Of a DNA stretch of 64,000 bases, positions 1 through 64,000 are shown one piece after another. The position numbers and the translations under genes are program-made. How positions within the stretch are numbered: the first letter of the stretch is position 1; the number at the start of each line of letters is the position of its first letter. The notes under the pieces were generated by a model. That model did no database searches. It was not told where the DNA came from and saw nothing but the letters and a program-made list of their open reading frames with translations. Source of the stretch: Palleniella muris (GTDB lineage: Bacteria > Bacteroidota > Bacteroidia > Bacteroidales > Bacteroidaceae); assembly GCF_004792655.1 (NCBI RefSeq), contig NZ_SRZC01000005.1, positions 62,001 through 126,000 of the forward strand. Direction: 5' to 3'.

Positions 1-1710
1 CGCCGTTCCGAGTGTCAGCACGATACCTGCAATACCTGGCATTGTCAATGCAGACTGGAAGGATGCGAGGATACCTCCTGTGAAGAAGAGGTTGATGATG
101 AGGGCTCCGTCAGCCATTGCGCCTGGGATGAAGCCGTACATCATAATCATATACGCGCAGAGGAGCACGAATGCGATGACGAATGATGTCAGACCCTGCT
201 GGATTGACTGTGCACCGAGTGTAGGACCTACGACCTCTTCCTGTACGATACGTGCAGGAGCAGGCATACGACCGGACTTGAGTGTGTTTGCCAAGTCCTT
301 TGTATCCTCGATAGTGAAGCTGCCGGAAATCTGTGAGTCGCCGCCGGCAATCTCGCCGTTCACGCGTGGAGCGGAGTACACAACGCCGTCAAGCACGATA
401 GCGACAGCCTTGCCTACGTTAGCCTTTGTGAGCTGTGCCCACAGGCGTGCGCCCTCAGAGTTCATCTGCATTGACACACATGGGCGTCCGTACTGGTCGA
501 AATCGTCCTTTGCATCAACAATGACGTCACCCTCAAGCGGTGCGCGTCCGTTGGACGTTGTGACCTTCAGGGCGTGGAGCTCATAGATGTTCTTAGCCTG
601 AATGCCGTCAGCAGGTTTCGCAGACCAAAGGAGTTTCACGTCGGAAGGGATAATCTGCTTTGCCTCAGGAGAGTTGAGGAGCTGTGCGATGTATGCTGTA
701 TCACGTGCGTTTGCGTAACCGACAACAGAGAGGCTCTGGCCTCCTGTTGGCTGGAAGACAGCGAAGAGAGGGTTCTTTTTCTTGGCCTCAGCGATGAGTT
801 TGTCAGTGTTCTTTGCGCTGTTTGCCGCCACTCCCGCATCAGCCTTTGCCTCGTTCTTCTTCAACTGGAACTTAGGCTGAGCCTCAGGAGCCTTTGTTGT
901 GTCCTCGGCAACCTCTGCCTTGGCAACAACTTCCTTGGTTGCTGTTGTGTCGGCAGCAGTCTCGCCATTGGCGATACGCTGGTCAAGCTGCTGGAGGTAA
1001 GGAAGGACTTCTGCTGCGTTGTATGTCTCCCAGAACTCAAGGTTTGCAGAACCCTGGAGGAGTTTGCGGACACGCTCCGGCTCACGCACACCCGGCATCT
1101 CGACCATGATACGTCCGTCCTGGCCTTCAAGTTTCTGGATGTTAGGCTGTACGACACCGAACTTGTCGATACGGTTGCGCACAACGTTGAATGAGTTGTC
1201 TATGGCAGACTGCACTTCCGCACGGAGTGCGTTCTCAACCTCTGCGTCAGTAGACTGTGTGGAGACTTTGCCCTTCAGCTGCTGTGTGGCGAACACCTCT
1301 GCGAGGCGGTGGCCCGGAGCAGCCTTGTGGTAAGCGTTGATAAAGAGGGTGATGAAGTCCGACTGGCTTGTCTCCTCTTCTTTCTTTGCCTCTTCAAGGG
1401 CTTTTCTGTAGGCTGCGTCAGACTTGTGGTCGGCGAGCACGTCGATAACGTCAGGAACACTGATTTCGAGAATCACGTTCATACCACCCTTAAGGTCAAG
1501 ACCGAGACCGATTTGTGTCTCGAGACACTTCTGGTAGGTGTAGACGCCAAGGTACTTCACAGAGTCCTTGTAGTCCTGCTGGGCGATAGGGTCTTCTATC
1601 TCGCTTGCCTTGCCGTCATAGTAGCTTGTTGCCACCGAGAAGGAAAGGTAGAAGATACTTGCCAGAGTCAGAAGGACTGCTGTAACAATTACAATTCCTT
1701 TGTTTTGCAT
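1..1710 (-). CDS. secDF: Protein translocase SecDF, 5' part (truncated by window edge)
   Basis: Reading the minus strand from the ATG at 1708-1710 gives about 570 residues without a stop, running off the left edge. The protein starts with one hydrophobic helix, followed by the SecD hallmark GLGLDLKGGMN around residue 70. Further on are the periplasmic P1 motif NRIDKFGVVQPNIQ, the stretch MPGVREPERVRKLLQG, and near the end the start of the membrane region (SGRMPAPARIVQEE, then GPTLGAQSI). SecD/SecF use the proton gradient to help pull preproteins across the inner membrane. In Bacteroidetes the two subunits are usually one fused polypeptide of about 1000 residues; the SecF half would lie outside the window, so the fusion is inferred. 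An acidic/Ala-Lys insertion of about 60 residues sits inside the P1 region. A TAACTTTG -7-like box lies at 1810-1817 upstream, without a clear -33 partner. Confidence 0.95.
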   Translation of the reverse strand, partial: MQNKGIVIVTAVLLTLASIFYLSFSVATSYYDGKASEIEDPIAQQDYKDSVKYLGVYTYQKCLETQIGLGLDLKGGMNVILEISVPDVIDVLADHKSDAAYRKALEEAKKEEETSQSDFITLFINAYHKAAPGHRLAEVFATQQLKGKVSTQSTDAEVENALRAEVQSAIDNSFNVVRNRIDKFGVVQPNIQKLEGQDGRIMVEMPGVREPERVRKLLQGSANLEFWETYNAAEVLPYLQQLDQRIANGETAADTTATKEVVAKAEVAEDTTKAPEAQPKFQLKKNEAKADAGVAANSAKNTDKLIAEAKKKNPLFAVFQPTGGQSLSVVGYANARDTAYIAQLLNSPEAKQIIPSDVKLLWSAKPADGIQAKNIYELHALKVTTSNGRAPLEGDVIVDAKDDFDQYGRPCVSMQMNSEGARLWAQLTKANVGKAVAIVLDGVVYSAPRVNGEIAGGDSQISGSFTIEDTKDLANTLKSGRMPAPARIVQEEVVGPTLGAQSIQQGLTSFVIAFVLLCAYMIMMYGFIPGAMADGALIINLFFTGGILASFQSALTMPGIAGIVLTLGTA

Positions 1711-1948
1711 TTTTTTATTTATTTTTTGTTATTTATTTTCGTGCTTGCCATGTATGCATGTGTCCCTGTTAAGGTATGGAGCCAATGGGGGCTATACACA
1801 ATACGCGTGCAAAGTTAATTAATTTTATCCAAATAAAAGAAAAAAGTCGGTTATTTTTTCAAAAACGTGGCAAAACCTGTGTCTTGTCGGCAACAATTGC
1901 ATGGTTCGTGGCATTTCAAAGGCACTTGTCTACCGGCATGGCTGCCAG

Positions 1949-2004
1949 AAAAACAATGCCGTACATGTGGGACAAACCTTCTTTTCCCCTCATGTACGGC
2001 ATTG
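1949..2004 (-). terminator. Rho-independent terminator after the EEP-family gene
   Basis: A perfect 14-bp inverted repeat (1954-1967 with 1991-2004) is followed on the minus strand by a T-rich run (complement of 1949-1953). It begins 3 bp after the stop codon of the minus-strand gene ending at 2007 and separates that operon from secDF. Confidence 0.8.
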
Positions 2005-2006
2005 CA

Positions 2007-3089
2007 CTATTTGCCTGAACCTTTCAGTTTTATGTGGCTGAAGATAGGATAATGGTCGGAATGCTTGACGGAATTATCCACCACACAGTCGTATATGTCC
2101 CAATGGTCATTGCACATTATATTATCTATGCGCACATGCATGGAATAGTAATGCATGGAGAAACCTGCCCAATGCCCCGTCTCACGGTAACAGTCGTTAA
2201 GGTTCTTCGCTATGGTGTTGTGCACGTAAGACAGCGGATGGTCATTGATGTCTCCACAGAAGATGACCGGTATGTCACGGTTCTCCCGCACATAGCTGTC
2301 AATCACCCTTGCCTGGGCTGCCCTTTTCGCAGCCGAATGGGCAAGTTTGGAGAGCAAATCCTTGGAGTCCTCTTTAATCCCCTTTCGGTTTGTGCCGCCG
2401 TGAACCATTTTGCTGAACTTGTTCTTGTCCTCCACGGAGAAGCCAACAGTCTCAAGATGCGCATTGATGACCTTCACTTCCCGATTGCCTATCTCAACAG
2501 TGAAAACCCCGGCAAGGTTGTTTTCCGACACGATTGGCAGCATTTCCTTCGCCTTTATCGGGAATTTGCTGTACATGGCGATGGTGCTGCTTCCGCTGGA
2601 ACCGTTATTCATGGAGTCATGGTACGGATACTCGCGGCGCATCTCCTGCCACAAGGAGTCCTGTCCGGGGACATCGGAGAACTCCTGTATGCACACGATG
2701 TCCGCTCCCGACCGGGCCATGTATTCGAGTATAGGGTTCGGTTCATCCTCCGGAATGTTTGTCTTGTTGAAATTGAAGACGTTGAACGACAGCACTTTTA
2801 TGGCGTCCTCCGGCACTTCCTTGTACATGTTCAAAGGGAAATACGTCATCACCGGCGAATAGGAAAGCAGGAATCCCAATGCAGGGACATACACCTTCTG
2901 CCAGTCAACGAACAGCCATACCGCCACAAAGAGGGCGTTGGCAAGCAGGAACGCAGGGAATGCGAACCCGATAAGGTGGAGACGGTTGAACCTCTCCGGG
3001 TTGAGGTAGCCCGAGAATCCTGTCGCAAGCAGCATTGCAATGACAATGATGTTGGCGACAAGAAGCATGTTTACTATTGTCATTTTCAT
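2007..3089 (-). CDS. Membrane-anchored endonuclease/exonuclease/phosphatase family protein
   Basis: About 360 residues. The N-terminus has three hydrophobic helices (roughly residues 3-20, 35-60, 62-85), followed by an EEP-fold domain (Mg-dependent phosphodiesterase/nuclease superfamily). Motifs visible are VLSFNVFNF, the Glu motif DIVCIQEFSD, VINAHLETV, FCGDINDHP and the C-terminal SDHYPIFSHI. These match the catalytic Asn, Glu, His, Asp-x-Asn and Asp-His set. The substrate cannot be told from sequence; membrane-anchored Bacteroidetes members may act on phospholipid or nucleic acid phosphodiesters. I chose the ATG at 3089 because the longer frame would start inside the rhomboid gene and add an uncharged, non-conserved leader. 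It is co-transcribed with the rhomboid gene (44-bp gap) and ends at a terminator. Confidence 0.9.
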   Translation of the reverse strand: MKMTIVNMLLVANIIVIAMLLATGFSGYLNPERFNRLHLIGFAFPAFLLANALFVAVWLFVDWQKVYVPALGFLLSYSPVMTYFPLNMYKEVPEDAIKVLSFNVFNFNKTNIPEDEPNPILEYMARSGADIVCIQEFSDVPGQDSLWQEMRREYPYHDSMNNGSSGSSTIAMYSKFPIKAKEMLPIVSENNLAGVFTVEIGNREVKVINAHLETVGFSVEDKNKFSKMVHGGTNRKGIKEDSKDLLSKLAHSAAKRAAQARVIDSYVRENRDIPVIFCGDINDHPLSYVHNTIAKNLNDCYRETGHWAGFSMHYYSMHVRIDNIMCNDHWDIYDCVVDNSVKHSDHYPIFSHIKLKGSGK

Positions 3090-3132
3090 GTCTCTATCCT
3101 GAAAAATCTGTTTTTCCTGTATTCCGGCAGCG

Positions 3133-4038
3133 TCATTTCCTGTCGAAAAGTTTCTTGCGCTCCTCCGTCGTAAGGGAGTCATAGCCCGAACGCTTTATCT
3201 TGTCGAGTATGCGGTCTATCTCCGCCTGACGCCTGCGCTCCTCGTCATTCTTGTCCTTCGGAGTATCCTTGCGTGAGTCGTTCTCTTTCATTTTCGAGAA
3301 GAATCCCTTGACTTTGTCGAAGAAACCGTCATTGTCCCTTATTTCATATCCGTCCCATCCCTGGAAGCGGTATTGCCTGTTGTACCGGTTCTTCCAATAG
3401 AGTATGATGAAATAGCCTATCACCATGCCTCCGAGGTGTGCCACATGAGCCACATTGTCGTTGGAAGTGCCAAGCGCGGAGAACAGCTCTATCGCAGCAT
3501 ATATGCAGACAAACCATTTTCCCTTGATAGGGACAGGCAGAGGGAAGATGAAGATCCGCTCCTCAGGGTATGTCATTCCGAATCCGAGGAGTATGCCGTA
3601 GACAGCCCCCGAGAAGCCCACTGTGGTCCAGTTGTTCAGGAATTCCCCCATAGGCATTATCATTCCGCCGATGTTGACACTGTCATAGGCGGCAAAGCCC
3701 TCCACGGCATACGAGACAAACTGTGCACATTCCTGGAACAATCCCGCACCGATTCCGCATGCAAGGGTGTAGAAAAGGAAACGGTTCTGTCCCCATGCGT
3801 TCTCCACAGTGCATCCGAACATCCACAACGCGAACATGTTGAAGAATAGATGGGTGATATTCGCATGCATGAACATATACGTAAACAGCTGGTAAATAGC
3901 GAAATCCTCCGCCATGACGAAGTGCAGTCCGAAGATGTCATTAAGGTCTATGCCCCTTGAACCCATGACAAGACTGGCAAGAAATGCCAGTACGTTGATG
4001 ATGAGGAGATTCTTTGTGATAGGTGGTATCTGTCGCAT
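3133..4038 (-). CDS. Rhomboid family intramembrane serine protease
   Basis: About 301 residues with six or more membrane helices. The catalytic Ser is in GFSGAVYG (Ser143 counted from the chosen start) and the catalytic His in HVAHLGG (His201). The conserved HANITHLFFNMFALW block in the first loop/TM2 is also present. Rhomboids cut transmembrane substrates within the inner membrane. The last 75 residues form a charged, Lys/Glu-rich cytoplasmic tail (DSRKDTPKDKNDEERRRQ) typical of Bacteroidetes members. The ATG at 4038 is preferred over an upstream ATG at 4131, which would add 31 basic residues before the first helix. It is the first gene of a two-gene unit with the EEP-family gene. Confidence 0.93.
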   Translation of the reverse strand: MRQIPPITKNLLIINVLAFLASLVMGSRGIDLNDIFGLHFVMAEDFAIYQLFTYMFMHANITHLFFNMFALWMFGCTVENAWGQNRFLFYTLACGIGAGLFQECAQFVSYAVEGFAAYDSVNIGGMIMPMGEFLNNWTTVGFSGAVYGILLGFGMTYPEERIFIFPLPVPIKGKWFVCIYAAIELFSALGTSNDNVAHVAHLGGMVIGYFIILYWKNRYNRQYRFQGWDGYEIRDNDGFFDKVKGFFSKMKENDSRKDTPKDKNDEERRRQAEIDRILDKIKRSGYDSLTTEERKKLFDRK

Positions 4039-4283
4039 GTTTTTCTGTTTTTTTGCTATTAATGTTGTTATCTTGGTTTTCCTGCCGCCTGTTTTTTGCT
4101 TCAAAATGCGTTTTTTTGCCACAAGCGGCACAGTCTGAGAACATTCCGGAAGAGCGGAGCATTAACATTCCTGTCTTTTTCTTTATTCGGGCGCAAAAGT
4201 ACAAAAAAAAGAGCGAAAAGCCGTAAAAACAGCCCGAAAAGCTTTTTTTTTCGTTGATTTTAATAACTTTTTTGACAAATTTG

Positions 4284-4314
4284 TTTGTTTTCTGAAACTA
4301 AAATACTAAATTTG
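4284..4314 (+). promoter_or_regulatory. Bacteroidetes-type promoter of the HU gene
   Basis: TTTG at 4284-4287, 19 nt spacer, TAAATTTG at 4307-4314. This is an exact match to the primary sigma consensus of Bacteroides (TTTG, N19-21, TAnnTTTG). The start codon is at 4396, giving a leader of about 75 nt. Confidence 0.85.
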
Positions 4315-4395
4315 CCGAATATTTTTGTCGCAAACCCCTATTTTACTTGTGTTTAAGCGATAAAGGACAGTATTAATTTAAATAAATAGCAAATT

Positions 4396-4665
4396 ATGAA
4401 CAAGACAGAATTGGTTGAGAAGGTTGCAGCAGCTGCAGGTCTCACAAAGGCAGATTCAAAGAAGGCACTTGATGCTACTCTCGACGCTATCAAGGAGGCT
4501 CTCGCGGCAAATGACAAGGTTGCTCTCGTAGGTTTCGGAACATTCTCTGTTAACGAGCGTCCTGCTCGTGAGGGAATCAACCCTGCAACAAAGGAGAAAA
4601 TCACTATTGCTGCCAAGAAGGTTGCAAAGTTCAAGGCTGGCGCAGAGCTCAACGCTGCTCTCTAA
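4396..4665 (+). CDS. HU family DNA-binding protein
   Basis: 89 residues, the normal HU length. It starts MNKTELVEKVAAAAGLTKAD and carries the HU signature around GFGTFSVNERPAREGINPATKEKI, the beta-arm that inserts into the minor groove, with the expected conserved Arg and the intercalating Pro (INPAT). HU bends and compacts nucleoid DNA as a dimer. It is a single-gene unit with a perfect-consensus promoter and its own terminator; codon use (GCT, CTC, AAG, GTT) suggests high expression. Bacteroidetes genomes encode several HU paralogues, so a specific gene symbol is not assigned. Confidence 0.97.
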   Translation: MNKTELVEKVAAAAGLTKADSKKALDATLDAIKEALAANDKVALVGFGTFSVNERPAREGINPATKEKITIAAKKVAKFKAGAELNAAL

Positions 4666-4697
4666 TCCTTGGATTTTATCAATACAAGAGATAAATG

Positions 4698-4735
4698 CAA
4701 AGGCACTGTCCCATATCCTGGGGCAGTGCCTTTTG
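4698..4735 (+). terminator. Rho-independent terminator of the HU gene
   Basis: Stem AAGGCACTG-CCC pairing with GGG-CAGTGCCTT (about 4699-4712 with 4720-4732, one mismatch), followed by TTTT. It starts 33 bp after the HU stop. Confidence 0.85.
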
Positions 4736-4911
4736 CTTCATAATGAAGGCTTTGCGCCTGTCATGAACGGAACAAACATGTTGCTCTTTTTACGTTTTTA
4801 ATGGGATCTTGTGTGAGGCACCGCCTCGCAGTGCATTATCATTTGCATCCTTCTCCGTTGAATAGTCAGGCTTCTTGACTAAAAAGCATGAATCCTACAA
4901 CAAATTCGGGA

Positions 4912-5607
4912 TTATCGACAAGGTTCTACATGTATGTTGATGAAAGCATCAGCACCCAAAATTATGCGTATGCGTTCTTCCAACAGCTTTGTCGATTCAT
5001 GCGACTTGGCTACGGTCACGCTGCCATCCATTCTTACATGCACGTCCACTGCACTGCGGTTTCCTATCTTTCGTGTACGCAAGTTGTGTGGCTCGCTCAC
5101 TCCAGGAACTGATGTCAGTGTCCGTTCAATTTCTTGTTCCACTTCTTCCGGCAGGGATTTCTCCATCAGTTCTTCAGTGCAAGGCACCACCAGTTTGTAT
5201 GCCACCTTCATTATAAAGAAACTCACCACAACTGCCGCCAATGGGGCAAGCACATGCCATTGCGGTCCCAACAGGATAGCTCCTCCGATGCCCAATGCTG
5301 TCCCGATGGACGAGAAAGCATCGCTCCGGTGATGCCAAGCATTTGCCACCACAGCTTTTGAATCCACCCGTCTGCCCACAAATGCTGTGTATTGATAAAG
5401 TATCTCTTTGATGACAATAGACAGGATAGCCGCCCAAAGTGCCAACATACCAGGTTCTTCCAATGGCTTTCCCTGCAAATAATCCCGGACAGATGTTGCT
5501 CCGTTCCAAAGAATACCAAGTCCCACACCGAATAAGATATATGATACATGGATTTTAATTATTTTTAATGTGTTCCTTCGCATAAATCTCCGAACGGAAT
5601 GCCCCAC
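4912..5607 (-). pseudogene. N-terminally truncated cation diffusion facilitator (CDF) metal transporter
   Basis: The 231-residue frame begins at a GTG and matches a CDF transporter from the third membrane helix onward. It has GILWNGATSVRDYL (end of TM3), the TM5 metal-site motif NAWHHRSDAFSS (HxxxD), and a C-terminal cytoplasmic domain with VDVHVRMDG. Full-length CDF proteins are about 300 residues, and TM1-TM2 carries the other half of the transport metal site (a second D-x3-D or H-x3-D motif). That part is absent: the frame is closed by TAA at 5617-5619, and only about 100 bp separate it from the promoter of the next gene. I read this as a 5'-deleted, probably non-transporting remnant. A soluble metal-binding product from the retained C-terminal domain cannot be excluded. 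Confidence 0.75.
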
Positions 5608-5693
5608 TGACGTACATTATTTATATAAGTCTCTGATGATGAGGTCATGCAAACTCATGCCACATAGTACTTTTTTGAGATTTTCTTTCCTTT

Positions 5694-5728
5694 TTTGCAG
5701 GATAATTCATAATTTTTCATTACCTTTG
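5694..5728 (+). promoter_or_regulatory. Probable promoter of the BKACE-MFS-kinase operon
   Basis: TTTG at 5694-5697 and TACCTTTG at 5721-5728. The 23-nt spacer is slightly longer than the usual 19-21. The first gene starts at 5803. Confidence 0.55.
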
Positions 5729-5802
5729 CCACCACTAACTTACAAGGGGAAAAAGATAATGGCATCCCTGAATCAATAACCTACAACCACTAACCTAAAA
5801 AC

Positions 5803-6648
5803 ATGAGAAAAATCATCGTTACCGTCGCCCCGGTATGCCATGTGGGCAAGGAAATCCCATCAGAGTGCAAGAATCCGCTGACACCGGAGGAGATTACGGA
5901 GGACGTCGTCAACTGCTACAAGGCAGGGGCGTGCCAGGTGCATCTGCACACACGCGACCTCGAAGGCAACCCTACGTTCGAGCTTGACGTGTTCTCCAAG
6001 ACCATAGGCATGATTCGCGAGCAGGCTCCGGACATCATCATCCAAGGCTCCACGGGAGGACTCTCCACGCTTTCCCTCGAGCAGCGCTGCGTGAGCCTTA
6101 ACGTTCCGGAGGTGGAAATCGCGTCCCTGAACATGGGTTCCGTGAACTTCGGCGAGACGGTCTATGTCAACACCAACCCTGACCTGCGCTATTGGGCTCA
6201 GCGTCAGAAGGATGCCGGCGTGGTTCCTGAAATGGAACTGTTCGACCTTTCGCACGTGGAATGCTGCTCACGCCTTGCCGACGAGGGAGTGATACGCCGC
6301 CCTCTACACTATAATTTCTGTGTCGGACCGGGTGCAAGCAGCAACCTTTCTGCCACAGGACGCAACCTTGCGCTGCTCAATGCGCTGACAGAACCGGGCT
6401 CATCATGGGGCATAAACCACGACTCCATGAAGGATTTCTCAATGCTTGCCTGTGCCATAGGCATGGGAGCAAACGCCGTGCGCGTAGGCTTCGAGGACAG
6501 TTTCTACTATGCACCGGGACAGCGTGCGCACACAAACGCCGAACTTGTAGAGCGACTTGTGCAGCTAATCCGCCTCATGGGCTGTGAGCCGGCTACTCCG
6601 GCAGAGGCGCGCGAGATGCTGGAAATTGGCACTTACTGGAACAAATAA
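5803..6648 (+). CDS. BKACE (DUF849) beta-keto acid cleavage family protein
   Basis: 281 residues, the usual length of the beta-keto acid cleavage enzyme family, a TIM barrel. These enzymes condense a beta-keto acid with acetyl-CoA and split it into acetoacetate and a new CoA ester, using a zinc ion. The zinc-binding HxH pair is seen at VHLHTRD (His47, His49), and the C-terminal active-site block RVGFEDSFYY supplies the conserved Arg, Glu and Asp. The conserved STGG (residues about 82-85) is also present. The substrate class within BKACE cannot be assigned from sequence. It is the first gene of an operon with an MFS transporter and a four-carbon acid sugar kinase, so the substrate may be an imported sugar-acid-derived keto acid; this is inference. 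Confidence 0.92.
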   Translation: MRKIIVTVAPVCHVGKEIPSECKNPLTPEEITEDVVNCYKAGACQVHLHTRDLEGNPTFELDVFSKTIGMIREQAPDIIIQGSTGGLSTLSLEQRCVSLNVPEVEIASLNMGSVNFGETVYVNTNPDLRYWAQRQKDAGVVPEMELFDLSHVECCSRLADEGVIRRPLHYNFCVGPGASSNLSATGRNLALLNALTEPGSSWGINHDSMKDFSMLACAIGMGANAVRVGFEDSFYYAPGQRAHTNAELVERLVQLIRLMGCEPATPAEAREMLEIGTYWNK

Positions 6649-6671
6649 CTCAACTTGGCATAAAAATTTGG

Positions 6672-6732
6672 GTCAATATTGTCAGTAATGTCAATACTGT
6701 CAATTCAGTAATGACAATATTGTCAATAATGA
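6672..6732 (+). repeat. 9-bp-period self-complementary spacer array (copy 1)
   Basis: Within the 125-bp gap between the BKACE and MFS genes lie about seven 9-mers: GTCAATATT, GTCAGTAAT, GTCAATACT, GTCAATTCA, then units in inverted sense containing ATGACAATA. The left arm GTCAATATTGTCA can pair with TGACAATATTGTC (11 of 13 positions) to make a hairpin. Sister arrays are at 11471 and 35608. Confidence 0.8.
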
Positions 6733-6773
6733 CGTTTATTCCCTTTTTCCAAAAAAAGCAACAATCTTGAGTT

Positions 6774-8054
6774 ATGAGCAAGAAAAACATCATCTTGGTG
6801 CTCCTTGTAGTGCTGAGCGTTATAACATTCCTTGACCGCACATGCATCACTTTCGCCTCCATGGAAATCAAGGAGGACCTCGGCATAGACCAGAGCGGCT
6901 GGGGCTGGGTGATGAGCATCTTCACCCTCTCCTACGGCCTTATGCAGATACCGCTGGGTGCCCTTGGCGACAAAGTCGGTCACCGTTGGGTACTGGCACT
7001 GATAGTCCTCTGGTGGTCATTGTTCACCGGTTTCACCGGCATGGCAGGCGGACTGATGTCCATGCTCGCCATACGCTTCTGCTTCGGCATAGGCGAGGCG
7101 GGCGCATCGCCATGCTCCACGAGTGTCATAAGCCGCTGGTTTGAGAAAGAAAAGGTGGGCAAGGCGCAGGGCTTCGTATGGGCAGCGACACGCCTCGGAG
7201 GAGCAGCCGCGCCGTTCCTTGTCATCCCTCTTGTGGCAAACCAAGGCTGGCGATTCTCGTTCTATCTGCTCGGAGGCATCGGAGCAATATGGGCGCTGGT
7301 GTGGATTTACACCTACCGCGACAAGACTCATCCCCACCGCACCGTCCGTGAGCGTCTGCATCAGGCAAACGAGAAGGTGCATGTCGGTGCGGAACAGGCG
7401 AAACAGGCAAAGAACATCATAAAGGAGAAGCGCAAGGACATCCCTTGGCGCGACATCGCTTCCCACCGCCAGTTCTGGATAATCTGCGGCATGTACTTCT
7501 TCTACGCCTTCGGATCGTGGTTCTTTTTCACATGGTTCCCTGAGTTCATGAAGCAGGGACGCGGCTTCGCTGCCGAGGAATTGAAATATGCTGTGGCTAT
7601 ACCTTTCATAATGAGCATGTTCGGCAACATCGCCGGCGGTTACCTTACGGACAGGCTTACGGCACGTTTTGGCATAAAGGTGGGCAGGAAAGCCCTTGGC
7701 ACAGTGTGCCTTGCGGTGTCTGCCGTGTGCATGGTTCTCGCCGCGTTCATACCGGGGAAGGTGGCTGTGTTTGTGTTCCTGTCACTCTGTTTCGGCATTT
7801 TCGACCTCATGCTCCCGTCGGCATGGGCACTGTGCATTGACCTCGGCAAGCATTATGCAGGCTTTGTCTCGGGAGCGATGAACACTTTCGGCAACCTCGG
7901 AGGCTTCTGCTGCTCGCTGATGTTCGGCTATCTGCTGAAATCCACAGGCAACTACAATCTGCCGTTGTACATGATTGCCGCGATGCTTCTGCTGAGTGCG
8001 ACACTCTTTGCATTCATAAACCCTTCAAAACCAATAGTCACGGAAGATGAATAA
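6774..8054 (+). CDS. MFS transporter (anion:cation symporter-like)
   Basis: 426 residues with about 12 predicted membrane helices and a central charged loop (residues about 180-220). Features are an N-terminal LDRTCITFAS helix, the loop 2-3 motif GALGDKVGHRWVL (MFS motif A-like, G-x3-D-x-x-G) and a second copy GGYLTDRLTARFGIKVGRK after TM8. Overall it resembles the ACS branch that imports sugar acids such as glucarate, galactonate and tartrate. The exact ligand is unknown. It lies between the BKACE and kinase genes and overlaps the kinase start by 8 bp, so translation is probably coupled. The most economical reading is that it imports the substrate of this operon. Confidence 0.9.
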   Translation: MSKKNIILVLLVVLSVITFLDRTCITFASMEIKEDLGIDQSGWGWVMSIFTLSYGLMQIPLGALGDKVGHRWVLALIVLWWSLFTGFTGMAGGLMSMLAIRFCFGIGEAGASPCSTSVISRWFEKEKVGKAQGFVWAATRLGGAAAPFLVIPLVANQGWRFSFYLLGGIGAIWALVWIYTYRDKTHPHRTVRERLHQANEKVHVGAEQAKQAKNIIKEKRKDIPWRDIASHRQFWIICGMYFFYAFGSWFFFTWFPEFMKQGRGFAAEELKYAVAIPFIMSMFGNIAGGYLTDRLTARFGIKVGRKALGTVCLAVSAVCMVLAAFIPGKVAVFVFLSLCFGIFDLMLPSAWALCIDLGKHYAGFVSGAMNTFGNLGGFCCSLMFGYLLKSTGNYNLPLYMIAAMLLLSATLFAFINPSKPIVTEDE

Positions 8055-9306
8055 AAATACGAAAATGGTTGTCTTCGACGACGACCCGACAGGCATACAG
8101 ACAGTCCACGGCTGCCTTCTCGTCACCGACTGGAGCGAGGAGAACATCATCGAGGCGATGAACGACAGTGAACCGTTCTTCTATGTGCTCACAAACACTC
8201 GCGCACTGACAGCCTCCGAGGCGGAAAGTGTGCTGGAAAGTGCCGTGGAGGCTGTGCTCAGAGTGAACGAAAAGTTAGGTTACAGACTGATTTGCGTGTC
8301 GCGCAGCGACTCCTGTCTCCGCGGTCATTTTCCGTTGGAGACTGACATCATCCGGCGCACACTGGAGAAGCACGGCATAAAAGTATGGCAGCGCACACCG
8401 TTCTGCCCTGCGTTCATCGAGAGCGGAAGGGTGACCATAGAGGGCGTTCATTACATGAAAGTGCCGTCAGCGTCAGGCATGGCGGTCGAAGAGACGCTTG
8501 TCCCTGTGTCGGAAACGGAGTTTGCGCGTGATAATGTCTTTGGGTACAAGAACTCCGCGCTCACGGAATACATTAAGGAAAAAGGCGGAAATCCGGACGA
8601 TTACGAGATTGTCAATGCAGAAAGTTATGCGGAGCTTGACGCTTTCCGTGACAAACTGTTTGCAGAGACAAAGGATTTTGACGGTGCGGTGGTCATCCGT
8701 TCTTCGTCGTCTCTTCCACGTTCGATGTCCGGAATCTGTGACAAGCCGTACCTTTCACGTGAGGATCTCGGCATAAAGGGTGACACTCCCGGAGTGTTCA
8801 TAGTAGGTTCGCATGTAAGAAAGACCACCATACAGCTGGAGAATCTGCTCACCGCCGACACTGTCCGTGGCATTGAGCTGCCGATAGAGCGCATCCTGGA
8901 CGACAAGGAAAGGCTTATGGCAGAGACAATCGGCACCATGTCCGCCGTGTTCCGTGACGGCAAGACGCCTGTTGTCTTCACCGCAAGGAAGGAAGTGCGC
9001 ACCGATGACCCGGAGAAGCGACAGCATCTCGGCCGGACAGTGTCGGACTTCCTTGTAGACATCGTGCGCAATTTGCCTTTCACCCCTGCCTATCTTGTGG
9101 CGAAAGGCGGCATAACAAGTCATGACATCCTCACGAAAGGTCTTGCGATAAAGGTCGGCAGGGTCATGGGACAAGCTATAAACAGTGTCCCGTGTGTCAT
9201 GGCAGAGAAGTTCGGGTACATCATTTTCCCCGGCAATGTGGGAGGAGAAAAGTCCCTGCTTTACATACATGAGAAGTTCAAAGCCCCTCGCCCAGAGAGT
9301 ATTTGA
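8047..9306 (+). CDS. Four-carbon acid sugar kinase family protein (DUF1537/OtnK-like)
   Basis: 419 residues. The N-terminal domain starts FDDDPTGIQTVHG, the acid-sugar-binding Asp-Asp/Thr-Gly motif of the DUF1537 family, and carries SRSDSCLRGHFPLE (S-R-x-D-S-x-x-R-G-H). The C-terminal nucleotide-binding domain contains ARKEVRTDDP, a KGGITSHD loop and FPGNVGG. Characterised members phosphorylate D-threonate, L-threonate, D-erythronate or 3-oxo-tetronates at O4. The usual partners (PdxA2-type dehydrogenase or OtnC aldolase) are absent; instead a BKACE enzyme and an MFS transporter are present, so the pathway here may be different. It begins inside the 3' end of the transporter gene (8-bp overlap). 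Its 3' end overlaps the convergent xerD by 29 bp. Confidence 0.9.
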   Translation: MNKNTKMVVFDDDPTGIQTVHGCLLVTDWSEENIIEAMNDSEPFFYVLTNTRALTASEAESVLESAVEAVLRVNEKLGYRLICVSRSDSCLRGHFPLETDIIRRTLEKHGIKVWQRTPFCPAFIESGRVTIEGVHYMKVPSASGMAVEETLVPVSETEFARDNVFGYKNSALTEYIKEKGGNPDDYEIVNAESYAELDAFRDKLFAETKDFDGAVVIRSSSSLPRSMSGICDKPYLSREDLGIKGDTPGVFIVGSHVRKTTIQLENLLTADTVRGIELPIERILDDKERLMAETIGTMSAVFRDGKTPVVFTARKEVRTDDPEKRQHLGRTVSDFLVDIVRNLPFTPAYLVAKGGITSHDILTKGLAIKVGRVMGQAINSVPCVMAEKFGYIIFPGNVGGEKSLLYIHEKFKAPRPESI

Positions 9307-10231
9307 TGTTTCTCGGATGACAGTTTATTATGTCCTCGCGCAGCCGTGACATATCAAGATGCGTGTAAATCTCGGTGGTGCCAATCTTCTCATGTCCCAA
9401 CATAGCCTGTATGGAACGGAGGTCGGCACCGCCTTCCAACAGGCATGTGGCGAAGGAATGGCGCAGAGTGTGCGGGGAAATGGTCTTCTTTATTCCGGCT
9501 TCCACGCCAAGTCGCTTTATCATTATGAGAATCATGGTGCGCGTAAGGTGCGCGCCGCGACGGTTCAGGAACACATAGTTCTGCTCGCCGGGCTTTATCT
9601 TCATCGCGTTACGGTCAATGAACCAATACCTTAGCTCCTGTATCGCACGCGGCGAGATAGGCACAAGGCGTTCCTTGTCACCCTTTCCGATGACACGGAT
9701 GAAACCTTCGTCAAGGTAAAGATTGGACAACTGCAGATTGACAAGTTCCGAAACGCGCAGTCCGCAAGAGAAAAGCATCTCGATAATCGCCTTGTTGCGC
9801 TGCCCCTCAGGTTGCGAAAGGTCGATGGCAGCCTCAAGCATATCAACCTCTTCCACGCTAAGCACCTCGGGAAGATGCTCTCCCTGAGTGGGCGAATCAA
9901 GAAGTTCCGTAGGGTCTTGGATGATGAATCCGTCAAGCAAAAGGAACTTATAAAACGTCCGTATGCCACTGAGTATCCTTGATTGTGAGCGCGCTGAGAT
10001 GCCGAGGTCAAACAATGAGGCAAGGAAAGCCTGAAGGTCCTGCAGCGTGACCTTCAGCAACGACTTGCTTTCCGCTGCTCCTTCACCGCCTTTTTCTGAT
10101 GAAATGAAAGACTGAAGTTTGTCGATATCCCTCATGTAAGCATCCATCGTATGCTCTGAATATGAACGCTCAAGACGAAGATAACGGCGGAAACGTTTCG
10201 TTATTTCTTTATTATTGTTTGCTTTTTCCAT
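9278..10231 (-). CDS. xerD: Tyrosine recombinase XerD
   Basis: 317 residues, near the usual 300. An N-terminal SAM-like core-binding domain (residues about 10-105) is followed by the catalytic domain. All six catalytic residues are visible: Arg159 (GLRVSEL), Lys183 (GKGDKE), His254 and Arg257 (HTLRHSF), His280 (LGHEKI) and the nucleophile Tyr289 (EIYTHLD). XerD acts with XerC at dif to resolve chromosome dimers. The gene is on its own rather than next to a transposon and lies divergent from aroQ, a housekeeping context favouring XerD over a phage integrase. A small extension (KGGEGAAESKS, residues 47-57) inside the N-terminal domain is unusual but short. Its promoter is at 10323-10353. Confidence 0.93.
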   Translation of the reverse strand: MEKANNNKEITKRFRRYLRLERSYSEHTMDAYMRDIDKLQSFISSEKGGEGAAESKSLLKVTLQDLQAFLASLFDLGISARSQSRILSGIRTFYKFLLLDGFIIQDPTELLDSPTQGEHLPEVLSVEEVDMLEAAIDLSQPEGQRNKAIIEMLFSCGLRVSELVNLQLSNLYLDEGFIRVIGKGDKERLVPISPRAIQELRYWFIDRNAMKIKPGEQNYVFLNRRGAHLTRTMILIMIKRLGVEAGIKKTISPHTLRHSFATCLLEGGADLRSIQAMLGHEKIGTTEIYTHLDMSRLREDIINCHPRNIKYSLGEGL

Positions 10232-10248
10232 TTATTTTATTACCTTTG
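10218..10248 (+). promoter_or_regulatory. Promoter of the aroQ operon
   Basis: TTTG at 10218-10221, 19 nt, TACCTTTG at 10241-10248: an exact consensus match. It overlaps the start codon of the divergent xerD gene and gives aroQ a leader of about 120 nt. Confidence 0.8.
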
Positions 10249-10322
10249 CAAAAAGATTATGTTGTGCCGGTGTCGTCATATTTGCCTTATGACCGTGATG
10301 TGGCACGTGCCGAAACATAATG

Positions 10323-10353
10323 CAAAAATACAAAAAATAAGTCATAAAACAAA
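10323..10353 (-). promoter_or_regulatory. Promoter of xerD
   Basis: On the minus strand: TTTG (complement of 10350-10353), 19 nt, TATTTTTG (complement of 10323-10330). This exact consensus faces away from the aroQ promoter, so the two transcripts overlap head-to-head by roughly 60 bp. Confidence 0.75.
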
Positions 10354-10373
10354 CTCCGCAGATAATAAAAAAG

Positions 10374-10793
10374 ATGAAAATCCTTATTCTTAACGGTCCG
10401 AACCTCAATCTTCTCGGTGTGCGTGAGCCGGGAATCTATGGCAGCATGTCCTTCGAAGAGTATGTCCCAAAACTCAAATCGATGTTTCCGGACATAGAGT
10501 TGGAGTATTTCCAGAGCAACATCGAGGGCGTGATGATTGACAAAATCCAGGAGGTGGGCTTCTCTTACGACGGCATAGTGCTCAACGCCGGCGCCTACAC
10601 CCATACCTCCGTGGCTCTCCACGACTGCATCCGCGCCGTGAAAACTCCGGTCATCGAGGTGCATATCTCCAATGTCCACACTCGCGAAACGTTCCGCCAC
10701 CACTCCATGATTTCCGCTGCCTGCAAGGGCGTAATATGCGGTTTCGGACTCGATTCCTATCGTCTCGCAATCTCAGCACTCGCAAATGGCTAA
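10374..10793 (+). CDS. aroQ: 3-dehydroquinate dehydratase, type II
   Basis: 139 residues, typical for the small dodecameric type II enzyme that removes water from 3-dehydroquinate in the shikimate pathway. Active-site features are NGPNLNLLG (residues 7-15), the lid Arg17 and catalytic Tyr22 (REPGIYG), NAGAYTHTS (71-79), His97 in EVHISN, and the substrate-anchoring Arg in TRETFRHHS. It overlaps the following O-methyltransferase gene by 8 bp. Confidence 0.97.
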   Translation: MKILILNGPNLNLLGVREPGIYGSMSFEEYVPKLKSMFPDIELEYFQSNIEGVMIDKIQEVGFSYDGIVLNAGAYTHTSVALHDCIRAVKTPVIEVHISNVHTRETFRHHSMISAACKGVICGFGLDSYRLAISALANG

Positions 10794-11466
10794 GTCAAAG
10801 ACACAAGACCCGAACCATACAACTCTCGACGGCGAGGCGGCTCTTGACAGTTACGTCATAGGACACAGTGACCCGGAACCGGAATATCTCTACCGGCTGT
10901 GGCGCGCCACTAATGTCCACATGCTCCATGGGCGTATGGCAAGCGGGCATTTGCAGGGCAGACTGCTGAAAATGCTTGTGCAGATGGTCCGCCCGAAGAG
11001 GGTTATCGAGGTGGGGACATTCTCTGGCTACTCCGCTTTGTGCATGGCGGAAGGGCTTGATCCGGAAGGACATCTGTGGACATTCGAGATAAACGACGAA
11101 CAGGAGGATTTCACCCGCCCGTGGATAGAGCAGTCGCCGTGGGCGGACAAGGTGACGTTCATCATCGGCGATGCTGCCACAGAGGCGCAGAAAGTGGGTG
11201 AGATGTTCGACATGGCGTTCATAGACGGTAACAAGCGCACATACATCGAGACCTACGAAGCGTTGCTTCCGCTGATGTCACCGGGTGCGTTCATCCTTGC
11301 CGACAACACTCTTTGGGACGGCCATGTCATAGACCCGGAGTACCAACGCGACAGACAGACGCAAGGCATCCGTGCCTTCAACGACCACATTGCAACAGAC
11401 AACAGGGTCACACGCGTCATCCTTCCCCTGCGCGACGGTCTTACAATAATCCGCAAGAATCAATAA
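10786..11466 (+). CDS. Class I SAM-dependent O-methyltransferase (caffeoyl-CoA OMT-like)
   Basis: 226 residues. The SAM-binding motif I is VIEVGTFSGYSALCMAEGL. The acidic ribose-binding motif follows (WTFEINDE), then the metal/catalytic block MAFIDGNKRTYIETYEALLPLMSPGAFILADNTLWDG with the Asp-Asn pair of the divalent-cation-dependent OMT family. The bacterial substrate is usually unknown (catechol-type hydroxyls in characterised homologues). Translation is probably coupled to aroQ through an 8-bp overlap, a gene order seen in other Bacteroidales. Confidence 0.92.
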   Translation: MAKSKTQDPNHTTLDGEAALDSYVIGHSDPEPEYLYRLWRATNVHMLHGRMASGHLQGRLLKMLVQMVRPKRVIEVGTFSGYSALCMAEGLDPEGHLWTFEINDEQEDFTRPWIEQSPWADKVTFIIGDAATEAQKVGEMFDMAFIDGNKRTYIETYEALLPLMSPGAFILADNTLWDGHVIDPEYQRDRQTQGIRAFNDHIATDNRVTRVILPLRDGLTIIRKNQ

Positions 11467-11470
11467 TCCC

Positions 11471-11516
11471 GACAGTATTTTCAGTATTGCCAATTCTGTC
11501 AGTACTGAAAATACTG
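11471..11516 (+). repeat. 9-bp-period self-complementary spacer array (copy 2)
   Basis: In the 78-bp gap between the O-methyltransferase and flavoprotein genes: GACAGTATT, TTCAGTATT, GCCAATTCT, GTCAGTACT, GAAAATACT. CAGTATTTTCAGTA (11473-11486) is exactly complementary to TACTGAAAATACTG (11503-11516), giving a 14-bp stem with a 16-nt loop and no T-tract. Confidence 0.8.
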
Positions 11517-11544
11517 ACCCCAAAACCTTATAACCCAACAACCC

Positions 11545-12744
11545 ATGCGAACAGCAATCATCGGAGCCGGTGCCGCCGGCTGCTTCTGTGCGATAACCCT
11601 CAAGCGAAGGTTTCCCGACTCTGAGGTGTGCGTTTACGAAAGCGGCACACGCCCATTGGCAAAGGTTGCCATAACGGGCGGTGGCAGATGCAACCTCACA
11701 AACTCCTTCTCCGGCGTGCGAAGCATGGAGAGTGTCTATCCTCGCGGTGCACGGCTCATGAAAAGAGCCTTGAAAACATTCTCGCACAACGCCACCATGC
11801 AATGGTTCGAGGATGAGGGAGTGCGCCTTGTCGTGCAGGAAGACAACTGTGTCTTCCCTGCCTCTCAGGACGCAATGGAGATTGTCCTGACGCTCACAAG
11901 GCTTATGGAAAACCTCGGAGTGAAGCTGATTCCAAACCACAGAGTCACTGACTTGCAGGACATCATGTCAGAGTATGACAACGTGGTCGTAACAACCGGC
12001 GGCGCGCCGAAGCCTTCCGGACTGTCCTTTCTTGACTCCCTCGAACTCGAAAAGGTTGCTCCCGTGCCGGCATTGTTCACTTTCAACGTTGACGACAAGG
12101 CACTGCACGAGCTCATGGGCACCGTCGTCGAGCATGCCACGTGCAAGCTCTGTGGCACAAAACTCCAGTCTTCAGGGCCGCTGCTGATAACCCATTGGGG
12201 ACTTTCCGGCCCTGCCATACTGCGCCTTTCGTCCTACAGTGCGCGACTTCTTGCAGAGAAAGACTACAAGGCGGATGTCTGCATCGACTGGCTTGGTGAG
12301 CAGAAAGAGCAGGAGACGGTGGCAGAACTGCGCAACTACCGTGACAACAACCGCCAAAAACAGCTGTCAAGCGTCTACCATACTGCATTGAACCAGCGCC
12401 TTTGGTGCTACCTTCTGCAACGCGCAGGGCTTGCTCCGACAAAGAAATGGACGGAGGTTGGCGACAAGCAGCTTAACCGGCTTGCCACCGTACTGACAAG
12501 CGACACGCACCACATCGCAGGGCGTGGCACGTTCAAGGAGGAGTTTGTCACCTGCGGAGGAATAGCCCTGAGCAACATAAACCCCGGCACTCTCGAATCG
12601 CGCCGTTATCCAGGACTCTACTTTGCAGGAGAAGTCCTCGACGTGGACGCCGTCACGGGAGGTTTCAACCTGCAGGCTGCATGGACAATGGGTTATATTG
12701 TCGCCAACAGTATCGGCAGAGAAAACAAAGAAAAACAAGCCTGA
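11545..12744 (+). CDS. NAD(P)/FAD-dependent oxidoreductase, HI0933/BaiN family
   Basis: 399 residues. The N-terminal dinucleotide-binding motif is IIGAGAAGCFCAI, followed by the family-defining KVAITGGGRCNLTNS and, near the C-terminus, GLYFAGEVLDVDAVTGGFNLQAAWTMG, where FAD is completed. Members are soluble flavoproteins. Some have been linked to bile-acid or aminoacetone oxidation in annotation pipelines, but the reaction for this group is not firmly known. It starts 78 bp after the O-methyltransferase gene with a folded 9-bp repeat array between them. Confidence 0.92.
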   Translation: MRTAIIGAGAAGCFCAITLKRRFPDSEVCVYESGTRPLAKVAITGGGRCNLTNSFSGVRSMESVYPRGARLMKRALKTFSHNATMQWFEDEGVRLVVQEDNCVFPASQDAMEIVLTLTRLMENLGVKLIPNHRVTDLQDIMSEYDNVVVTTGGAPKPSGLSFLDSLELEKVAPVPALFTFNVDDKALHELMGTVVEHATCKLCGTKLQSSGPLLITHWGLSGPAILRLSSYSARLLAEKDYKADVCIDWLGEQKEQETVAELRNYRDNNRQKQLSSVYHTALNQRLWCYLLQRAGLAPTKKWTEVGDKQLNRLATVLTSDTHHIAGRGTFKEEFVTCGGIALSNINPGTLESRRYPGLYFAGEVLDVDAVTGGFNLQAAWTMGYIVANSIGRENKEKQA

Positions 12745-12802
12745 CAACAGCACAAAGTCAGCAATATCACCATAACAAACAACAAACATTATACAGAAAA
12801 AG

Positions 12803-13846
12803 ATGAACAGCAATTCAGTAAAAGGATTCCTTGTCATCGCCGCGATGTCCGTTGCGGCATGGTACATCGCCACACTTCCGGCAGTAAAGGCACTGTCCTT
12901 CAGTTCCTTGATCATAGGCATACTCATCGGTATGGTCTACGCCAACACACTAAGGAACAGGCAACCGAAGGAATGGGACGGCGGAATAAAGTTCTGTTCC
13001 AAACGGATGCTGCGACTGGGCATCATCCTCTACGGTTTCCGCCTCACATTCCAGGATGTCATTGCCGTAGGACCGAAAGCCGTCCTGATAGACTGCATCG
13101 TGGTCATCGTGACCATTCTCCTCGGCGTATGGATGGGACGGCAGCTCGGCATTGACCGCGAGACAACCCTCATGACGTCCACCGGCTCCGCCATCTGTGG
13201 CGCGGCGGCAGTCCTCGGTGCAGAATCAATCGTCAAAGGCAAGCCCCACCAAACGGCGGTGGCAGTCAGCACGGTGGTCATCTTCGGCACATTGTCCATG
13301 TTCCTCTACCCTATCATGTACCGCAGCGGTCTCGCCGACCTCCTCACCCCTCAGCAAATGGGCATCTACACAGGTTCGACGCTCCACGAAGTGGCACACG
13401 TTGTAGGTGCAGGCAATGCCATGGGCGACCAAATAGCGACAGACTCCCTCATCGTCAAGATGGTGCGCGTCATGCTCCTTGTGCCTGTCCTCATCGCCAT
13501 GTCATGGCTTCTGAGGAAAAAAGACAGCAGGGAAAGCGGCGCAAACAGTTGCGAAACAAAGAAAAACAAGATAAACATCCCATGGTTTGCCTTCGTCTTC
13601 CTGCTCATGATAGGCGTCAACAGCGGTCTCCATGCCATGTTCGGTGACCGGCAATGGCTCACCGACAGCCTGAAAATAGTGGAGATTGTCTCCACCTTCA
13701 TGCTCACACTCGCCATGACAGCCCTCGGCAGCGACACATGCATCGACAAGTTCAAGCAGGCAGGAGCAAAACCGTTCTACCTTGCCGGCGTGCTTTATGT
13801 ATGGCTTGTTGTCGGCGGTTTCTTCCTCGTGAAATGCCTTGCATAA
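12803..13846 (+). CDS. YeiH-family (UPF0324) putative sulfate exporter
   Basis: 347 residues with about ten membrane helices. Family blocks seen are WDGGIKFCSKRMLRLGIILYGFRLT, TSTGSAICGAAAVLGAES (near residue 130), GIYTGSTLHEVAHVVGAG (near 190) and the C-terminal MTALGSDTCIDKFKQAGAKP. The UPF0324 family is annotated as putative sulfate exporter from limited evidence, so the substrate should be treated as unproven. It is probably in the same transcript as the upstream flavoprotein (58-bp gap) and the downstream DUF4833 gene (28 bp). Confidence 0.92.
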   Translation: MNSNSVKGFLVIAAMSVAAWYIATLPAVKALSFSSLIIGILIGMVYANTLRNRQPKEWDGGIKFCSKRMLRLGIILYGFRLTFQDVIAVGPKAVLIDCIVVIVTILLGVWMGRQLGIDRETTLMTSTGSAICGAAAVLGAESIVKGKPHQTAVAVSTVVIFGTLSMFLYPIMYRSGLADLLTPQQMGIYTGSTLHEVAHVVGAGNAMGDQIATDSLIVKMVRVMLLVPVLIAMSWLLRKKDSRESGANSCETKKNKINIPWFAFVFLLMIGVNSGLHAMFGDRQWLTDSLKIVEIVSTFMLTLAMTALGSDTCIDKFKQAGAKPFYLAGVLYVWLVVGGFFLVKCLA

Positions 13847-13874
13847 CCCGAACAAACCGTCAATCGTCTGACAA

Positions 13875-14378
13875 ATGAAGCATATCTTCTCACTAATCCT
13901 CATACTCACACTCCACCTGTCGGCACTCGCCACCAAGGCAAATGCCGATGAACGGCTGTTCCACATAGCACGAAGCCTCAACCCAAACTGGGTATGCTAC
14001 GATGCAAGGGTGAAGAACGGCAAACTCAACATGGACGACCCCGTGCACGTCTATTGGCACAACAACTCCGACAACCCGGGACATGAGAACGAACTGTCAT
14101 TCTTCCAGCGCAAGATGGCGTATGGGGTGAAAGTCCTGAAGCGCGGCAACCAAGAGGCGGAAGTGCGCCTTACCGCCTACAAGAAGCGTAACCTGCAGAT
14201 ATGCAAGCACAAAGGCAAATGGGTGGCGCTGTGCACAATCAACGGCAGGCGGTGCATCCTGAAGGAAATCTATGTGCAGCTGAAGCCGAAGAACCCTCTC
14301 AGTGTGGTCTATTTCCAACTATCGGGCATCGCTGCAAACGACGGTTCCAAGCAGGCTGAGAAGATATACAACAAATAG
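13875..14378 (+). CDS. Exported DUF4833 domain protein
   Basis: 167 residues. A signal peptide is evident (MKHIFSLILILTLHLSALATKANA, cleavage near residue 24). The mature part matches the Bacteroidetes family DUF4833: LFHIARSLNPNWVCYDAR, DPVHVYWHNN, and a terminal VYFQLSG strand. Function is unknown; such proteins are periplasmic or outer-membrane associated by their signal sequence. It is the last gene of the aroQ-led run and is followed by a strong hairpin terminator. Confidence 0.85.
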   Translation: MKHIFSLILILTLHLSALATKANADERLFHIARSLNPNWVCYDARVKNGKLNMDDPVHVYWHNNSDNPGHENELSFFQRKMAYGVKVLKRGNQEAEVRLTAYKKRNLQICKHKGKWVALCTINGRRCILKEIYVQLKPKNPLSVVYFQLSGIAANDGSKQAEKIYNK

Positions 14379-14407
14379 GAAACAGTTAATCCAACAAAAC
14401 AAACAAG

Positions 14408-14484
14408 CTGCCGGAAACTCATCTGCAAGCAGGGTACAGTCTTCTTTCAAGACGGTTTCTGCAGATGAGTTTCCGACAGTTTTT
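14408..14484 (+). terminator. Strong hairpin terminator ending the aroQ-DUF4833 run
   Basis: A 19-bp stem with one mismatch (14408-14426 with 14461-14479), a nested small hairpin GTCTT/AAGAC in the loop, and TTTTT at 14480-14484. Confidence 0.8.
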
Positions 14485-14585
14485 GCCATCAATAGTTATT
14501 GTTTACGGGGTCTCCCGGCATCCTGTCCTCAAAGCAAAGGGAGGATGTGCCCCGGGACAGAGTGAAGCCATGCGGAGAAAGAGCA

Positions 14586-15482
14586 TCAATCATTATTGGC
14601 TTTGGCCACAACCCAGCCATTGTCCTCTGTATGGAGAAGCCTGAAATTCATCACGCCATAGTTCTCGCTCTTATAGAGCACCCAGCCGAACGGTGTCCTG
14701 TCCTCTATCTCATAGACAACACTGCACTCGCCCTTGCCGTTCTTCACATACTCCTCCGGACAGAAGACATCGAGAACCTCGACAACCTTCAGCTTGCCGG
14801 CAAGCATGTTACAGGTCTCCACCTTAACCCTCTCCACGGCTGCTTCATAGGAACCTGCAGAAGCGGTGGTCTCTGCCGGCTTCTCCTCCTCCATAGGTGC
14901 AGCCACCTCAGCCATAGCCTCGGCAACCTCCGCAGAGTCAATCACTTCGTCTTCCTTCTCCGGCTTCTCGGGAACCGCCTCTTCCTTCTTCTCCGGTTTC
15001 TCACCAGCCTTTGCCTCAAGGTTCATGAAGTCAGGCTCTTTCAGTTCCTTGTACTTCTTCTCAAGCTTACGGAGGACTTTCTCCCAGTCCTCACGCATGG
15101 CAGGCTTCTCGCTGACAAGGTACTTGCGTCCCTCTTCCGTGAGTTTCACATCGGCGAAAGTGTGCTCGATGTTCTCAGTGTATGAGGAAGAGCTGTACCA
15201 AGAGTAGCTCCATCTCTTTTTCTTCTCAGTGACCTTCTCGGTCTTGAATGTTATCACGTTCGCTTTCTGCAACTGGTTGAGCTGTGCGATGTCGTCCTCC
15301 GAAACCTCGTAGTAGCCGACATTGAACTGTACTGTCAGACTGCTGTCACGGAAGGCTGTATGCTCTTCCACGGCTTTTTTCGCCAGACGGGCAGACAACC
15401 GGTCGCTGTCACATGACACCAATGAAAACGCGCCAACGCATACGAAGGCTGACAAAAGGAATTTGGTTACAATTTCTCTCAT
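14586..15482 (-). CDS. Lipoprotein of unknown function with Glu/Lys/Pro-rich linker
   Basis: About 298 residues from the ATG at 15482. A lipoprotein signal is clear: a basic start (MREIVTKF), a hydrophobic core and lipobox LVSC with the lipidated Cys near residue 22. Three parts follow. The first is a folded N-terminal region (about 25-150) containing FNVGYYEVSEDD. The second is a low-complexity EKPEKKEEAVPEKPEK linker with an Ala/Glu tail (about 160-210). The third is a C-terminal domain with VEVLDVFCPEEYVKNGKGECSVVYEIED, ending GWVVAKAND-like. I do not recognise the family. A longer upstream frame exists but lacks a signal peptide at its start. A promoter is seen at 15580-15611. Confidence 0.8.
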   Translation of the reverse strand: MREIVTKFLLSAFVCVGAFSLVSCDSDRLSARLAKKAVEEHTAFRDSSLTVQFNVGYYEVSEDDIAQLNQLQKANVITFKTEKVTEKKKRWSYSWYSSSSYTENIEHTFADVKLTEEGRKYLVSEKPAMREDWEKVLRKLEKKYKELKEPDFMNLEAKAGEKPEKKEEAVPEKPEKEDEVIDSAEVAEAMAEVAAPMEEEKPAETTASAGSYEAAVERVKVETCNMLAGKLKVVEVLDVFCPEEYVKNGKGECSVVYEIEDRTPFGWVLYKSENYGVMNFRLLHTEDNGWVVAKANND

Positions 15483-15579
15483 AATGGTAAAAGTTTGATA
15501 AATAAAAAAAAATGGGGTTATGGAATAATCTGACAGCCATGGTACATCATTCCCGACAACTGTCATTAATATACGGTAA

Positions 15580-15611
15580 CAAAGATACATCTTTTTCTTT
15601 ATAAATGCAAG
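15580..15611 (-). promoter_or_regulatory. Promoter of the lipoprotein gene
   Basis: On the minus strand: CTTG (complement of 15608-15611), 20 nt, TATCTTTG (complement of 15580-15587). One mismatch in the -33 element; leader of about 90 nt to the start at 15482. Confidence 0.6.
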
Positions 15612-15874
15612 AAAATCAGCAAGAAAAGTTCAGAAAGCCATAAAAATGATTGTTCTTGCCTGTTTTTCACCTGCCATGTCATGTCTTTTGCTCTTCCGCG
15701 AAACGGCTGTAGGCACATGAGCCGTTGGCAAGCAGGCACATTTCTAAAGTCGGCGTCTCCATTATTTTGCCATTTTGCAACCATAGCAAGGCGATTGCTT
15801 GCAAAACGACAGGTATTTCGGTGTTTTTGATAAACTGAAATCTTAACAAACATTAAAGTACAGATGGTATTACG

Positions 15875-15953
15875 AAAGGTAACGGTTCACAGTGCAAAAG
15901 GTAACGGTTTGCCTGGTGAAAGGTAACACTTTGCCATGCAAACCGTTACCTTT
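15875..15953. repeat. 22-bp-period quasi-palindrome array, locus 1
   Basis: Four 13-mers start at 15875, 15897, 15919 and 15941 (exactly 22 apart): AAAGGTAACGGTT, AAAGGTAACGGTT, AAAGGTAACACTT and AACCGTTACCTTT. The fourth is the exact reverse complement of the first two. Spacers are 9 nt and resemble CACNATGCA. The array lies in the 767-bp divergent gap between the lipoprotein and the large subtilase. The rest of this gap is AT-rich with no gene; a TAATTTTG -7-like box at 16139-16146 may serve the subtilase. Confidence 0.9.
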
Positions 15954-16249
15954 CACTCTGCACACTGTCAGCGACCATTCTTTTGGGGTTATCGAAACAG
16001 TGTCCCATACGTCATAATGTCCGTCTTACCCTGCGAACCAACTTATTGTTTGCAACTTTTTTATGATGATTCATATATTTTTTTTGTGTTTTCTTGCGAA
16101 TTTTATTTGAAATGTAATAAAATATGTGTGATTTTTTGTAATTTTGCAGATTGGTAATATATTTTTTATGCAGGGTATATGTTTTTTCATCATCAGATAG
16201 CATATTTTTCATACATAAATATCATTAATTAATTTAACAACAAAAGCTT

Positions 16250-19200
16250 ATGCAGAAATTTTTCCTTCGGACCATGTTCGTCCTCACGTTCCTTGTGGGT
16301 GGAATGGTCATGGAAGCACAAGCGGAGAACATTGCCCCGAAGAAGGGTGTCATCCGTGTGAAGCTGCAGCCTGAAGTGGCGTTGCAGGTGGGCACAGCCC
16401 CCCGCATGCGCACCAACGGCGTGGTGACCACCGGCATCCGTCCTCTCGACAGGGCTGCCCGCAATGTGAAAGCTGTCAGCATCCGTCCGATGCTCCCCTA
16501 CTCCGCGAAGTTCGCGAAGCAGAGGGCGAAGTACGGACTCGACCGCTGGTATGTGGTGACTTTCGACGAGTCGGTTTCCTCCGCTGAGGCTCGCAAGGTG
16601 TTTGCGACAACGGCAGGTGTGGAACTTTCGGAAGTCGTGACTCCCATGTCCCTGAAAGAGGGTGACAAAGGGTTCCGGAAACTTGACCGCAGCAAGGTGC
16701 TTACCGCTCCTGCGGCGACCATGCCTTTCAACGACCCTTTCCTTCCGCAGCAGTGGCACTATCAGAACTTCGGCACAATCCCTTACAGTGTGGTGGGTGC
16801 CGACATCAACCTGTTCAACGCATGGAAGACCTCGACTGGTTCCAATGACGTCCTTGTGGCTATCATCGACGGCGGTGTGGACTACACTCATGAGGACCTT
16901 AACCAGAACATGTATGTCAACACCGCCGAGCTCAACGGCAAGGAGGGTGTCGATGACGACGGCAACGGCTATGTCGACGACATCTACGGCTGGAACTTCT
17001 GCACCAACGAGCCTAAGGTTTATCCTCACAGCCATGGCACGCACGTGGCAGGCACTGTGGCAGCCGTCAACAACAACGGCATCGGTGTCGGAGGCGTGGC
17101 AGGCGGAAACGGCACTCCTGGCTCCGGTGTGCGCATGCTCTCATGCCAGGTGTTCGACTCCCGTTCCGGTACTGCTGACGGTGACTTTGCCGCTGCCATA
17201 ATCTATTCAGCGGAGAAGGGCGCCACCATCGCCCAGTGTTCATGGGGATGGAGTTCTCCTGAGTACAAAGAGCAGGCCGTCCTTGACGCCATTGATTACT
17301 TCACGGCCGAGGCACGCTCCGAGAAAATGAACGGCGGTCTATGTATCTTTGCTTCCGGCAATGACGGAAAGACAGGCAACTACTATCCTGCCGCCTACTC
17401 CAAATGTGTGGCAGTCACTTCAATGACCTCCGAGCTGACCCCTGCCAGCTACTCCAACTACGGCGGGTGGGCGGACATCATCGCACCGGGCGGTCTGCTT
17501 GACTATGGCGAGGCACAGGGAGTGCTCTCCACTCTCCCTGGCAATGAGTACGGCTATAATGAGGGAACATCCATGGCTACGCCTCATGTCTCAGGCATTG
17601 CAGCACTTGTGCTGTCACGCTATGGCTCACCGACATTCCTCAACGAGACTCTCCGTACGCAGCTCCTGACTTCCGTAAAAGATTTTTACAGCTACGGCAA
17701 CAACAAGCAGTACGAAGGTCTTTACGGCTCAGGATACATTGATGCTGCAAAAGCTCTGCAGATGGATGAGACCGGCAGACCGGAGAGCGTGAAGGACTTT
17801 GAGATTATAGCAGCACAGGATTATATCACTCTCTCATGGATAATCCCTGCATCTTCCGACAATAACGTCAACAACCATATCATCTACTACTCAAAGACTC
17901 CGTTCACTGCCTCTGATGACTTGACAAAGCTCCCTCGTGTGATGGTTGACACAAAGTTCCTCAATTCTGGAGACCTTTACACAACGGAAATCAATAACCT
18001 TGACAACCTTACCGAATACTACGTGGCGATACAGGCTGTCAACCGCTGGGGCAGGGCTTCAGAAATATCACCTGTAAAGAGTGTGACCACAAATGCCGGT
18101 CCTAAGCTCAGTGTGGATGAGACAGAACTCTCTATGGCAACAGACGAGGCGAACCCTGTGGCAACCTCACGTCTGACCATCAACAACGAGGCAGAAGGTG
18201 TCCTCAAATGGGAGGCAACCCACCGCACCGTCTCCGCACAGATGAAGTCTGCGCGTCCTATGCCGGGCAAGGTGGTTCCTTTCGCGGGAAAACTCTCCAT
18301 GAAGGAGGCAAGCCGCCGTGCTGTGGCAGCAGCTCCGGAGTACAATGCTGACGAATACCCTAAGAACATGACATGGTCGGAGCAGCTGTATGCCATGATT
18401 GGCGAGACTGACAAATCGCTCCCTAACTCCATGGCACAGTGGTTCAAGGTTGATCCTGAGAAATATCCTGACGGATTCAACCTCACTTCATTGTGGGTTG
18501 AAGCTCCGACAGACGGAGTCTTCGGCGCGAATCCTAAACTTGAGATTTACAAGGGTGATGTCGGAATATCAAGTGCCTCCCTTATCCAGGAGGTGGATTA
18601 CATGTTCTTCACCTACAACTATGACATTCCTCTCAAGGAACAGATATGGTTCGCTCCAGGAGAGTCTTTTTGGATTGTGGCGCATTTTGACGCTAATCAG
18701 GAAGGCTTCCCTCTCTGCATGGGTCACACGTCGCAGCCTGATGCCTCTTCCAACAACAGTTACATGAGTAACGACCTCGGAAAGACATGGGTACAGCTGT
18801 CCACCGCACTGAAAGGCAGCAGCTACGAGTCCATGGCTTCAGAGTTTGTATGGGCTATACGCGCACGCTCTCTCAACCCTGACTGGAGCGGGGTGCTTGA
18901 GCTCAATCCGGCATCAGGTCAGGTGAAGAAGGGCGAGAAGCAGACTGTCGGCATCAAGGTTGATGGAAGAAATATTGTCAACGGTAATTACAGATTCAAC
19001 ATCAATCTTGCATCCAATGAGACAGGCAATAAGGTGACTAAGGTTCCTGTGACCTTTGATGTCAGCGGCAACAAGCCTTCCGTTGAGGTGCCTAAAGTAG
19101 TGAACTTCGGCAATCTCCTTACCGGAGAGTCCAAGACAATGACAGTGGAGGTTTACAACAAGGGTTATGGCTCTTTCCGTGGTTCGGAGTGGGGCCCAGG

Positions 19201-22200
19201 TCTCTATGATGGACAGAACATCACCTCAAGCTCTGAGTATTTCTCCTGTCCGGAAGGTGTCAGCAGTGGTTTCCCTGCACGTGCGACAACGAAGTTTGAA
19301 CTCACATATCGTCCTAAGAGCGCAGGTTCCCACAGTGGAACAATCACGTTCAGCAATGATAAGGGTGAGACTGTGAGAATCATGGTTCAGGGTTCTGCGA
19401 CCGACCCAGCACGCCTTACAGTCACTCCGCAGGAGGTTGAGGCAGGAACGCTCACTCTCGGAGAAGCTCCTAAAGCACTGTCCTTCACCATCACCAATGA
19501 CGGAAAGTATCCTTTGGAATATGTCTTCCCGAAATTCTCTTCACAGACAGTGGAGGGGGCGGCAAATCTCCATAAGTTCGGATATGCCGTAGGGTCTACT
19601 CTTGAAGGGTACAATGAATTTGCTTATGAGCCTGCTCCTGAGCTTATCAACCCGACGGATGTTACTCCAACCTTCAATGATGTTGTCTACCTGACAAAGC
19701 CTGTGGCACTCGGATTCAATTTCCCATTCTATGGAAAGAGCTATGACAAGGTGTACATCACATCTTTCGGCGGTGTCCTCTTTGCTCCTAATCAGGAGAT
19801 GCTCCGCGGCCCGCTGTATGAGGGGTCGACATCACTCGTCGGCACAGGAGCCATAATGGCTTACGGACGCCAGCTGCAGATGGCTCCTGAGTCAAAGGTG
19901 GAGTACGGAAAGAAGGACGGTAAGTTTGTCATCAACTTCAAGAACGTTCTCGCCCTTGTCTATGATAAGGACTATGCTCCTATATCTTTCCACATGACAC
20001 TTGCTCCTGACGGCAGCGTGGAGATATTCTATGATGAGTACAACCCTGGAAATATGTTCCAGAGCGGCAGCTCACTCTATTGCGGTATCGCCGACCCTGA
20101 CATGACGGACTGTGTGACAGTCACTTCCTCAGAGATGGCTGACTATTTCGGTGTCGAAGAGCCGACGGCCGACAACTCACGGTATCAGTTGTTCGGAAAC
20201 GGAACAGCCGTGAAGTTCGAGGCACCGCGCGCACTCTTCGTACGTTCACTCGAACCTGCTTACGGCCTTGTCAGCCCGGGAGAGTCCGTAGAGGTCAAGA
20301 CTACCGTAGGCGTCAGCGATGACATGAATGCGGGAGAGACATACAACAATCTCACAATCGTGACCAACGACCCTGCTCCAGCAATTTCCGCAGTACGCTT
20401 CAATGCTGTCATCAGCGAAGAAGGCATGAAGCCTCTTGCTGTCGTGGATAATGACAATATCAATTTTGGCAAGGTGTTCCGCACATCGAAGCTTATACTT
20501 CCGGTGGCTCTGAAGAACGATGGTCACAAGGCTATGAAGCTCACCGCTGCTGCATTCGAGAAAAACTCACTCACCATTTCCAACGAACTCCCTGTCGAAG
20601 TGAAGCCGGGTTCTTCTGTGGATATCCTTGTCAATGTTCCTACAGATAAGGAAGGTGACGTTGCCGACAAACTTACACTCACCACTGATGCCGGTGTACT
20701 CAGCGTGTCCGTCAAGGGCACTGTCATCGGATGTCCTGAGCTGGGACTCTCATTTGACAACATCAACGAGACTTTGGAGAGCGGTACGCCACTCACCAAG
20801 ACTCTTGAAATCTCCAACAACGGCAACGAGCCTCTCGAATACGCATTCTCTACTGACGAGAATGTCAAGGTTGCAGTTCCTGAGAAGGAGAACTCTGAAG
20901 TTTCCTATGTCTACGGAGCTTCCGTTGACAACAAGGCGGAATATGACTGGGTGGACATCGTTGACAACGGTCTCGGAGAGCAGAATCCTTACCGTTATTA
21001 TATGAACCATGACTACATTGAGGTGGAGCTGCCGTTTGAATTCCCATTCTACGGCAAGAAGTACAACAAGATGTATGTCTACAACACAGGTTTCGTATCG
21101 TTCACAGAACGCCGCGATGACAAGATATGGCCTGAGCCGCCGGGCGACTTCCCTGCGGGAACAGTGTTCCACAACATCATTGCACCTTACTGGGGTCTCC
21201 ATTCCATGAACACTACAAAGACAGGCGGTACATACCATTATGTCACAGAGGACCGCGCTGTTGTCTCATTCATGGAGTACGGCAACTCAATGAACTATGG
21301 TGTATGTTACCAGCTCATAATGGAGAAGAACGGCAGCTTCAAGTTCCAGTACAAGGGCTATGACGAGAATTCCAACATCATGTCGGCATTCGGTCTTGCC
21401 GGAACATGTAACGAGGACGCTACCGATGCCATCCGTCTGCCGGAGCGTTACATAGCTTTCGGTAATGCCGTGACATTCACTCCTGTCATAAAGAACACTA
21501 TGGCACCGGGTGAGAAGGAAGAAGTGGCAATCACTGTCAACACCGACCGTATGGCAGGCGACTACCAGAGCACAATCTCCATAGCAACAAACGTTCCTTC
21601 AAAGGAAACTGTGGAGATTCCTGTAAGCGTAACCGTCACAGGTGAGGCGAAACCTGTAATCGCTGATGAAGTGAATGTGGAGAACGTGCTTGGCTACCGC
21701 AGCATGGATATGTCTGACCCTATGGTGCAGCAGGGCATGTGCTACAGTGCATACTTCTCTGTTGCCAACGAGGGCTCGGCAGAGTTCCAGGTTACAGGAG
21801 TAAACTATGAATCTCCGATGATTGAAGACCCTATGTTCGGTGAATTCCCGGCATTTATGCTTCTTGCCAAACTTCCGGAACTCGACTGGATTACAGGCGA
21901 GCCGACCGGAAAATATGCATGGCAGATTGTAGAGCCGGACTTCTTCATGCCTCAGACTGTAGGCAAGGCTCCTCTGGAGTTCGCAGTACCAATGCAGGAG
22001 TGTGAATTCTGGATGACACCGGGCACTTATGAGATTCCTGTGACAATAAGCTACACTGCCAATGGTGAGCCAAAGCAGAAGACAGTGAATGTCAAGTTTA
22101 CCGTCACACCAGCTCCGGCAATGGTTTTTGACAAGGAGGAGATACGCATCGCCAATGCTGCTGACGACCATAATTCCGTAGAGACTCTCAAAATCACCAA

Positions 22201-24055
22201 CGAGGGCGAGTACAAGCTGGACTACTCATTCTATCTTGACCCGTCAGGTGTGGGAGAGACTGTTGAGGACACAGGCGGCGGCATTGCTCCGACAGCCTTC
22301 ACAAAGGCTCTCGCTGCAAACGGTGAGGTATCCTCAGACCTCTATGATGGCATGTTGTCGGAGATTAAGGCTTACGGTAGCCAGAAGGATGCCAACCCTT
22401 ATGAGCTTCCTACAAACTTTGACTACACCAACGCTCTCTACTATGAGTCAATGCCTGGCAACAACGCTGCTTATAACTATGGCGCGAACAACCTGTTCGA
22501 TGTCTATAAGGAAGCAGTGTCGTTTAAGGCTCCTAAGACAGGTATAAACATTTCACATATTTATATTCCTGTATTGGTAGAGGATGCCAAGAACGTCAAT
22601 GTCAAGATTGAACTCCTCACCGGCTCTACCCCTGAGGACAATGGCGATGTAATCGGACGTGGAAACCTCTTCATAGAGTCACAGCCGCAGCATCCGGAAA
22701 CAGGAGCATACACAGGACAGTTCTATGTCGTGCCTCTTGAGAAGCCTGTCTACATGAACCCTGACGAGGAATTCAATGTAGTGGTCACTTATCCTGAAGG
22801 ATTGAAAATACCGTCATATCTCTGTGTGAAGGAAGAGCCTGTCAAGGCAGGACGCTATCTCGGATGGACAGAGAATGCCGGATGGTACGACGTGTCACAG
22901 TTATTTGAAGACCAGTATGGCTCTATCGGCTACATTCTGACTTGTCTTGAGACTGTTCCTGGAGAGCCTTGGGTGAGTCTCGCCACAGAGGAGACTGAAG
23001 GTGAGCTTGCCGTCGGCGCATCGAAGGAGATAAAGATTAAGATTAACGCTGCTGCCGCACGTCTTGAGAAGAACAACAAGGCGGTCATCGTAATCAAGAG
23101 CAATGACCCTGACCGGTCTCTCGTCAACTATCCTGTATATCTTGACAAGAACGGCGCACCGGTCATCGGCGCTCCTTCAGGAAAGATTTATGCCAAGGAA
23201 GGTCAGACAACAAACGTTCCGTTCACGGTGTTCGACGAGGACGGGGACGACATCACTCTGAAACTTGCAGACAGCGAGGGAATAGCTTCCATCAGCGAGG
23301 TTACTCCTTCCGAAGGTGACAACATCACAGTCGACAAGGCTGAGGACGGCACAGTAACCGTCAAGGGGGCTACAATGCCTGTCAATGTCAATGTCGCTCT
23401 TACTCCTGCATTCGGGCAGGAAGGCTCATACATCTTCACACTCGTTGCTGCCGACAATGCAGGCCATACCTCTGTTGTCACACAGGCTTATGAGGTGGAG
23501 AATGTGAACCGTGCTCCTGAGGCGGAAGGCGACCTGGACATCACTGTCAAACTCGGTGAACTGTCAAAGGTGACTGAGTTCGCGACAATCTTCACTGACC
23601 CTGACGGCGATGAGATGACCTACAGCTTCAACTTCCCTGCAAATGCAGTTGCCGATGCATTCACTACACCGACAGGTGTGGTATTCCACGGCAGAAGCCT
23701 CGGAACAGCTTCCGGCACAATCACCGCTACTGACAGTGAGGGTCTCTCTGCTTCTGTGAAGGTGAACGTGACCGTAAGTGACAATGTAGGCATCGATGAA
23801 CTGACAGCAGGCGATGGTCTGATAAGCCTTTCAGCTTCCGCATTCCACGAGTCACTCAACTTCAAGTCTCTCGTAAGCGGCAACCTCTCTGCCAAGGTTT
23901 ATGATGCGGCAGGTCAGTGCGTACACGCTTCCGACCTTGATGTCGCAGCAGGAAACGCCTACAGTATTGCCCTCGGTGGCAATGCCAACGGTGTCTACAT
24001 CCTCCATGTGACATCCGCAGGCAAGACAGAAACCTACCGCTTCATCAAGCGATAA
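16250..24055 (+). CDS. Giant secreted S8 (subtilisin-like) protease with multi-domain C-terminus and T9SS sorting domain
   Basis: 2601 residues. A signal peptide ends near residue 25 (GGMVMEAQA). A propeptide-like region (30-150) precedes the S8 domain, whose residues are Asp207 (AIIDGGVDYTHED), His262 (HSHGTHVAG), Asn371 (ASGNDG) and Ser441 (GTSMATPHVSG). After it come a fibronectin-III-like module (about 515-615), repeated immunoglobulin-like modules of the Abnormal spindle/Hydin type (SxxxLxFxNxGxxPL patterns such as LEISNNGNEPLEYAF), cadherin/Ig-like modules near 2300-2500, and a C-terminal T9SS type A signal (NGVYILHVTSAGKTETYRFIKR). The substrate is unknown. Such proteins are exported through the outer membrane and anchored or released at the surface. 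It is transcribed alone and ends at a bidirectional terminator. Confidence 0.95.
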   Translation: MQKFFLRTMFVLTFLVGGMVMEAQAENIAPKKGVIRVKLQPEVALQVGTAPRMRTNGVVTTGIRPLDRAARNVKAVSIRPMLPYSAKFAKQRAKYGLDRWYVVTFDESVSSAEARKVFATTAGVELSEVVTPMSLKEGDKGFRKLDRSKVLTAPAATMPFNDPFLPQQWHYQNFGTIPYSVVGADINLFNAWKTSTGSNDVLVAIIDGGVDYTHEDLNQNMYVNTAELNGKEGVDDDGNGYVDDIYGWNFCTNEPKVYPHSHGTHVAGTVAAVNNNGIGVGGVAGGNGTPGSGVRMLSCQVFDSRSGTADGDFAAAIIYSAEKGATIAQCSWGWSSPEYKEQAVLDAIDYFTAEARSEKMNGGLCIFASGNDGKTGNYYPAAYSKCVAVTSMTSELTPASYSNYGGWADIIAPGGLLDYGEAQGVLSTLPGNEYGYNEGTSMATPHVSGIAALVLSRYGSPTFLNETLRTQLLTSVKDFYSYGNNKQYEGLYGSGYIDAAKALQMDETGRPESVKDFEIIAAQDYITLSWIIPASSDNNVNNHIIYYSKTPFTASDDLTKLPRVMVDTKFLNSGDLYTTEINNLDNLTEYYVAIQAVNRWGRASEISPVKSVTTNAGPKLSVDETELSMATDEANPVATSRLTINNEAEGVLKWEATHRTVSAQMKSARPMPGKVVPFAGKLSMKEASRRAVAAAPEYNADEYPKNMTWSEQLYAMIGETDKSLPNSMAQWFKVDPEKYPDGFNLTSLWVEAPTDGVFGANPKLEIYKGDVGISSASLIQEVDYMFFTYNYDIPLKEQIWFAPGESFWIVAHFDANQEGFPLCMGHTSQPDASSNNSYMSNDLGKTWVQLSTALKGSSYESMASEFVWAIRARSLNPDWSGVLELNPASGQVKKGEKQTVGIKVDGRNIVNGNYRFNINLASNETGNKVTKVPVTFDVSGNKPSVEVPKVVNFGNLLTGESKTMTVEVYNKGYGSFRGSEWGPGLYDGQNITSSSEYFSCPEGVSSGFPARATTKFELTYRPKSAGSHSGTITFSNDKGETVRIMVQGSATDPARLTVTPQEVEAGTLTLGEAPKALSFTITNDGKYPLEYVFPKFSSQTVEGAANLHKFGYAVGSTLEGYNEFAYEPAPELINPTDVTPTFNDVVYLTKPVALGFNFPFYGKSYDKVYITSFGGVLFAPNQEMLRGPLYEGSTSLVGTGAIMAYGRQLQMAPESKVEYGKKDGKFVINFKNVLALVYDKDYAPISFHMTLAPDGSVEIFYDEYNPGNMFQSGSSLYCGIADPDMTDCVTVTSSEMADYFGVEEPTADNSRYQLFGNGTAVKFEAPRALFVRSLEPAYGLVSPGESVEVKTTVGVSDDMNAGETYNNLTIVTNDPAPAISAVRFNAVISEEGMKPLAVVDNDNINFGKVFRTSKLILPVALKNDGHKAMKLTAAAFEKNSLTISNELPVEVKPGSSVDILVNVPTDKEGDVADKLTLTTDAGVLSVSVKGTVIGCPELGLSFDNINETLESGTPLTKTLEISNNGNEPLEYAFSTDENVKVAVPEKENSEVSYVYGASVDNKAEYDWVDIVDNGLGEQNPYRYYMNHDYIEVELPFEFPFYGKKYNKMYVYNTGFVSFTERRDDKIWPEPPGDFPAGTVFHNIIAPYWGLHSMNTTKTGGTYHYVTEDRAVVSFMEYGNSMNYGVCYQLIMEKNGSFKFQYKGYDENSNIMSAFGLAGTCNEDATDAIRLPERYIAFGNAVTFTPVIKNTMAPGEKEEVAITVNTDRMAGDYQSTISIATNVPSKETVEIPVSVTVTGEAKPVIADEVNVENVLGYRSMDMSDPMVQQGMCYSAYFSVANEGSAEFQVTGVNYESPMIEDPMFGEFPAFMLLAKLPELDWITGEPTGKYAWQIVEPDFFMPQTVGKAPLEFAVPMQECEFWMTPGTYEIPVTISYTANGEPKQKTVNVKFTVTPAPAMVFDKEEIRIANAADDHNSVETLKITNEGEYKLDYSFYLDPSGVGETVEDTGGGIAPTAFTKALAANGEVSSDLYDGMLSEIKAYGSQKDANPYELPTNFDYTNALYYESMPGNNAAYNYGANNLFDVYKEAVSFKAPKTGINISHIYIPVLVEDAKNVNVKIELLTGSTPEDNGDVIGRGNLFIESQPQHPETGAYTGQFYVVPLEKPVYMNPDEEFNVVVTYPEGLKIPSYLCVKEEPVKAGRYLGWTENAGWYDVSQLFEDQYGSIGYILTCLETVPGEPWVSLATEETEGELAVGASKEIKIKINAAAARLEKNNKAVIVIKSNDPDRSLVNYPVYLDKNGAPVIGAPSGKIYAKEGQTTNVPFTVFDEDGDDITLKLADSEGIASISEVTPSEGDNITVDKAEDGTVTVKGATMPVNVNVALTPAFGQEGSYIFTLVAADNAGHTSVVTQAYEVENVNRAPEAEGDLDITVKLGELSKVTEFATIFTDPDGDEMTYSFNFPANAVADAFTTPTGVVFHGRSLGTASGTITATDSEGLSASVKVNVTVSDNVGIDELTAGDGLISLSASAFHESLNFKSLVSGNLSAKVYDAAGQCVHASDLDVAAGNAYSIALGGNANGVYILHVTSAGKTETYRFIKR

Positions 24056-24079
24056 GCCAAGTCTTGCATGATATATTAT

Positions 24080-24119
24080 AAAATAAAGCCGTACCCATAC
24101 CGGGTACGGCTTTATTTTG
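24080..24119. terminator. Bidirectional terminator between the subtilase and the ABC efflux operon
   Basis: A perfect 17-bp inverted repeat (24080-24096 with 24102-24118) with A-rich and T-rich flanks on both sides, 25 bp after the subtilase stop and 32 bp after the last permease stop of the convergent operon. Confidence 0.9.
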
Positions 24120-24150
24120 TGTTTCCAAACAGGGGAATCCATCCCCTCGC

Positions 24151-25239
24151 TTACTGCTGCTTTCGGTAAGTCAGGGCGGCAACGGTGTTTGTGAGAACAG
24201 CAAAGAAAGCAAGGAGGATGTACTGCATTCCGAGTGCCGACATGTCAGTACCTTTAAGGTAGACGGAGCGCATTATCTCAATGAAATAGCGCGGAGGGAG
24301 TGCGTAGGTGATAGCCTGCGCCCAATGCGGCATGGAGGAAATCGGCGTCAGCAGACCACTCATGAGTACAAAGACGAGCACAATGAAGAACATCAGGAAC
24401 ATGCTCTGCGACATTGTCTCCGAACGGTTGGCGATGACTATGCCTATCCCCGAAATAAGAATGATGAACAATGCCGCCGCAACGTATATCGCTGCCAGCG
24501 CTCCCACCGGCACAAGGCCATAGACAGCGGCGGCTATCAGCATGGCAGCGGTGAGGTCTAACAGTCCGATAATCCAGTAAGGGATTACTTTTGAAAGGAC
24601 AAAGACCGTTGTGTTCACAGGCGTCACATTCATCTGCTCTATCGTTCCTGACTCCTTTTCGCCCACAAGGTTGAGGGCAGGGAGGAAGCCGCATATCATG
24701 ATGAGCAGCATTATCATCAAGGCGGGTATCATGTTGTTGCGGTACTCAAGCGTGGGATTGTAGAGATACCGCACACTTGCCTTCTCTTCCGGCTTTATTC
24801 CCCTGAACCGTGCGACAGTGTTCATCACCGAACCTGCCACATAGCCCGAGCCAAGCGAGCCTTTCGTGCCGTTCACACCGTTGGCACTGATATGCGGCAT
24901 AATGGGGTTGCCGCTCTCCACCGACCGCTGAAAATCCTTCGGAATCTCCACAATCACGTCCACATCGCCATCCTTCACCATCTCCATGGCATCGGCATAA
25001 CTCCCTGACCTTGAGACGGTGAAGAACGAAGTTGCACCAAGGTCGGTGATTATGTTCTGCGTCAGTCGGCTGTTATCATGGCTTACGATTGCCACACCGA
25101 CATGCCTGACGTCCATTGTCGTCACCAACGGGATGATAAGGATGACGACACAGGGGAAGATGAAAGCCACCTTTGGTATGAACTTGTTCTTCCAAAAGAG
25201 GATGAACTCTTTGCGCAGCAGTATAAGGAGTGTTCTCAT
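24151..25239 (-). CDS. ABC-2 type transporter permease (second permease)
   Basis: 362 residues. One N-terminal helix (KVAFIFPCVVILIIPLV), a large periplasmic domain (about 45-175) and five helices at the C-terminus, including GLLTPISSMPHWAQAITYALPPRYFIEIMRSVYLKG, the ABC-2 signature. It resembles YhhJ of the YhiI-RbbA-YhhJ tripartite exporters. It overlaps the first permease by 4 bp and is last in the operon, so the two permeases are expected to form a heterodimer. Substrate unknown. Confidence 0.92.
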   Translation of the reverse strand: MRTLLILLRKEFILFWKNKFIPKVAFIFPCVVILIIPLVTTMDVRHVGVAIVSHDNSRLTQNIITDLGATSFFTVSRSGSYADAMEMVKDGDVDVIVEIPKDFQRSVESGNPIMPHISANGVNGTKGSLGSGYVAGSVMNTVARFRGIKPEEKASVRYLYNPTLEYRNNMIPALMIMLLIMICGFLPALNLVGEKESGTIEQMNVTPVNTTVFVLSKVIPYWIIGLLDLTAAMLIAAAVYGLVPVGALAAIYVAAALFIILISGIGIVIANRSETMSQSMFLMFFIVLVFVLMSGLLTPISSMPHWAQAITYALPPRYFIEIMRSVYLKGTDMSALGMQYILLAFFAVLTNTVAALTYRKQQ

Positions 25240-26294
25240 TGCAGTCTGTTGTTAAAGCGTTTGACGGAAATTGCCACTAAGGCGACAGCCATGAAGGTCA
25301 GCACCAAGCCCTCTTTTGCCACATAACCGAAGCCGAGCCCCTCAATCATAATCTTGCGCATGGCAGGGATGTACCACCGCGCTGGCACTATGTTCGACAC
25401 CCATTGGAGCACCGTGGGCATGTTCTCAATGGGGAACATCATGCCCGAAAGCATGATTACGGGCATCATGAACACCATTCCCGAGATGAGCAGTGCCGCC
25501 ATCTGCGACTCCACGAGTGTGGAAACGAACAGTCCCAAGGCAAGGGCGAGGATGATGTAGACGAAAGACAGGGCGAACAGTGCCGTCATAGAGCCTGACA
25601 AAGGGACATCGAGGGCATAGCGCGAAATGAGGAGTATGGACACCAGGTCTATGCAGGCAAGGGCGAAATAAGGAATCATCTTTGCCACAACTATCATCAC
25701 CGGGCGTATCGGGGAGACAAGCAGCACCTCCATTGTGCCAGTCTCTTTCTCGCGGACAATGGACACTGAGGTGAGCATGGCACAGATGAGGATGAAGATA
25801 AGCCCCATGATTCCCGGCACGAAGTTGTACGAACTCTTCAGCTGCGGATTGAAAAGTATTCTAACATTCGGTGCCACAGCAGCTTTGCTTTCTGACAGTA
25901 TATTCGTCAGATAGCCCGTCGCAGTCTGTGCCGTGGTGGTGTTCGACGCGTCCGCCACTATCTGGAACTTGCCGTTCCTGTCATAGTCCCTGCTGAAGAC
26001 GACCACGGCGAGTGCTTCGTTGGAGGACAGACAATGGTCTACCTTGTCCGTGGTGATGTAGCCACGGAACGTGATGTACGGGTTTTGTGCCATTTGCGCG
26101 ACCTTCGACTCTATGGCAGGAGTCATCTTGGGTGTTGCCACAACTACCTCCACATCGTTGAGTTCCGTGGAGATGGCAAAACCGAAAAGAATCATCTGCA
26201 CTACGGGAATCAGCAGCGCGATGAGCATTGTGCGAGGGTCTCTGACAATATGCGTCACCTCTTTCCTTACAAAAGCGATAAAACTTCTATTCAT
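25236..26294 (-). CDS. ABC-2 type transporter permease (first permease)
   Basis: 352 residues with the same topology as its neighbour. The start is MNRSFIAFVRKEVTHIVRDPRTML (the KE-x-x-x-IxRD motif at the cytoplasmic N-terminus), then a periplasmic loop and C-terminal helices with FPIENMPTVLQWVSNIVPARWYIPAMRKIMIEGLG. It follows the ATPase gene by 17 bp and overlaps the second permease by 4 bp. It forms the membrane channel of the efflux system with its paralogue. Confidence 0.92.
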   Translation of the reverse strand: MNRSFIAFVRKEVTHIVRDPRTMLIALLIPVVQMILFGFAISTELNDVEVVVATPKMTPAIESKVAQMAQNPYITFRGYITTDKVDHCLSSNEALAVVVFSRDYDRNGKFQIVADASNTTTAQTATGYLTNILSESKAAVAPNVRILFNPQLKSSYNFVPGIMGLIFILICAMLTSVSIVREKETGTMEVLLVSPIRPVMIVVAKMIPYFALACIDLVSILLISRYALDVPLSGSMTALFALSFVYIILALALGLFVSTLVESQMAALLISGMVFMMPVIMLSGMMFPIENMPTVLQWVSNIVPARWYIPAMRKIMIEGLGFGYVAKEGLVLTFMAVALVAISVKRFNNRLQ

Positions 26295-26311
26295 TGTCGT
26301 GTGGCTTTACG

Positions 26312-27052
26312 TTATTGCCGTGTGGCTCTTCGTGCAAGGAAACGGAACACTTCGTCCATTCCTGCGGCGTTGAACATGGCTTTCAGTTCGCCGGGAGTGC
26401 CCAGAGCCTCTATCTTTCCGTCAACCATTATGGAGACACGGTGGCAGTATTCCGCCTCGTCCATATAGTGCGTGGTGACAAAAACAGTGGTGCCCTCGTC
26501 GGCAGCCTTGTAAATCATCTCCCAGAACTGCCGCCGTGTGAGCGGGTCCACGCCACCTGTCGGCTCGTCAAGGAACACCACCTCCGGACTGTGGATTGTC
26601 GCCACCGCGAACGAAAGTTTCTGCTGCTGTCCCAAAGGAAGGACGGCAACGGGCATGTCAAACTCCTTTTCAAAGGCGAGAGTCTCGGCAAGCTCACGGC
26701 AACGCTCCTTTATCTGCGATGACGACAGCCCGTAGATGCCGGCGAAAAGTGCGATGTTCTGCCTGACGGTCATGTCATTGTACAAAGAGAACCTTTGGCT
26801 CATGTAGCCTATATGGCGCTTGACCTTCTCACTTTCCCTCGCCACATCACAGCCTGCCACAGAGGCATGACCCGACGTAGGCACACTGAGTCCGCAGAGC
26901 ATGCGCATCGCTGTGGACTTCCCTGCTCCGTTGGCACCGAGAAATCCGAATATCTCGCCGCGACGGACACTGAAACTTATAGCATCCACGGCAGTGAAAT
27001 CGCCGAACCGTTTGGTGAGATTGTCGGCGGTTATAACGTCATTTCTTTCCAT
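26312..27052 (-). CDS. ABC transporter ATP-binding protein (second ATPase)
   Basis: 246 residues. Walker A is GANGAGKST (about 36-44), Walker B VVFLDEPTGGVDP, and the H-loop TTHYMDEAE. The signature motif is LPLGQQQK rather than LSGGQ, a visible degeneracy, so this subunit may contribute an asymmetric ATP site. It overlaps the first ATPase gene by 14 bp. In E. coli RbbA-type systems the two nucleotide-binding domains are fused in one chain; here they are separate genes. Confidence 0.92.
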   Translation of the reverse strand: MERNDVITADNLTKRFGDFTAVDAISFSVRRGEIFGFLGANGAGKSTAMRMLCGLSVPTSGHASVAGCDVARESEKVKRHIGYMSQRFSLYNDMTVRQNIALFAGIYGLSSSQIKERCRELAETLAFEKEFDMPVAVLPLGQQQKLSFAVATIHSPEVVFLDEPTGGVDPLTRRQFWEMIYKAADEGTTVFVTTHYMDEAEYCHRVSIMVDGKIEALGTPGELKAMFNAAGMDEVFRFLARRATRQ

Positions 27053-27944
27053 GACCCATAATGTTTATGAACACATCTTCTATATTAGGACTTATTCCTT
27101 TGACCTCAGCCACTCCTGAGACAGCGGCGAGGACTGAGGCGGAAAGCCGCTCTTCGGCAAAGACATGGATATACTCGCCGAAAAGTACCGCGTCACGCAC
27201 TCCTGCCGCATGGCGCAGGTTCTGCAATGTGCGGTAATTGTTCTCGCCACGCACGGCATACACCGGCATGTCGTTGCGTGACAGTATCTCATCTAAAGAG
27301 CCTGTCTCAAGGATGCGTCCGGCATTCATCAGCGCAATCCGGTCACACCGCGAAGCCTCGTCCATGTAAGGAGTGGAGACGATAATCGGCATGCCGCCCT
27401 GCTTTATTCCCGAGAGAATGTCCCAAAATTCGCTGCGCGAGACGGCATCGACACCCGTCGTAGGCTCGTCAAGGAAGAGGATTTCGGGCTTATGAATCAG
27501 CGCGCAGCAGAGTGCGAGTTTCTGTTTCATGCCGCCGGAGAGCTTGCCTGCACGACGGTTCCTGAATGGTTCGAGCTGCCTGTAGACAGGCTCCACCATG
27601 CCGAAATTGTCGGAAACCCGCCCTCCGAACAGCGAAGCATAGAACCGAAGGTTTTCCTCCACGGTGAGATCGGGGTAGAGTGAGAACCTTCCGGGCATAT
27701 ATCCTGCCCGGAAGCGGATAGCGCGCGGATTGCCGATGATGTCGAAACCGCACACCTCCGCCCGCCCTTCGTCAGGCAGCATAAGGGTGGTGAGTATGCG
27801 GAAAAGGGTGGTCTTGCCGGCTCCGTCCGGTCCTATGAGCCCGAAAATCTCACCGCGCGCCACATCAAGGCTAACACTGTCGAGAGCCTTCAACGCCCCG
27901 AAACTCTTCGTTATGCCTTCCGTATGTATCGCAAAACTGTCCAT
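27039..27944 (-). CDS. ABC transporter ATP-binding protein (first ATPase)
   Basis: 301 residues. Walker A is GPDGAGKTT (about 38-46), signature LSGGMKQK, Walker B ILFLDEPTTGVDA, and a switch region PYMDEASRC in which the usual His is replaced by Pro (VSTPYMDEA). About 70 residues follow the ATPase core (VRGENNYRTLQNLRHAAG, a regulatory domain common in multidrug ABC-2 ATPases). It is third from the 5' end of the genes after the regulator and pairs with the second ATPase. Confidence 0.92.
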   Translation of the reverse strand: MDSFAIHTEGITKSFGALKALDSVSLDVARGEIFGLIGPDGAGKTTLFRILTTLMLPDEGRAEVCGFDIIGNPRAIRFRAGYMPGRFSLYPDLTVEENLRFYASLFGGRVSDNFGMVEPVYRQLEPFRNRRAGKLSGGMKQKLALCCALIHKPEILFLDEPTTGVDAVSRSEFWDILSGIKQGGMPIIVSTPYMDEASRCDRIALMNAGRILETGSLDEILSRNDMPVYAVRGENNYRTLQNLRHAAGVRDAVLFGEYIHVFAEERLSASVLAAVSGVAEVKGISPNIEDVFINIMGHGKK

Positions 27945-27963
27945 AATGATAAATTCCTGTGGT

Positions 27964-28860
27964 TTACAGCCTTACGTTCCCGTATCCGCCAATCTTCAGC
28001 CTGCCGTCGTTTGCCACCGCGATTTTCACCGCATAGACAAGGTTGGAGCGCGAATCCTGCGTCTGGATGTTCTTCGGAGTGAACTCACTCTCGGAAGAAA
28101 TCCATGTCACAGTCCCCGGATACTCATAGAGTTCCTCACCGCCGAAGTTGGCAACAACAGTCACCTTCTGCCCAAGCTTTATCCCTGCCAGCTGCTCAGA
28201 GGTGAAATACGCCCTCAGATAGATTCTACTCAGGTCGGCAATCTTCAGCAGAGGCTTTCCCGGCACGGCATATTCCCCTGCCTCACAGTACTTTGTCAGC
28301 ACCGTTCCGGCTATGGGCGAACTTATCCGGCAGTCAGCGATGAGGTCGGCAACCTGCTCTATCTGTGCGTTAATGGCTGCCGACGACTCGTCAATGGAAG
28401 CAGTGTTTGTCCTCAATGCCGAATGCTTTGCGGCGATTGTCTGTTCAAGAACCTCTATTCCGGCATCGATGTCGTCAAGCTGCTTTTGCGTTGCCGCACC
28501 TTCGGCGAGAAGGTTCTTCACACGCTCACGCTCATGGATTTGCTTCTTCAGCTCCCTCTTCGACGCTGCAAGCTGCAATGCGATGTCCGGCCGCGAGACA
28601 TTGGAAGCCGACTGCCTGTACACCAGTTGCCGGAGCTGGTGGTGCAGTTGTGTCGTGTCTATGAGGGCAATCGCCTCGCCAACGGTGACGGTGTCGCCCT
28701 CGGCAACGCCAAACTCAAGTATCTTTCCTGACGTTTCGGCAGACAAAGTGAGGTCTGTAGCCTCGAAATTGCCGTATGCGTCATACTGTTCTTTCTGTCC
28801 ACACGCCGCCAATGCCATGGCAGCCATTGCGAGAACCGCTGTCTTTACTATGCTTTTCAT
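27964..28860 (-). CDS. HlyD-family periplasmic adaptor (lipoprotein)
   Basis: 298 residues. A lipoprotein signal (MKSIVKTAVLAMAAMALAAC, Cys20) anchors it in the inner membrane. It has the membrane-fusion order: first half lipoyl (SAETSGKILEFGVAEGDTVTVGEAIALIDTT), a coiled-coil hairpin (about 85-160: KRELKKQIHERERVKNLLAEG), second half lipoyl (CRISSPIAGTVLTKYCEAGEYAVPG), then a beta-barrel (LRAYFTSEQLAGIKLGQKV). It links the ABC permeases to the TolC-like channel. It overlaps the TolC gene by 4 bp. Confidence 0.93.
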   Translation of the reverse strand: MKSIVKTAVLAMAAMALAACGQKEQYDAYGNFEATDLTLSAETSGKILEFGVAEGDTVTVGEAIALIDTTQLHHQLRQLVYRQSASNVSRPDIALQLAASKRELKKQIHERERVKNLLAEGAATQKQLDDIDAGIEVLEQTIAAKHSALRTNTASIDESSAAINAQIEQVADLIADCRISSPIAGTVLTKYCEAGEYAVPGKPLLKIADLSRIYLRAYFTSEQLAGIKLGQKVTVVANFGGEELYEYPGTVTWISSESEFTPKNIQTQDSRSNLVYAVKIAVANDGRLKIGGYGNVRL

Positions 28861-30143
28861 TTGTTCCTTATGTGTGTTAGATTATAAATCGCCTTCAAAA
28901 GCTCTATCTTATGGAGCATGAAATCATTCTCCGCAAGTTCCTCGTCGGTGATTTTCTGAAGCAGGGATGTTGCGTCAAGGACTCCGTTGCGCAACTGTGC
29001 GCAGGCTGCCGATGTCACATTCCTCCTCAGTTCGACAATCTTTCCGTCGCTGTCCATCATCTCCCTCAGCGCCTCTATCCTTCCGAGACATTCCCTTTCG
29101 GCAATACTGTTGTTGAAGGTGAACGCCTTGCGGTCTGCCTCTACCTGCTCTTGTTGGAGGAGAATCTTGGAAAGGGAGTTCTTGCGAGTGTACAATGCAC
29201 CGAAATTCCACGACATTCTTATTCCTGCCATGAAGTTGAACGACAGGTCGCGCGACTGCATGTTCTTGAACATGTCATACCCCGGATAGCCATAGTAGCC
29301 GGACATGAACGCTCCGACATGCGGCATCACCGACGCCTTCACTCGCGACTGCTGCGACAGAAGGTGGCTGTTGCGTGCGTCAAAGAGGCGCATCTGCGGA
29401 TGTATAGTCCTCTTTGCCACTTCCAAGCCCTCTTCCGGAAGGACAAGGGTGCGTGCAGCCATTGGTTCACCGGTGAAGATTTCCATAACGCGGCGATAGC
29501 TTCCTATTGTCGCAACGAGCCGGGTTCGCTGCTGCTTCAAGGCAAACAGCCGCGCCTCTATCTGGTCACAGTCGCTCCGCATGGCAACACCGTTCCTGTA
29601 CATCGCCCTCACCTGCTGCAGCGTAGAGTCTACGAGGGCTGTAGACTTGTCGGTGGCGGCAATGCGATGCTCAAGCAACAGAATGGAGAAATACAGCTCT
29701 TCCACTCTTTCCTCCACCTCATAAAGCCTGACATCAAGGCTGCTTCTCTCCACCTCCGAAGCACTCCTTACCGAGCGGCGGTCAGCCTTTGACATCCCGC
29801 CGTCCCAGATTTGCTGCGTGACATCCACGCCTATGCGGTACTGGGTCTTGGCAAGTCCCGGATAACCAACGCCTTGTTGGGAAAGAATTTGCGTCAGCAT
29901 GTCGGGCAAGGCGGCAACCTCATTCTGCCACGTCACTTGTCCTGCCACCGTCCCCTGCGGCAGCCACACCTTCGCCGCATTGGAGAGGTCGAGATGCTTT
30001 ATCCTGTCCAACAGCCCATAGTTGGCTATTTCAGGATACCGGTCGGTGGCAAGACGCACACATTCGCCGATTGTCATCTTCTGCGCCACTGCCGGAATGC
30101 ACAGCGCGAGGGCTATGGCAAAAGAAAAAATCCTGTTTCTCAT
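28857..30143 (-). CDS. TolC-family outer membrane efflux protein
   Basis: About 428 residues from the ATG at 30143, which starts a signal peptide (MRNRIFSFAIALALCIPAVAQ). The mature protein starts KMTIGECVRLATDRYPEI, the typical TolC/OEP first helix, and has long helical repeats (RSASEVERSSLDVRLYEVEERVEELYFSILLLE). The longer frame would add 48 residues lying inside tetR and no signal peptide. The start overlaps the tetR stop by 4 bp (ATGA), so translation is coupled. It forms the outer-membrane duct of the efflux pump. Confidence 0.92.
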   Translation of the reverse strand: MRNRIFSFAIALALCIPAVAQKMTIGECVRLATDRYPEIANYGLLDRIKHLDLSNAAKVWLPQGTVAGQVTWQNEVAALPDMLTQILSQQGVGYPGLAKTQYRIGVDVTQQIWDGGMSKADRRSVRSASEVERSSLDVRLYEVEERVEELYFSILLLEHRIAATDKSTALVDSTLQQVRAMYRNGVAMRSDCDQIEARLFALKQQRTRLVATIGSYRRVMEIFTGEPMAARTLVLPEEGLEVAKRTIHPQMRLFDARNSHLLSQQSRVKASVMPHVGAFMSGYYGYPGYDMFKNMQSRDLSFNFMAGIRMSWNFGALYTRKNSLSKILLQQEQVEADRKAFTFNNSIAERECLGRIEALREMMDSDGKIVELRRNVTSAACAQLRNGVLDATSLLQKITDEELAENDFMLHKIELLKAIYNLTHIRNK

Positions 30144-30757
30144 TGTATACGTTTTAATATTGTCTCTACCGTTTCCCTCTTCCTCATCTCCATAAACTCG
30201 CCGTAACGCTCCTGCGGATAGCCCGCAACGACCATCATCATCGGGGATGCAAGGAACGGGAAGACATTCAGGCAGGCTATGTCGCAAAGCAGCATGGGGA
30301 CGTCAACCCTGCCTATCTCGCCCGCCTCGTGTGCCTTGTCGCACTCGCATTGCACCTCTTTCAGCTGCTCGCGGAACACCGGCGCCAATCCATTGACTGC
30401 TTCCCTGAACATCTCGGGGCGGGAATGGAGGGTCGTGAAGACAAACAACGGCAAATCCTTGTTGGCCATAAGGAAATCGAAATGCGCCTCTATGCCTTTG
30501 CATATCCTCTCCTTTATGCTGCCTTCCGCCCTGACTATCGGCACAAGAACCATGTCAAGGACATACTGCATCTTATCCTTGAACACGCATTCAAAGAGCT
30601 TCTCCTTAGTGCGGAAATAGTAATGGAGCATGGCGTGTGTCACACCGGCTTCCGCAGCTATCGACGCTGTCCGCGCACCGTCGAAACCTTTCAAACTGAA
30701 CTCCTTTATCGCAGCCTCCAGAATGCGCTGCTCTGTGTCCTTTTCGCTCTTGTCCAT
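30140..30757 (-). CDS. TetR-family transcriptional regulator
   Basis: About 205 residues. The N-terminal helix-turn-helix is TASIAAEAGVTHAMLHYYFRTKEKLFECVF (about residues 28-57), with a ligand-binding C-terminal domain typical in length. I chose the ATG at 30757 (MDKSEKDTEQRILEAA), as the longer frame would extend through the promoter. It is the first gene of the seven-gene efflux operon, and a perfect inverted repeat overlaps its predicted transcription start. The simplest model is autorepression of the whole operon, relieved by a toxic ligand. Confidence 0.92.
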   Translation of the reverse strand: MDKSEKDTEQRILEAAIKEFSLKGFDGARTASIAAEAGVTHAMLHYYFRTKEKLFECVFKDKMQYVLDMVLVPIVRAEGSIKERICKGIEAHFDFLMANKDLPLFVFTTLHSRPEMFREAVNGLAPVFREQLKEVQCECDKAHEAGEIGRVDVPMLLCDIACLNVFPFLASPMMMVVAGYPQERYGEFMEMRKRETVETILKRIQ

Positions 30758-30775
30758 ATCGCTATCTGTTTCGTT

Positions 30776-30789
30776 TAACAATTTTGTTA
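30776..30789. promoter_or_regulatory. Candidate TetR operator
   Basis: TAACAA-TT-TTGTTA, a perfect 6-bp inverted repeat centred between the -7 box (30793-30800) and the tetR start codon, at the expected transcription start. Position and symmetry suit a TetR-family repressor. Confidence 0.6.
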
Positions 30790-30792
30790 GTG

Positions 30793-30824
30793 CAAATTTA
30801 CACAGTTGAAGCCCACGTTCCAAA
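30793..30824 (-). promoter_or_regulatory. Promoter of the tetR-efflux operon
   Basis: On the minus strand: TTTG (complement of 30821-30824), 20 nt, TAAATTTG (complement of 30793-30800). Exact consensus. Confidence 0.8.
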
Positions 30825-30917
30825 TATTCTCGGTTAACTTTTGTCAATTCGCTGCATTTCAGTTTGAAAGAGGATAAATAACGATAAGAAAACACCGCCG
30901 TAAAGGACGGCATAACG

Positions 30918-30996
30918 AAAGGTTACCTTTCATGCTGCCAAAGGCTACCTTTTACACCACAAAAGGTAACCCTTCGCCATGCGAATCGTTACCTTT
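30918..30996. repeat. 22-bp-period quasi-palindrome array, locus 2
   Basis: 13-mers at 30918, 30940, 30962 and 30984: AAAGGTTACCTTT, AAAGGCTACCTTT, AAAGGTAACCCTT, AATCGTTACCTTT. The 22-bp period is exact and the spacers are 9 nt. It lies in the divergent gap between the tetR promoter and the ychF promoter. Confidence 0.9.
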
Positions 30997-31086
30997 CACT
31001 TCGTCACTCTTCCACCACTACAAAACGACTCCTTTATGCCTGTCACCATCATTATCTTTGCTTTTAGCTTAAATAATTGCAAATAA

Positions 31087-31118
31087 TTTGCCTGTCTGAC
31101 TATTTTTGCCTATATTTG
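31087..31118 (+). promoter_or_regulatory. Promoter of ychF
   Basis: TTTG at 31087-31090, 20 nt, TATATTTG at 31111-31118. Exact consensus, about 35 nt leader to the start at 31160. Confidence 0.8.
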
Positions 31119-31159
31119 CAGATTAAAATGAAATTAAAGATTATAAAGCATAAGAATCA

Positions 31160-32260
31160 ATGGCACTAAAATGTGGTATAGTAGGACTGCCTAACGTAGG
31201 CAAGTCAACACTTTTCAACTGTCTGTCAAGCGCAAAGGCGCAGGCGGCAAACTTCCCTTTCTGCACAATAGAACCTAATGTGGGCGTGATTACCGTACCG
31301 GACGAGCGACTGACAAAACTCGCGGAGATTGTCAACCCGGGACGTATCGTACCGGCAACATGCGAGATTGTAGACATCGCGGGACTTGTCAAGGGTGCAA
31401 GCAAGGGTGAAGGTCTCGGAAACAAATTCCTCGGCAACATCCGTGAGACGGACGCCATAATACACGTGCTCCGCTGCTTCGAGGATGACAACATCACACA
31501 TGTGGACGGGAACATCGACCCTATCCGTGACAAGGAAATCATAGACACCGAACTGCAACTGAAGGACCTTGAGACCATAGAAGCAAAGTATGCAAAGACA
31601 CAGAAGATGGCTTCCACGGGCAACAAGGACGCAAAGGTGGAGTTCACCGTGATGAGTGCCTACAAGGAATGCCTTGAGGCAGGGCGCAACGCACGTACAG
31701 TAACCTTCGAGAGCAAGGAGGAGCAGGACGCTGCAAAGAACCTTTTCCTGCTGACTTCAAAGCCTGTGCTCTATGTCTGCAACGTCGACGAGACAGCAGC
31801 GAAGGACGGCAACGAATGGACACGCAAGGTTGACGCTCTCGCAAAGGAGGAGGGAGCGGAATCAATGATTGTCGCGGCAAAGACAGAGGAGGACATCGCG
31901 GGCTTCGAGAGCTACGAGGACAAGCAGATGTTCCTTGAAGAACTCGGACTGGAGGAGTCCGGAGTGAACCGCCTTATCAAAAAGGCTTATGCCCTGCTTA
32001 ACCTCCAGACGTTCATCACAGCCGGAGAGATGGAGGTGAAGGCATGGACATACAAGAAGGGTTGGAAGGCTCCACAGTGTGCCGGAGTGATACACACCGA
32101 CTTTGAGAAGGGCTTCATCCGCGCCGAGGTGATAAAGTACGAGGATTACATCAACTACAAGTCGGAGGCTGCCATAAAGGAAGCCGGGAAACTCGGCATA
32201 GAGGGTAAGGAATATGTCGTGCAGGACGGTGACATCATGCACTTCCGATTCAATGTTTAG
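31160..32260 (+). CDS. ychF: Redox-regulated ATPase YchF (Obg-like)
   Basis: 366 residues, the standard length. P-loop GLPNVGKST (residues 8-16), switch II-like DIAGLVKGASKGEGLGN, and a C-terminal TGS domain (LQTFITAGEMEVKAWTYKKG, then VIHTDFEKGFIRAEVIKYEDY, ending DGDIMHFRFNV). YchF is a universally conserved ribosome-associated P-loop NTPase that prefers ATP and is linked to stress and translation. It has its own consensus promoter; lgt follows after a 119-bp spacer with a 10-bp-period repeat array. Confidence 0.97.
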   Translation: MALKCGIVGLPNVGKSTLFNCLSSAKAQAANFPFCTIEPNVGVITVPDERLTKLAEIVNPGRIVPATCEIVDIAGLVKGASKGEGLGNKFLGNIRETDAIIHVLRCFEDDNITHVDGNIDPIRDKEIIDTELQLKDLETIEAKYAKTQKMASTGNKDAKVEFTVMSAYKECLEAGRNARTVTFESKEEQDAAKNLFLLTSKPVLYVCNVDETAAKDGNEWTRKVDALAKEEGAESMIVAAKTEEDIAGFESYEDKQMFLEELGLEESGVNRLIKKAYALLNLQTFITAGEMEVKAWTYKKGWKAPQCAGVIHTDFEKGFIRAEVIKYEDYINYKSEAAIKEAGKLGIEGKEYVVQDGDIMHFRFNV

Positions 32261-32280
32261 TTGCAGAGGAAACATTGCGA

Positions 32281-32360
32281 AGCATGACATGACGAATCAT
32301 GATGCGACATGTTTAATCATGATACAACATACTTTGTCATGATTCATCATGCCGCATCAC
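32281..32360 (+). repeat. 10-bp-period CAT array in the ychF-lgt spacer
   Basis: Eight consecutive 10-mers end in CAT (the last in CAC): AGCATGACAT, GACGAATCAT, GATGCGACAT, GTTTAATCAT, GATACAACAT, ACTTTGTCAT, GATTCATCAT, GCCGCATCAC. Alternate units are also related at 20 bp (AATCATGAT). The array folds on itself: GATGCGACATG with CATGCCGCATC (10 of 11) encloses a second stem. Confidence 0.8.
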
Positions 32361-32379
32361 ATCCATAAAAAACAAAACC

Positions 32380-33282
32380 ATGAATCTATTCATCAACTGG
32401 AATCCTGACCTCGTGGCACTCCACCTCGGTCCGCTGTCCTTCAGGTGGTACTCCATTTGCTGGCTTATAGGACTGCTGGGGGCATACCTATGCGTCAGAC
32501 GGCTCTACATACAGCAGAAGTACGGCGAAGAGAAGTTCGAGCCGCTGTTCCTATACTGCTTTTGCGGAATAATCATCGGAGCACGCCTCGGCCACTGCAT
32601 ATTCTATCAGCCTGACTATTTCCTTGCATCGGCAAAAGGCGTGTTCGAAATGTTCATCCCCGTGCGACTCTTCGGAGACGGCATCATAGATTCCTTCTCC
32701 ACAGGGCAATGGAAATTCACCGGATACGAAGGACTCGCATCCCACGGAGGCTCCATCGGAGTACTCCTCGCTATATGGATGTACTGCCGGCACATGGGCA
32801 TGAAACTGTTCTCTGTGTTCGACATGGTCGCAATAGCCACACCGATAACAGCAACATTCATACGCCTCGGGAATCTCATGAACTCCGAAATCATAGGCAA
32901 GCCGACAGACCTACCATGGGCATTCGTCTTTGAGCGCGTAGACATGCTGCCACGCCACCCGGGACAACTCTACGAGGCTCTCTTCTACGCCTTCACCTTC
33001 CTCATCCTGTGGACTATCTACAGCCGTAACGACAGGCTCGCAATAACGGCAAAGAAAGAGGGAAGGAAGCATTTCATAGGCTCAGGACTTTATTTCGGCA
33101 TACTCCTGTTTGCCATCTTCACCTTCCGCTTCTTCATCGAGTACACCAAGGAGGAGCAGGTGGATTTCGAGAACGGCATGCTCTTCAACATGGGGCAACT
33201 GCTCTCCGTTCCGTTCATTCTCGTGGGAGCATTCTTCATCCTCCGCGGACTAAGAAAACAACAGCAGCCACATACTGTTTAA
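32380..33282 (+). CDS. lgt: Prolipoprotein diacylglyceryl transferase
   Basis: 300 residues with seven membrane helices. Lgt hallmarks are the catalytic-region GARLGHCIFYQPDYF, the LASHGGSIG block (with the essential His-Gly-Gly), the signature FIRLGNLMNSEIIGKPTDLPWAFVF and RHPGQLYEA. It transfers diacylglycerol from phosphatidylglycerol to the lipobox Cys of prolipoproteins, the first step of lipoprotein maturation, in the inner membrane. A 13-bp gap leads to the next small membrane protein gene. Confidence 0.97.
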   Translation: MNLFINWNPDLVALHLGPLSFRWYSICWLIGLLGAYLCVRRLYIQQKYGEEKFEPLFLYCFCGIIIGARLGHCIFYQPDYFLASAKGVFEMFIPVRLFGDGIIDSFSTGQWKFTGYEGLASHGGSIGVLLAIWMYCRHMGMKLFSVFDMVAIATPITATFIRLGNLMNSEIIGKPTDLPWAFVFERVDMLPRHPGQLYEALFYAFTFLILWTIYSRNDRLAITAKKEGRKHFIGSGLYFGILLFAIFTFRFFIEYTKEEQVDFENGMLFNMGQLLSVPFILVGAFFILRGLRKQQQPHTV

Positions 33283-33295
33283 TCCTAAAACAATC

Positions 33296-33742
33296 ATGAC
33301 AAACTACAACAGCAACGAATTCAACATCACTCCCGCCGTCATCAGGAACGTCCTTTGGGGAATAGGAGCAGTGATAGTGGTAACAATCAGTATGGCATTC
33401 ATCCGCCCGTGGTACAACGTATGGTCACAGGAGATGGAAGGCAAGGCGGAGTTCGCCAAGGCAGAACAGAACCGCAAGATAAAGATTGAGGAAGCACGCG
33501 CCAACCTTGAGGCTGAGAAACTCAATGCCCAGGCGGAGATTGAGCGCGCAAAAGGTGCTGCCGAGGCAATAAGGATAGAGAACGGAAGCATCACTCCGAC
33601 CTACATCCAGTACCTTTGGGTGCGCCAGCAGTCGGACCTGAGCAACAAGACCGTCATCTATGTGCCTACCGAGACCAACCTCCCTATCCTTGAGTCGACA
33701 CGCATGAACAACCTGTTCCAAAACCGGGACAGCAACCAATAA
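33296..33742 (+). CDS. Small membrane protein with SPFH/stomatin-like C-terminal helix
   Basis: 148 residues. One membrane helix (about 17-37: VLWGIGAVIVVTISMAFI) is followed by a long Ala/Glu/Lys coiled coil (about 45-90: AEQNRKIKIEEARANLEAEKLNAQAEIERAKGAAEAIRIE), then YIQYLWVRQQSDLSNKTVIYVPTETNLPI. The second half reads like the C-terminal tail of stomatin/prohibitin proteins, in which AEIERAKGAAEAI and the V-I-Y-V-P strand are typical, but the SPFH domain itself is missing. It could be a stand-alone scaffold or a shrunken prohibitin relative. It follows lgt closely and ends at a terminator. Confidence 0.85.
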   Translation: MTNYNSNEFNITPAVIRNVLWGIGAVIVVTISMAFIRPWYNVWSQEMEGKAEFAKAEQNRKIKIEEARANLEAEKLNAQAEIERAKGAAEAIRIENGSITPTYIQYLWVRQQSDLSNKTVIYVPTETNLPILESTRMNNLFQNRDSNQ

Positions 33743-33748
33743 TACACA

Positions 33749-33807
33749 AATCTCCAACAACTGCTTATAATGTATGTTACTTACAAGCAACTGTTGGAGA
33801 TTTTTTT
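33749..33807 (+). terminator. Terminator of the ychF-lgt run
   Basis: 16-bp stem with two internal mismatches (33751-33766 with 33785-33800), then TTTTTTT at 33801-33807. Confidence 0.85.
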
Positions 33808-33911
33808 AGCAACAACACAGGAATAATGGCATAAGAATCACCTTGCCGTGCCCCATACACCACACCTGACATTGTGCAATCTTGCATACATACTTATATA
33901 GTGCAGAATTG

Positions 33912-35591
33912 TCATGGGTAGCGCATTCCCCTTTGGCGCAGCATGCCAATGTCCTCTGAATCAAGCCCTATCTTGTCGAGAGGGACAGGCTTGTTGTGAT
34001 CATTGAGGTAATGGCGAGGCGTCTCCGTGTACATTCCGCCTGCCACGGAAAGACTGTCATTGCGGCAAGGGGTGGCGATGCCTGCCATGGAAAGCAGGGT
34101 ATGGAACACTACAGCGTTGCTTGCCACACTCTTACGCGCATTGGCAGCGAGTGCAGCCGGCACGCTTGGGAAAGCCTGACGATAGGCTGGTGATGTCCAG
34201 ACGATGAACGGCACATGCATATCGTAATAGGACGGCACAGGTGAGGCATGGAGGAACAACCCGCGATTGTCGTCGAAAATGTTCTCGCCATGGTCAGAGG
34301 TATAGAGCAGGGCAGACACGGCTCTGCTCTTTTCGAGCAGTCCGATGATGTACGAGAGAAACTTGTCCGTCTGCCGGATGGTGTTATCGTATGCGTTCAC
34401 AAGTTCACTTCTGTTGGACGCTATGGCTTCCGTGGCATCGTCAGGGCGGAACACTGCCGCATTGCGCGGATAGCGTTCGCGGTAGTTGAAGTGCGAGCCA
34501 TAGGTGTGAAGGACAATGAACAGCTTCCTGTAGCCCTTTGTCATGGTCTTTTCAACCATGTCCGCCAGACGGTCATCGGAGATGTTCTCCGCATCCTTTG
34601 CTCCGTCCTTGATGAACTTCCACTCATCCGCCTCCATACCGAAGATGTCGATGAACGAACGGTTCGGTCTCTGGTTGGAGAAAAAGGCGGTATGGAAACC
34701 GGCTTCGCGGAATGCCGTGATGATACTCTTCTCACGATAAATGCGGTCATAATCCTCTGCAGAAGCGGCAGAGAGGAGCATCGGCACACTCTTGTGGGTT
34801 GTGTTTGACTGTGTGAGGACGTCAGTGAACACACTGACTCCCTGCATCTTTGAGAGCCTTGGAGTTGTGTTGCGGCCATATCCGTAGACACCGAAATTCA
34901 TGGCGCGTGCCGTCTCTCCTATGACAAAGACATAGACTTCCGTGCTGTCTTTGGCATGTGTAGGTCTGGCGTTGAAGGTGAATCCCGCCGAAGTCTCTGC
35001 ATAATGTGCCGTGGCATCAGACCTTTCCACGGCAAGGACAAGGTTGTAACAGACATTCACAGGGTACATATCGTTCTCTATCCTATAATCCTCATCGGTG
35101 GCATAAGCTACTGCCAGAACCGCCACTCCTGCTGCAAGCAAGGCAGAAGCGAGCTTGCGCTGCCGGCGGATGAACGCCTTTTCGAGTGTTTCTTTCCGCC
35201 TTAAGGAGCACGTACCAAGCACAAGTACGGGGATATAGACGACAACCACCGTGGCTACAGCCGGCACAAGATTGTCAAGAAGCTCAAGAGCCTCACCGGG
35301 ATTGGTGGTGACAAGGTTTAGGAACATGTCCACTGCTATCACGGAACGTCCGAAGAGGTAGAGCAGAACTATCTGGAATGCCGCGAAGAAGATAAGCGGG
35401 AAGAGTGCCCACACCATCCTTCCCGGACGGCGTGAGAGAGTCATCGCAAGCCATACGGCAGCGACTGGCACAAGAATGTTCGCCAGTTTGCCGGGCAAGG
35501 ACATGCTCTCGGTGAAGCAAAGGGCTATGTTTGGCATTGCCAGCACTATCACCATGATGGCGAAAAGGTGGCGTGGAGAAAGTTTTTTCAT
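33912..35591 (-). CDS. Phosphoethanolamine transferase (EptA-like, sulfatase fold)
   Basis: About 559 residues. Five N-terminal membrane helices (residues 1-180) precede a periplasmic alkaline-phosphatase-fold domain. Catalytic features are VFVIGETARAMNFGVYGYGRNTTPRL (metal-binding Glu, region of the Thr nucleophile), THKSVPMLLS, YTSDHGENIFDDN (Asp-His metal ligands) and FLHASP (second His). Such enzymes move phosphoethanolamine from phosphatidylethanolamine to lipid A or other glycans, which lowers surface charge and can give polymyxin resistance. Whether lipid A is the acceptor here is unproven. I start at the ATG at 35591 (MKKLSPRHLFAI); the ATG at 35630 is within the repeat array. It is downstream of the Omp85-type gene on the same strand. 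Confidence 0.9.
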   Translation of the reverse strand: MKKLSPRHLFAIMVIVLAMPNIALCFTESMSLPGKLANILVPVAAVWLAMTLSRRPGRMVWALFPLIFFAAFQIVLLYLFGRSVIAVDMFLNLVTTNPGEALELLDNLVPAVATVVVVYIPVLVLGTCSLRRKETLEKAFIRRQRKLASALLAAGVAVLAVAYATDEDYRIENDMYPVNVCYNLVLAVERSDATAHYAETSAGFTFNARPTHAKDSTEVYVFVIGETARAMNFGVYGYGRNTTPRLSKMQGVSVFTDVLTQSNTTHKSVPMLLSAASAEDYDRIYREKSIITAFREAGFHTAFFSNQRPNRSFIDIFGMEADEWKFIKDGAKDAENISDDRLADMVEKTMTKGYRKLFIVLHTYGSHFNYRERYPRNAAVFRPDDATEAIASNRSELVNAYDNTIRQTDKFLSYIIGLLEKSRAVSALLYTSDHGENIFDDNRGLFLHASPVPSYYDMHVPFIVWTSPAYRQAFPSVPAALAANARKSVASNAVVFHTLLSMAGIATPCRNDSLSVAGGMYTETPRHYLNDHNKPVPLDKIGLDSEDIGMLRQRGMRYP

Positions 35592-35607
35592 TGCGTTGTT
35601 TTGTTGT

Positions 35608-35697
35608 GTCAGCCGGGTCAATATTGACAATTATGTCAGTATTGACCCGGCTGTCAGTACTGACAGTAATGACATTATTGACAGTACTGTCCGTATT
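35608..35697 (-). repeat. 9-bp-period self-complementary spacer array (copy 3, longest)
   Basis: Ten consecutive 9-mers of the form GWCANTANT, such as GTCAATATT, GTCAGTACT, GACAGTAAT, GACATTATT. Two units (GTCAGCCGG and GACCCGGCT) are GC-variant. CCGGGTCAATATTGAC (35613-35628) pairs with GTCAGTATTGACCCGG (35635-35650), 15 of 16 positions with a 6-nt loop. It fills the 120-bp gap between the Omp85-type gene and the phosphoethanolamine transferase gene. Confidence 0.85.
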
Positions 35698-35711
35698 GTT
35701 ATCGCCTTTCC

Positions 35712-36881
35712 TTAGAAAGCCTCATTGATATTGAAGATGAAGCCCGTCTGTCCGCCCTTTCCTATGCCATAGTCCAGGCGCACATTGACATCCTTCTTGA
35801 ACTCCCAGCGGTAGCCTACGCCGAAGTTCGGGAGTATCTTGCGAGTCCGGAGCGCACTGAACTTGTCGAACACCGTGCCCGCTCCTGCCCACACAGCTAT
35901 GCCGTTTCGCTTCCAGACATGCTGCCTCAGTTCCGCCTGCACCTCTATCTTGTGCTTGTCACGGTAACGCCCCTCATAGTAGCCTCGCATGGAATAGGAG
36001 TTGCCAAGCCTTGCCATCATGCCCCACGAAGGGTTGCCGAAGTTCATCTCGCTGCGGAAATCCGCTGCAAAGATGCCACCTTTCCACAGACGGCTGTAGA
36101 CATCAAAGCGCACGTTTGTCGTGCTGAAAGCATAGTCATTGCCAAGAAACTTCGGGCGGAATATCTGCGATATGTTGAGATACATTCCCTTTTTAGGGTT
36201 TGTGAGCACATCACGCGAGTCGTAGCTGAAGGCAAATCCCGCGCCAAGATTCCACACATGGCGGTCCATACCCTCAAGAAGTTCCGGGCATTCGATGTCC
36301 TTTCCACTCACATAATCGAACGTTACAAGCGGTCCGACATAAGTGTTGTTGGCTATGCGAATCATGAAATTCGCCTGAATCTGTGCCTGCCACCTCTTCA
36401 TTTCGCTCTTGTTGGCATCGTTGTTGCCGTTCTCGTAACCTATGCCCCAGTAGTTGCTTGGGAAGGAAAAGAAATAAGTCGTATAGTCAAGGCGGTATCT
36501 GTCCTTCGGGAAAATATGCGTTCCGCGCACTCCGAGCATATAGAATCCCACGGTGGAGACATCGCCGAAGATGCTCACATTCGACGGTGGCAGCAGCGTG
36601 TCATTGCGTTCCGTGCGGTAAAGCCCCGCCGCCACAAGTCCCAGACCGAACTTTGTGTCGGTGCTGTAATGCGGCCCGCCGATGATGCTGAAGTCGAATT
36701 TCTTGTATTCCTTCGGCTTGTTGGCATCATTGAAATAGTCAAGAAACCGCTTCACGAGTCCGCGCTTCTTGGGCACACTGTCACCGAGAGCCACAGTATC
36801 CGTGCTCTCAGGACGTTCCATTGCCGCCGTTCCCATGGCAGGCAGCAGGGCAAAAAGCAGTGCCGGGAGTAGTCTTGTCAT
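35712..36881 (-). CDS. BamA/TamA (Omp85)-family outer membrane barrel protein
   Basis: About 389 residues from the ATG at 36881, which begins a signal peptide (MTRLLPALLFALLPAMGTAA). Alternating hydrophobic beta-strands throughout, the motif SYSMRGYYEGRYRDK (equivalent of the Omp85 loop 6 RGY/F), and a terminal Phe (FNINEAF) for barrel insertion. No POTRA domain is present, so it is a barrel-only member, often annotated as surface antigen D15-type. Its job is unknown; these may insert or display proteins or lipids. An alternative TTG start at 36908 overlaps the upstream gene stop. Confidence 0.88.
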   Translation of the reverse strand: MTRLLPALLFALLPAMGTAAMERPESTDTVALGDSVPKKRGLVKRFLDYFNDANKPKEYKKFDFSIIGGPHYSTDTKFGLGLVAAGLYRTERNDTLLPPSNVSIFGDVSTVGFYMLGVRGTHIFPKDRYRLDYTTYFFSFPSNYWGIGYENGNNDANKSEMKRWQAQIQANFMIRIANNTYVGPLVTFDYVSGKDIECPELLEGMDRHVWNLGAGFAFSYDSRDVLTNPKKGMYLNISQIFRPKFLGNDYAFSTTNVRFDVYSRLWKGGIFAADFRSEMNFGNPSWGMMARLGNSYSMRGYYEGRYRDKHKIEVQAELRQHVWKRNGIAVWAGAGTVFDKFSALRTRKILPNFGVGYRWEFKKDVNVRLDYGIGKGGQTGFIFNINEAF

Positions 36882-36904
36882 CTTGTCAGTGAGTTTTGTC
36901 CGGT

Positions 36905-37870
36905 TCAATAAACAAGTTTCACATTGTCAATCCACAACGTGTTGCCTGGCGTACCGATGAAAGCGCCGCCATGGCTTGACGCAAACTGCAGGGAGAGGTG
37001 CGTCGGTTTCTCGTTCGCCGCAGCCCATCCTGTCTCTTTGACAAGCACACTCTTGCCGTGGCTGTTGCGTGCATAGTCGATGCTGCGAAGACCCATCAGC
37101 GCTGCATCATACTTTGGATTGTTGCGGATGTCCCCATAGAGAATCTCGTAAGTCGCACCGTTCACCCAACCGTTGGTGCTCTTGCCGTACTTCACGACCA
37201 TTGTTCCCACGCGCTTGGCGGTGATGTTGCCATTAGCATCCTCCGTGCGCTTCTGCAGGAAAAGCACTGTGATGCAATAGTCCTGCCCGGGGACAGTGCT
37301 CTTGCTGCTGAATCCGGTCTGCCTGATACGGTTCTTTTCGCCTGTCACATACACCTTATAATCATATTTCAGAGCCTTCGGGCGCTGCGTGAACGGTATG
37401 CCCCAGTTGATGCTCTTCGGACCGTCCTTCGTTCCGGTGATAGGCTCCGCCACATCGCCGAGGAACAGAGAGCCGGCGGCAAGCACCTTTATGTTCATCA
37501 TGCCGAGCACCTTCACGCTCTCGATGTGCGTCGTCAGCTTGGCGCAGTAGCCGGAGTCACGCTTGTCGCGCGTCACGGAACAGTTGGTCTTCACCACTCC
37601 CATGACCTTCGCCATGACGTTCGACGTGCCCCAAGGCGAACCGCCTGCGTTGCTATATGCCTTGTTCCCGTCGATTGTCCGGTTAGGTCCCACCTCATAG
37701 AGCGTCTTTGTCTTTCCTCCGATGACAGCCGATTCGTGGATATTGCGTATCACCCATTGGTTCATGTCACCATAGTGCAGCATCTTCTCAGTATGCTGTG
37801 CCACCGCATTTGCTGCATGGAAAAGCAAGGCTGCAGCAAGTGTTGCTGAAAGAAGAATAGTCTTTTTCAT
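36905..37870 (-). CDS. Exported protein, possible PCMD (putative carbohydrate metabolism) domain
   Basis: About 321 residues from the ATG at 37870. Signal peptide MKKTILLSATLAAALLFHAANAVAQ. The mature protein is beta-rich. Its WGTSNVMAKVMG, GDVAEPITGTKDG, INWGIPFTQRPKALKYDYKVY and terminal GNTLWIDNVKLVY segments look like the jelly-roll PCMD family of Bacteroidetes surface proteins; I am moderately sure of this assignment. The family is suspected to bind or process glycans. It is the first gene of the envelope run with the Omp85 barrel (24 bp) and the phosphoethanolamine transferase. Confidence 0.75.
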   Translation of the reverse strand: MKKTILLSATLAAALLFHAANAVAQHTEKMLHYGDMNQWVIRNIHESAVIGGKTKTLYEVGPNRTIDGNKAYSNAGGSPWGTSNVMAKVMGVVKTNCSVTRDKRDSGYCAKLTTHIESVKVLGMMNIKVLAAGSLFLGDVAEPITGTKDGPKSINWGIPFTQRPKALKYDYKVYVTGEKNRIRQTGFSSKSTVPGQDYCITVLFLQKRTEDANGNITAKRVGTMVVKYGKSTNGWVNGATYEILYGDIRNNPKYDAALMGLRSIDYARNSHGKSVLVKETGWAAANEKPTHLSLQFASSHGGAFIGTPGNTLWIDNVKLVY

Positions 37871-37912
37871 ATCTTTACGGTTTTTTGAATAGTAACGTTG
37901 CATTACGTTGTG

Positions 37913-37943
37913 CAAAGGTAAACCAATAAAAACGAATTAGAAA
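37913..37943 (-). promoter_or_regulatory. Probable promoter of the PCMD-like/Omp85/phosphoethanolamine transferase run
   Basis: TACCTTTG (complement of 37913-37920) with TTTC (complement of 37940-37943) 19 nt upstream; one mismatch in the -33 element. Confidence 0.5.
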
Positions 37944-38094
37944 ACTATTTGTGAAAAATAAGTTTTCTAACCCGACAAATTCATAAAAATTAACACTATT
38001 CCATGGAATCGGCACGTTTTTCGGGAAAGAAAGTGCCATATCTTCTTGGTGTATGCCACACCTCGTTGCAGTATACGTCACAGAGGGGAAAACG

Positions 38095-38173
38095 AAAGAT
38101 AACCTTTCACCATGCAAAAGGTTACGATTGACACGACAAAAGGTTACCTTTCACAATGTAAAAGGTAACCTTC
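38095..38173. repeat. 22-bp-period quasi-palindrome array, locus 3
   Basis: 13-mers at 38095, 38117, 38139 and 38161: AAAGATAACCTTT, AAAGGTTACGATT, AAAGGTTACCTTT, AAAGGTAACCTTC. Spacers CACCATGCA, GACACGACA, CACAATGTA. It sits between the second subtilase and the PCMD-like gene, both on the minus strand. Nothing else is seen in this 347-bp gap apart from the promoter. Confidence 0.9.
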
Positions 38174-38217
38174 TGTTATGCAATGCACAATTTATTGATA
38201 TTCAGTTATATACAAAA

Positions 38218-40362
38218 TCACTTGAAAATCTTTTTCCTGCCGTTCCTGACATATATCCGTCCGGGGACAGGTGTGACGACACGCCGTCCGTGAAGGTCAT
38301 AAACCACACCACTGCCATTACACTCACCGTTGCCCTTTCCCTGTGCATCGATGTCACGGATACCTGTGGCGTTGCCGTCAAGGATGTACCGCAGACCGGC
38401 ATAAGCGTCTATCACGCCGTAGCCGTCCATGACATTCTTCTCGCGCAACTCACCGTAAGTGAGCGGATTCCGTGACGACTGACTGTCCGAGGGGACTGGG
38501 TTGGCGGTGTGCGCGATGATGTCCGTCACCTGCCGCGGCGTCAGTGTGGGGCACGCTTCAAGCCATGTCGCAACGATACCGCTGACGACGGGCGTGGACA
38601 TCGATGTCCCTGTGAACGCTGCCCAGCCGTAGGTCCTGCCGTCAAAGGCAAACTGTTCGGTGCATGTGCGGAGGTCTCCGCCATTGGCGATGTATGTCCC
38701 GCTAAGCGCAGACTTGATGTAGGTTCCGGGAGCGCATACGTCCGGTTTCACGAGTCCTGCCACCGTGGGACCGATACTGCTGTAGTCGGCACGGTGCTCC
38801 GCCGCGCCGTAGTTGTAGGTCTGCCATATTCCGGCATGGTTGTGATAGCCGTTGCGTGCGTTTGTAGCACCCACGCAGAGGATGCCCTCCAACCCTCCGG
38901 GCGACAGGATGTTATGCGTGTTGTCGCAATCGGCAAGCGCAGGATTGAGTGTGTTTGCCGTGAAATACCCTCCAAGAGAATACGCCTCTATCTCCGTCCC
39001 CTCACCGATGAGCTCGAGTGACACACTTATGTCGCGTCCGACAAAGCCGTTGTCGGTGCGTGAGATAAGGAATTCGGTGGCTGTCTCCCCATTGTTGTAT
39101 GCCGAAGAGTAAGCTGCGGCGGCAATAGGGAACGTTATTCCTCCAAGGCGGACTGTGTCGGTGAGAAAGCCGTCCTCACATGTGAGTATCTCTTCCGTCG
39201 TGATGTCCTTGGCAACAGGTGGCATGCCGTCAGGGTAGAACGTAAGGCGGATGGTCATGCTTCCTGTGGAGCGGAACGTGTAGCATGGCCGCTGTGCGGT
39301 CTGTATGAACGCCCCTGCCGACGGTTTTTCTGCCGCTTTGAGCATGTGAGTGTTGTGTATCGCCTCGTTTCCAGCCGAAGCGACAATGATTCTTCCCTCC
39401 CCTTGCAGTGCCGCAAGAGCCTCCTGCATGAGGATGTCGTCACCGTAGAATCCCATTCTGCTGCCCTCGCTGAACGACGCCACACACGGTTTGCCCACGG
39501 AGGCGGCATAGTCGAAGATGTATTTGAAACCGAGAATGTCCGTAGCGGAAGTGTATCTGTACCGCTCTTCCTCAGGGACAATGGCGTGATTGTCCGAGGT
39601 GTAGTTTGCCACAAGACAGATGTCCGCATCGGGAGCCATACCCCTGTAAGGCGTCATACCGCTGCCATTCCGGCCCGAACCTGCCGCAGAGCCTGCCGTA
39701 TGCGTGCCGTGGGAGATGAATGTGGCGTCTGTGCTGTGGCTTTTTGCCATGAGAGCATCATCGCCGACATACTGCCTGCCGACGGTCACTGTGTCCGCAT
39801 CGATGACGGGTAGTCCGCTTTCCGTCCTGTCAAGCTGGTCCCACAACGCCCTGATGCGCAGCGATTTGCCGTCACCGGTGAGGAATGTGGGGTGGGTAAG
39901 GTCAAACCCGATGTCCATAAGTCCCACGACGACACCCCTGCCTGTGTAGCCATGGAGCATTGGCTGCTCCTCCCTCGGCATCTCCCAAACGAGCCCCTGT
40001 CGCGTCACCACTGCCGCAGTGTCGTTGGTAGCGGTACACGGCATGCCGGCTTCTATGCGCACGACATCGTTGCGGCGTGCCATATCGCCGAGTCTTGCAA
40101 GCGGTATTGACGCGATAAAGAGGTTGTTCGGGAACTCCGCAAGCACCCTGCAGCCCTCCGGAACGACACCCGAAGCGGTCTTCACGAATGCCGTAATCCG
40201 TTGTTTCTCAGTCTCTCCCCTCTCTCCTTTGGAGCGCATTGTGGCGGAATGTTCAAGCCATGCCTTTCTCACGAGTGATGACATCTTCTCTTTTTGTCCC
40301 AGCATTGCGGTGGGAAAGAGCAGGATAAGGAGCAGTGTATGCAGTATGTTTCTGTATGACAT
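38218..40362 (-). CDS. Secreted S8 family peptidase with short T9SS C-terminal signal
   Basis: 714 residues. Signal peptide MSYRNILHTLLLILLFPTAMLGQ. Catalytic residues are Asp150 (VVGLMDIGFDLTHP), His218 (SHGTHTAG), Asn332 (ASAGNEA) and Ser587 (GTSMSTPVVSG). An insertion domain (about 345-480) sits between Asn and Ser. The end, VVYDLHGRRVVTPVPGRIYVRNGRKKIFK, is the short Prevotella-type T9SS sorting signal (VYDLxGRRV ... G-x-Y-x-x-NG-x-K). It is expected to be surface-exposed or secreted. It differs strongly from the giant subtilase upstream, so it is not a recent duplication. Confidence 0.93.
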   Translation of the reverse strand: MSYRNILHTLLLILLFPTAMLGQKEKMSSLVRKAWLEHSATMRSKGERGETEKQRITAFVKTASGVVPEGCRVLAEFPNNLFIASIPLARLGDMARRNDVVRIEAGMPCTATNDTAAVVTRQGLVWEMPREEQPMLHGYTGRGVVVGLMDIGFDLTHPTFLTGDGKSLRIRALWDQLDRTESGLPVIDADTVTVGRQYVGDDALMAKSHSTDATFISHGTHTAGSAAGSGRNGSGMTPYRGMAPDADICLVANYTSDNHAIVPEEERYRYTSATDILGFKYIFDYAASVGKPCVASFSEGSRMGFYGDDILMQEALAALQGEGRIIVASAGNEAIHNTHMLKAAEKPSAGAFIQTAQRPCYTFRSTGSMTIRLTFYPDGMPPVAKDITTEEILTCEDGFLTDTVRLGGITFPIAAAAYSSAYNNGETATEFLISRTDNGFVGRDISVSLELIGEGTEIEAYSLGGYFTANTLNPALADCDNTHNILSPGGLEGILCVGATNARNGYHNHAGIWQTYNYGAAEHRADYSSIGPTVAGLVKPDVCAPGTYIKSALSGTYIANGGDLRTCTEQFAFDGRTYGWAAFTGTSMSTPVVSGIVATWLEACPTLTPRQVTDIIAHTANPVPSDSQSSRNPLTYGELREKNVMDGYGVIDAYAGLRYILDGNATGIRDIDAQGKGNGECNGSGVVYDLHGRRVVTPVPGRIYVRNGRKKIFK

Positions 40363-40417
40363 ATAGTTACGGTTATTGCTGATTGTTCATGTCTGCCGAG
40401 GTGCAGCCCGACTTTTG

Positions 40418-40449
40418 CAAAGTTATTTTATCTTCTCATAATCTGCAAG
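40418..40449 (-). promoter_or_regulatory. Promoter of the 714-residue subtilase
   Basis: TAACTTTG (complement of 40418-40425) and CTTG (complement of 40446-40449) with a 20-nt spacer; one mismatch in the -33 element. Confidence 0.6.
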
Positions 40450-40517
40450 AATTTTGAGGTTTAATTTGCACTGACGGCATAAAGGCTGGCAGAAAAAATG
40501 AAAAACATCTTGATTTC

Positions 40518-41270
40518 ATGTTTCAGTTGACACAAGATGAACTGTCTGCTTTTCTGAAGCAAGATAATCGTTTGAGGTCGCAAATTGCGACCTCAAACAG
40601 AGGAGGACTCAGATATTTGCCATTTGTATTTACAGAGAACGGTATCGCTATGCTGAGCAGTGTCCTGCGTTCCGAAACAGCAATCAATATAAACATTATG
40701 ATTATGCGTGCGTTTACAGCCATGCGCCGCGTCATTACATTAAATGCCCAAGTGTTCCAACGCATAGAAACCATAGAGTATCATCAATTGGAGATGAAGA
40801 AGCGCCAAGAGGAAACTGACACAAAGATAGAAGAAGTCTTCAAGCGGTTGGATGCAGGCATTGAGCAACACAAGCAGGGCATTTTCTACGATGGTCAGAC
40901 ATATAATGCCTATGAGTTTGTATCAGGACTTATAAGACAAGCAAATGCAAATATTGTCTTGATAGACAACTATGTGGATGAGACTGTGCTGACATTACTA
41001 AGCAAAAGAGCCGCCGATGTGAAAGCCACAGTCTACACCGACCGCATCAGCCAACAGCTTCAATTGGACATCACACAGCATAACAGCCAATATGACCCCA
41101 TTGATGTGTAAGTTTACAAGCGTTCGCATGACCGTTTTCTTTGCATCGATGACAATGTTTATCATTTCGGTGCATCAATCAAAGACCTGGGCAAGAAATG
41201 GTTTGCTTTCTCTCTGTTGGAGGATTCCCATCCGGCAGACCTCATAAACCGAATTAATAGTGTCATGTAG
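40518..41270 (+). pseudogene. ORF6N-domain protein, N-terminally truncated and interrupted by an in-frame stop
   Basis: The frame 40518-41111 gives 197 residues. It matches the ORF6N (KilA-N-related, phage/mobile DNA-binding) family from mid-domain on: FMFQLTQDELSAFLKQ, TSNRGGLRYLPFVFTENGIAMLSSVLRSETAI, a coiled coil, then FYDGQTYNAYEFVSGLIRQANANIVLIDNYVDE. The TAA at 41109-41111 is followed in the same frame by 52 more family-like codons (VYKRSHDRFLCIDDNVYHFGASIKDLGKKWFAF) to TAG at 41268-41270. Homology also extends a few codons upstream of the ATG (KNEKHLDFMFQ), while the usual first 50 residues are missing. It is therefore a decayed accessory gene. Confidence 0.8.
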
Positions 41271-41278
41271 CAATTCCT

Positions 41279-42280
41279 TCACCTGCATGCCGCATCAATC
41301 ATTTCCAGTTCCTCTTGCGTGAAAGGAGCGGAAGAGAGGGCTTTGAGGTTTGTCGCCAGCTGTGGGACAGAGCTTGCGCCGATGATGACACTCGTCACGC
41401 GCTTGTCGGCAAGAATCCATGCCAGAGCCATGTCGGAAAGGGCTTCGCCACGCTGTCCTGCAATCGTGTTGAGCGTCTTTATCGTCGCAAGCATCTTCTC
41501 GGAAAGGACATCCTGCTTCAGATGATTGCCGACAGCCATGCGCGAGTCGGAGGGTATGCCGTTGAGATAGCGGTCGGTCAGCAGCCCTTGTGCCAACGGC
41601 GAGAAACCGATGAAGCCCACTCCGGCATCGCAAGCCTTGTCAAGAATGCCTGAAGTGGCGACTTCCCTGTCAAGGATGCTGTACCTGCCCTGATAGATAA
41701 GGCACGGTACATCACGCTCTTTCAGGTACTTGAAAGCGTAGTCCGCAGCCTCCAGGGGCCACCGCGATATGCCGACATACAGTGCCTTGCCTTGGCGCAC
41801 GATGTCCACCAACGCCTGCAGGGTCTCGTCCAACGGTGTCTCAGGGTCGTAACGGTGGGAATAGAACAGGTCGACATAGTCAAGGTTCATCCTCCGCAGG
41901 CTTTGGTCAAGACTTGCCATAAGGTATTTCCTTGAGCCCCAGTTACCGTAAGGGCCTTCCCACATGTCATAACCCGCCTTTGAGGATATGAACATCTCGT
42001 CGCGATAGGGAAGGAACGATTTCTTCATCATCAGTCCGAAGGTCTCTTCCGCCGAGCCGTAAGGAGGGCCGTAGTTGTTGGCGAGGTCGAAATGCACCAC
42101 TCCGTGGTCAAAGGCGTAATGCGCCATTGCCAGTGAGTTCTCAAAGTTGTTCACACCGCCGAAGTTATGCCATAGTCCCAAGGATATTGCCGGCAGTCTC
42201 ACACCGCTCTTTCCGCAGCGCACATACTGCATCCCTGCCTCATAACGGCTGTCGGATGCCTTGTAAATAGGTGGTATCAT
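41279..42280 (-). CDS. Aldo/keto reductase, YghZ (L-glyceraldehyde 3-phosphate reductase)-like
   Basis: 333 residues, (beta/alpha)8 barrel. Catalytic Tyr and Asp are in HFDLANNYGPPYGSAEETFG, Lys in FISSKAGYDMW, and His in DLFYSHRYDPETP. The C-terminal NADPH-binding stretch is VTSVIIGASSVPQLATNL. The GPYG...SRKYLMASLDQSLRRM segment fits the YghZ/Kv-beta-like AKR14 branch, which reduces L-glyceraldehyde 3-phosphate and methylglyoxal-type aldehydes. The physiological substrate is unproven. It follows miaB on the same strand, across a 131-bp gap with an inverted CGCAGATTT repeat. Confidence 0.92.
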   Translation of the reverse strand: MIPPIYKASDSRYEAGMQYVRCGKSGVRLPAISLGLWHNFGGVNNFENSLAMAHYAFDHGVVHFDLANNYGPPYGSAEETFGLMMKKSFLPYRDEMFISSKAGYDMWEGPYGNWGSRKYLMASLDQSLRRMNLDYVDLFYSHRYDPETPLDETLQALVDIVRQGKALYVGISRWPLEAADYAFKYLKERDVPCLIYQGRYSILDREVATSGILDKACDAGVGFIGFSPLAQGLLTDRYLNGIPSDSRMAVGNHLKQDVLSEKMLATIKTLNTIAGQRGEALSDMALAWILADKRVTSVIIGASSVPQLATNLKALSSAPFTQEELEMIDAACR

Positions 42281-42323
42281 AGTTACGGTTTTATTTGTTT
42301 CTCATGCTTTGTCTTTAGTTTTC

Positions 42324-42404
42324 CACGCAGATTTCGCTGATACACGCAGATTTAAAAAGACTGTTTATACCAAACCATCTGCGGCTATCTGCGGAATCTG
42401 CGTG
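42324..42404. repeat. Inverted CGCAGATTT repeat
   Basis: Left arm: CGCAG, CGCTG, CGCAG at 42326, 42335, 42345 (9-10 bp apart, each followed by ATTT/AT). Right arm: three CTGCG-type units at 42379-42403 in reverse orientation. CACGCAGATT (42324-42333) is exactly complementary to AATCTGCGTG (42395-42404). This CGCAGATTT family recurs between genes in many Bacteroidetes genomes (general knowledge). Confidence 0.8.
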
Positions 42405-42411
42405 ACATTAA

Positions 42412-43761
42412 TCACATCACTACCGTGCCTTTCAGCGTTGCGCTTGACGACTCAGTGATGCGCACATTGACATACTCGCCCGCATGGAACGCCACTTCCC
42501 TGCCCTCAGCATCCGTCGCCACACGGTCGAAGACAACCATCTTGTTCTGCGAAGTGCGGCCGCAAAGCTGCTCGCGCGAACGCTTGCTGTACCCCTCGAC
42601 AAGCACCTCGAAGGTCTTGCCTATGTCCTTGCGGTACTGCTCGGCGGAGATTTCCGTCTGCAGGCGTATCATCTCATTAAGGCGGCGTATCTTCTCCTCC
42701 TCGCTGATGTTGTCGGGAAGGTGCTTGCTGGCGTATGTCCCCGGACGCTCCGAATACTTGAACATGAATGCGGAGTCGTAGCCCACCTCCCTCATCAGCG
42801 AGAGACTCATCTGGTGGTCCTCCTCCGTTTCATCATGATAACCCACGAAAATGTCCGTCGTTATGGAGCATTCCGGCACTATGCGCCTTATGGCTGCCAC
42901 ACGGTCAAGGTACCATGCGCGAGTGTACTTGCGGTTCATGAGCTTCAGTATCTTGTCGGAACCCGACTGCACAGGCAGGTGGATGTGCTTGCAAACGTTA
43001 GCATATTTCGCGATAACCTCCAATGTCTCGTCACTCATGTCCTTCGGATGGGACGTCGTGAAGCGCACACGCATCCCCGGAACAGCCTCTGCCACCATGG
43101 CAAGAAGCTGCGGGAAAGCCACCGTTTCGCCATTGTTCTCCGCACAATAGGAGTTCACATTCTGCCCGAGGAGCGTCACTTCCCTGAACCCGCGCTCACT
43201 GAGGTCACGGCATTCGTTGAGGATGGACTCCACCTCACGGCTGCGCTCACGGCCTCGGGTGTAAGGGACGATGCAGTAATGGCAGAAGTTGTTGCATCCG
43301 CGCATGATGCTCACAAAGCCTGACAACCGCTGTCCGCGGGTGCGCTGAGGGAGAATGTCTTTGTAAGTCTCTGTCAGCGAGAGTTCTGTGTCTATGGCTT
43401 TCTGCCCCAACTCACACCGGGCGATGAGGTCGGGAAGGGCGAGATAGGAGTCAGGCCCTGCCACCAGACTGGCATGATGCTTCTCCAACAGTTCCTCCTT
43501 CATGCGCTCCGCCATGCAGCCGAGCACACCGAGAATGACCTTGCGCCCTTTGTTGCAATAAATGTTGTGCAACGTCTCCAGACGATGCAGCACCTTGTTC
43601 TCCGCATTCTCACGCACGGAGCACGTGTTAAGGAACACCGCGTCGGCGTCTTCCACCGACTCACACAATTCGTAGCCTGCCATTCCCATGACAGCGGCAA
43701 CAACCTCCGAGTCTGCCACATTCATCTGGCAGCCGTAGGTCTCAATGAATAATTTCTTCAT
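42412..43761 (-). CDS. miaB: tRNA-2-methylthio-N6-dimethylallyladenosine synthase MiaB
   Basis: About 449 residues from the ATG at 43761 (MKKLFIETYGCQMN). The N-terminal UPF0004 domain carries its cluster cysteines at Cys11, Cys47 (NTCSVRENAE) and Cys82 (LGCMAER). The radical-SAM CxxxCxxC is at Cys156, 160 and 163 (RGCNNFCHYCIVPYTRGRE). A TRAM domain ends the protein (VEGYSKRSREQLCGRTSQNK). It adds the methylthio group to i6A37 of tRNA. NTCSVRENAE and SFRGCNNFC-type motifs distinguish MiaB from MtaB and RimO. An upstream ATG at 43794 is unlikely because it lies in the promoter. Confidence 0.96.
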   Translation of the reverse strand: MKKLFIETYGCQMNVADSEVVAAVMGMAGYELCESVEDADAVFLNTCSVRENAENKVLHRLETLHNIYCNKGRKVILGVLGCMAERMKEELLEKHHASLVAGPDSYLALPDLIARCELGQKAIDTELSLTETYKDILPQRTRGQRLSGFVSIMRGCNNFCHYCIVPYTRGRERSREVESILNECRDLSERGFREVTLLGQNVNSYCAENNGETVAFPQLLAMVAEAVPGMRVRFTTSHPKDMSDETLEVIAKYANVCKHIHLPVQSGSDKILKLMNRKYTRAWYLDRVAAIRRIVPECSITTDIFVGYHDETEEDHQMSLSLMREVGYDSAFMFKYSERPGTYASKHLPDNISEEEKIRRLNEMIRLQTEISAEQYRKDIGKTFEVLVEGYSKRSREQLCGRTSQNKMVVFDRVATDAEGREVAFHAGEYVNVRITESSSATLKGTVVM

Positions 43762-43791
43762 ACTTTGTTCTATAAGTTTTGGAAACATCTG

Positions 43792-43822
43792 CAAAAGTAA
43801 TCATTTTTCCCGATAATACACA
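43792..43822 (-). promoter_or_regulatory. Probable promoter of miaB
   Basis: TACTTTTG (complement of 43792-43799), 19 nt after TGTG (complement of 43819-43822). The -7 box is exact, the -33 is weak. Confidence 0.4.
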
Positions 43823-44171
43823 CACCTCCGACATTTTTTTCAACATGGCACATCAAATCCTGAAATAAAAGGCAGCAGTCCAGACATAAATTCCATGATA
43901 TTACTTCAAGCATGACATTGTACCAAAAGCAGACACCGTATTGTTAATTAATATAAATTACAAGGCTTGTTTGTTAATATTTGTTACCCCCCTAAAGAAG
44001 ATAAGAATAGTCAAAAGAATTGCTACCTTTACAAAATGAAAATAAAAGCATTGCCACAAATGCTGATTATTAACACTATGCAGCAAGTGGAAAGAGCGAG
44101 AAAGAATACTAATACATAAATGCCTTTATTGAACAACATCATATAAATAACAAAATAAAATTTGGATTATC
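43823..44171. other. Gene-free spacer between miaB and the 803-residue exported protein gene
   Basis: About 350 bp, AT-rich (GTTAATTAATAT, TTGTTAATATTTG). No frame with a family signature, no repeat and no strong consensus promoter were found; TACCTTTA at 44024-44031 is a possible -7 box for the downstream gene. Confidence 0.5.
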
Positions 44172-46583
44172 ATGAAACAAAATGTATCCCACAAGAAATT
44201 CATCCGCATCTGTCTCATGTGCCTCTTATCCATTGCCATTCCACAACGCCTGGCTGCACAAGGTGATGCCGAAGCAGCAGACTACAAGGGAAAAGGCATG
44301 GCACTTAGTGAAGTGACTTTAGCCAACAGGGCAGACGACATACCGGACATCACCAACACCCAAGCAACCCGAATCCTCCTCTACAACGTTGGCAAGGACA
44401 TGTTCCTCAATGCCGGAGGATACTGGGGCACACGTACTGCGACATTCACAGTGGGACTGCCGCTTATTTTCTCAAAAAGCAAAAAAAGCAGTGCCTACTA
44501 CATCCGAGGCCCATTCGCCAATCCGCGAGGCGATGCTACCGGTTCCGTCCTGGCTTTTGTGAACGACAAAAGCCTTACCAGACGAGGACTGTACTATGAC
44601 AGAAACGTAAACTATACCTCCCTGAACAACCCTGACTTCTATTTTGAAAAGGTAAATTCAGTCACTGATGACAATGTCTACAGGATATACATCTCGCAGA
44701 ACTACAGCAAATACTACCTTTGTGCAAACTGCCCGATGATTGTCAATGTCTTCGAAAAAGGAAACAACAACCTTGTCAGGGCATTGACGGAATCAGAACG
44801 CCAGAACCTCAGAATCGCTGAAGAGTATACGTATTGGAAAATTGTCTCTGACAAGAACATGGAAGCACTGTTCACCGAGGATTACAAAGGAAAGATGAAC
44901 ACTCTTGCCGACGCCTCTTTCCTCATGCGTGCACAGGGCTTCAACATCTCGAACATCTACAATGAATACAAGACTGTATACGGAAGAGGATGGCGGACAG
45001 AAGGAAAGGTTGAATATGTTACAGGATACGAACAAGCCTTTGCACATATCCATAATGGAGACACAGGCGGTTTTCTTGCGCAGCTGGCACCTAATTTCGG
45101 CATGTTCCAGTGTGCCGGACTCCGAAAGGCAGAGAAGGGGAACAAGCTCTACCAGACTGTCACACTGAGCAAAACAGGATGGTACATGCTTGAATGCCAG
45201 GGATTCTTCAATGACGAGAACAAACAGGCTCCTTATGCCAACCTGTATGCGAAATTCCTTGACGACAACGGAAAAGACCCAGTGAAAGGCTCGGCAGCAT
45301 GGGCAACCACCCCATTGCTCGGAAAGTCATATGGAGAGGCTCCAGAAAGACTGGGCAAGGTGGATTTCAATGAAGAGACATTCAAGGCAGTCGTTTATAA
45401 AGGAAATGCTTTCCTTGCCGATGACATAAGTGACGGGAAAGTGTCCAACAAGGTAGAGGCGGGAGTGCTGTTCTATTCAAGACTCTACCCGAACTCTGTC
45501 ATGATTTATGCAAACATCCCTGAAGGCAAGAGCAAAGTCCTTGAAGTCGGCATTGAGATGACAAAAGACATGGTGAGCCCGAACACCGACAATGCCGATG
45601 CTGCTGAAAACGACTATATCTATGTCGACGACTTCCGCCTGAAATACCTTGGAGAGAGCTTCGCACTCAGCGAGGACTGGAACAACTTCAAGAAACCGGG
45701 AAACAATACGTCCGAGGAGGACTACACGGCATCTTATGCCAACAAAGCCCTGATTTTCAAGCGCACCTTCACCACTGGCAAGTGGAACAGCATCTGCCTG
45801 CCTGTAGACCTTAAGAAATGGCAGCTGCAGAAAGCATTCTCCGTGAATGTCAAGCTGGCAAAGCTGACAGAGTGCACACACACTTCCGAGCATGCCGGAC
45901 GCATCGAGTTCTCACTCGTGCCCCTCAACGAAAAAGCAGACAACGACATTGTCATGAAGAGCGGTGAGTGCTACATAATCAATCCGGGCGAGGGAAGCGT
46001 CATAACCGAGGGGACAGCGGATGTCGGTGACGTCAATCTGTCGAACATTGCTCCGCCATACTACATCATACCCCAGGTTTCGCTCAACAAAAACAATATG
46101 ATTGAAAGCGTTCTGAATCTCAACCCGGAGAATCTTAAGGGATTCCACGCATTTGACTACGAAGGAGGAAAGTACGTCAACGACAAGTCCTACGGACTCA
46201 AGGGTGCAGAATTCCAGAACTGCCGTCTTGACATCTACGCCACCTTCGAGGGCTCGACAGACGCACCTGCAAACTCCTACATCTTCTACGGAGGAGACAT
46301 CTACCACCTCACCTCACCATTCCCGGTCCCAGGCTACAGCTGGTGGATAGTGGACCAGGATCAGGGCACTACTCCTGCGAAGCGCCACTCTCTGGCATTC
46401 GGCATTGGCGGCATCATTGACAACACGACGGTCATAGAAGGCATCACTGCCGGCACCGCAGTATGTGGCACTGCGGCTGTGTACAACCTCTGGGGACAGG
46501 CTGTCCGCCGAGGCACCACAGACCTCAGCGGCCTCCCAAGCGGAATATATGTCGTCAACGGAAAGAAGGTTTCTGTAAGATAA
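44172..46583 (+). CDS. Large exported surface protein with T9SS C-terminal signal
   Basis: 803 residues. Signal peptide within residues 1-30 (FIRICLMCLLSIAIPQRLAAQ). The mature part is beta-rich and aromatic: ATRILLYNVGKDMFLNAGGYWGTRTATFTVGLPL near the start (similar to modules that wrap glycan-binding or cell-surface repeats), and FKRTFTTGKWNSICLPVDLKKWQLQKAF near residue 530, typical of Prevotella surface proteins. The end, AVYNLWGQAVRRGTTDLSGLPSGIYVVNGKKVSVR, is a clear Prevotella-type T9SS sorting domain. No enzymatic motif is recognised, so an adhesin or structural role is possible. A small peptide gene lies 133 bp downstream. Confidence 0.85.
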   Translation: MKQNVSHKKFIRICLMCLLSIAIPQRLAAQGDAEAADYKGKGMALSEVTLANRADDIPDITNTQATRILLYNVGKDMFLNAGGYWGTRTATFTVGLPLIFSKSKKSSAYYIRGPFANPRGDATGSVLAFVNDKSLTRRGLYYDRNVNYTSLNNPDFYFEKVNSVTDDNVYRIYISQNYSKYYLCANCPMIVNVFEKGNNNLVRALTESERQNLRIAEEYTYWKIVSDKNMEALFTEDYKGKMNTLADASFLMRAQGFNISNIYNEYKTVYGRGWRTEGKVEYVTGYEQAFAHIHNGDTGGFLAQLAPNFGMFQCAGLRKAEKGNKLYQTVTLSKTGWYMLECQGFFNDENKQAPYANLYAKFLDDNGKDPVKGSAAWATTPLLGKSYGEAPERLGKVDFNEETFKAVVYKGNAFLADDISDGKVSNKVEAGVLFYSRLYPNSVMIYANIPEGKSKVLEVGIEMTKDMVSPNTDNADAAENDYIYVDDFRLKYLGESFALSEDWNNFKKPGNNTSEEDYTASYANKALIFKRTFTTGKWNSICLPVDLKKWQLQKAFSVNVKLAKLTECTHTSEHAGRIEFSLVPLNEKADNDIVMKSGECYIINPGEGSVITEGTADVGDVNLSNIAPPYYIIPQVSLNKNNMIESVLNLNPENLKGFHAFDYEGGKYVNDKSYGLKGAEFQNCRLDIYATFEGSTDAPANSYIFYGGDIYHLTSPFPVPGYSWWIVDQDQGTTPAKRHSLAFGIGGIIDNTTVIEGITAGTAVCGTAAVYNLWGQAVRRGTTDLSGLPSGIYVVNGKKVSVR

Positions 46584-46594
46584 TCACCTATAAT

Positions 46595-46625
46595 ATGAGG
46601 ATGTGCCCTCATGGCGCATCCTCAT
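46595..46625 (+). terminator. Hairpin after the 803-residue protein gene
   Basis: ATGAGGATGTGCC (46595-46607) pairs with GGCGCATCCTCAT (46613-46625), 12 of 13 positions. There is no T-run after it on the plus strand, so termination may be partial or rho-dependent. Confidence 0.5.
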
Positions 46626-46716
46626 GAAAAATCCTTAAGTAACTGTTGAAAATTAATTTATACTAAAACACAACTTAAATATAAAGTAATTTGCAACAGT
46701 TACTTATCAGAAAACT

Positions 46717-46962
46717 ATGGAACACAAAACAACAAAAGAAGAAAAGACAATGAAAAAGAAAAAACCTTATATAGCTCCCGAAATAAAAATAATCCCCATG
46801 GACATGGAAAACCTCATGGGTAATCCTACATCATGGAATGTCTATGATGAGGAGGGCAACCCTACCGGCGATGGTGGCAGTGTCATAGAGGGCAACCCGG
46901 GAGAAAAATCCGGCGGAGCCAAGGAAAACCCGTTCTCAGGGCCTTGGGAACTGGATTTGTAA
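46717..46962 (+). CDS. Small peptide of the KKxYxxPExxxxxMxMExLM type
   Basis: 81 residues, or 70 if translation starts at the second ATG (46750, MKKKKPYIAPEIKII). A basic head is followed by the conserved-looking PYIAPEIKIIPMDMENLMG and then a Gly/Asn/Pro/Glu-rich tail with no Cys. Bacteroidales genomes contain many short proteins beginning K-K-x-Y-x-x-P-x-[IV]-x-x-[IV]-x-[ML]-x-x-[EN]-x-[LI][LM], often next to surface-protein genes; their function is unknown. The leader-plus-core look would suit a processed peptide, but no modification enzyme is next to it. Confidence 0.65.
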   Translation: MEHKTTKEEKTMKKKKPYIAPEIKIIPMDMENLMGNPTSWNVYDEEGNPTGDGGSVIEGNPGEKSGGAKENPFSGPWELDL

Positions 46963-47315
46963 TAACAAACACATATATGTGGAAGCAGGAATGTCGCCTA
47001 TCATCCGAAAGACCTATAAGCAGACAATCCCCTCATCTTATGACAGAGCGTAAGACATTCCTGCACACATATTTCCGTGCCTATGCATGACTGCATAAGC
47101 CGGGAAGCATCTCTCTGCGACACAAACCGTAGGAATACGTGTATTACATCGGATAAGTGGAAGAACAAACGTTACGAAGCACCGTTCTGCGGACATCCGC
47201 AGGACTGTAATGAAGCAATACATTATCTTATATCATGAGAAACATATATTCCGTGGGCTTCGCCTTTTAAGGCTTAGTTCACGGTATTTGTCCGCATCCT
47301 ACAATAATTTATAAA
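46963..47315. other. Gene-free spacer upstream of the AAA remnant
   Basis: About 350 bp without a convincing gene. It contains small inverted repeats (CTGCGGACATCCGCAG near 47197, GCCTTTTAAGGC near 47265). Near its right end is ATCCTACAATAAT followed by ATAAAATG, a stretch almost identical to one inside the MITE at 50763-50785, suggesting an old element fragment. Confidence 0.5.
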
Positions 47316-48458
47316 ATGGTTTATAGTGTGAGAAAGAGAGAGGAAGCGCATCCCAAAGCCGTGACGGCCGATAAGGGTGCGCATTTTTTTTGTCTGCATG
47401 AGACATACACAAGAAAGGGGATAATCTCTCACATTGGGCAGCATCTTTGCTTGTGCCAACACTCACAAGGCAAGAGGATGTTATATTTTTCAGCCGATAA
47501 TCCTAAAGTAATCACCTCACCTCTCTATGACCTTGTCAACGACATATTCATGCAGGGATATGAGGGTGTCATAATTGACGAAATCCATTATGCATCAGAG
47601 TGGAGCATACACCTGAAAGCATTGTATGATGATTTTCCCAACAAAAAGATTTGGGTGTCGGACTCTTCTTCGTTAGTGTTACGGACCGGGACCGGAGACC
47701 TTTCGCGCCGTTATGTCCCTATCAGAATGCCTTTGATGTCTTTCCGTGAATATATGCATCTTGAAACCGGAGAAAAATATGACAAATACAATATAGGTGA
47801 CACCTTATTGCCTGTGCAACCGGATGCGGAACTGCTTAACCACTTCCGCAATTACCGCAGTCATGGCACACGTCCATTTTATCAAGAGAATAATTTCGAG
47901 GCTCGCTATATGGCAATAATTGATAAGATTCTAAGCAATGACATCCCTTTCTTCCTGCCAAGCATTTCGGATAATAACTTGCGTGTCATGCGTGCGATAA
48001 TCGGAACACTGTCTGACAGTTCTGTCCCACGTGTGCAGGTATCATCTTTATGCTCGGACTGGGGAATCGGAGCAGAAAAGCTTTACCAGCTTATCTTTAT
48101 TATGGAGAATGTTGAGTTACTGAGAGTAATCAGATTGCAGAATGATACAAAAGCAAGAAGTGTCGGAGCAAAAATGCTGTTTGCCGATCCATGTGCGTAC
48201 ATGGTTTTGGATGCTCACCAAGATACAGAAAGAGAAGCTTACGTTGTCAATTGCCTCACCCAAGCCGGCTATTCTGTCTCCGCCATGCGCAACGAGAAGG
48301 AAGGAGATTACATTGCCGCACTCGGCAAGAACTCAATTACATTGGAGGTCGGTGGGAAAAGCAAGAAACCCAAAAACGCCGACTATGTCCTTCGCGACAA
48401 CACTGACTATCCTGCCGGCAACGCTATTCCTCTGTGGCTTCTCGGCATGATGTGGTAG
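47316..48458 (+). pseudogene. AAA-family (AAA_14/DUF4143-type) ATPase lacking its P-loop
   Basis: 380 residues in frame. From residue about 52 on it matches the family of mobile AAA ATPases: MLYFSADNPKVITSPLYDLVNDIFMQG, the Walker B GVIIDEIHYASEWS, SDSSSLVLRTGTGDLSRRYVPIRMPLMSFREY, and the C-terminal nuclease-like SITLEVGGKSKKPKNADYV. The Walker A region (normally GPRxxGKTTLL-x-QH) is replaced by ISHIGQHLCLCQHSQGKR, in which only the flanking CQH...GKR is retained, and the first 45 residues are not family-like. The N-terminus seems overwritten by unrelated DNA. It is probably non-functional as an ATPase. Confidence 0.75.
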
Positions 48459-48524
48459 GAAAGAAACATTATTTCCCGGACACAAAACCCTACAGAAACA
48501 GGATTGAGAAAAGAGAACAGGAAT

Positions 48525-48603
48525 ATAGGTGACCTTTCACCCGGTAAACCATGACACTTTATATGAAAAAAGGTGACCTTTCATTGTGTGAAAGGTCACC
48601 TTC
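48525..48603. repeat. 22-bp-period quasi-palindrome array, locus 4
   Basis: 13-mers at 48525, 48547, 48569 and 48591: ATAGGTGACCTTT, AACCATGACACTT (degenerate), AAAGGTGACCTTT, AAAGGTCACCTTC. The centre is GGTGACC/GGTCACC here rather than GGTWACC. It fills the convergent gap between the AAA remnant and the pectate lyase gene. Confidence 0.88.
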
Positions 48604-48628
48604 TGATTTTCTGTCCGTAAGGTTACGA

Positions 48629-50428
48629 TTAGTCAACCACCACAGCCTTGCCTTTGTAGATATACATACCCTTGGCAAGTCCGTCAAGGCTGTCAGCATT
48701 CCTGCGCACGCAACGGCCGTCGATGGTGTATATATTCGTGTTTGCAGGCATGGCGTCCACCGTGTTGTCCGTGATGCAGTCGATGCCTGTCATGGCATTC
48801 GCGTTCTGCGCCGCGGTGATGTGCGCCACAAGAGAGTTAAGGTAATGCTCAAGGTTTGTGTAGCCGTCGCTCTGCACCAGTGCACCGTCAGCGGCGTCGT
48901 TAGGGTTCAGTCCGTTGGCAAGCTCCCATGCGTCCGGCATGCCGTCCTTGTCCGTGTCGAAATCATCCGCACGCTTCTCTTCCTTCAGCACAGGGAATCC
49001 GCCTGCCTCATCCTGAGTGTTGACAAAGCCGGAGGCAAGACCCTTTCCTGTGTATGAAGCCTTTTTGTCGCGCACGTCACCCACGATGTATGTGTCGTGT
49101 GAGTCACGCCACAGCGATGCTCCTGCATACTCGAGTACGTTCGTGTAAGCCTGCTCCGCAGTATGCGTGGTGACAGGCAGATAGTCGATAGGCTCTTGGA
49201 GGCGCATTGCCTTCTTCACATCCTCGGTGAATGTGCCGTCCACCTTTCCGGTGTTAACCTGTGCATACATGCCGTAAGTCCATTGGTCCTGCGGAGTGAT
49301 TCTGCTTGCGTAGTCAGGGTTCACATTGCCGTCGACATAGAACGTGCCCCACTTGTGCAGCATCTTCTTCCAGTCGTTCCATGTTATGGTAACTTTCTTG
49401 CCGTCAACATCGATTTTGTTTGTCGCCATGTCAATCTCGAATTTCCTGCCCTTGATTGTGACATAGTTCTTTCCGCCTGATGCAGAACCGCTGACATCCT
49501 TGTCCGTCGCAGCAATGCCGGTGGCAGACGTGTAGCTTGATGCGATTTTTTTCTTGTCAAGGCAGTAGTCAACAGTGCGTATGCCGATGTTGGCAATGCG
49601 GTAGCGTCGTGCCTCTGCCACTGTCGCTGTGGCAGGTCCCGGCTTGTAGTAGTTATTGACGATGTTCACGTTCATGCCCTCGCCCCCGTAGCAGCCCTCT
49701 CCTGCCCAGTTGTAGAAGACATTGTTCCGCATGTCCATGCGCTCATCCGTCTGAGTTCCGGGACGCGGACCGAGGCGTGGCACACGGGAAGTGTGGTGAG
49801 CCATAAGATTGTGATGATAGGACGCTCCCGAGCCGCCCCAGTTGCCACCATAGCCGTGCGCGCCTTTCGAGTGCCCCGAGTTTACAAGGCTCTGGTCGGC
49901 GATACACCACTGCACGGTGATGTTCTTGCTGCCATAGATGGAAAGGCACTCATCGATGGACCATGAGACAGAGCAATGGTCAATGATAATATCCTTGCGG
50001 TCCATGCCGCCGAGACCGTCCCCTTCATGTTTTGCAACATTCTCATTGCCGAGACGGAAGCGGAGATAACGTATGATGACATTGTCACCCTTGACGGTCA
50101 CCGGCCATCCTGCTATGCAGATACCGTCGCCGGGAGCTGTCTGTCCTGCCAAGGTTGTGTTGGCAGTCACATTGAGTGGAGCCTTAAGGTTTATCGTTCC
50201 TGAGACATCAAAGACAATGGTCTTCGGACCGCTTTGAGCCACAGCCCAGCGGAGCGAGCCCTTGTTTGTGTATTCGTCCTCAAGGGTGGTGACATGGAGC
50301 ACCTTGCCTCCCCTGCCGCCTGTGGTGTACATGCCGAATCCTTCCGCACCCGGGAATGCCGGCTGCTGTGCCACGGACGGCGTTGCAGCCATGAGTGCGA
50401 GAAGAAGTGTTGGGAAAAGTTTTCTCAT
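48629..50428 (-). CDS. Secreted pectate lyase (PL1-type) with T9SS C-terminal signal
   Basis: About 599 residues from the ATG at 50428 (signal peptide MRKLFPTLLLALMAATPSVAQ). The mature start AFPGAEGFGMYTTGGRGGKVLHVTTLEDEYTNKGSLRWAV is the classic PL1 right-handed beta-helix opening. Catalytic-region blocks are WSIDECLSIYGSKNITVQWC and SRVPRLGPRPG (Arg catalytic base). A calcium-binding dockerin-like FDTDKDGMPDAWELANGLNPNDAAD lies near 500, and a T9SS-type tail follows (IYTIDGRCVRRNADSLDGLAKGMYIYKGKAVVVD). It cleaves polygalacturonan by beta-elimination outside the cell. The frame stays open 67 codons further upstream across a tandem repeat, but that part lacks a signal peptide and is read here as leader RNA. 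Confidence 0.92.
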   Translation of the reverse strand: MRKLFPTLLLALMAATPSVAQQPAFPGAEGFGMYTTGGRGGKVLHVTTLEDEYTNKGSLRWAVAQSGPKTIVFDVSGTINLKAPLNVTANTTLAGQTAPGDGICIAGWPVTVKGDNVIIRYLRFRLGNENVAKHEGDGLGGMDRKDIIIDHCSVSWSIDECLSIYGSKNITVQWCIADQSLVNSGHSKGAHGYGGNWGGSGASYHHNLMAHHTSRVPRLGPRPGTQTDERMDMRNNVFYNWAGEGCYGGEGMNVNIVNNYYKPGPATATVAEARRYRIANIGIRTVDYCLDKKKIASSYTSATGIAATDKDVSGSASGGKNYVTIKGRKFEIDMATNKIDVDGKKVTITWNDWKKMLHKWGTFYVDGNVNPDYASRITPQDQWTYGMYAQVNTGKVDGTFTEDVKKAMRLQEPIDYLPVTTHTAEQAYTNVLEYAGASLWRDSHDTYIVGDVRDKKASYTGKGLASGFVNTQDEAGGFPVLKEEKRADDFDTDKDGMPDAWELANGLNPNDAADGALVQSDGYTNLEHYLNSLVAHITAAQNANAMTGIDCITDNTVDAMPANTNIYTIDGRCVRRNADSLDGLAKGMYIYKGKAVVVD

Positions 50429-50514
50429 GATGTTTGTTTTATGTTTTAGTTTTGTTATTTTGCCGGTTATGGTTCTTATGGAATTACAGTGTCGTCCGGA
50501 AATGGTTTTACAAA

Positions 50515-50631
50515 CGGAGACCAAACTTGTTTGAAGTCTTCCGAACGTGAGTTTCTTATGCAAAGAAACGGTTAAGTGAGCGGAGACCAAACTTGTTTGA
50601 AGTCTTCCGAACGTGAGTTTCTTATGCAAAG
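50515..50631 (-). repeat. 66-bp-period tandem repeat in the pectate lyase leader
   Basis: An identical 51-bp segment occurs at 50515-50565 and 50581-50631 (both begin CGGAGACCAAACTTGTTTGA and end CTTATGCAAAG), 66 bp apart. It lies between the promoter and the start codon of the lyase. Because 66 is divisible by 3, the frame stays open and would encode two copies of HKKLTFGRLQTSLVS. Confidence 0.9.
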
Positions 50632-50658
50632 TTATGCCTTTTGTCCGAAACAGCCAAA
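50627..50658 (-). promoter_or_regulatory. Promoter of the pectate lyase gene
   Basis: TTTG (complement of 50655-50658), 20 nt, TAACTTTG (complement of 50627-50634). Exact consensus; predicts a leader of about 190 nt that contains the tandem repeat. Confidence 0.75.
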
Positions 50659-50737
50659 TTTAAGCCCACATTATTACTATATATGAATGTTTTTCCCCTG
50701 CTTTCCAAAAGAATTTACCCCTATGCAAAAGTATATT

Positions 50738-50980
50738 AACGTGAGTTCGACGAATTGCCTACTATCCTACAATAATGATAAAATGCTGCCAAAGCACCGT
50801 GAAACGGTGGCTCTTTGCTAACCCGGTATGCTGCCCAAAGCAGCATGCCGGGTAATACAGGCTCTCCGACAGCACCGTAAAACGGTGCCTCACATTATAA
50901 AAACATGCCAATAGAGACTCTGCAGAGTGAGGCAGCGTCTTAGTTTCAAAAGATAATTGCAAATTAGTCGAACTCACGTT
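50738..50980. mobile_element. MITE, 243 bp, with ATATT target-site duplication
   Basis: Terminal inverted repeats are AACGTGAGTTCGAC at 50738-50751 and its exact complement at 50967-50980, with further partial match (GAATT/TAATT). The element is flanked on both sides by ATATT (50733-50737 and 50981-50985). It holds no gene, but contains structured internal repeats: GCACCGT-GAAA-ACGGTG near 50788, the 15-bp stem ACCCGGTATGCTGC / GCAGCATGCCGGGT (about 50820-50852), and GCACCGTAAAACGGTGC near 50873. It was probably mobilised by a transposase elsewhere in the genome. Confidence 0.85.
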
Positions 50981-51035
50981 ATATTACAGAAAGAATGACA
51001 AAGCATAGATTTGCCAATGGAGCTTGCTTACTTAT

Positions 51036-51108
51036 AAAAAAACAGTATATTCAGGAACAGATAATTGAGAAAAAACTTGTTTTCTGTTCCGGAATATACT
51101 ATTTTTGA
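51036..51108 (-). terminator. Terminator of the polysaccharide operon
   Basis: A long stem (AACAGTATATTC...AACAG, 51042-51061, with CTGTT...GAATATACTATT, 51085-51104) begins about 20 bp after the last gene stop and is flanked on the minus-strand 3' side by a T-run (complement of AAAAAA near 51037). Confidence 0.75.
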
Positions 51109-51127
51109 ATGATATGTACGGAATAGC

Positions 51128-51886
51128 TTATCTCCTGAACTCAAAAATCTTGTACAGATACTTCAGTGAGATAAAGCAAATGTTTGTGTACAGTCCGTTT
51201 CTGCGGCATGCCGTGACATTCTCTTTGCTTATCAACCATCTGTTGCGCATATTCTTTGTGCTTATGCCGCCGGTGCGCATGGTGACAAAATCCTTCTTTA
51301 TGTATTTTGTCTTTATGCGCTGCTTGTATATCAGGCGGACCAAGAGGTCATAGTCGGAGGCTATGCGGTAGTCCAAGGAGAATGTGCCGCATCTCCTGTA
51401 GACATCACGTCGGACATAGAACGACGGGTGGGCAGGCATGAATCCAAATCTCAGCATCCATGGGCGGAACGGCGCACTGGAATAGTAGCGTACGCACTTC
51501 TCCGGATGTCCTTCGTTGATGAAATGAATGTCTCCATATATGGCATCAATATCGTCGTTTCTGTCAAAAGTCTCTGCTATTGTTGCCAAGGCATCGTCGG
51601 CGGTAAAAAAATCATCAGAGTTCAGCATGCCCACAATATCTCCCGTTGCCATTGCTATGCCTTTGTTCATGGCGTCATAGATGCCTTTGTCAGGTTCGCT
51701 TATGATGCGCATACTGCCAGCGAACTGCGGTTCGTATCTCTTTGCAATCTCTACGGTCTTATCTGTGGATGCTCCATCGATAATCCAGTATTCAATGTCT
51801 TTATATGTTTGTGCAAGCACCGATTCAATAGTGTCAGCAATAGTTCGTTCACTGTTGTAGGATGCGGTTATAATGGATATTGTCAT
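51128..51886 (-). CDS. Glycosyltransferase family 2
   Basis: 252 residues, GT-A fold. Motifs are ISIITASYNSERTIADTIESVLAQTY at the start, IDGASTDKTVE (first Asp of the nucleotide-sugar site), SEPDKGIYDAMNKGIAMATGDIVGMLNSDDFF (DxD equivalent), and a C-terminal HPSFYVRRDVYRRCGTFSLDYRIASDYDLLVRL (D-x-D catalytic base region). It adds a sugar to a lipid-linked repeat unit at the cytoplasmic face. It is the last gene of the polysaccharide operon. Donor and linkage cannot be predicted. Its N-terminal half is similar to the GT2 half of the fusion protein upstream. Confidence 0.93.
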   Translation of the reverse strand: MTISIITASYNSERTIADTIESVLAQTYKDIEYWIIDGASTDKTVEIAKRYEPQFAGSMRIISEPDKGIYDAMNKGIAMATGDIVGMLNSDDFFTADDALATIAETFDRNDDIDAIYGDIHFINEGHPEKCVRYYSSAPFRPWMLRFGFMPAHPSFYVRRDVYRRCGTFSLDYRIASDYDLLVRLIYKQRIKTKYIKKDFVTMRTGGISTKNMRNRWLISKENVTACRRNGLYTNICFISLKYLYKIFEFRR

Positions 51887-51889
51887 AGC

Positions 51890-52951
51890 TTATTGCTCAT
51901 GAAATTCACCTATGGCGTATTGGTACAGTGCAAGATATTCCTCTGTCATCTTGTCCCAAGAAAAACGGGCAGTGTTTTCAAGTCCCTTACTGACAATTCC
52001 TTTTCTTGCCAGAGGGTCTTTCAGAAGTGATATTTTCTCCTGCAGAATCTCGGTTGTAATGTTGTCAAGCAGCAAATCCTTGTTTCCGATGACTTCCGGC
52101 AGAGACGATGTGTTCATCGCCAGTACGGGACATCCTGCCATCTGAGCTTCCAGGACAGGTAATCCGAATCCTTCATATAAGGATGGATAGATGAAGCAGA
52201 AAGCCTCATTATACAGTTTGTTGAGCTCTTCATCTGAGACACGTCCGCAGTATGTGTAATTAAGTTTATGCTGCTTCATGAGTTCCATTTCTTCATGTGT
52301 CAGAGCCGGTCCTACAATCTTCAGCCCGAAATTGCATTGGGCTATGGGTTGGATGATAGCGGCGAAATTCTTATATCCACCTCTGTGGCCTACAAACAGG
52401 AAATAGTCCTTGTACTTTGTGCCAGGCAGTCTGTGGAAACGGTTGTCGACTCCGTTATAAATTACGTGTACTTTCTCAGGGGGCACATCGGGAAGCAGCC
52501 TCAGCAAATCGTTCTTTGTGCTTTCTGAGATGCACACCACCGCATCCGCCTTTCTTATCGCCGCATACTGCTGACGGCAGAGAAGGTGTTTCTTTATCGG
52601 ATTCTTCTCATAGAAGGAGTACACAAAATCGTGGACGGTGGTGATGTTCACGGCACAAGGATGTGCGAGAGTGCGGTAATAGCTTGAGTGGAAGATGAAT
52701 GGTTCCTTACTGTCGACAATGCTCTTTGATGGGTTTATGAGACGTTGCAGTGACGGGACAGAGAGATGACCTTTTATGATTTCTGCAGAAGACAAGTCCA
52801 CCTGTTTCCGTGAGATGTTGTCGTTATCGTAGTCTATGAACGAGAGGTCGTTACCTTTTTCTAAGCATCTGCTGATAAGGTTTGTCCATACAACAGAGAT
52901 TCCACCACACCGTTGTAGTGCATAGATTATATTGTCATATAGTATTCTCAT
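51890..52951 (-). CDS. Glycosyltransferase family 4
   Basis: 353 residues, GT-B fold. It has a GGISVVWTNLISRC start, VTTVHDFVYSFYE in the middle, YNGVDNRFHRLPG at the linker, FLFVGHRGGYKNF opening the donor domain, and the E-x7-E donor-site motif YPSLYEGFGLPVLEAQMAGCPVLAMNTSSLPEV. The sugar specificity is unknown. It is separated from the following GT2 gene by 3 bp and lies in the polysaccharide operon. Confidence 0.93.
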   Translation of the reverse strand: MRILYDNIIYALQRCGGISVVWTNLISRCLEKGNDLSFIDYDNDNISRKQVDLSSAEIIKGHLSVPSLQRLINPSKSIVDSKEPFIFHSSYYRTLAHPCAVNITTVHDFVYSFYEKNPIKKHLLCRQQYAAIRKADAVVCISESTKNDLLRLLPDVPPEKVHVIYNGVDNRFHRLPGTKYKDYFLFVGHRGGYKNFAAIIQPIAQCNFGLKIVGPALTHEEMELMKQHKLNYTYCGRVSDEELNKLYNEAFCFIYPSLYEGFGLPVLEAQMAGCPVLAMNTSSLPEVIGNKDLLLDNITTEILQEKISLLKDPLARKGIVSKGLENTARFSWDKMTEEYLALYQYAIGEFHEQ

Positions 52952-52956
52952 ATTCG

Positions 52957-54042
52957 TTAGTCTTTTAACTCGGATAAGGCTTCGTTCAAGGCTTTGATGT
53001 ATCCTTTGCCGAACTTCATGTCAGGTTCCATGTAGTTGCCTTCGCCCCATTCGTTCCATGATTTTATGAAGCATAATGGAGTTTTCTTTTCGTTTACGGA
53101 GGACAGCACATCTTTGCAGTGCTTCTTGAATTCTTCCGGTGTTGAGCCGACAAACAGGTCACCGTTCCTTCCACTGCGTGGCGTATGGTCCCAGTTTGGC
53201 ATAATGACAGGTATGTATCTTTCGTCGTGCCGTTCAAGGTCGCTGATAAGGCGTGGCCATATTGTCTTATACTTCATCATCCTCGGACATCTCAGCACCA
53301 TGCTTGTAATTTTTCGTAGGAACCATGAGAAATTGTGTATTTTATCTCTGTTATGACGGCATGAGACAACACTGTCGAAGCCACTGCCCAGTATGTCCTC
53401 ACCTGTTGTGTCCGCAAAATAAGTGAATCCGGAGAAGTGGAATCCCGGCAGATTGTTTTCCTTTGCCAGCTGCTGCCAAAGGGACATGAAGCGTTCCGCC
53501 TCCTCGAACTCCAGTGGCTTGTAGATAAGGAAGAGAAGTTTTCCGTTGACTTTAAGATACCTTTTGTCTTTGAATGCTGGCAGAAGGGAATAGAAATGCT
53601 TCACGTCATCCTCCTCGCCACAGTACTTCTGTTCTGCAAGAATCTTCTTGTCGACCAATGAGCCATCATTATTCCAGAATTTCTTGAACCATGACTCATT
53701 AGCCCAGCACAAGCAGAAGGGAAAGTCCGGTTTGCCTGATTCCACAACCTCCTTGAATGGCAGTTCCAATTCTTCATGACCGTTGCCGAACCAATAATGG
53801 TAATAGCAGAAACCTGTCACACCGGCTTCTCTTGCCAAACAAGCCTGCTCCTCGCGCGTCTCAGGAAGGCGAAGGTCGTAGAATCCCAGGTCTGCAGGGA
53901 TTTTTGGCTGGTAATGACCAGGGAACAGGCGCTTCGCCTTGGCTACATTTGTCCATTCCGTGAATCCTTTTCCCCACCATAGGTTGTTGTGTTCTGTGGG
54001 ATGATATTGAGGTAGGTAGAATGCTATTATCTGTGGTTTCAT
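52957..54042 (-). CDS. WbsX-like glycoside hydrolase family 99-like protein
   Basis: 361 residues. Starts KPQIIAFYLPQYHPTEHNNLWWGKGFTEWTNVAKAKRLFPGHYQPKIPADLGFYDLRLPETR, the hallmark of the WbsX/GH99-like family found in O-antigen and capsule loci. It also has FCYYHYWFGNG and SWNEWGEGNYMEPD. GH99 members are endo-mannosidases, and many locus-borne WbsX proteins lack a signal peptide, as here, so the protein is presumably cytoplasmic. Whether it trims, transfers or modifies sugars is unknown. It overlaps the upstream GT4 gene by 4 bp. Confidence 0.92.
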   Translation of the reverse strand: MKPQIIAFYLPQYHPTEHNNLWWGKGFTEWTNVAKAKRLFPGHYQPKIPADLGFYDLRLPETREEQACLAREAGVTGFCYYHYWFGNGHEELELPFKEVVESGKPDFPFCLCWANESWFKKFWNNDGSLVDKKILAEQKYCGEEDDVKHFYSLLPAFKDKRYLKVNGKLLFLIYKPLEFEEAERFMSLWQQLAKENNLPGFHFSGFTYFADTTGEDILGSGFDSVVSCRHNRDKIHNFSWFLRKITSMVLRCPRMMKYKTIWPRLISDLERHDERYIPVIMPNWDHTPRSGRNGDLFVGSTPEEFKKHCKDVLSSVNEKKTPLCFIKSWNEWGEGNYMEPDMKFGKGYIKALNEALSELKD

Positions 54043-55205
54043 CTGCGTCTGTTGTTTAGAATGATATTGTAGTTATCCATCAGTTTGCCGGCTAAGTAAT
54101 CCCATGAATTGTTGCCATGATGGTAATCGTGCAGAATATTCTCTGCCATCCGGTCGAGGACAGTATTGCTGTTCATCTTTATTATAGCTCCTGCCAATGC
54201 ATGGCTGTCCTTTGGAGCAACAAGGAGTCCGTGCCTGCCGTCCTCCACCATTTCATGCAATGCTCCGACTTTTGTCGCCAATACAGGCTTATCCAATGCG
54301 AACGCGGACATTATCACGCCGCTCTGCGTCGCATCGATATACGGGCAGCAGACAAATTGTGAATGATGGACGAGGGAAATGAGCTCATTTGTCTCAATGA
54401 AGCGGTTGATGAGCTTCACATATCCCCGGTCAACATACTCCTGGATATTGAAATCAAATGTTCCTTTTCCTGCCACTACCAGTTTCAACGAAGGTTGTTC
54501 CTTATGTACTTCCTCCATTGCTTCACACAAGTACCTGATACCTTTGTGCGGGTTGATGCTTCCAATGAAAAGGATATAAGGCTTGTCGTAAAGTGATGCA
54601 CCCACTTCGTTGTTTTTCAGATGTGTGTAGATACTCAGTTTGGAGTCGAATATTCTGTCGTCAGTGATTGAGTATCGTTGTTTGAACTGTTCTTTTTGGG
54701 TATTGTTAAGCAGCATGAAATAATCAGCCCGTCTCATGGCAACTCCACGTTGCAGATTATATATGAATTTCTCATCACTGGAATGAGGTATCGGGTCGTG
54801 GACAGTGAACAATTTGGGCATGTCCAAACTATACAACAAAAAAAAGCAATAGTCGAAAGGCCATGTGAAATGTACCAAGTCATAGCCTCCTGCTTTAAGT
54901 TCTCTTCTGAATCTATAGGCAAGGAGGAATGATGTCCACGAGTAATTATGTGCTACAGGCATGTTGACAATCCTCATGTTCCTGAGTCCTGCTTCGTTCA
55001 TTAGTCCTTTTAGTTCGGGATAATCAGATGCGGGATAGACCTTTGCTTCCAGTTTCATCTTATCAATACTTACGACTGTCCCACACTTGTTCTTGTCAGA
55101 CATGATCAAATAGTATGTTATGTCCACGCCTTTCTCTGCCAAAGCGTTGAGAAGAGGAATGTCACAGTCTGTAAAGACACTCAAGGATATATATGCTATT
55201 TTCAT
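54039..55205 (-). CDS. Glycosyltransferase family 4
   Basis: 388 residues. N-terminal acceptor domain (KIAYISLSVFTDCDIPLLNALAEKG, LVHFTWPFDYCFFLLY, LFTVHDPIPHSSDE) and C-terminal donor domain (ILFIGSINPHKGIRYLCEAM). The E-x7-E region is atypical: VCCPYIDATQSGVIMSAFALDKPVLATKVGALHEMVEDGRHGLLV. Specificity unknown. It overlaps both neighbours by 4 bp, so it is translated as part of the operon. Confidence 0.92.
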   Translation of the reverse strand: MKIAYISLSVFTDCDIPLLNALAEKGVDITYYLIMSDKNKCGTVVSIDKMKLEAKVYPASDYPELKGLMNEAGLRNMRIVNMPVAHNYSWTSFLLAYRFRRELKAGGYDLVHFTWPFDYCFFLLYSLDMPKLFTVHDPIPHSSDEKFIYNLQRGVAMRRADYFMLLNNTQKEQFKQRYSITDDRIFDSKLSIYTHLKNNEVGASLYDKPYILFIGSINPHKGIRYLCEAMEEVHKEQPSLKLVVAGKGTFDFNIQEYVDRGYVKLINRFIETNELISLVHHSQFVCCPYIDATQSGVIMSAFALDKPVLATKVGALHEMVEDGRHGLLVAPKDSHALAGAIIKMNSNTVLDRMAENILHDYHHGNNSWDYLAGKLMDNYNIILNNRRR

Positions 55206-56368
55206 TTCTTATCAGAGTTTATTTGTTTTGTCTCCACAAAATTCTTATTATAGAAATTCCTTTTTGCCTCGTAAGACTCTGCCGTTCCGAACAGCCAGTT
55301 CTGATATTCTTTTATGTTCTCCGATGTGGTGATATATGTGTTGAACATCAGAACGAACCCGATAAACAACATGAACAGGCGACGGTTATTGACATAGTAG
55401 AAACATTTCACAAGATACCCACACAATATCCAGAACGAGAAAGAGAACAGGATTCCAATGCGGTTACTCATTTCAGAGAACTCACTTGTCAGATATGAAC
55501 CAAGGATGTATATCATCAAAGCATTGATGAACATTTGATTGCTTCTTGACATTTCTGTCAGTCTGTCATAATAGAGGAACACCAGCAAGCATATTATGAA
55601 ACGTTGGAGAAGGACAAAGCGTGAACTTGCAAACATTCCGAAATCGGAGTAGATTTCAATCTTTGCAGTGATAATTTCATTGCTGAAGCCTATCGCCTCA
55701 GCCAGTTTCAATATAAATGCTATGTTTGAGAAAAGCACGGCATTGCCTATAAGTACGGCTGCAAAGAACACCCACTTGTTGACACGTCTGTTCAGAATGA
55801 AATACAGAGGTATATAGATGATGGAGGACAAGTGTATACCCATAGCAATACCACACATCAACAGATATTTCCAGAATTTCTTTTCTTCTATATAAGGCAA
55901 GGCGTTCAGAACAATGAACATTGCCATTGAGTTTCGCATGAGGTTTATTGAGATTTCAAAACCACTGAAAGCCACATACGTTGCCAGTGCAAAAAGCACG
56001 CTTATGCTATACCTGCTGAAAAAACGAACAAGAAGGATTGTGTTTATAAGACTTGAGACAAATGCAAGAAAATAATAGTTGTCGACTATTGTCTTGCAAA
56101 CCAACTCATAGACAAGCCATAACGGCTCCGTATGCTTGAAATAGTTGTACGAAAGCAAATCACTCCAAGAGATGTTGCCAAACAAATGTGCGTATACAGT
56201 CCAATCATGCCAGATATATCCCCTGCATCCGAAGAATACAAGAAAAGAGACTATACCTAAACGGTTAATATTATGGAACAATGCCTTGTCTTCCTTCTTT
56301 TCGCTGGCAATCACTGCCAGAACAAGAAGAAAGACAAGGAATATCATATATGGAATGGAGTATATCAT
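55202..56368 (-). CDS. EpsG-family polysaccharide polymerase (Wzy-like)
   Basis: About 388 residues with ten or more membrane helices (for example PYMIFLVFLLVLAVIA, LVFFGCRGYIWHDWTVYAHLF, ALATYVAFSGFEISINLMRNSMAMFIV, GLHLSS-like GIHLSSIIYIPLYF). The RGYxWxDW and R-N-x-MA-x-xI motifs and topology fit EpsG, the Wzy-type polymerase that joins lipid-linked repeat units in the periplasm. I chose the ATG at 56368 rather than 56410, which would overlap the upstream gene by 28 bp. AT-rich relative to the rest of the window, as is common for such membrane proteins. Confidence 0.9.
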   Translation of the reverse strand: MIYSIPYMIFLVFLLVLAVIASEKKEDKALFHNINRLGIVSFLVFFGCRGYIWHDWTVYAHLFGNISWSDLLSYNYFKHTEPLWLVYELVCKTIVDNYYFLAFVSSLINTILLVRFFSRYSISVLFALATYVAFSGFEISINLMRNSMAMFIVLNALPYIEEKKFWKYLLMCGIAMGIHLSSIIYIPLYFILNRRVNKWVFFAAVLIGNAVLFSNIAFILKLAEAIGFSNEIITAKIEIYSDFGMFASSRFVLLQRFIICLLVFLYYDRLTEMSRSNQMFINALMIYILGSYLTSEFSEMSNRIGILFSFSFWILCGYLVKCFYYVNNRRLFMLFIGFVLMFNTYITTSENIKEYQNWLFGTAESYEAKRNFYNKNFVETKQINSDKK

Positions 56369-56382
56369 TGTATTCAATTGCT

Positions 56383-57663
56383 TTATGTGAACCAACTCCA
56401 GCCATGACATTTATAGCCAAGGTTCTTCGGACGGTCTCCAATCTTTTTTGCAGGCATTCCGCCGACAATCTCGTAGTCGCCGACATCTTTTGTCACCACA
56501 GCACCGGCAGCCACCACAGCACCACGTCCTATGGTAACTCCCTGAAGAATGGTGCAGCCAACACCGAGCCATGCATAGTCCTTGATGACTATGGGCTTGA
56601 AAATCCCTATAAAGTCCGGGGACATGGCATCATGCCCTCCGGTAACAATGCTTACATTATGCGAGACGGAGACATTGTCCCCAATAGTTATCTTGCCACG
56701 CGCGTCGATGAGACATCCTCTGTTTATGTGGCTGTATTCTCCCATTTCAAGGAAATTGGCGTTCATAATATAGCATTTCCTCATGATGAACGCCCCTTTA
56801 CCAAGTCTCACCTTGCCAAGTCTCAGTAACGGACGGCGCAATGTCCAGAATGGGATATGCGGACAGATGCTGTTGATGACAAACTCAAGTACAAAACTGT
56901 AAGCGAAGGCTGTGACAGAACTGTTTGCTTTCATAATGTTGAACATCTGTATAAGCATGAACATCAGTTTCTTCAAGTGTATCCCGCCACCGGAAGTAAT
57001 CTTGTAGTTGTACCAAAGATTATTGTATGGCCTGTTCGACACACCTTCGAGGAGATACTCCTCAAGGAACACATCGGCTTTCCGGAACGTATAGCCGTCC
57101 TTGTACAGACGATGAAGCATCTCCCAGTCAAGTGAGTACTTTAACGATTTCTTCTTTGAGACATCATAAAGATATTTCTTGTGCACAGATGCCTTTATCA
57201 GAGAAGAACCATGCCGGAATGTCGGAATATAGTCCAGACGCGATGGGTCATCGTCCGCAAAACGGTTGTATTTGAATTTCGGATGCACCTCGATACTGTT
57301 GCAGAAGATGACATCTGCATCCTTGTCTCCAGCTTCCATTATCACATCCTCAAGAGATGTAGCCGACGCATATACGTCACCACTGTTAAGAATGTTTATC
57401 CAGTCACCGGTGCAATGCCCTATGCCTTTGTTCATTGCCTCATAGATGCCTCCGTCAGGTTCTGAGCACCAGAAAGCAAGCCTGTCGGCATACTCACGGA
57501 TGATGTCTGCCGTTCCATCGGAGGAGCCTCCGTCGATGACAATATACTCCTTCTCCGCCCATGTCTGCGAGAAGAAGCTCTCCATTGTCTTGCGGATGTT
57601 CCTGACATCGTTGTAGACAACGGTTATGACGCTTATCTTATGATGAATGTTTACTTGTTCCAT
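56383..57663 (-). CDS. Fusion protein: GT2 glycosyltransferase plus left-handed beta-helix acyltransferase
   Basis: About 426 residues from the ATG at 57663. The first 250 residues are a GT2 domain (KISVITVVYNDVRNIRKTMESFFSQTW, VIDGGSSDGTADIIREYA, CSEPDGGIYEAMNKGIGHCTGDWINILNSGDVY). From about 290 on it is a hexapeptide-repeat acetyltransferase: ANFLEMGEYSHINRGCLIDARGKITIGDNVSVSHNVSIVTGGHDAMSPDF with the catalytic His in GGHD, KDYAWLGVGCTILQGVTIGRGAVVAAGAVVTKDV. One polypeptide thus adds a sugar and acetylates a glycan. The two parts are normally separate genes; no frameshift is needed. It overlaps the flippase gene by 13 bp. The upstream-extended frame (to 57918) lies in the flippase gene and is not used. 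Confidence 0.92.
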   Translation of the reverse strand: MEQVNIHHKISVITVVYNDVRNIRKTMESFFSQTWAEKEYIVIDGGSSDGTADIIREYADRLAFWCSEPDGGIYEAMNKGIGHCTGDWINILNSGDVYASATSLEDVIMEAGDKDADVIFCNSIEVHPKFKYNRFADDDPSRLDYIPTFRHGSSLIKASVHKKYLYDVSKKKSLKYSLDWEMLHRLYKDGYTFRKADVFLEEYLLEGVSNRPYNNLWYNYKITSGGGIHLKKLMFMLIQMFNIMKANSSVTAFAYSFVLEFVINSICPHIPFWTLRRPLLRLGKVRLGKGAFIMRKCYIMNANFLEMGEYSHINRGCLIDARGKITIGDNVSVSHNVSIVTGGHDAMSPDFIGIFKPIVIKDYAWLGVGCTILQGVTIGRGAVVAAGAVVTKDVGDYEIVGGMPAKKIGDRPKNLGYKCHGWSWFT

Positions 57664-59009
57664 ATTCCCTTTGCCCTTTTTGTAATAAGCAACCTTGCCT
57701 GGTATGCATACAGGCATCCTTCTATAATAAAGACAGCTGCCATGGACAATGAAATGCCAATAACTCCATATTTTCCTGTGACAGTTGTTATAGCAACAAG
57801 GTATATGACTGTCAGAAGGATAGAAGACACTATCTGAATCCGTATTTTGTTGAACCCGTTCAAAAGATATGATGAGCAGTTCGTGAAATTGAACGAGCAG
57901 ACATACAACAAGACACATACAGACACCTCAAACGGAATTGTCACTGTACTGCCAACCCATTTCCTGAAGAAAAAGTCACTGACAGAAAGGAGGAGAAGAC
58001 CTGCGATCACGCTCATCATCAGCATCCTTGCCGACCTTCTGTAAGCCCGGCTTATCCATTCATAGTCATTCTTGACCAAAGCGTCGGTATACGCGTTCCA
58101 GAGCGGTGACAATATTATGGTATATGCTATTATCAAGAGATTGAACAGTTTGAAGCTGATATTGTAAATCGTGACTTGCTCTGGACCGCAGTAATGTGAG
58201 ATGAATACATTGGCTCCTCCGAAGACAACAAGACAACTGGTAATCTGGATAGTGAAAAATCCCAGTCCTTTGCCTACTACTTTCTTCACAACATCGGTGT
58301 TCACACTATTGAATCTCGGCTTCAGATATGGATGCTTGCGTAGTAGTGGGACAGCCGCCATACAAAAAGCCAATGCTGGTATTCCTGTAAAAGCAGCAAC
58401 GACATAGGCAAGATTGCTTTCTGTCGTCTTTGTAAGGATAAATACAGCTATCACAGACAGTACATTTCCAATGAATATGATAAAATCATTCACAACATAC
58501 TGCTGCATCGCAATGTATGCCATTCCGATGTTTTTGGCGACAAACTGTATCAGTGTGAAGAAAACAGCCATGGAAAAAATCATTACCAGTTCCCTATTTC
58601 CTACACTTTTGATGTTCAGCAGAGTGTTTATGTCAATAATGTGTACAAGTGGAATAATGACAATGGCAATGAGGAAGGCAAGTCCTGTCAGGATGAACAT
58701 AGCAGTGCTGAAGTACGAGCGTGCCATTTCCTTGTTCCCTGCCGACAAAGCCTCTGCCATATAGTTTCTCATTCCATTGCCTAACCCTATATCAAAAAAA
58801 GAAAAACTGTAGAGAACGGAGGTCATAGCCATCCATACTCCGTAATTCTCTGTGTCAAGATAATCCAGCGTTATTGGCACCATTATCAACGAACAGGCAA
58901 GTAGGCAAACTCTCATCACTGCTGTTGCCACAGTGTTTTTTGCAACATTCAATGTTCGCCCATCAACAGATGACAGCCGTTTTGTTATCTTGTTATGAAT
59001 TATTCCCAC
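57651..59009 (-). CDS. Wzx-type oligosaccharide flippase (MATE/PST superfamily)
   Basis: 452 residues with 12-14 helices. Starts KNTVATAVMRVCLLACSLIMVPITLDYLDTENYGVWMAMTSVLYSFSFFDIGLGNGMRNYMAEALSAG, the typical polysaccharide-biosynthesis-protein opening (G-x-W, GLGNG). It flips undecaprenyl-linked repeat units across the inner membrane for polymerisation by the EpsG-like protein. It follows the chain-length regulator gene by 10 bp. Confidence 0.94.
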   Translation of the reverse strand: MGIIHNKITKRLSSVDGRTLNVAKNTVATAVMRVCLLACSLIMVPITLDYLDTENYGVWMAMTSVLYSFSFFDIGLGNGMRNYMAEALSAGNKEMARSYFSTAMFILTGLAFLIAIVIIPLVHIIDINTLLNIKSVGNRELVMIFSMAVFFTLIQFVAKNIGMAYIAMQQYVVNDFIIFIGNVLSVIAVFILTKTTESNLAYVVAAFTGIPALAFCMAAVPLLRKHPYLKPRFNSVNTDVVKKVVGKGLGFFTIQITSCLVVFGGANVFISHYCGPEQVTIYNISFKLFNLLIIAYTIILSPLWNAYTDALVKNDYEWISRAYRRSARMLMMSVIAGLLLLSVSDFFFRKWVGSTVTIPFEVSVCVLLYVCSFNFTNCSSYLLNGFNKIRIQIVSSILLTVIYLVAITTVTGKYGVIGISLSMAAVFIIEGCLYAYQARLLITKRAKGIWNK

Positions 59010-59019
59010 TGCAAAACAC

Positions 59020-60084
59020 CTATTTTTTCCTATTATTTATCAAATCTTTTATAAACAGCACCCACGCAGCATCCACCATGACAGCAAAAAACATAGTCAG
59101 GATGAGTATCATCATTCTTGACATGCTTGACGGCTTATGTGGCATCTTTGCCGACTCGATGATAGTATATGCCGGAGTACGAGCTTGTATCTTCGCTTTA
59201 GCGGAGTTCATTTGCAGGGACATTTGGTTCATCATGGTGAAAGCCGCCTGCATCTCATTCTCCAATTCATCACGCTTTGTAATGTATGCCTCGAGCAGCA
59301 TATCCTGGTTGGCATCACAATAAGCAGCATAGGCATCCTGTGCTTTCTGGTATTTTGCCTTTGCCTCTGTATGCAGCTTTGTGTAATATTCGAGGTCGTT
59401 GCGTGCCTTCTTCGTGCGGTAGGCTGTGATATAGTTCTGGAGACGCTGCTGTAAAGTGTCAGCCATGATTGCCGCTGTCAAAGGATCCTGGTCGGTGACG
59501 GTGATTGTTATTACACTGGTCTTCTTGTCTACCGTGCATCCGATGCTCAGTGAAATGGCTTTGCACATTTCCTCATCTAATCTTGAAACCCTGAACGGAT
59601 CAGCTTTACCACCACCCTTACCTACACTTTCCTTGGGTTTCAGCGCCTCTACAAGCCATATTTTCGGATATTGCCAGAAAGGAATCTTCGTGTCTCTCGT
59701 AAGATGTTCAAAATATGTACGTTCCGTATCGTCATTCTTGGTTCTGACAGGAACATTGAACAATGTATATATGAAATCGTTGGAAGTAAGTATCTCCGGA
59801 TAGATTTCAGGATAGATGGCATCCATGCTCTTTGTTCCTTTACCGATGTCTATTCCGAATGATGACGCCATGTCAGCAAGGTTGCTTGACAGCCCTATGC
59901 CTCCGGCGGATACCTCCGGTGCCAAGATTACACTCGACGTATAAGACCTTGGTGACGAGAACGCTATAATCAATCCCAATACCGCTCCTGCAATGATTGC
60001 TATCGTCAGCGATTTACGGTCTTTCAGCACTTTTGTTGCCAGTGCAATGAGGTCTATTTCTTTTATATTAGCTTTTTCTTCCAT
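59020..60084 (-). CDS. Wzz/chain-length determinant protein
   Basis: 354 residues. N-terminal cytoplasmic helix (EIDLIALATKVLKDRKSLTIAIIAGAVLGLIIAF, TM1 about 28-46), a periplasmic helical domain with coiled coil (about 190-310), a Pro-containing motif before TM2 (PAYTIIESAKMPHKPSSMSRMMILILTMFFAVMVDAAW) and a short tail. It sets polymer length with the polymerase. It lacks a Wzc-type kinase domain. It is the first gene of the polysaccharide operon inside this window; no initiating glycosyltransferase is present nearby. Confidence 0.93.
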   Translation of the reverse strand: MEEKANIKEIDLIALATKVLKDRKSLTIAIIAGAVLGLIIAFSSPRSYTSSVILAPEVSAGGIGLSSNLADMASSFGIDIGKGTKSMDAIYPEIYPEILTSNDFIYTLFNVPVRTKNDDTERTYFEHLTRDTKIPFWQYPKIWLVEALKPKESVGKGGGKADPFRVSRLDEEMCKAISLSIGCTVDKKTSVITITVTDQDPLTAAIMADTLQQRLQNYITAYRTKKARNDLEYYTKLHTEAKAKYQKAQDAYAAYCDANQDMLLEAYITKRDELENEMQAAFTMMNQMSLQMNSAKAKIQARTPAYTIIESAKMPHKPSSMSRMMILILTMFFAVMVDAAWVLFIKDLINNRKK

Positions 60085-60130
60085 GTTTTTGTATTTGACT
60101 TTATGCTTTTAATTTATCGGCAAGTGTATT

Positions 60131-60192
60131 TTATTTATGTCCCCACAAAGTTCTTCCGACATTGTCGATGTGTTCTTTGAGTGCAGGTGTCA
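60131..60192 (-). pseudogene. Remnant of the C-terminus of an MNT-type nucleotidyltransferase
   Basis: On the minus strand the frame ending at the TAA 60131-60133 reads MTPALKEHIDNVGRTLWGHK, which corresponds to the C-terminal NHALQEHIGNVGITL of the intact gene at 61259-61552. The surrounding DNA is also similar (CCGACATTG-CGATGTGTTCTT present in both). Only the last 20 codons are retained, so this is a decayed second copy. Confidence 0.65.
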
Positions 60193-60228
60193 TGGTGGGG
60201 AATAACCTCAAAGAAGGATAGCATGTTA

Positions 60229-60714
60229 TTATTTTGCATCTATAGGTTTCAACAGTGCTGTTGCTTTTTCTGTTCCGAAGAAATACTGGGTCGTCACACC
60301 CTTCATGTATTTCAGTTTGTTCAAGAATGTGTTGATGTCAATATCATGCTCCATAAAACGTCGAATCTGTAAACCTACACGGTCATTGGCTATCGGACCT
60401 ATGACTATATCATAATCATGAGCAGGCATTGGTGATGTGCTACTCCTGTTTGCAAACACGAATTCTGCCCATTCTTGCGAATATCCTTCAAAGCGTTTTA
60501 CTTTTAGTTCATTGGAATCAAACAGTTTCTCATCGAAAGAGTATGACAATATCGTTTGTTCTCCTCCGAGTTGGTTTACTTTTGTTATAGCCATAACTTC
60601 CGCCTGCTTGTAGTCAGCAGACAAATAGAACCCTTTGCCGAAATCTTTGCCCTGTTTTGACTTGCTTAGGTCTATTTCTTTGAAACGCATGTTTGTTCCA
60701 TGATATAATTCCAT
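60229..60714 (-). CDS. DUF3990 protein (predicted ADP-ribosyltransferase-like toxin)
   Basis: 161 residues. It opens LYHGTNMRFKEIDLSKSKQGKDFGKGFYLSADYKQAEVMA, the DUF3990 pattern (YHG..., DFGxGFYLT...QA). This resembles the NAD-binding strand-helix of ADP-ribosyltransferases: His-Gly at 5-6 and a Tyr in GFYLS. The classical acidic catalytic residue could be in HDYDIVIGPIANDR (family-level inference). Comparative genomics has placed DUF3990 among ART-fold toxins, but activity is not shown. It is preceded by a DUF3791 gene and a 76-codon gene on the same strand, with 3-15 bp gaps, the arrangement of a toxin-antitoxin unit. Confidence 0.85.
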   Translation of the reverse strand: MELYHGTNMRFKEIDLSKSKQGKDFGKGFYLSADYKQAEVMAITKVNQLGGEQTILSYSFDEKLFDSNELKVKRFEGYSQEWAEFVFANRSSTSPMPAHDYDIVIGPIANDRVGLQIRRFMEHDIDINTFLNKLKYMKGVTTQYFFGTEKATALLKPIDAK

Positions 60715-60729
60715 CGTATGCTGTGTGTG

Positions 60730-60960
60730 TTAAGCCATCCTGGCTGTCGTTATTTCATTGTCTAAGAAACTGTATATGTATTGAGAGCTTTGATGGTAAA
60801 GTCCCGTGGCAGGCATTTTCAGAGCCTTTAGTGTGTCTGATGTGTAAAGTGTGCGCAAAGCTTCTTTGACAGTCATCTGCCTTTTTTCCACAAGCATCTC
60901 TGTCAAATCCCTCATGGCGCACTCTATCATATATTTGAGTTCTTTGTCTGTGATGTTCAT
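60730..60960 (-). CDS. Small protein of the DUF3990/DUF3791 module
   Basis: 76 residues, helical. Sequence blocks are LKYMIECAMRDLTEMLVEKRQMTVKEALRTLYTSDTLKAL and TGLYHQSSQYIYSFLDNEI. The Y-x-x-S-x-Y-I-Y-x-x-L-x-x-E pattern is common in small partners of DUF3990. I do not know its function; an antitoxin or a specificity helper is plausible. It lies 3 bp after the DUF3791 gene and 15 bp before the DUF3990 gene. Confidence 0.75.
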   Translation of the reverse strand: MNITDKELKYMIECAMRDLTEMLVEKRQMTVKEALRTLYTSDTLKALKMPATGLYHQSSQYIYSFLDNEITTARMA

Positions 60961-60963
60961 ACT

Positions 60964-61230
60964 TCAAATCTTTCTTAGCTGTTCGTAATTCTTGATGTCG
61001 TTGGGTTGCAGTTCTCCGCCATTCCTCCGGCAGACAGTTCCGACTGCCTCGACCATATCGAAGAAACTTTGTGTGTGGACTGCTTCGTAATTGTCAAGGA
61101 TGAAGTCCAATCCTTCGAAGCGATCCATATAGCGGAATGCCTGTTCGTCCGTGAGTCCGTGTGCCTTGGCAAACTCATTTGTCAGGGCTATTGTGTACTC
61201 TGCCATGTCTCTGACTTTGTTTCTGTCCAT
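60964..61230 (-). CDS. DUF3791 domain protein
   Basis: 88 residues. Matches DUF3791 (AEYTIALTNEFAKAHGLTDEQAFRYMDRFEGLDFILDNYEAVHTQSFFDMVEAVGTVCRRNGGEL: the A-F-x-Y-M, G-x-D-F, Y-x-x-x-H-T pattern). This family regularly stands next to DUF3990. It probably serves as the partner or antitoxin, which is inference from gene order. It follows the MNT gene by 28 bp, so the whole block may be one transcript. Confidence 0.82.
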   Translation of the reverse strand: MDRNKVRDMAEYTIALTNEFAKAHGLTDEQAFRYMDRFEGLDFILDNYEAVHTQSFFDMVEAVGTVCRRNGGELQPNDIKNYEQLRKI

Positions 61231-61258
61231 AATTTATCTTCTGCGTTTTACTGGTCAT

Positions 61259-61552
61259 TCACAATGTGATTCCGACATTGCCGATGTGTTCTTGGAGTGC
61301 ATGGTTCTTTATCGTATCATAATGGAGCACATCCACAAAGAATGGGAGCGTGCTTTCCTCTAATTCTGAACATAGATGCATGATTGTGTCCAATGAAACA
61401 TGTGCGCCCTTTATTGCGATGTCTATGTCCGAGCCTTGTTTGGCGCAGCCCTTTGCCCTTGAACAGAAAAGCACGATGCTTTCTATCTCAGGATAATGTC
61501 TGCACAATGTTTTCAAGATATTTACATGCAGTTCCGACAGTCCGGTGCTCAT
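61259..61552 (-). CDS. Minimal nucleotidyltransferase (MNT) domain protein with altered GS motif
   Basis: 97 residues. Pol-beta-type minimal nucleotidyltransferase: VLFCSRAKGCAKQGSDIDIAIKG, where the canonical motif is GSRAKG...SDIDLA. Ser31, Arg32 and the DxD Asp42/Asp44 are present, but the first Gly is Cys30. MNT proteins pair with HEPN proteins as toxin-antitoxin (MNT adenylylates HEPN). Here the upstream HEPN gene is a remnant, so the MNT may be an orphan. The start ATG overlaps the remnant stop by 4 bp, as is normal for intact HEPN-MNT pairs. Confidence 0.85.
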   Translation of the reverse strand: MSTGLSELHVNILKTLCRHYPEIESIVLFCSRAKGCAKQGSDIDIAIKGAHVSLDTIMHLCSELEESTLPFFVDVLHYDTIKNHALQEHIGNVGITL

Positions 61553-61634
61553 AGCCTTTTTGTGAAATCGTTGTACATTTTTTCCAGCATCGGTGATAGA
61601 GGGATTTTATTTCCCGGACTATCTCTTCTGTCAT
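61549..61634 (-). pseudogene. Frameshifted C-terminal remnant of a HEPN (nucleotidyltransferase-substrate-binding) gene
   Basis: From the ATG at 61634 one frame reads MTEEIVREIKSLYHRCWKK, and a second frame then reads MLEKMYNDFTKRL ending at TGA 61549-61551. Joined by a frameshift, this gives the tail of the HEPN antitoxin/toxin partner (I-x-x-x-Y-x-P-x-L-x-x-x-Y-x-x-F-x-x-R-L). The ORF length, 86 bp, is not divisible by 3. The usual RxxxxH motif region is missing. Confidence is moderate, as the match is short. Confidence 0.55.
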
Positions 61635-61647
61635 ATTTTTGTATCGC

Positions 61648-63204
61648 TCACACTTCCTCCACCTTCCAGTCCGTTATGCCACGTTCCCTGGTGCTGAAGT
61701 TTATCCCTATCTTCACTGTCGGCAGGCTGAGGAGGGAGAAGCGTTCCGCATAGTTTTTCAGTTCTATCTGGCACATGGCTTCGCCGGCTGACTTGTCAAG
61801 TTTTGTCTCGATAAGGTACAGCTTGCCCCACAGCACCATGACAAGACCCACACGTCCGTCACTGGTATGGACCTCAACATCGCCGTAGGCTCCGAAGAGG
61901 GAGAACACGACATAAAGCATCTGCTGCCAGTGTCCCTCATGGTCGATATCGTTGCAGTAAGGGACTGTCTTGAAGAATTTCTGCAATAGGCAAAGAGCAC
62001 CTTCTATATTTCCTTCCAAGAACATTTCCGCCAATTCTCCGATTACGGTTGTCGGCAGTTCGGCATTTATGTAATTGGGTATCAAGGCTTTCATAAGCCC
62101 AGTGCGAACCTCCTTGTTTGGTATACTCAACGTATATATCTTAGACAATGGCGAATAACCTTTTATCGTCATGTAGCCACTTTGGTAAAGCAGTGGCATA
62201 ATGGAACGCATCGTTTCCACCGGCACATCAAAATTATCAGCGGTGGCCTTGCATATTCCGCCAATTTCTGACGGCAGTGTTTTGTATTTGCGCATCATCT
62301 CGATGAGATATGTTGATGTTCCTGACGCAAACCAATAGCTGCCAGTCTCCATACGCTCAAAGCAGTTGAGCAGACTGTATGGGTTGAAGATGTCCGGCGA
62401 TTGCGGAGAGAAATGATAACCGTCATAATTCTCCGTCAGCTCTTTGACTGCCTCTTCGCGGGTGAGACTGTTATGCTCTGCAAAGAGGTCTATGTCTTCA
62501 CTCATTGCGGTAAGGAGTTCTTCTTTTGTTATTCCGCAGATTCCTGCATACTTGTCCCACATGGAGACATTGGTGATGTTGTTCAGTTCCGAGAATATGC
62601 TCAGTTGAGAGAATTTCGTGATGCCGGTGAAGAAGACAAAGCGCAGGTATGGGTCGCTGGCTTTCAATGGGCTGTAGAAGTTACGCATGATATGGCGCAG
62701 GTTCTTCAGCCGGTCGCCCTCATGGGCTACATCAAGGAGCGGAGCGTCATACTCATCTATGATGACCACCACCTGGCTGCCCGTATGCTCGTAAGTGTGC
62801 TTCATGAGGCGGGCAAAACGGTTGCCGCTTCCAATGACATTGTCATCACAGCAATACTTCCTCTCATACTCTTCCACCTGAAGGCAGAGGTAATATTCCA
62901 GTTCCTGCTCATTGAGGTGCTTTGCCTTGCTCATGTCGAAATGCAGAACAGGGTGCTTCTTCCACTCCTTTTCAAGATTCTCTATGGCAAGCCCCTTGAA
63001 CAAATCCTTCCTGCCCTCAAAATAGCAGTGCATGGTACTGGCAAGGAGCGATTTGCCGAACCTACGGGGACGACCGAGGAATACGTACTGGGAATTGCCA
63101 TGAGCCAAATTGTAAATCAACTCGGTCTTGTCTATATACAAGAAATTGTCAGAACGTATCTTGTCAAATGTCTGTATTCCTATCGGATATTTGTGCTTTG
63201 CCAT
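61648..63204 (-). CDS. AAA-ATPase_like / PD-(D/E)XK nuclease fusion protein
   Basis: 518 residues. The N-terminal AAA-ATPase_like domain starts YPIGIQTFDKIRSDNFLYIDKTELIYNL, with Walker A GRPRRFGKS (44-52) and Walker B VVVIIDEYDAPL. The C-terminal PD-(D/E)XK_9 nuclease-like domain contains the acidic GRVGLVMV and the E-T-K of LYLIETKLDK, and ends VGINFSTRERGITDWKVEEV. The family is strongly expanded in Bacteroidales and varies among strains. It has been tied to mobile or defence functions, but none is proven. It sits immediately upstream of the HEPN remnant and has its own consensus promoter. Confidence 0.9.
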   Translation of the reverse strand: MAKHKYPIGIQTFDKIRSDNFLYIDKTELIYNLAHGNSQYVFLGRPRRFGKSLLASTMHCYFEGRKDLFKGLAIENLEKEWKKHPVLHFDMSKAKHLNEQELEYYLCLQVEEYERKYCCDDNVIGSGNRFARLMKHTYEHTGSQVVVIIDEYDAPLLDVAHEGDRLKNLRHIMRNFYSPLKASDPYLRFVFFTGITKFSQLSIFSELNNITNVSMWDKYAGICGITKEELLTAMSEDIDLFAEHNSLTREEAVKELTENYDGYHFSPQSPDIFNPYSLLNCFERMETGSYWFASGTSTYLIEMMRKYKTLPSEIGGICKATADNFDVPVETMRSIMPLLYQSGYMTIKGYSPLSKIYTLSIPNKEVRTGLMKALIPNYINAELPTTVIGELAEMFLEGNIEGALCLLQKFFKTVPYCNDIDHEGHWQQMLYVVFSLFGAYGDVEVHTSDGRVGLVMVLWGKLYLIETKLDKSAGEAMCQIELKNYAERFSLLSLPTVKIGINFSTRERGITDWKVEEV

Positions 63205-63372
63205 ATTGCCTCCGCTTTTATTATGTTCTTAAATATATCCAGTTATCATACATGGTATATGCAACTCACGCTTCCACTCCTTATGTTATATTAACGCCTT
63301 GTTCTCATTAATATTGTGGAAACATGGCTCTAATCTGTATTACATCAGGCTCATGATTCCACAAATAATATG

Positions 63373-63404
63373 GCAAAGATACGTTTTTTTCTTCATATTG
63401 CCAA
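63373..63404 (-). promoter_or_regulatory. Promoter of the AAA/PD-(D/E)XK gene
   Basis: TTTG (complement of 63401-63404), 20 nt, TATCTTTG (complement of 63373-63380). Exact consensus; predicted leader of about 160 nt. Confidence 0.75.
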
Positions 63405-63503
63405 ATGGTTATGGCATTTTTGTTCCTGTTTCTTATAATTTCAATAATTGATGTTATGGTAATTGCTGTTATAGACCGTAAACATTGACAGGAAAGAACT
63501 CCA

Positions 63504-64000
63504 TCATTCCTTTTCACTCTCGGCAGAGAAACAGGAAGGAGTGACACCATATTTCTGCTTGAAACAGCGAGCAAAATACCGCGAATCGGAATATCCGCAG
63601 CGGTAAGCCACCTCGGAAACACTGAGTTTCTCCACTCCCTCATCCCCTCCGAGGAGTTGTGCAGCTCTCTGCATCCTTGCATCTATAAGGAGCTGTGCGG
63701 CAGTAATGCCCACAAGGGAGCGGAGCTTGCGGTTAAGATTGCTGCGGCTGGTGGCGGCGAAGGATGCCATGTCATCGATGTTGGCATCACTGTTGGATAT
63801 GTTCTCCTCTATATACTCCTTCACACGGTCAAGGAATTTCCTGTCCGCTGCAGGAATATCGGAAGGAAGTTCCTCCACTATCTCCTTGGCGGGAGTGTTG
63901 CCGCCACTGCCGGCAGACTTGTCAAGGAGAGCCATATACTTCTCCAAAAGTTCATGACGCTGACGGTGGAGTTCACGGACATGGAACACTGTGTACACCG
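63504..64000 (-). CDS. Hybrid two-component system regulator, C-terminal part (AraC-type output domain)
   Basis: At least 164 residues, open to the right edge. The first residues, VFHVRELHRQRHELLEKY, are the link typical of the receiver-to-HTH joint in hybrid two-component system (HTCS) proteins of Bacteroides and Prevotella. The AraC-type DNA-binding domain follows (FLDRVKEYIEENISNSDANIDDMASFAATSRSNLNRKLRSLVGITAAQLLIDARMQRAAQLL, then VSEVAYRCGYSDSRYFARCFKQKYGVTPS). HTCS regulators sense glycan oligosaccharides and switch on utilisation loci. The sensor and kinase parts lie outside the window, so the ligand cannot be inferred. Confidence 0.88.
   Translation of the reverse strand, partial: VYTVFHVRELHRQRHELLEKYMALLDKSAGSGGNTPAKEIVEELPSDIPAADRKFLDRVKEYIEENISNSDANIDDMASFAATSRSNLNRKLRSLVGITAAQLLIDARMQRAAQLLGGDEGVEKLSVSEVAYRCGYSDSRYFARCFKQKYGVTPSCFSAESEKE

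Follow-up and report, generated by a model that had tools for sequence, protein, structure and literature searches.

Evenly spaced arrays of 22-bp-phased repeat units in Palleniella muris and related genomes

A comparable repeat, PINSR, was reported by Naito et al. as an intergenic element of 188 bp, present in 177 copies in one strain of P. intermedia and in 184 in another (PMC4755523). According to the same paper, about three quarters of the sites are common to both strains, the function is described as unknown, and the PCR survey given there was positive in four related species only, with P. nigrescens among the carriers; section 3.4 interprets PINSR as an amplified repeat, and nothing is said there about a phase of 22 bp, about evenly spaced copies or about a family spanning the genus. 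BrickBuilt from Porphyromonas gingivalis is also a Bacteroidales repeat with a tandem core of short units, but by its published description, through which alone it is compared here, it is a transposable MITE with a leader and a tail (PMC4596501). Further background comes from the REP/BIME elements of E. coli, where topological domains of 10-400 kb have been described; one account discusses BIMEs as supercoiling barriers, treats the nature of the barriers to supercoiling diffusion as an open question, and considers the barriers of E. coli to be randomly placed (PMC6907758).

The arrays described below resemble REP/BIME elements in their palindromic units, their arrangement in intergenic arrays and their hundreds of occurrences per genome; unlike these elements, they occur without RAYT in G000 (the genome studied here), G159, G076 and G094, hold a fixed 22-bp phase, are evenly spaced and show no consistent hairpin covariation. 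The palindromes of REP elements are in addition reported to bear a GTAG or CGTC tag. Their resemblance to PINSR extends to an intergenic position, a similar number (approximately 232 per genome by extrapolation in the genome studied here, against roughly 180 copies), the sharing of most sites by strains of one species (P. nigrescens), and absence from conjugative and mobilisable elements (in strain F0103). However, whereas PINSR is about 188 bp long and the arrays of P. nigrescens comprise 8-9 units, the species studied here has a different core and four strong units with a weak outer signal. It is from carrier, size, place and density, rather than from consensus letters, that we would class PINSR with the present arrays. 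In the literature covered beyond PINSR, which leaves out most subscription papers, we found no report of a 22-bp phase or of even spacing. In addition, P. aurantiaca, which is outside the named positives of PINSR, has three arrays in 21 kb.

Architecture of the arrays

The window, that is, the whole stretch of 64,000 nucleotides analysed here (G000:C55:62001-126000, where G000 is the window's own draft genome of 3.58 Mb), comes from Palleniella muris. Its sequence bears out a preliminary description in which four arrays, each of four 13-bp units, were placed here with 22 bp from unit start to unit start. Array 1 lies at 15875..15953 (units at 15875, 15897, 15919 and 15941), array 2 at 30918..30996 (30918, 30940, 30962 and 30984), array 3 at 38095..38173 (38095, 38117, 38139 and 38161) and array 4 at 48525..48603 (48525, 48547, 48569 and 48591, the second being degenerate); none is assigned to a strand. 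Compared with AAAGGTNACCTTT, three of the 16 units are exact, six have one mismatch, six have two, and the degenerate unit at 48547 has five. The statement that the 9-bp spacers often read CACNATGCA was too strong, as this sequence is exact in one of the 12 internal spacers and YRC-NNN-GYR fits better. Array 2 is flanked, on the evidence of Pfam matches, by a TetR-family gene on the minus strand and ychF on the plus strand, array 3 by two minus-strand genes, and array 4 occupies a convergent gap. The earlier assignment of the four gaps to two divergent, one co-directional and one convergent matches the ORF calls, although the gap at 15875 counts as divergent through an ORF at 14586-15590 on the minus strand that has no Pfam match. 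We also noted an additional unit-like TAAGGTTACGATT at 48618-48630, 27 bp past the last unit of array 4 and 5 bp out of phase. A second dispersed repeat adjoins two arrays, at window positions 15766-15858 and in an array flank at about 163.9 kb of G000:C11; the match spans 96 columns at 78% identity and includes stretches similar to CAAGCAATTGCTT and CAAAATGGCAAAA.

When 51 G000 arrays and 21 arrays from the congener G010 were combined in a strand-symmetrised profile, each unit had a conserved core, and the midpoint of the 9-bp spacer, YRC-N3-GYR, lay 11 bp away from that of the core. The shared frame consists of AAA-N7-TTT and this spacer. The profile also showed weak T-N-A centres outside the four units, at one and two 22-bp steps on both sides. 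Projected onto the window, these centres would give arrays 1 to 4 wider footprints of 15836..15992, 30879..31035, 38056..38212 and 48486..48642, again without strand; this signal is an aggregate one that is not readable in a single copy, and it was not visible in the profile of 31 arrays from the related genome G159. A weak outward extension of the 22-bp phase was found in G000, G010 and P. nigrescens. Runs of A and T alternate about every 11 bp, a layout that DNA bent or read from one side might be expected to have. The units of G000 are often asymmetric, and in their commonest orientation pattern, seen in 9 of 51 arrays, three units point one way and the fourth points the other. The description of the 13-bp unit as quasi-palindromic holds in the window's lineage, where a unit of G000 has on average 2.19 matching inner pairs out of three, but it is not general, given that the corresponding figure for P. 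nigrescens is 1.07 of three. The possibility of a CRISPR array was also considered. CRISPR arrays have repeats with unique spacers of 20-40 nt, and this candidate was ruled out because the spacers here measure 9 bp and follow the conserved frame YRC-N3-GYR.

Number, period and distribution

A search of G000 with a 3-unit pattern found 154 forward and 123 reverse places, where the reversed pattern used as a control gave 0 and 1, and this genome-wide result does not contradict the phased array that had been proposed. The extrapolated number given above is derived from 44 arrays in 680 kb. In a 464-kb sample of G000, selected in part around matches, good units lying no more than 120 bp from one another were separated by 22 bp in 95 pairs, by 44 bp in 64 and by 66 bp in 35, whereas any other distance up to 120 bp occurred at most three times; the shuffled sample contained no pair at 22 bp. 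Scans at periods of 20, 21, 23 and 24 gave no arrays in the examined G000 and G159 contigs and 0, 1, 3 and 0 calls, respectively, in P. nigrescens, and stray single calls at periods other than 22 were confined to low thresholds or other species. The period of 22 stands out across these scans, in agreement with the view that spacing is the conserved property. The proposed fixed number of units survives in part. Four is the rule in the window's species, with four units in 28 arrays of the 464-kb sample, five in two and two in three, besides 24 lone matches (one of the two-unit calls is array 4 of the window, whose second unit fell below the threshold). Across the genus, however, the number varies from three to five and longer in single examples, such as three units in single arrays of G043 and G294 and five or more in one array of G201. 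At L036:1938 (about 101.9 kb of G000:C11), a five-unit array contains three near-identical AAAGGTATCACTT units that the G159 ortholog lacks, which suggests that a tandem duplication may have occurred there recently. A 22-bp satellite with the spacer CACTCGGCA and at least six units was observed at L073:18478 in Prevotella sp. Tb.RUG.325.

We also searched for the arrays in other genomes. When the core of the pattern was loosened, matches appeared in 31 of the 299 genomes sampled from the genus, and a sequence-only profile derived from 22 arrays of diverse species matched 160 of the 276 that were at least 90% complete; the counts per genome are lower bounds, as the first candidates were scored and the counts saturate near 15. 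The other 116 genomes had no match at the cut-off, which means either that the role is dispensable across the genus or that the profile misses their arrays. In the order-wide search, 20 of 198 genomes matched, one of them the window's own, and the top score among the remainder was 25 bits, against 70; judged by these scores, the order-level matches are probably at noise level. One genome of the order sample, G602, had three weak places, neither of the two same-family genomes outside the genus in that sample matched, and a motif-free scan of 984 kb from other Bacteroidales loci found no 22-bp arrays. The core reads AAAGGTWACC in the window's species, AAAGRTNAYC in G010, AAAAGTNACT in G168, AAAGGTTAGC in G318 and AAACAGGCNCTAT in P. 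aurantiaca, mostly on the basis of one to three arrays viewed per species. Thus, the core changes between species, whereas the AAA/TTT frame, the spacer and the period are constant.

Placement along the chromosome and persistence of sites

The arrays are mostly intergenic, and co-directional, convergent and divergent gaps are used roughly in proportion to the background of 168, 47 and 56 gaps, respectively. The corresponding numbers were 13, 3 and 2 for the 18 classified arrays of G000 and 12, 5 and 3 for the 20 of G010; a further seven arrays overlapped ORF calls, and arrays in other already-collected loci were left out. Among 15 arrays of P. nigrescens, classified by hand from an incomplete gene table, seven were in co-directional gaps, four in convergent and two in divergent ones, and two lay over small hypothetical ORFs. 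Every gap class is therefore occupied, as expected if the array is not simply a part of a promoter or terminator.

The even placement at about 13 kb goes beyond the preliminary description, as do the differences in core between species and the link with PINSR. The 41 intervals in G000 had a median of 12.6 kb, a minimum of 5.2 kb and a maximum of 27.2 kb, so that none was below 5 kb, compared with about 10 expected. Their pooled coefficient of variation (CV) was 0.39, against 0.88 for random intergenic placement, and none of 20,000 draws was as low; the outcome was the same whether the intergenic gaps were chosen with or without weighting by length. Individual contigs gave CVs of 0.43 (C11), 0.31 (C33) and 0.39 (C55). 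The sequence of C33 and most of C55 was examined after the effect had first been seen on C11, and these two contigs alone gave a CV of 0.35 (0 of 20,000). The second replicon of P. nigrescens (NZ_CP082843.1), which has 30 arrays in 288 kb with a phase spanning 8-9 units or about 190 bp, showed a CV of 0.57 (P 0.005-0.007). The spacing in G159 was weaker, with CVs of 0.75 on C26 (P 0.15) and 0.61 on C11 (P 0.06), the latter having a 65-kb gap without arrays; on C26, one interval was below 3 kb, compared with 5.4 expected (P 0.006). As regards the origin and terminus, the 24 arrays on G010 C3, listed from strict patterns, fit a uniform distribution (KS P 0.79).

Next, we compared the sites between relatives. 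G159 is syntenic with G000 C11, and most aligned blocks are 77-90% identical. Anchors on both sides were available for eight of the 19 arrays on G000 C11, and at these places G159 has a full array in six cases, a two-unit remnant in one and none in one. In the reverse direction, eight of the 13 anchored G159 arrays (21 in total) were shared; of the five that were not, two form a duplicated pair. Over seven shared pairs, from which an eighth, nearly identical pair was left out, the A/T frame was identical at 124 of 140 positions and GT/AC at 101 of 112, compared with 24 of 63 for the spacer centres and 922 of 1497 for the flanks (shuffled baseline, 0.44). Given that the frame is approximately 0.89 identical and the spacer centres 0.38 identical in the same arrays, this suggests that sequence is being kept. 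The nearest-neighbour identity among arrays was 0.648 in G159, 0.682 in G000 and 0.727 in G010, against column-shuffled values of 0.640, 0.649 and 0.684, respectively; nearest neighbours were at most 0.77 identical in G000 and 0.69, within the null, in G159, and G010 has one near-duplicate pair (0.908). Judged by these identities, the arrays of G000 and G159 are not recent copies. The retention of orthologs and the pattern of identity together indicate that most sites are old and fixed in place and pattern, with some exchange or copying.

Within P. nigrescens, all six complete arrays in about 72 kb of sequence shared with strain F0103 are kept, and two more lie at synteny breaks, whereas approximately 57 kb of conjugative or mobilisable segments in F0103, as judged from annotated genes, contains no array. 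When the second replicons of FDAARGOS_1486 and F0103 were compared, both ends of the shared block were found at arrays (L336:36801 and L343:~20930), as if arrays marked rearrangement breakpoints in this species. The murD-ftsW gap holds an array in G000, G159 and G010, and among 13 plus-strand ftsW loci listed with their upstream side, an array was found in G010 only. An array upstream of ychF occurs in the window and in Xylanibacter rodentium and in none of the other regions listed, a list that does not extend to G159 and G076. Few other neighbours are common to arrays of different species, and we do not claim deep positional conservation across distant species, because ftsW, ychF and other neighbours are rarely shared.

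Possible roles and rival explanations

Based on the pattern, phase, spacing and site persistence that we observed, we infer contact with a protein, holding of the DNA and a role in chromosome domains. Specifically, we give a probability of roughly 0.48 to the reading that the arrays bind or wrap an oligomerising DNA-binding protein and thereby anchor or insulate domains of the chromosome. The protein would touch a single face of the DNA at intervals of two helical turns (underwound DNA, with about 11 bp per turn, completes two turns in 22 bp), and the nucleoprotein complex would hold or bend the DNA. The regular placement would reflect a need for one complex per 9-14 kb, and the core would mirror the specificity of a protein subject to drift between species. 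The period, the even spacing, the background-like gap classes and the orthologous retention are consistent with this reading, as are the lack of recent copies in G000 and G159, the absence of arrays from the mobile segments of F0103, the absence of one exact two-unit pattern from viral contigs, and inverted complementarity between neighbours that is without excess in three of four genomes. On the other hand, the weaker spacing in G159 with its 65-kb gap, the 116 genus genomes without a match, the outer T-N-A signal that is not visible in G159, and the pairing tests that were positive in G010 and at positions 10-11 in G000 and G159 all speak against it, and some arrays have spread as copies (the G201 repeat described below, the G010 pair at 0.908, and G000 at 0.682 against 0.649). 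Short palindromic chromosomal sites for structural DNA-binding proteins include matS and the sites of Noc and SlmA, which our arrays resemble in being short, palindromic and chromosomal; to our knowledge, however, these are single sites, neither phased in arrays of four to eight nor placed at intervals of about 13 kb as our arrays are. As a tentative proposal, Prevotella might carry a sequence-encoded ruler, in which one phased array per 9-14 kb would bound supercoiling domains and the species dialect would co-evolve with an architectural protein.

The strongest rival, although a somewhat unlikely one, is that the arrays are old remnants of a PINSR-like non-coding mobile repeat, evenly spaced by target immunity or by the loss of close copies and now inert. 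Transposition immunity is known to space elements, and G201 has a dispersed repeat of roughly 425 bp, in at least eight copies with 80-91% identity to one copy, that contains several internal 22-bp units between AT-rich ends. This repeat may be a MITE, a class whose members are copies of one sequence bounded by terminal inverted repeats and inserted with a target duplication, and the units inside it indicate that the layout can travel within a larger repeat. The three arrays of P. aurantiaca also resemble one another over 126-175 bp at 71-75%, and the interpretation of PINSR as an amplified repeat (PMC4755523) points the same way. A comparison of flanks gave 51 mutual matches among 43 G159 arrays, one of them a 422-bp duplicate, and the first 25 of these 51 were mostly other short repeats together with the one duplicate; the same comparison among 51 G000 arrays gave only five matches, of 32-96 bp. 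Moreover, none of four presence/absence cases viewed between G000 and G159 was a clean array-length insertion, all six complete arrays were retained in the 72 kb common to the two P. nigrescens strains, and the difference in identity between frame and spacer centres is not what inert remnants should show. The RAYT transposase domain (Y1_Tnp, PF01797) had no match in G000, G159, G076 or G094, and was found in 14 of 26 genomes without tracking array richness; a REP/RAYT origin in particular was ruled out by the missing PF01797 in G000, which also counts against mobile remnants generally.

Alternatively, the units might act as RNA, with paired neighbours forming stem-loops for the termination, processing or stabilisation of transcripts from either strand. 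Stems of 13 bp are possible between adjacent units, G010 has more inverted matches than expected (z 3.1), as do units 3 and 4 of G000 (z 4.1), and both partners have changed in one ortholog pair (A206695/B120915). In addition, positions 10-11 agree in oppositely oriented neighbours in 14 of 35 cases in G000, compared with 8.1 expected (p 0.006), and in 10 of 16 in G159, compared with 3.8 (p 0.001). However, same-oriented units of G000 agree at these positions too, which points to exchange within arrays, and the complementarity of units 3 and 4 goes with unit orientation. Pairing at distance 1 showed no excess over units of other arrays (z 0.9 in P. nigrescens, 1.0 in G000 and -2.0 in G159), units 2 and 3 of G000 pair less than expected (z -4.7), divergent gaps hold some of the arrays, co-directional polarity had no firm bias (9 versus 4 of 13 in G000; 5 versus 7 of 12 in G010), no Rfam match reached the gathering score, and the even spacing is left unexplained. 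The RNA reading is thus weakened by hairpin tests that were mixed and mostly negative, yet the test at positions 10-11 stays positive, and we consider this reading unlikely. A separate case that favours unit pairing is L234:1368 (G081, downstream of ftsW), where two unit pairs are exactly complementary, with cores GGCGGCC/GGCCGCC and GGTAACC/GGTTACC. Self-recognition or uptake signals, comparable to DNA uptake sequences, in which a species dialect would be read by an import, repair or defence machine, seem quite improbable. A species-specific core on a common frame, dispersed over the chromosome, would suit such signals, as would the lack of arrays in the F0103 mobile segments, the absence of the exact pattern from viral contigs, and the failure to find array 3 of the window in plasmid and phage records. 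However, they do not require even spacing, and one site of four or more units per 13 kb or so is sparse and elaborate by comparison. Finally, it is very unlikely that the arrays serve a large regulon as operators controlling neighbouring genes: some do lie between divergent promoters (such as that at 30918), and the 22-bp spacing of units would suit cooperative repressors, but convergent gaps are used about as expected, one array is located between murD and ftsW, the arrays are evenly spaced along the chromosome, and the identified neighbours have no evident common function.

An evenly spaced, phased element across a genus that inhabits the gut, rumen and mouth would give the question of supercoiling barriers a set of fixed coordinates, and PINSR would gain an architecture and a genus-wide setting. 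If the domain reading is true, then the shift of the core between species would amount to a natural experiment in the joint evolution of one protein and its hundreds of sites.
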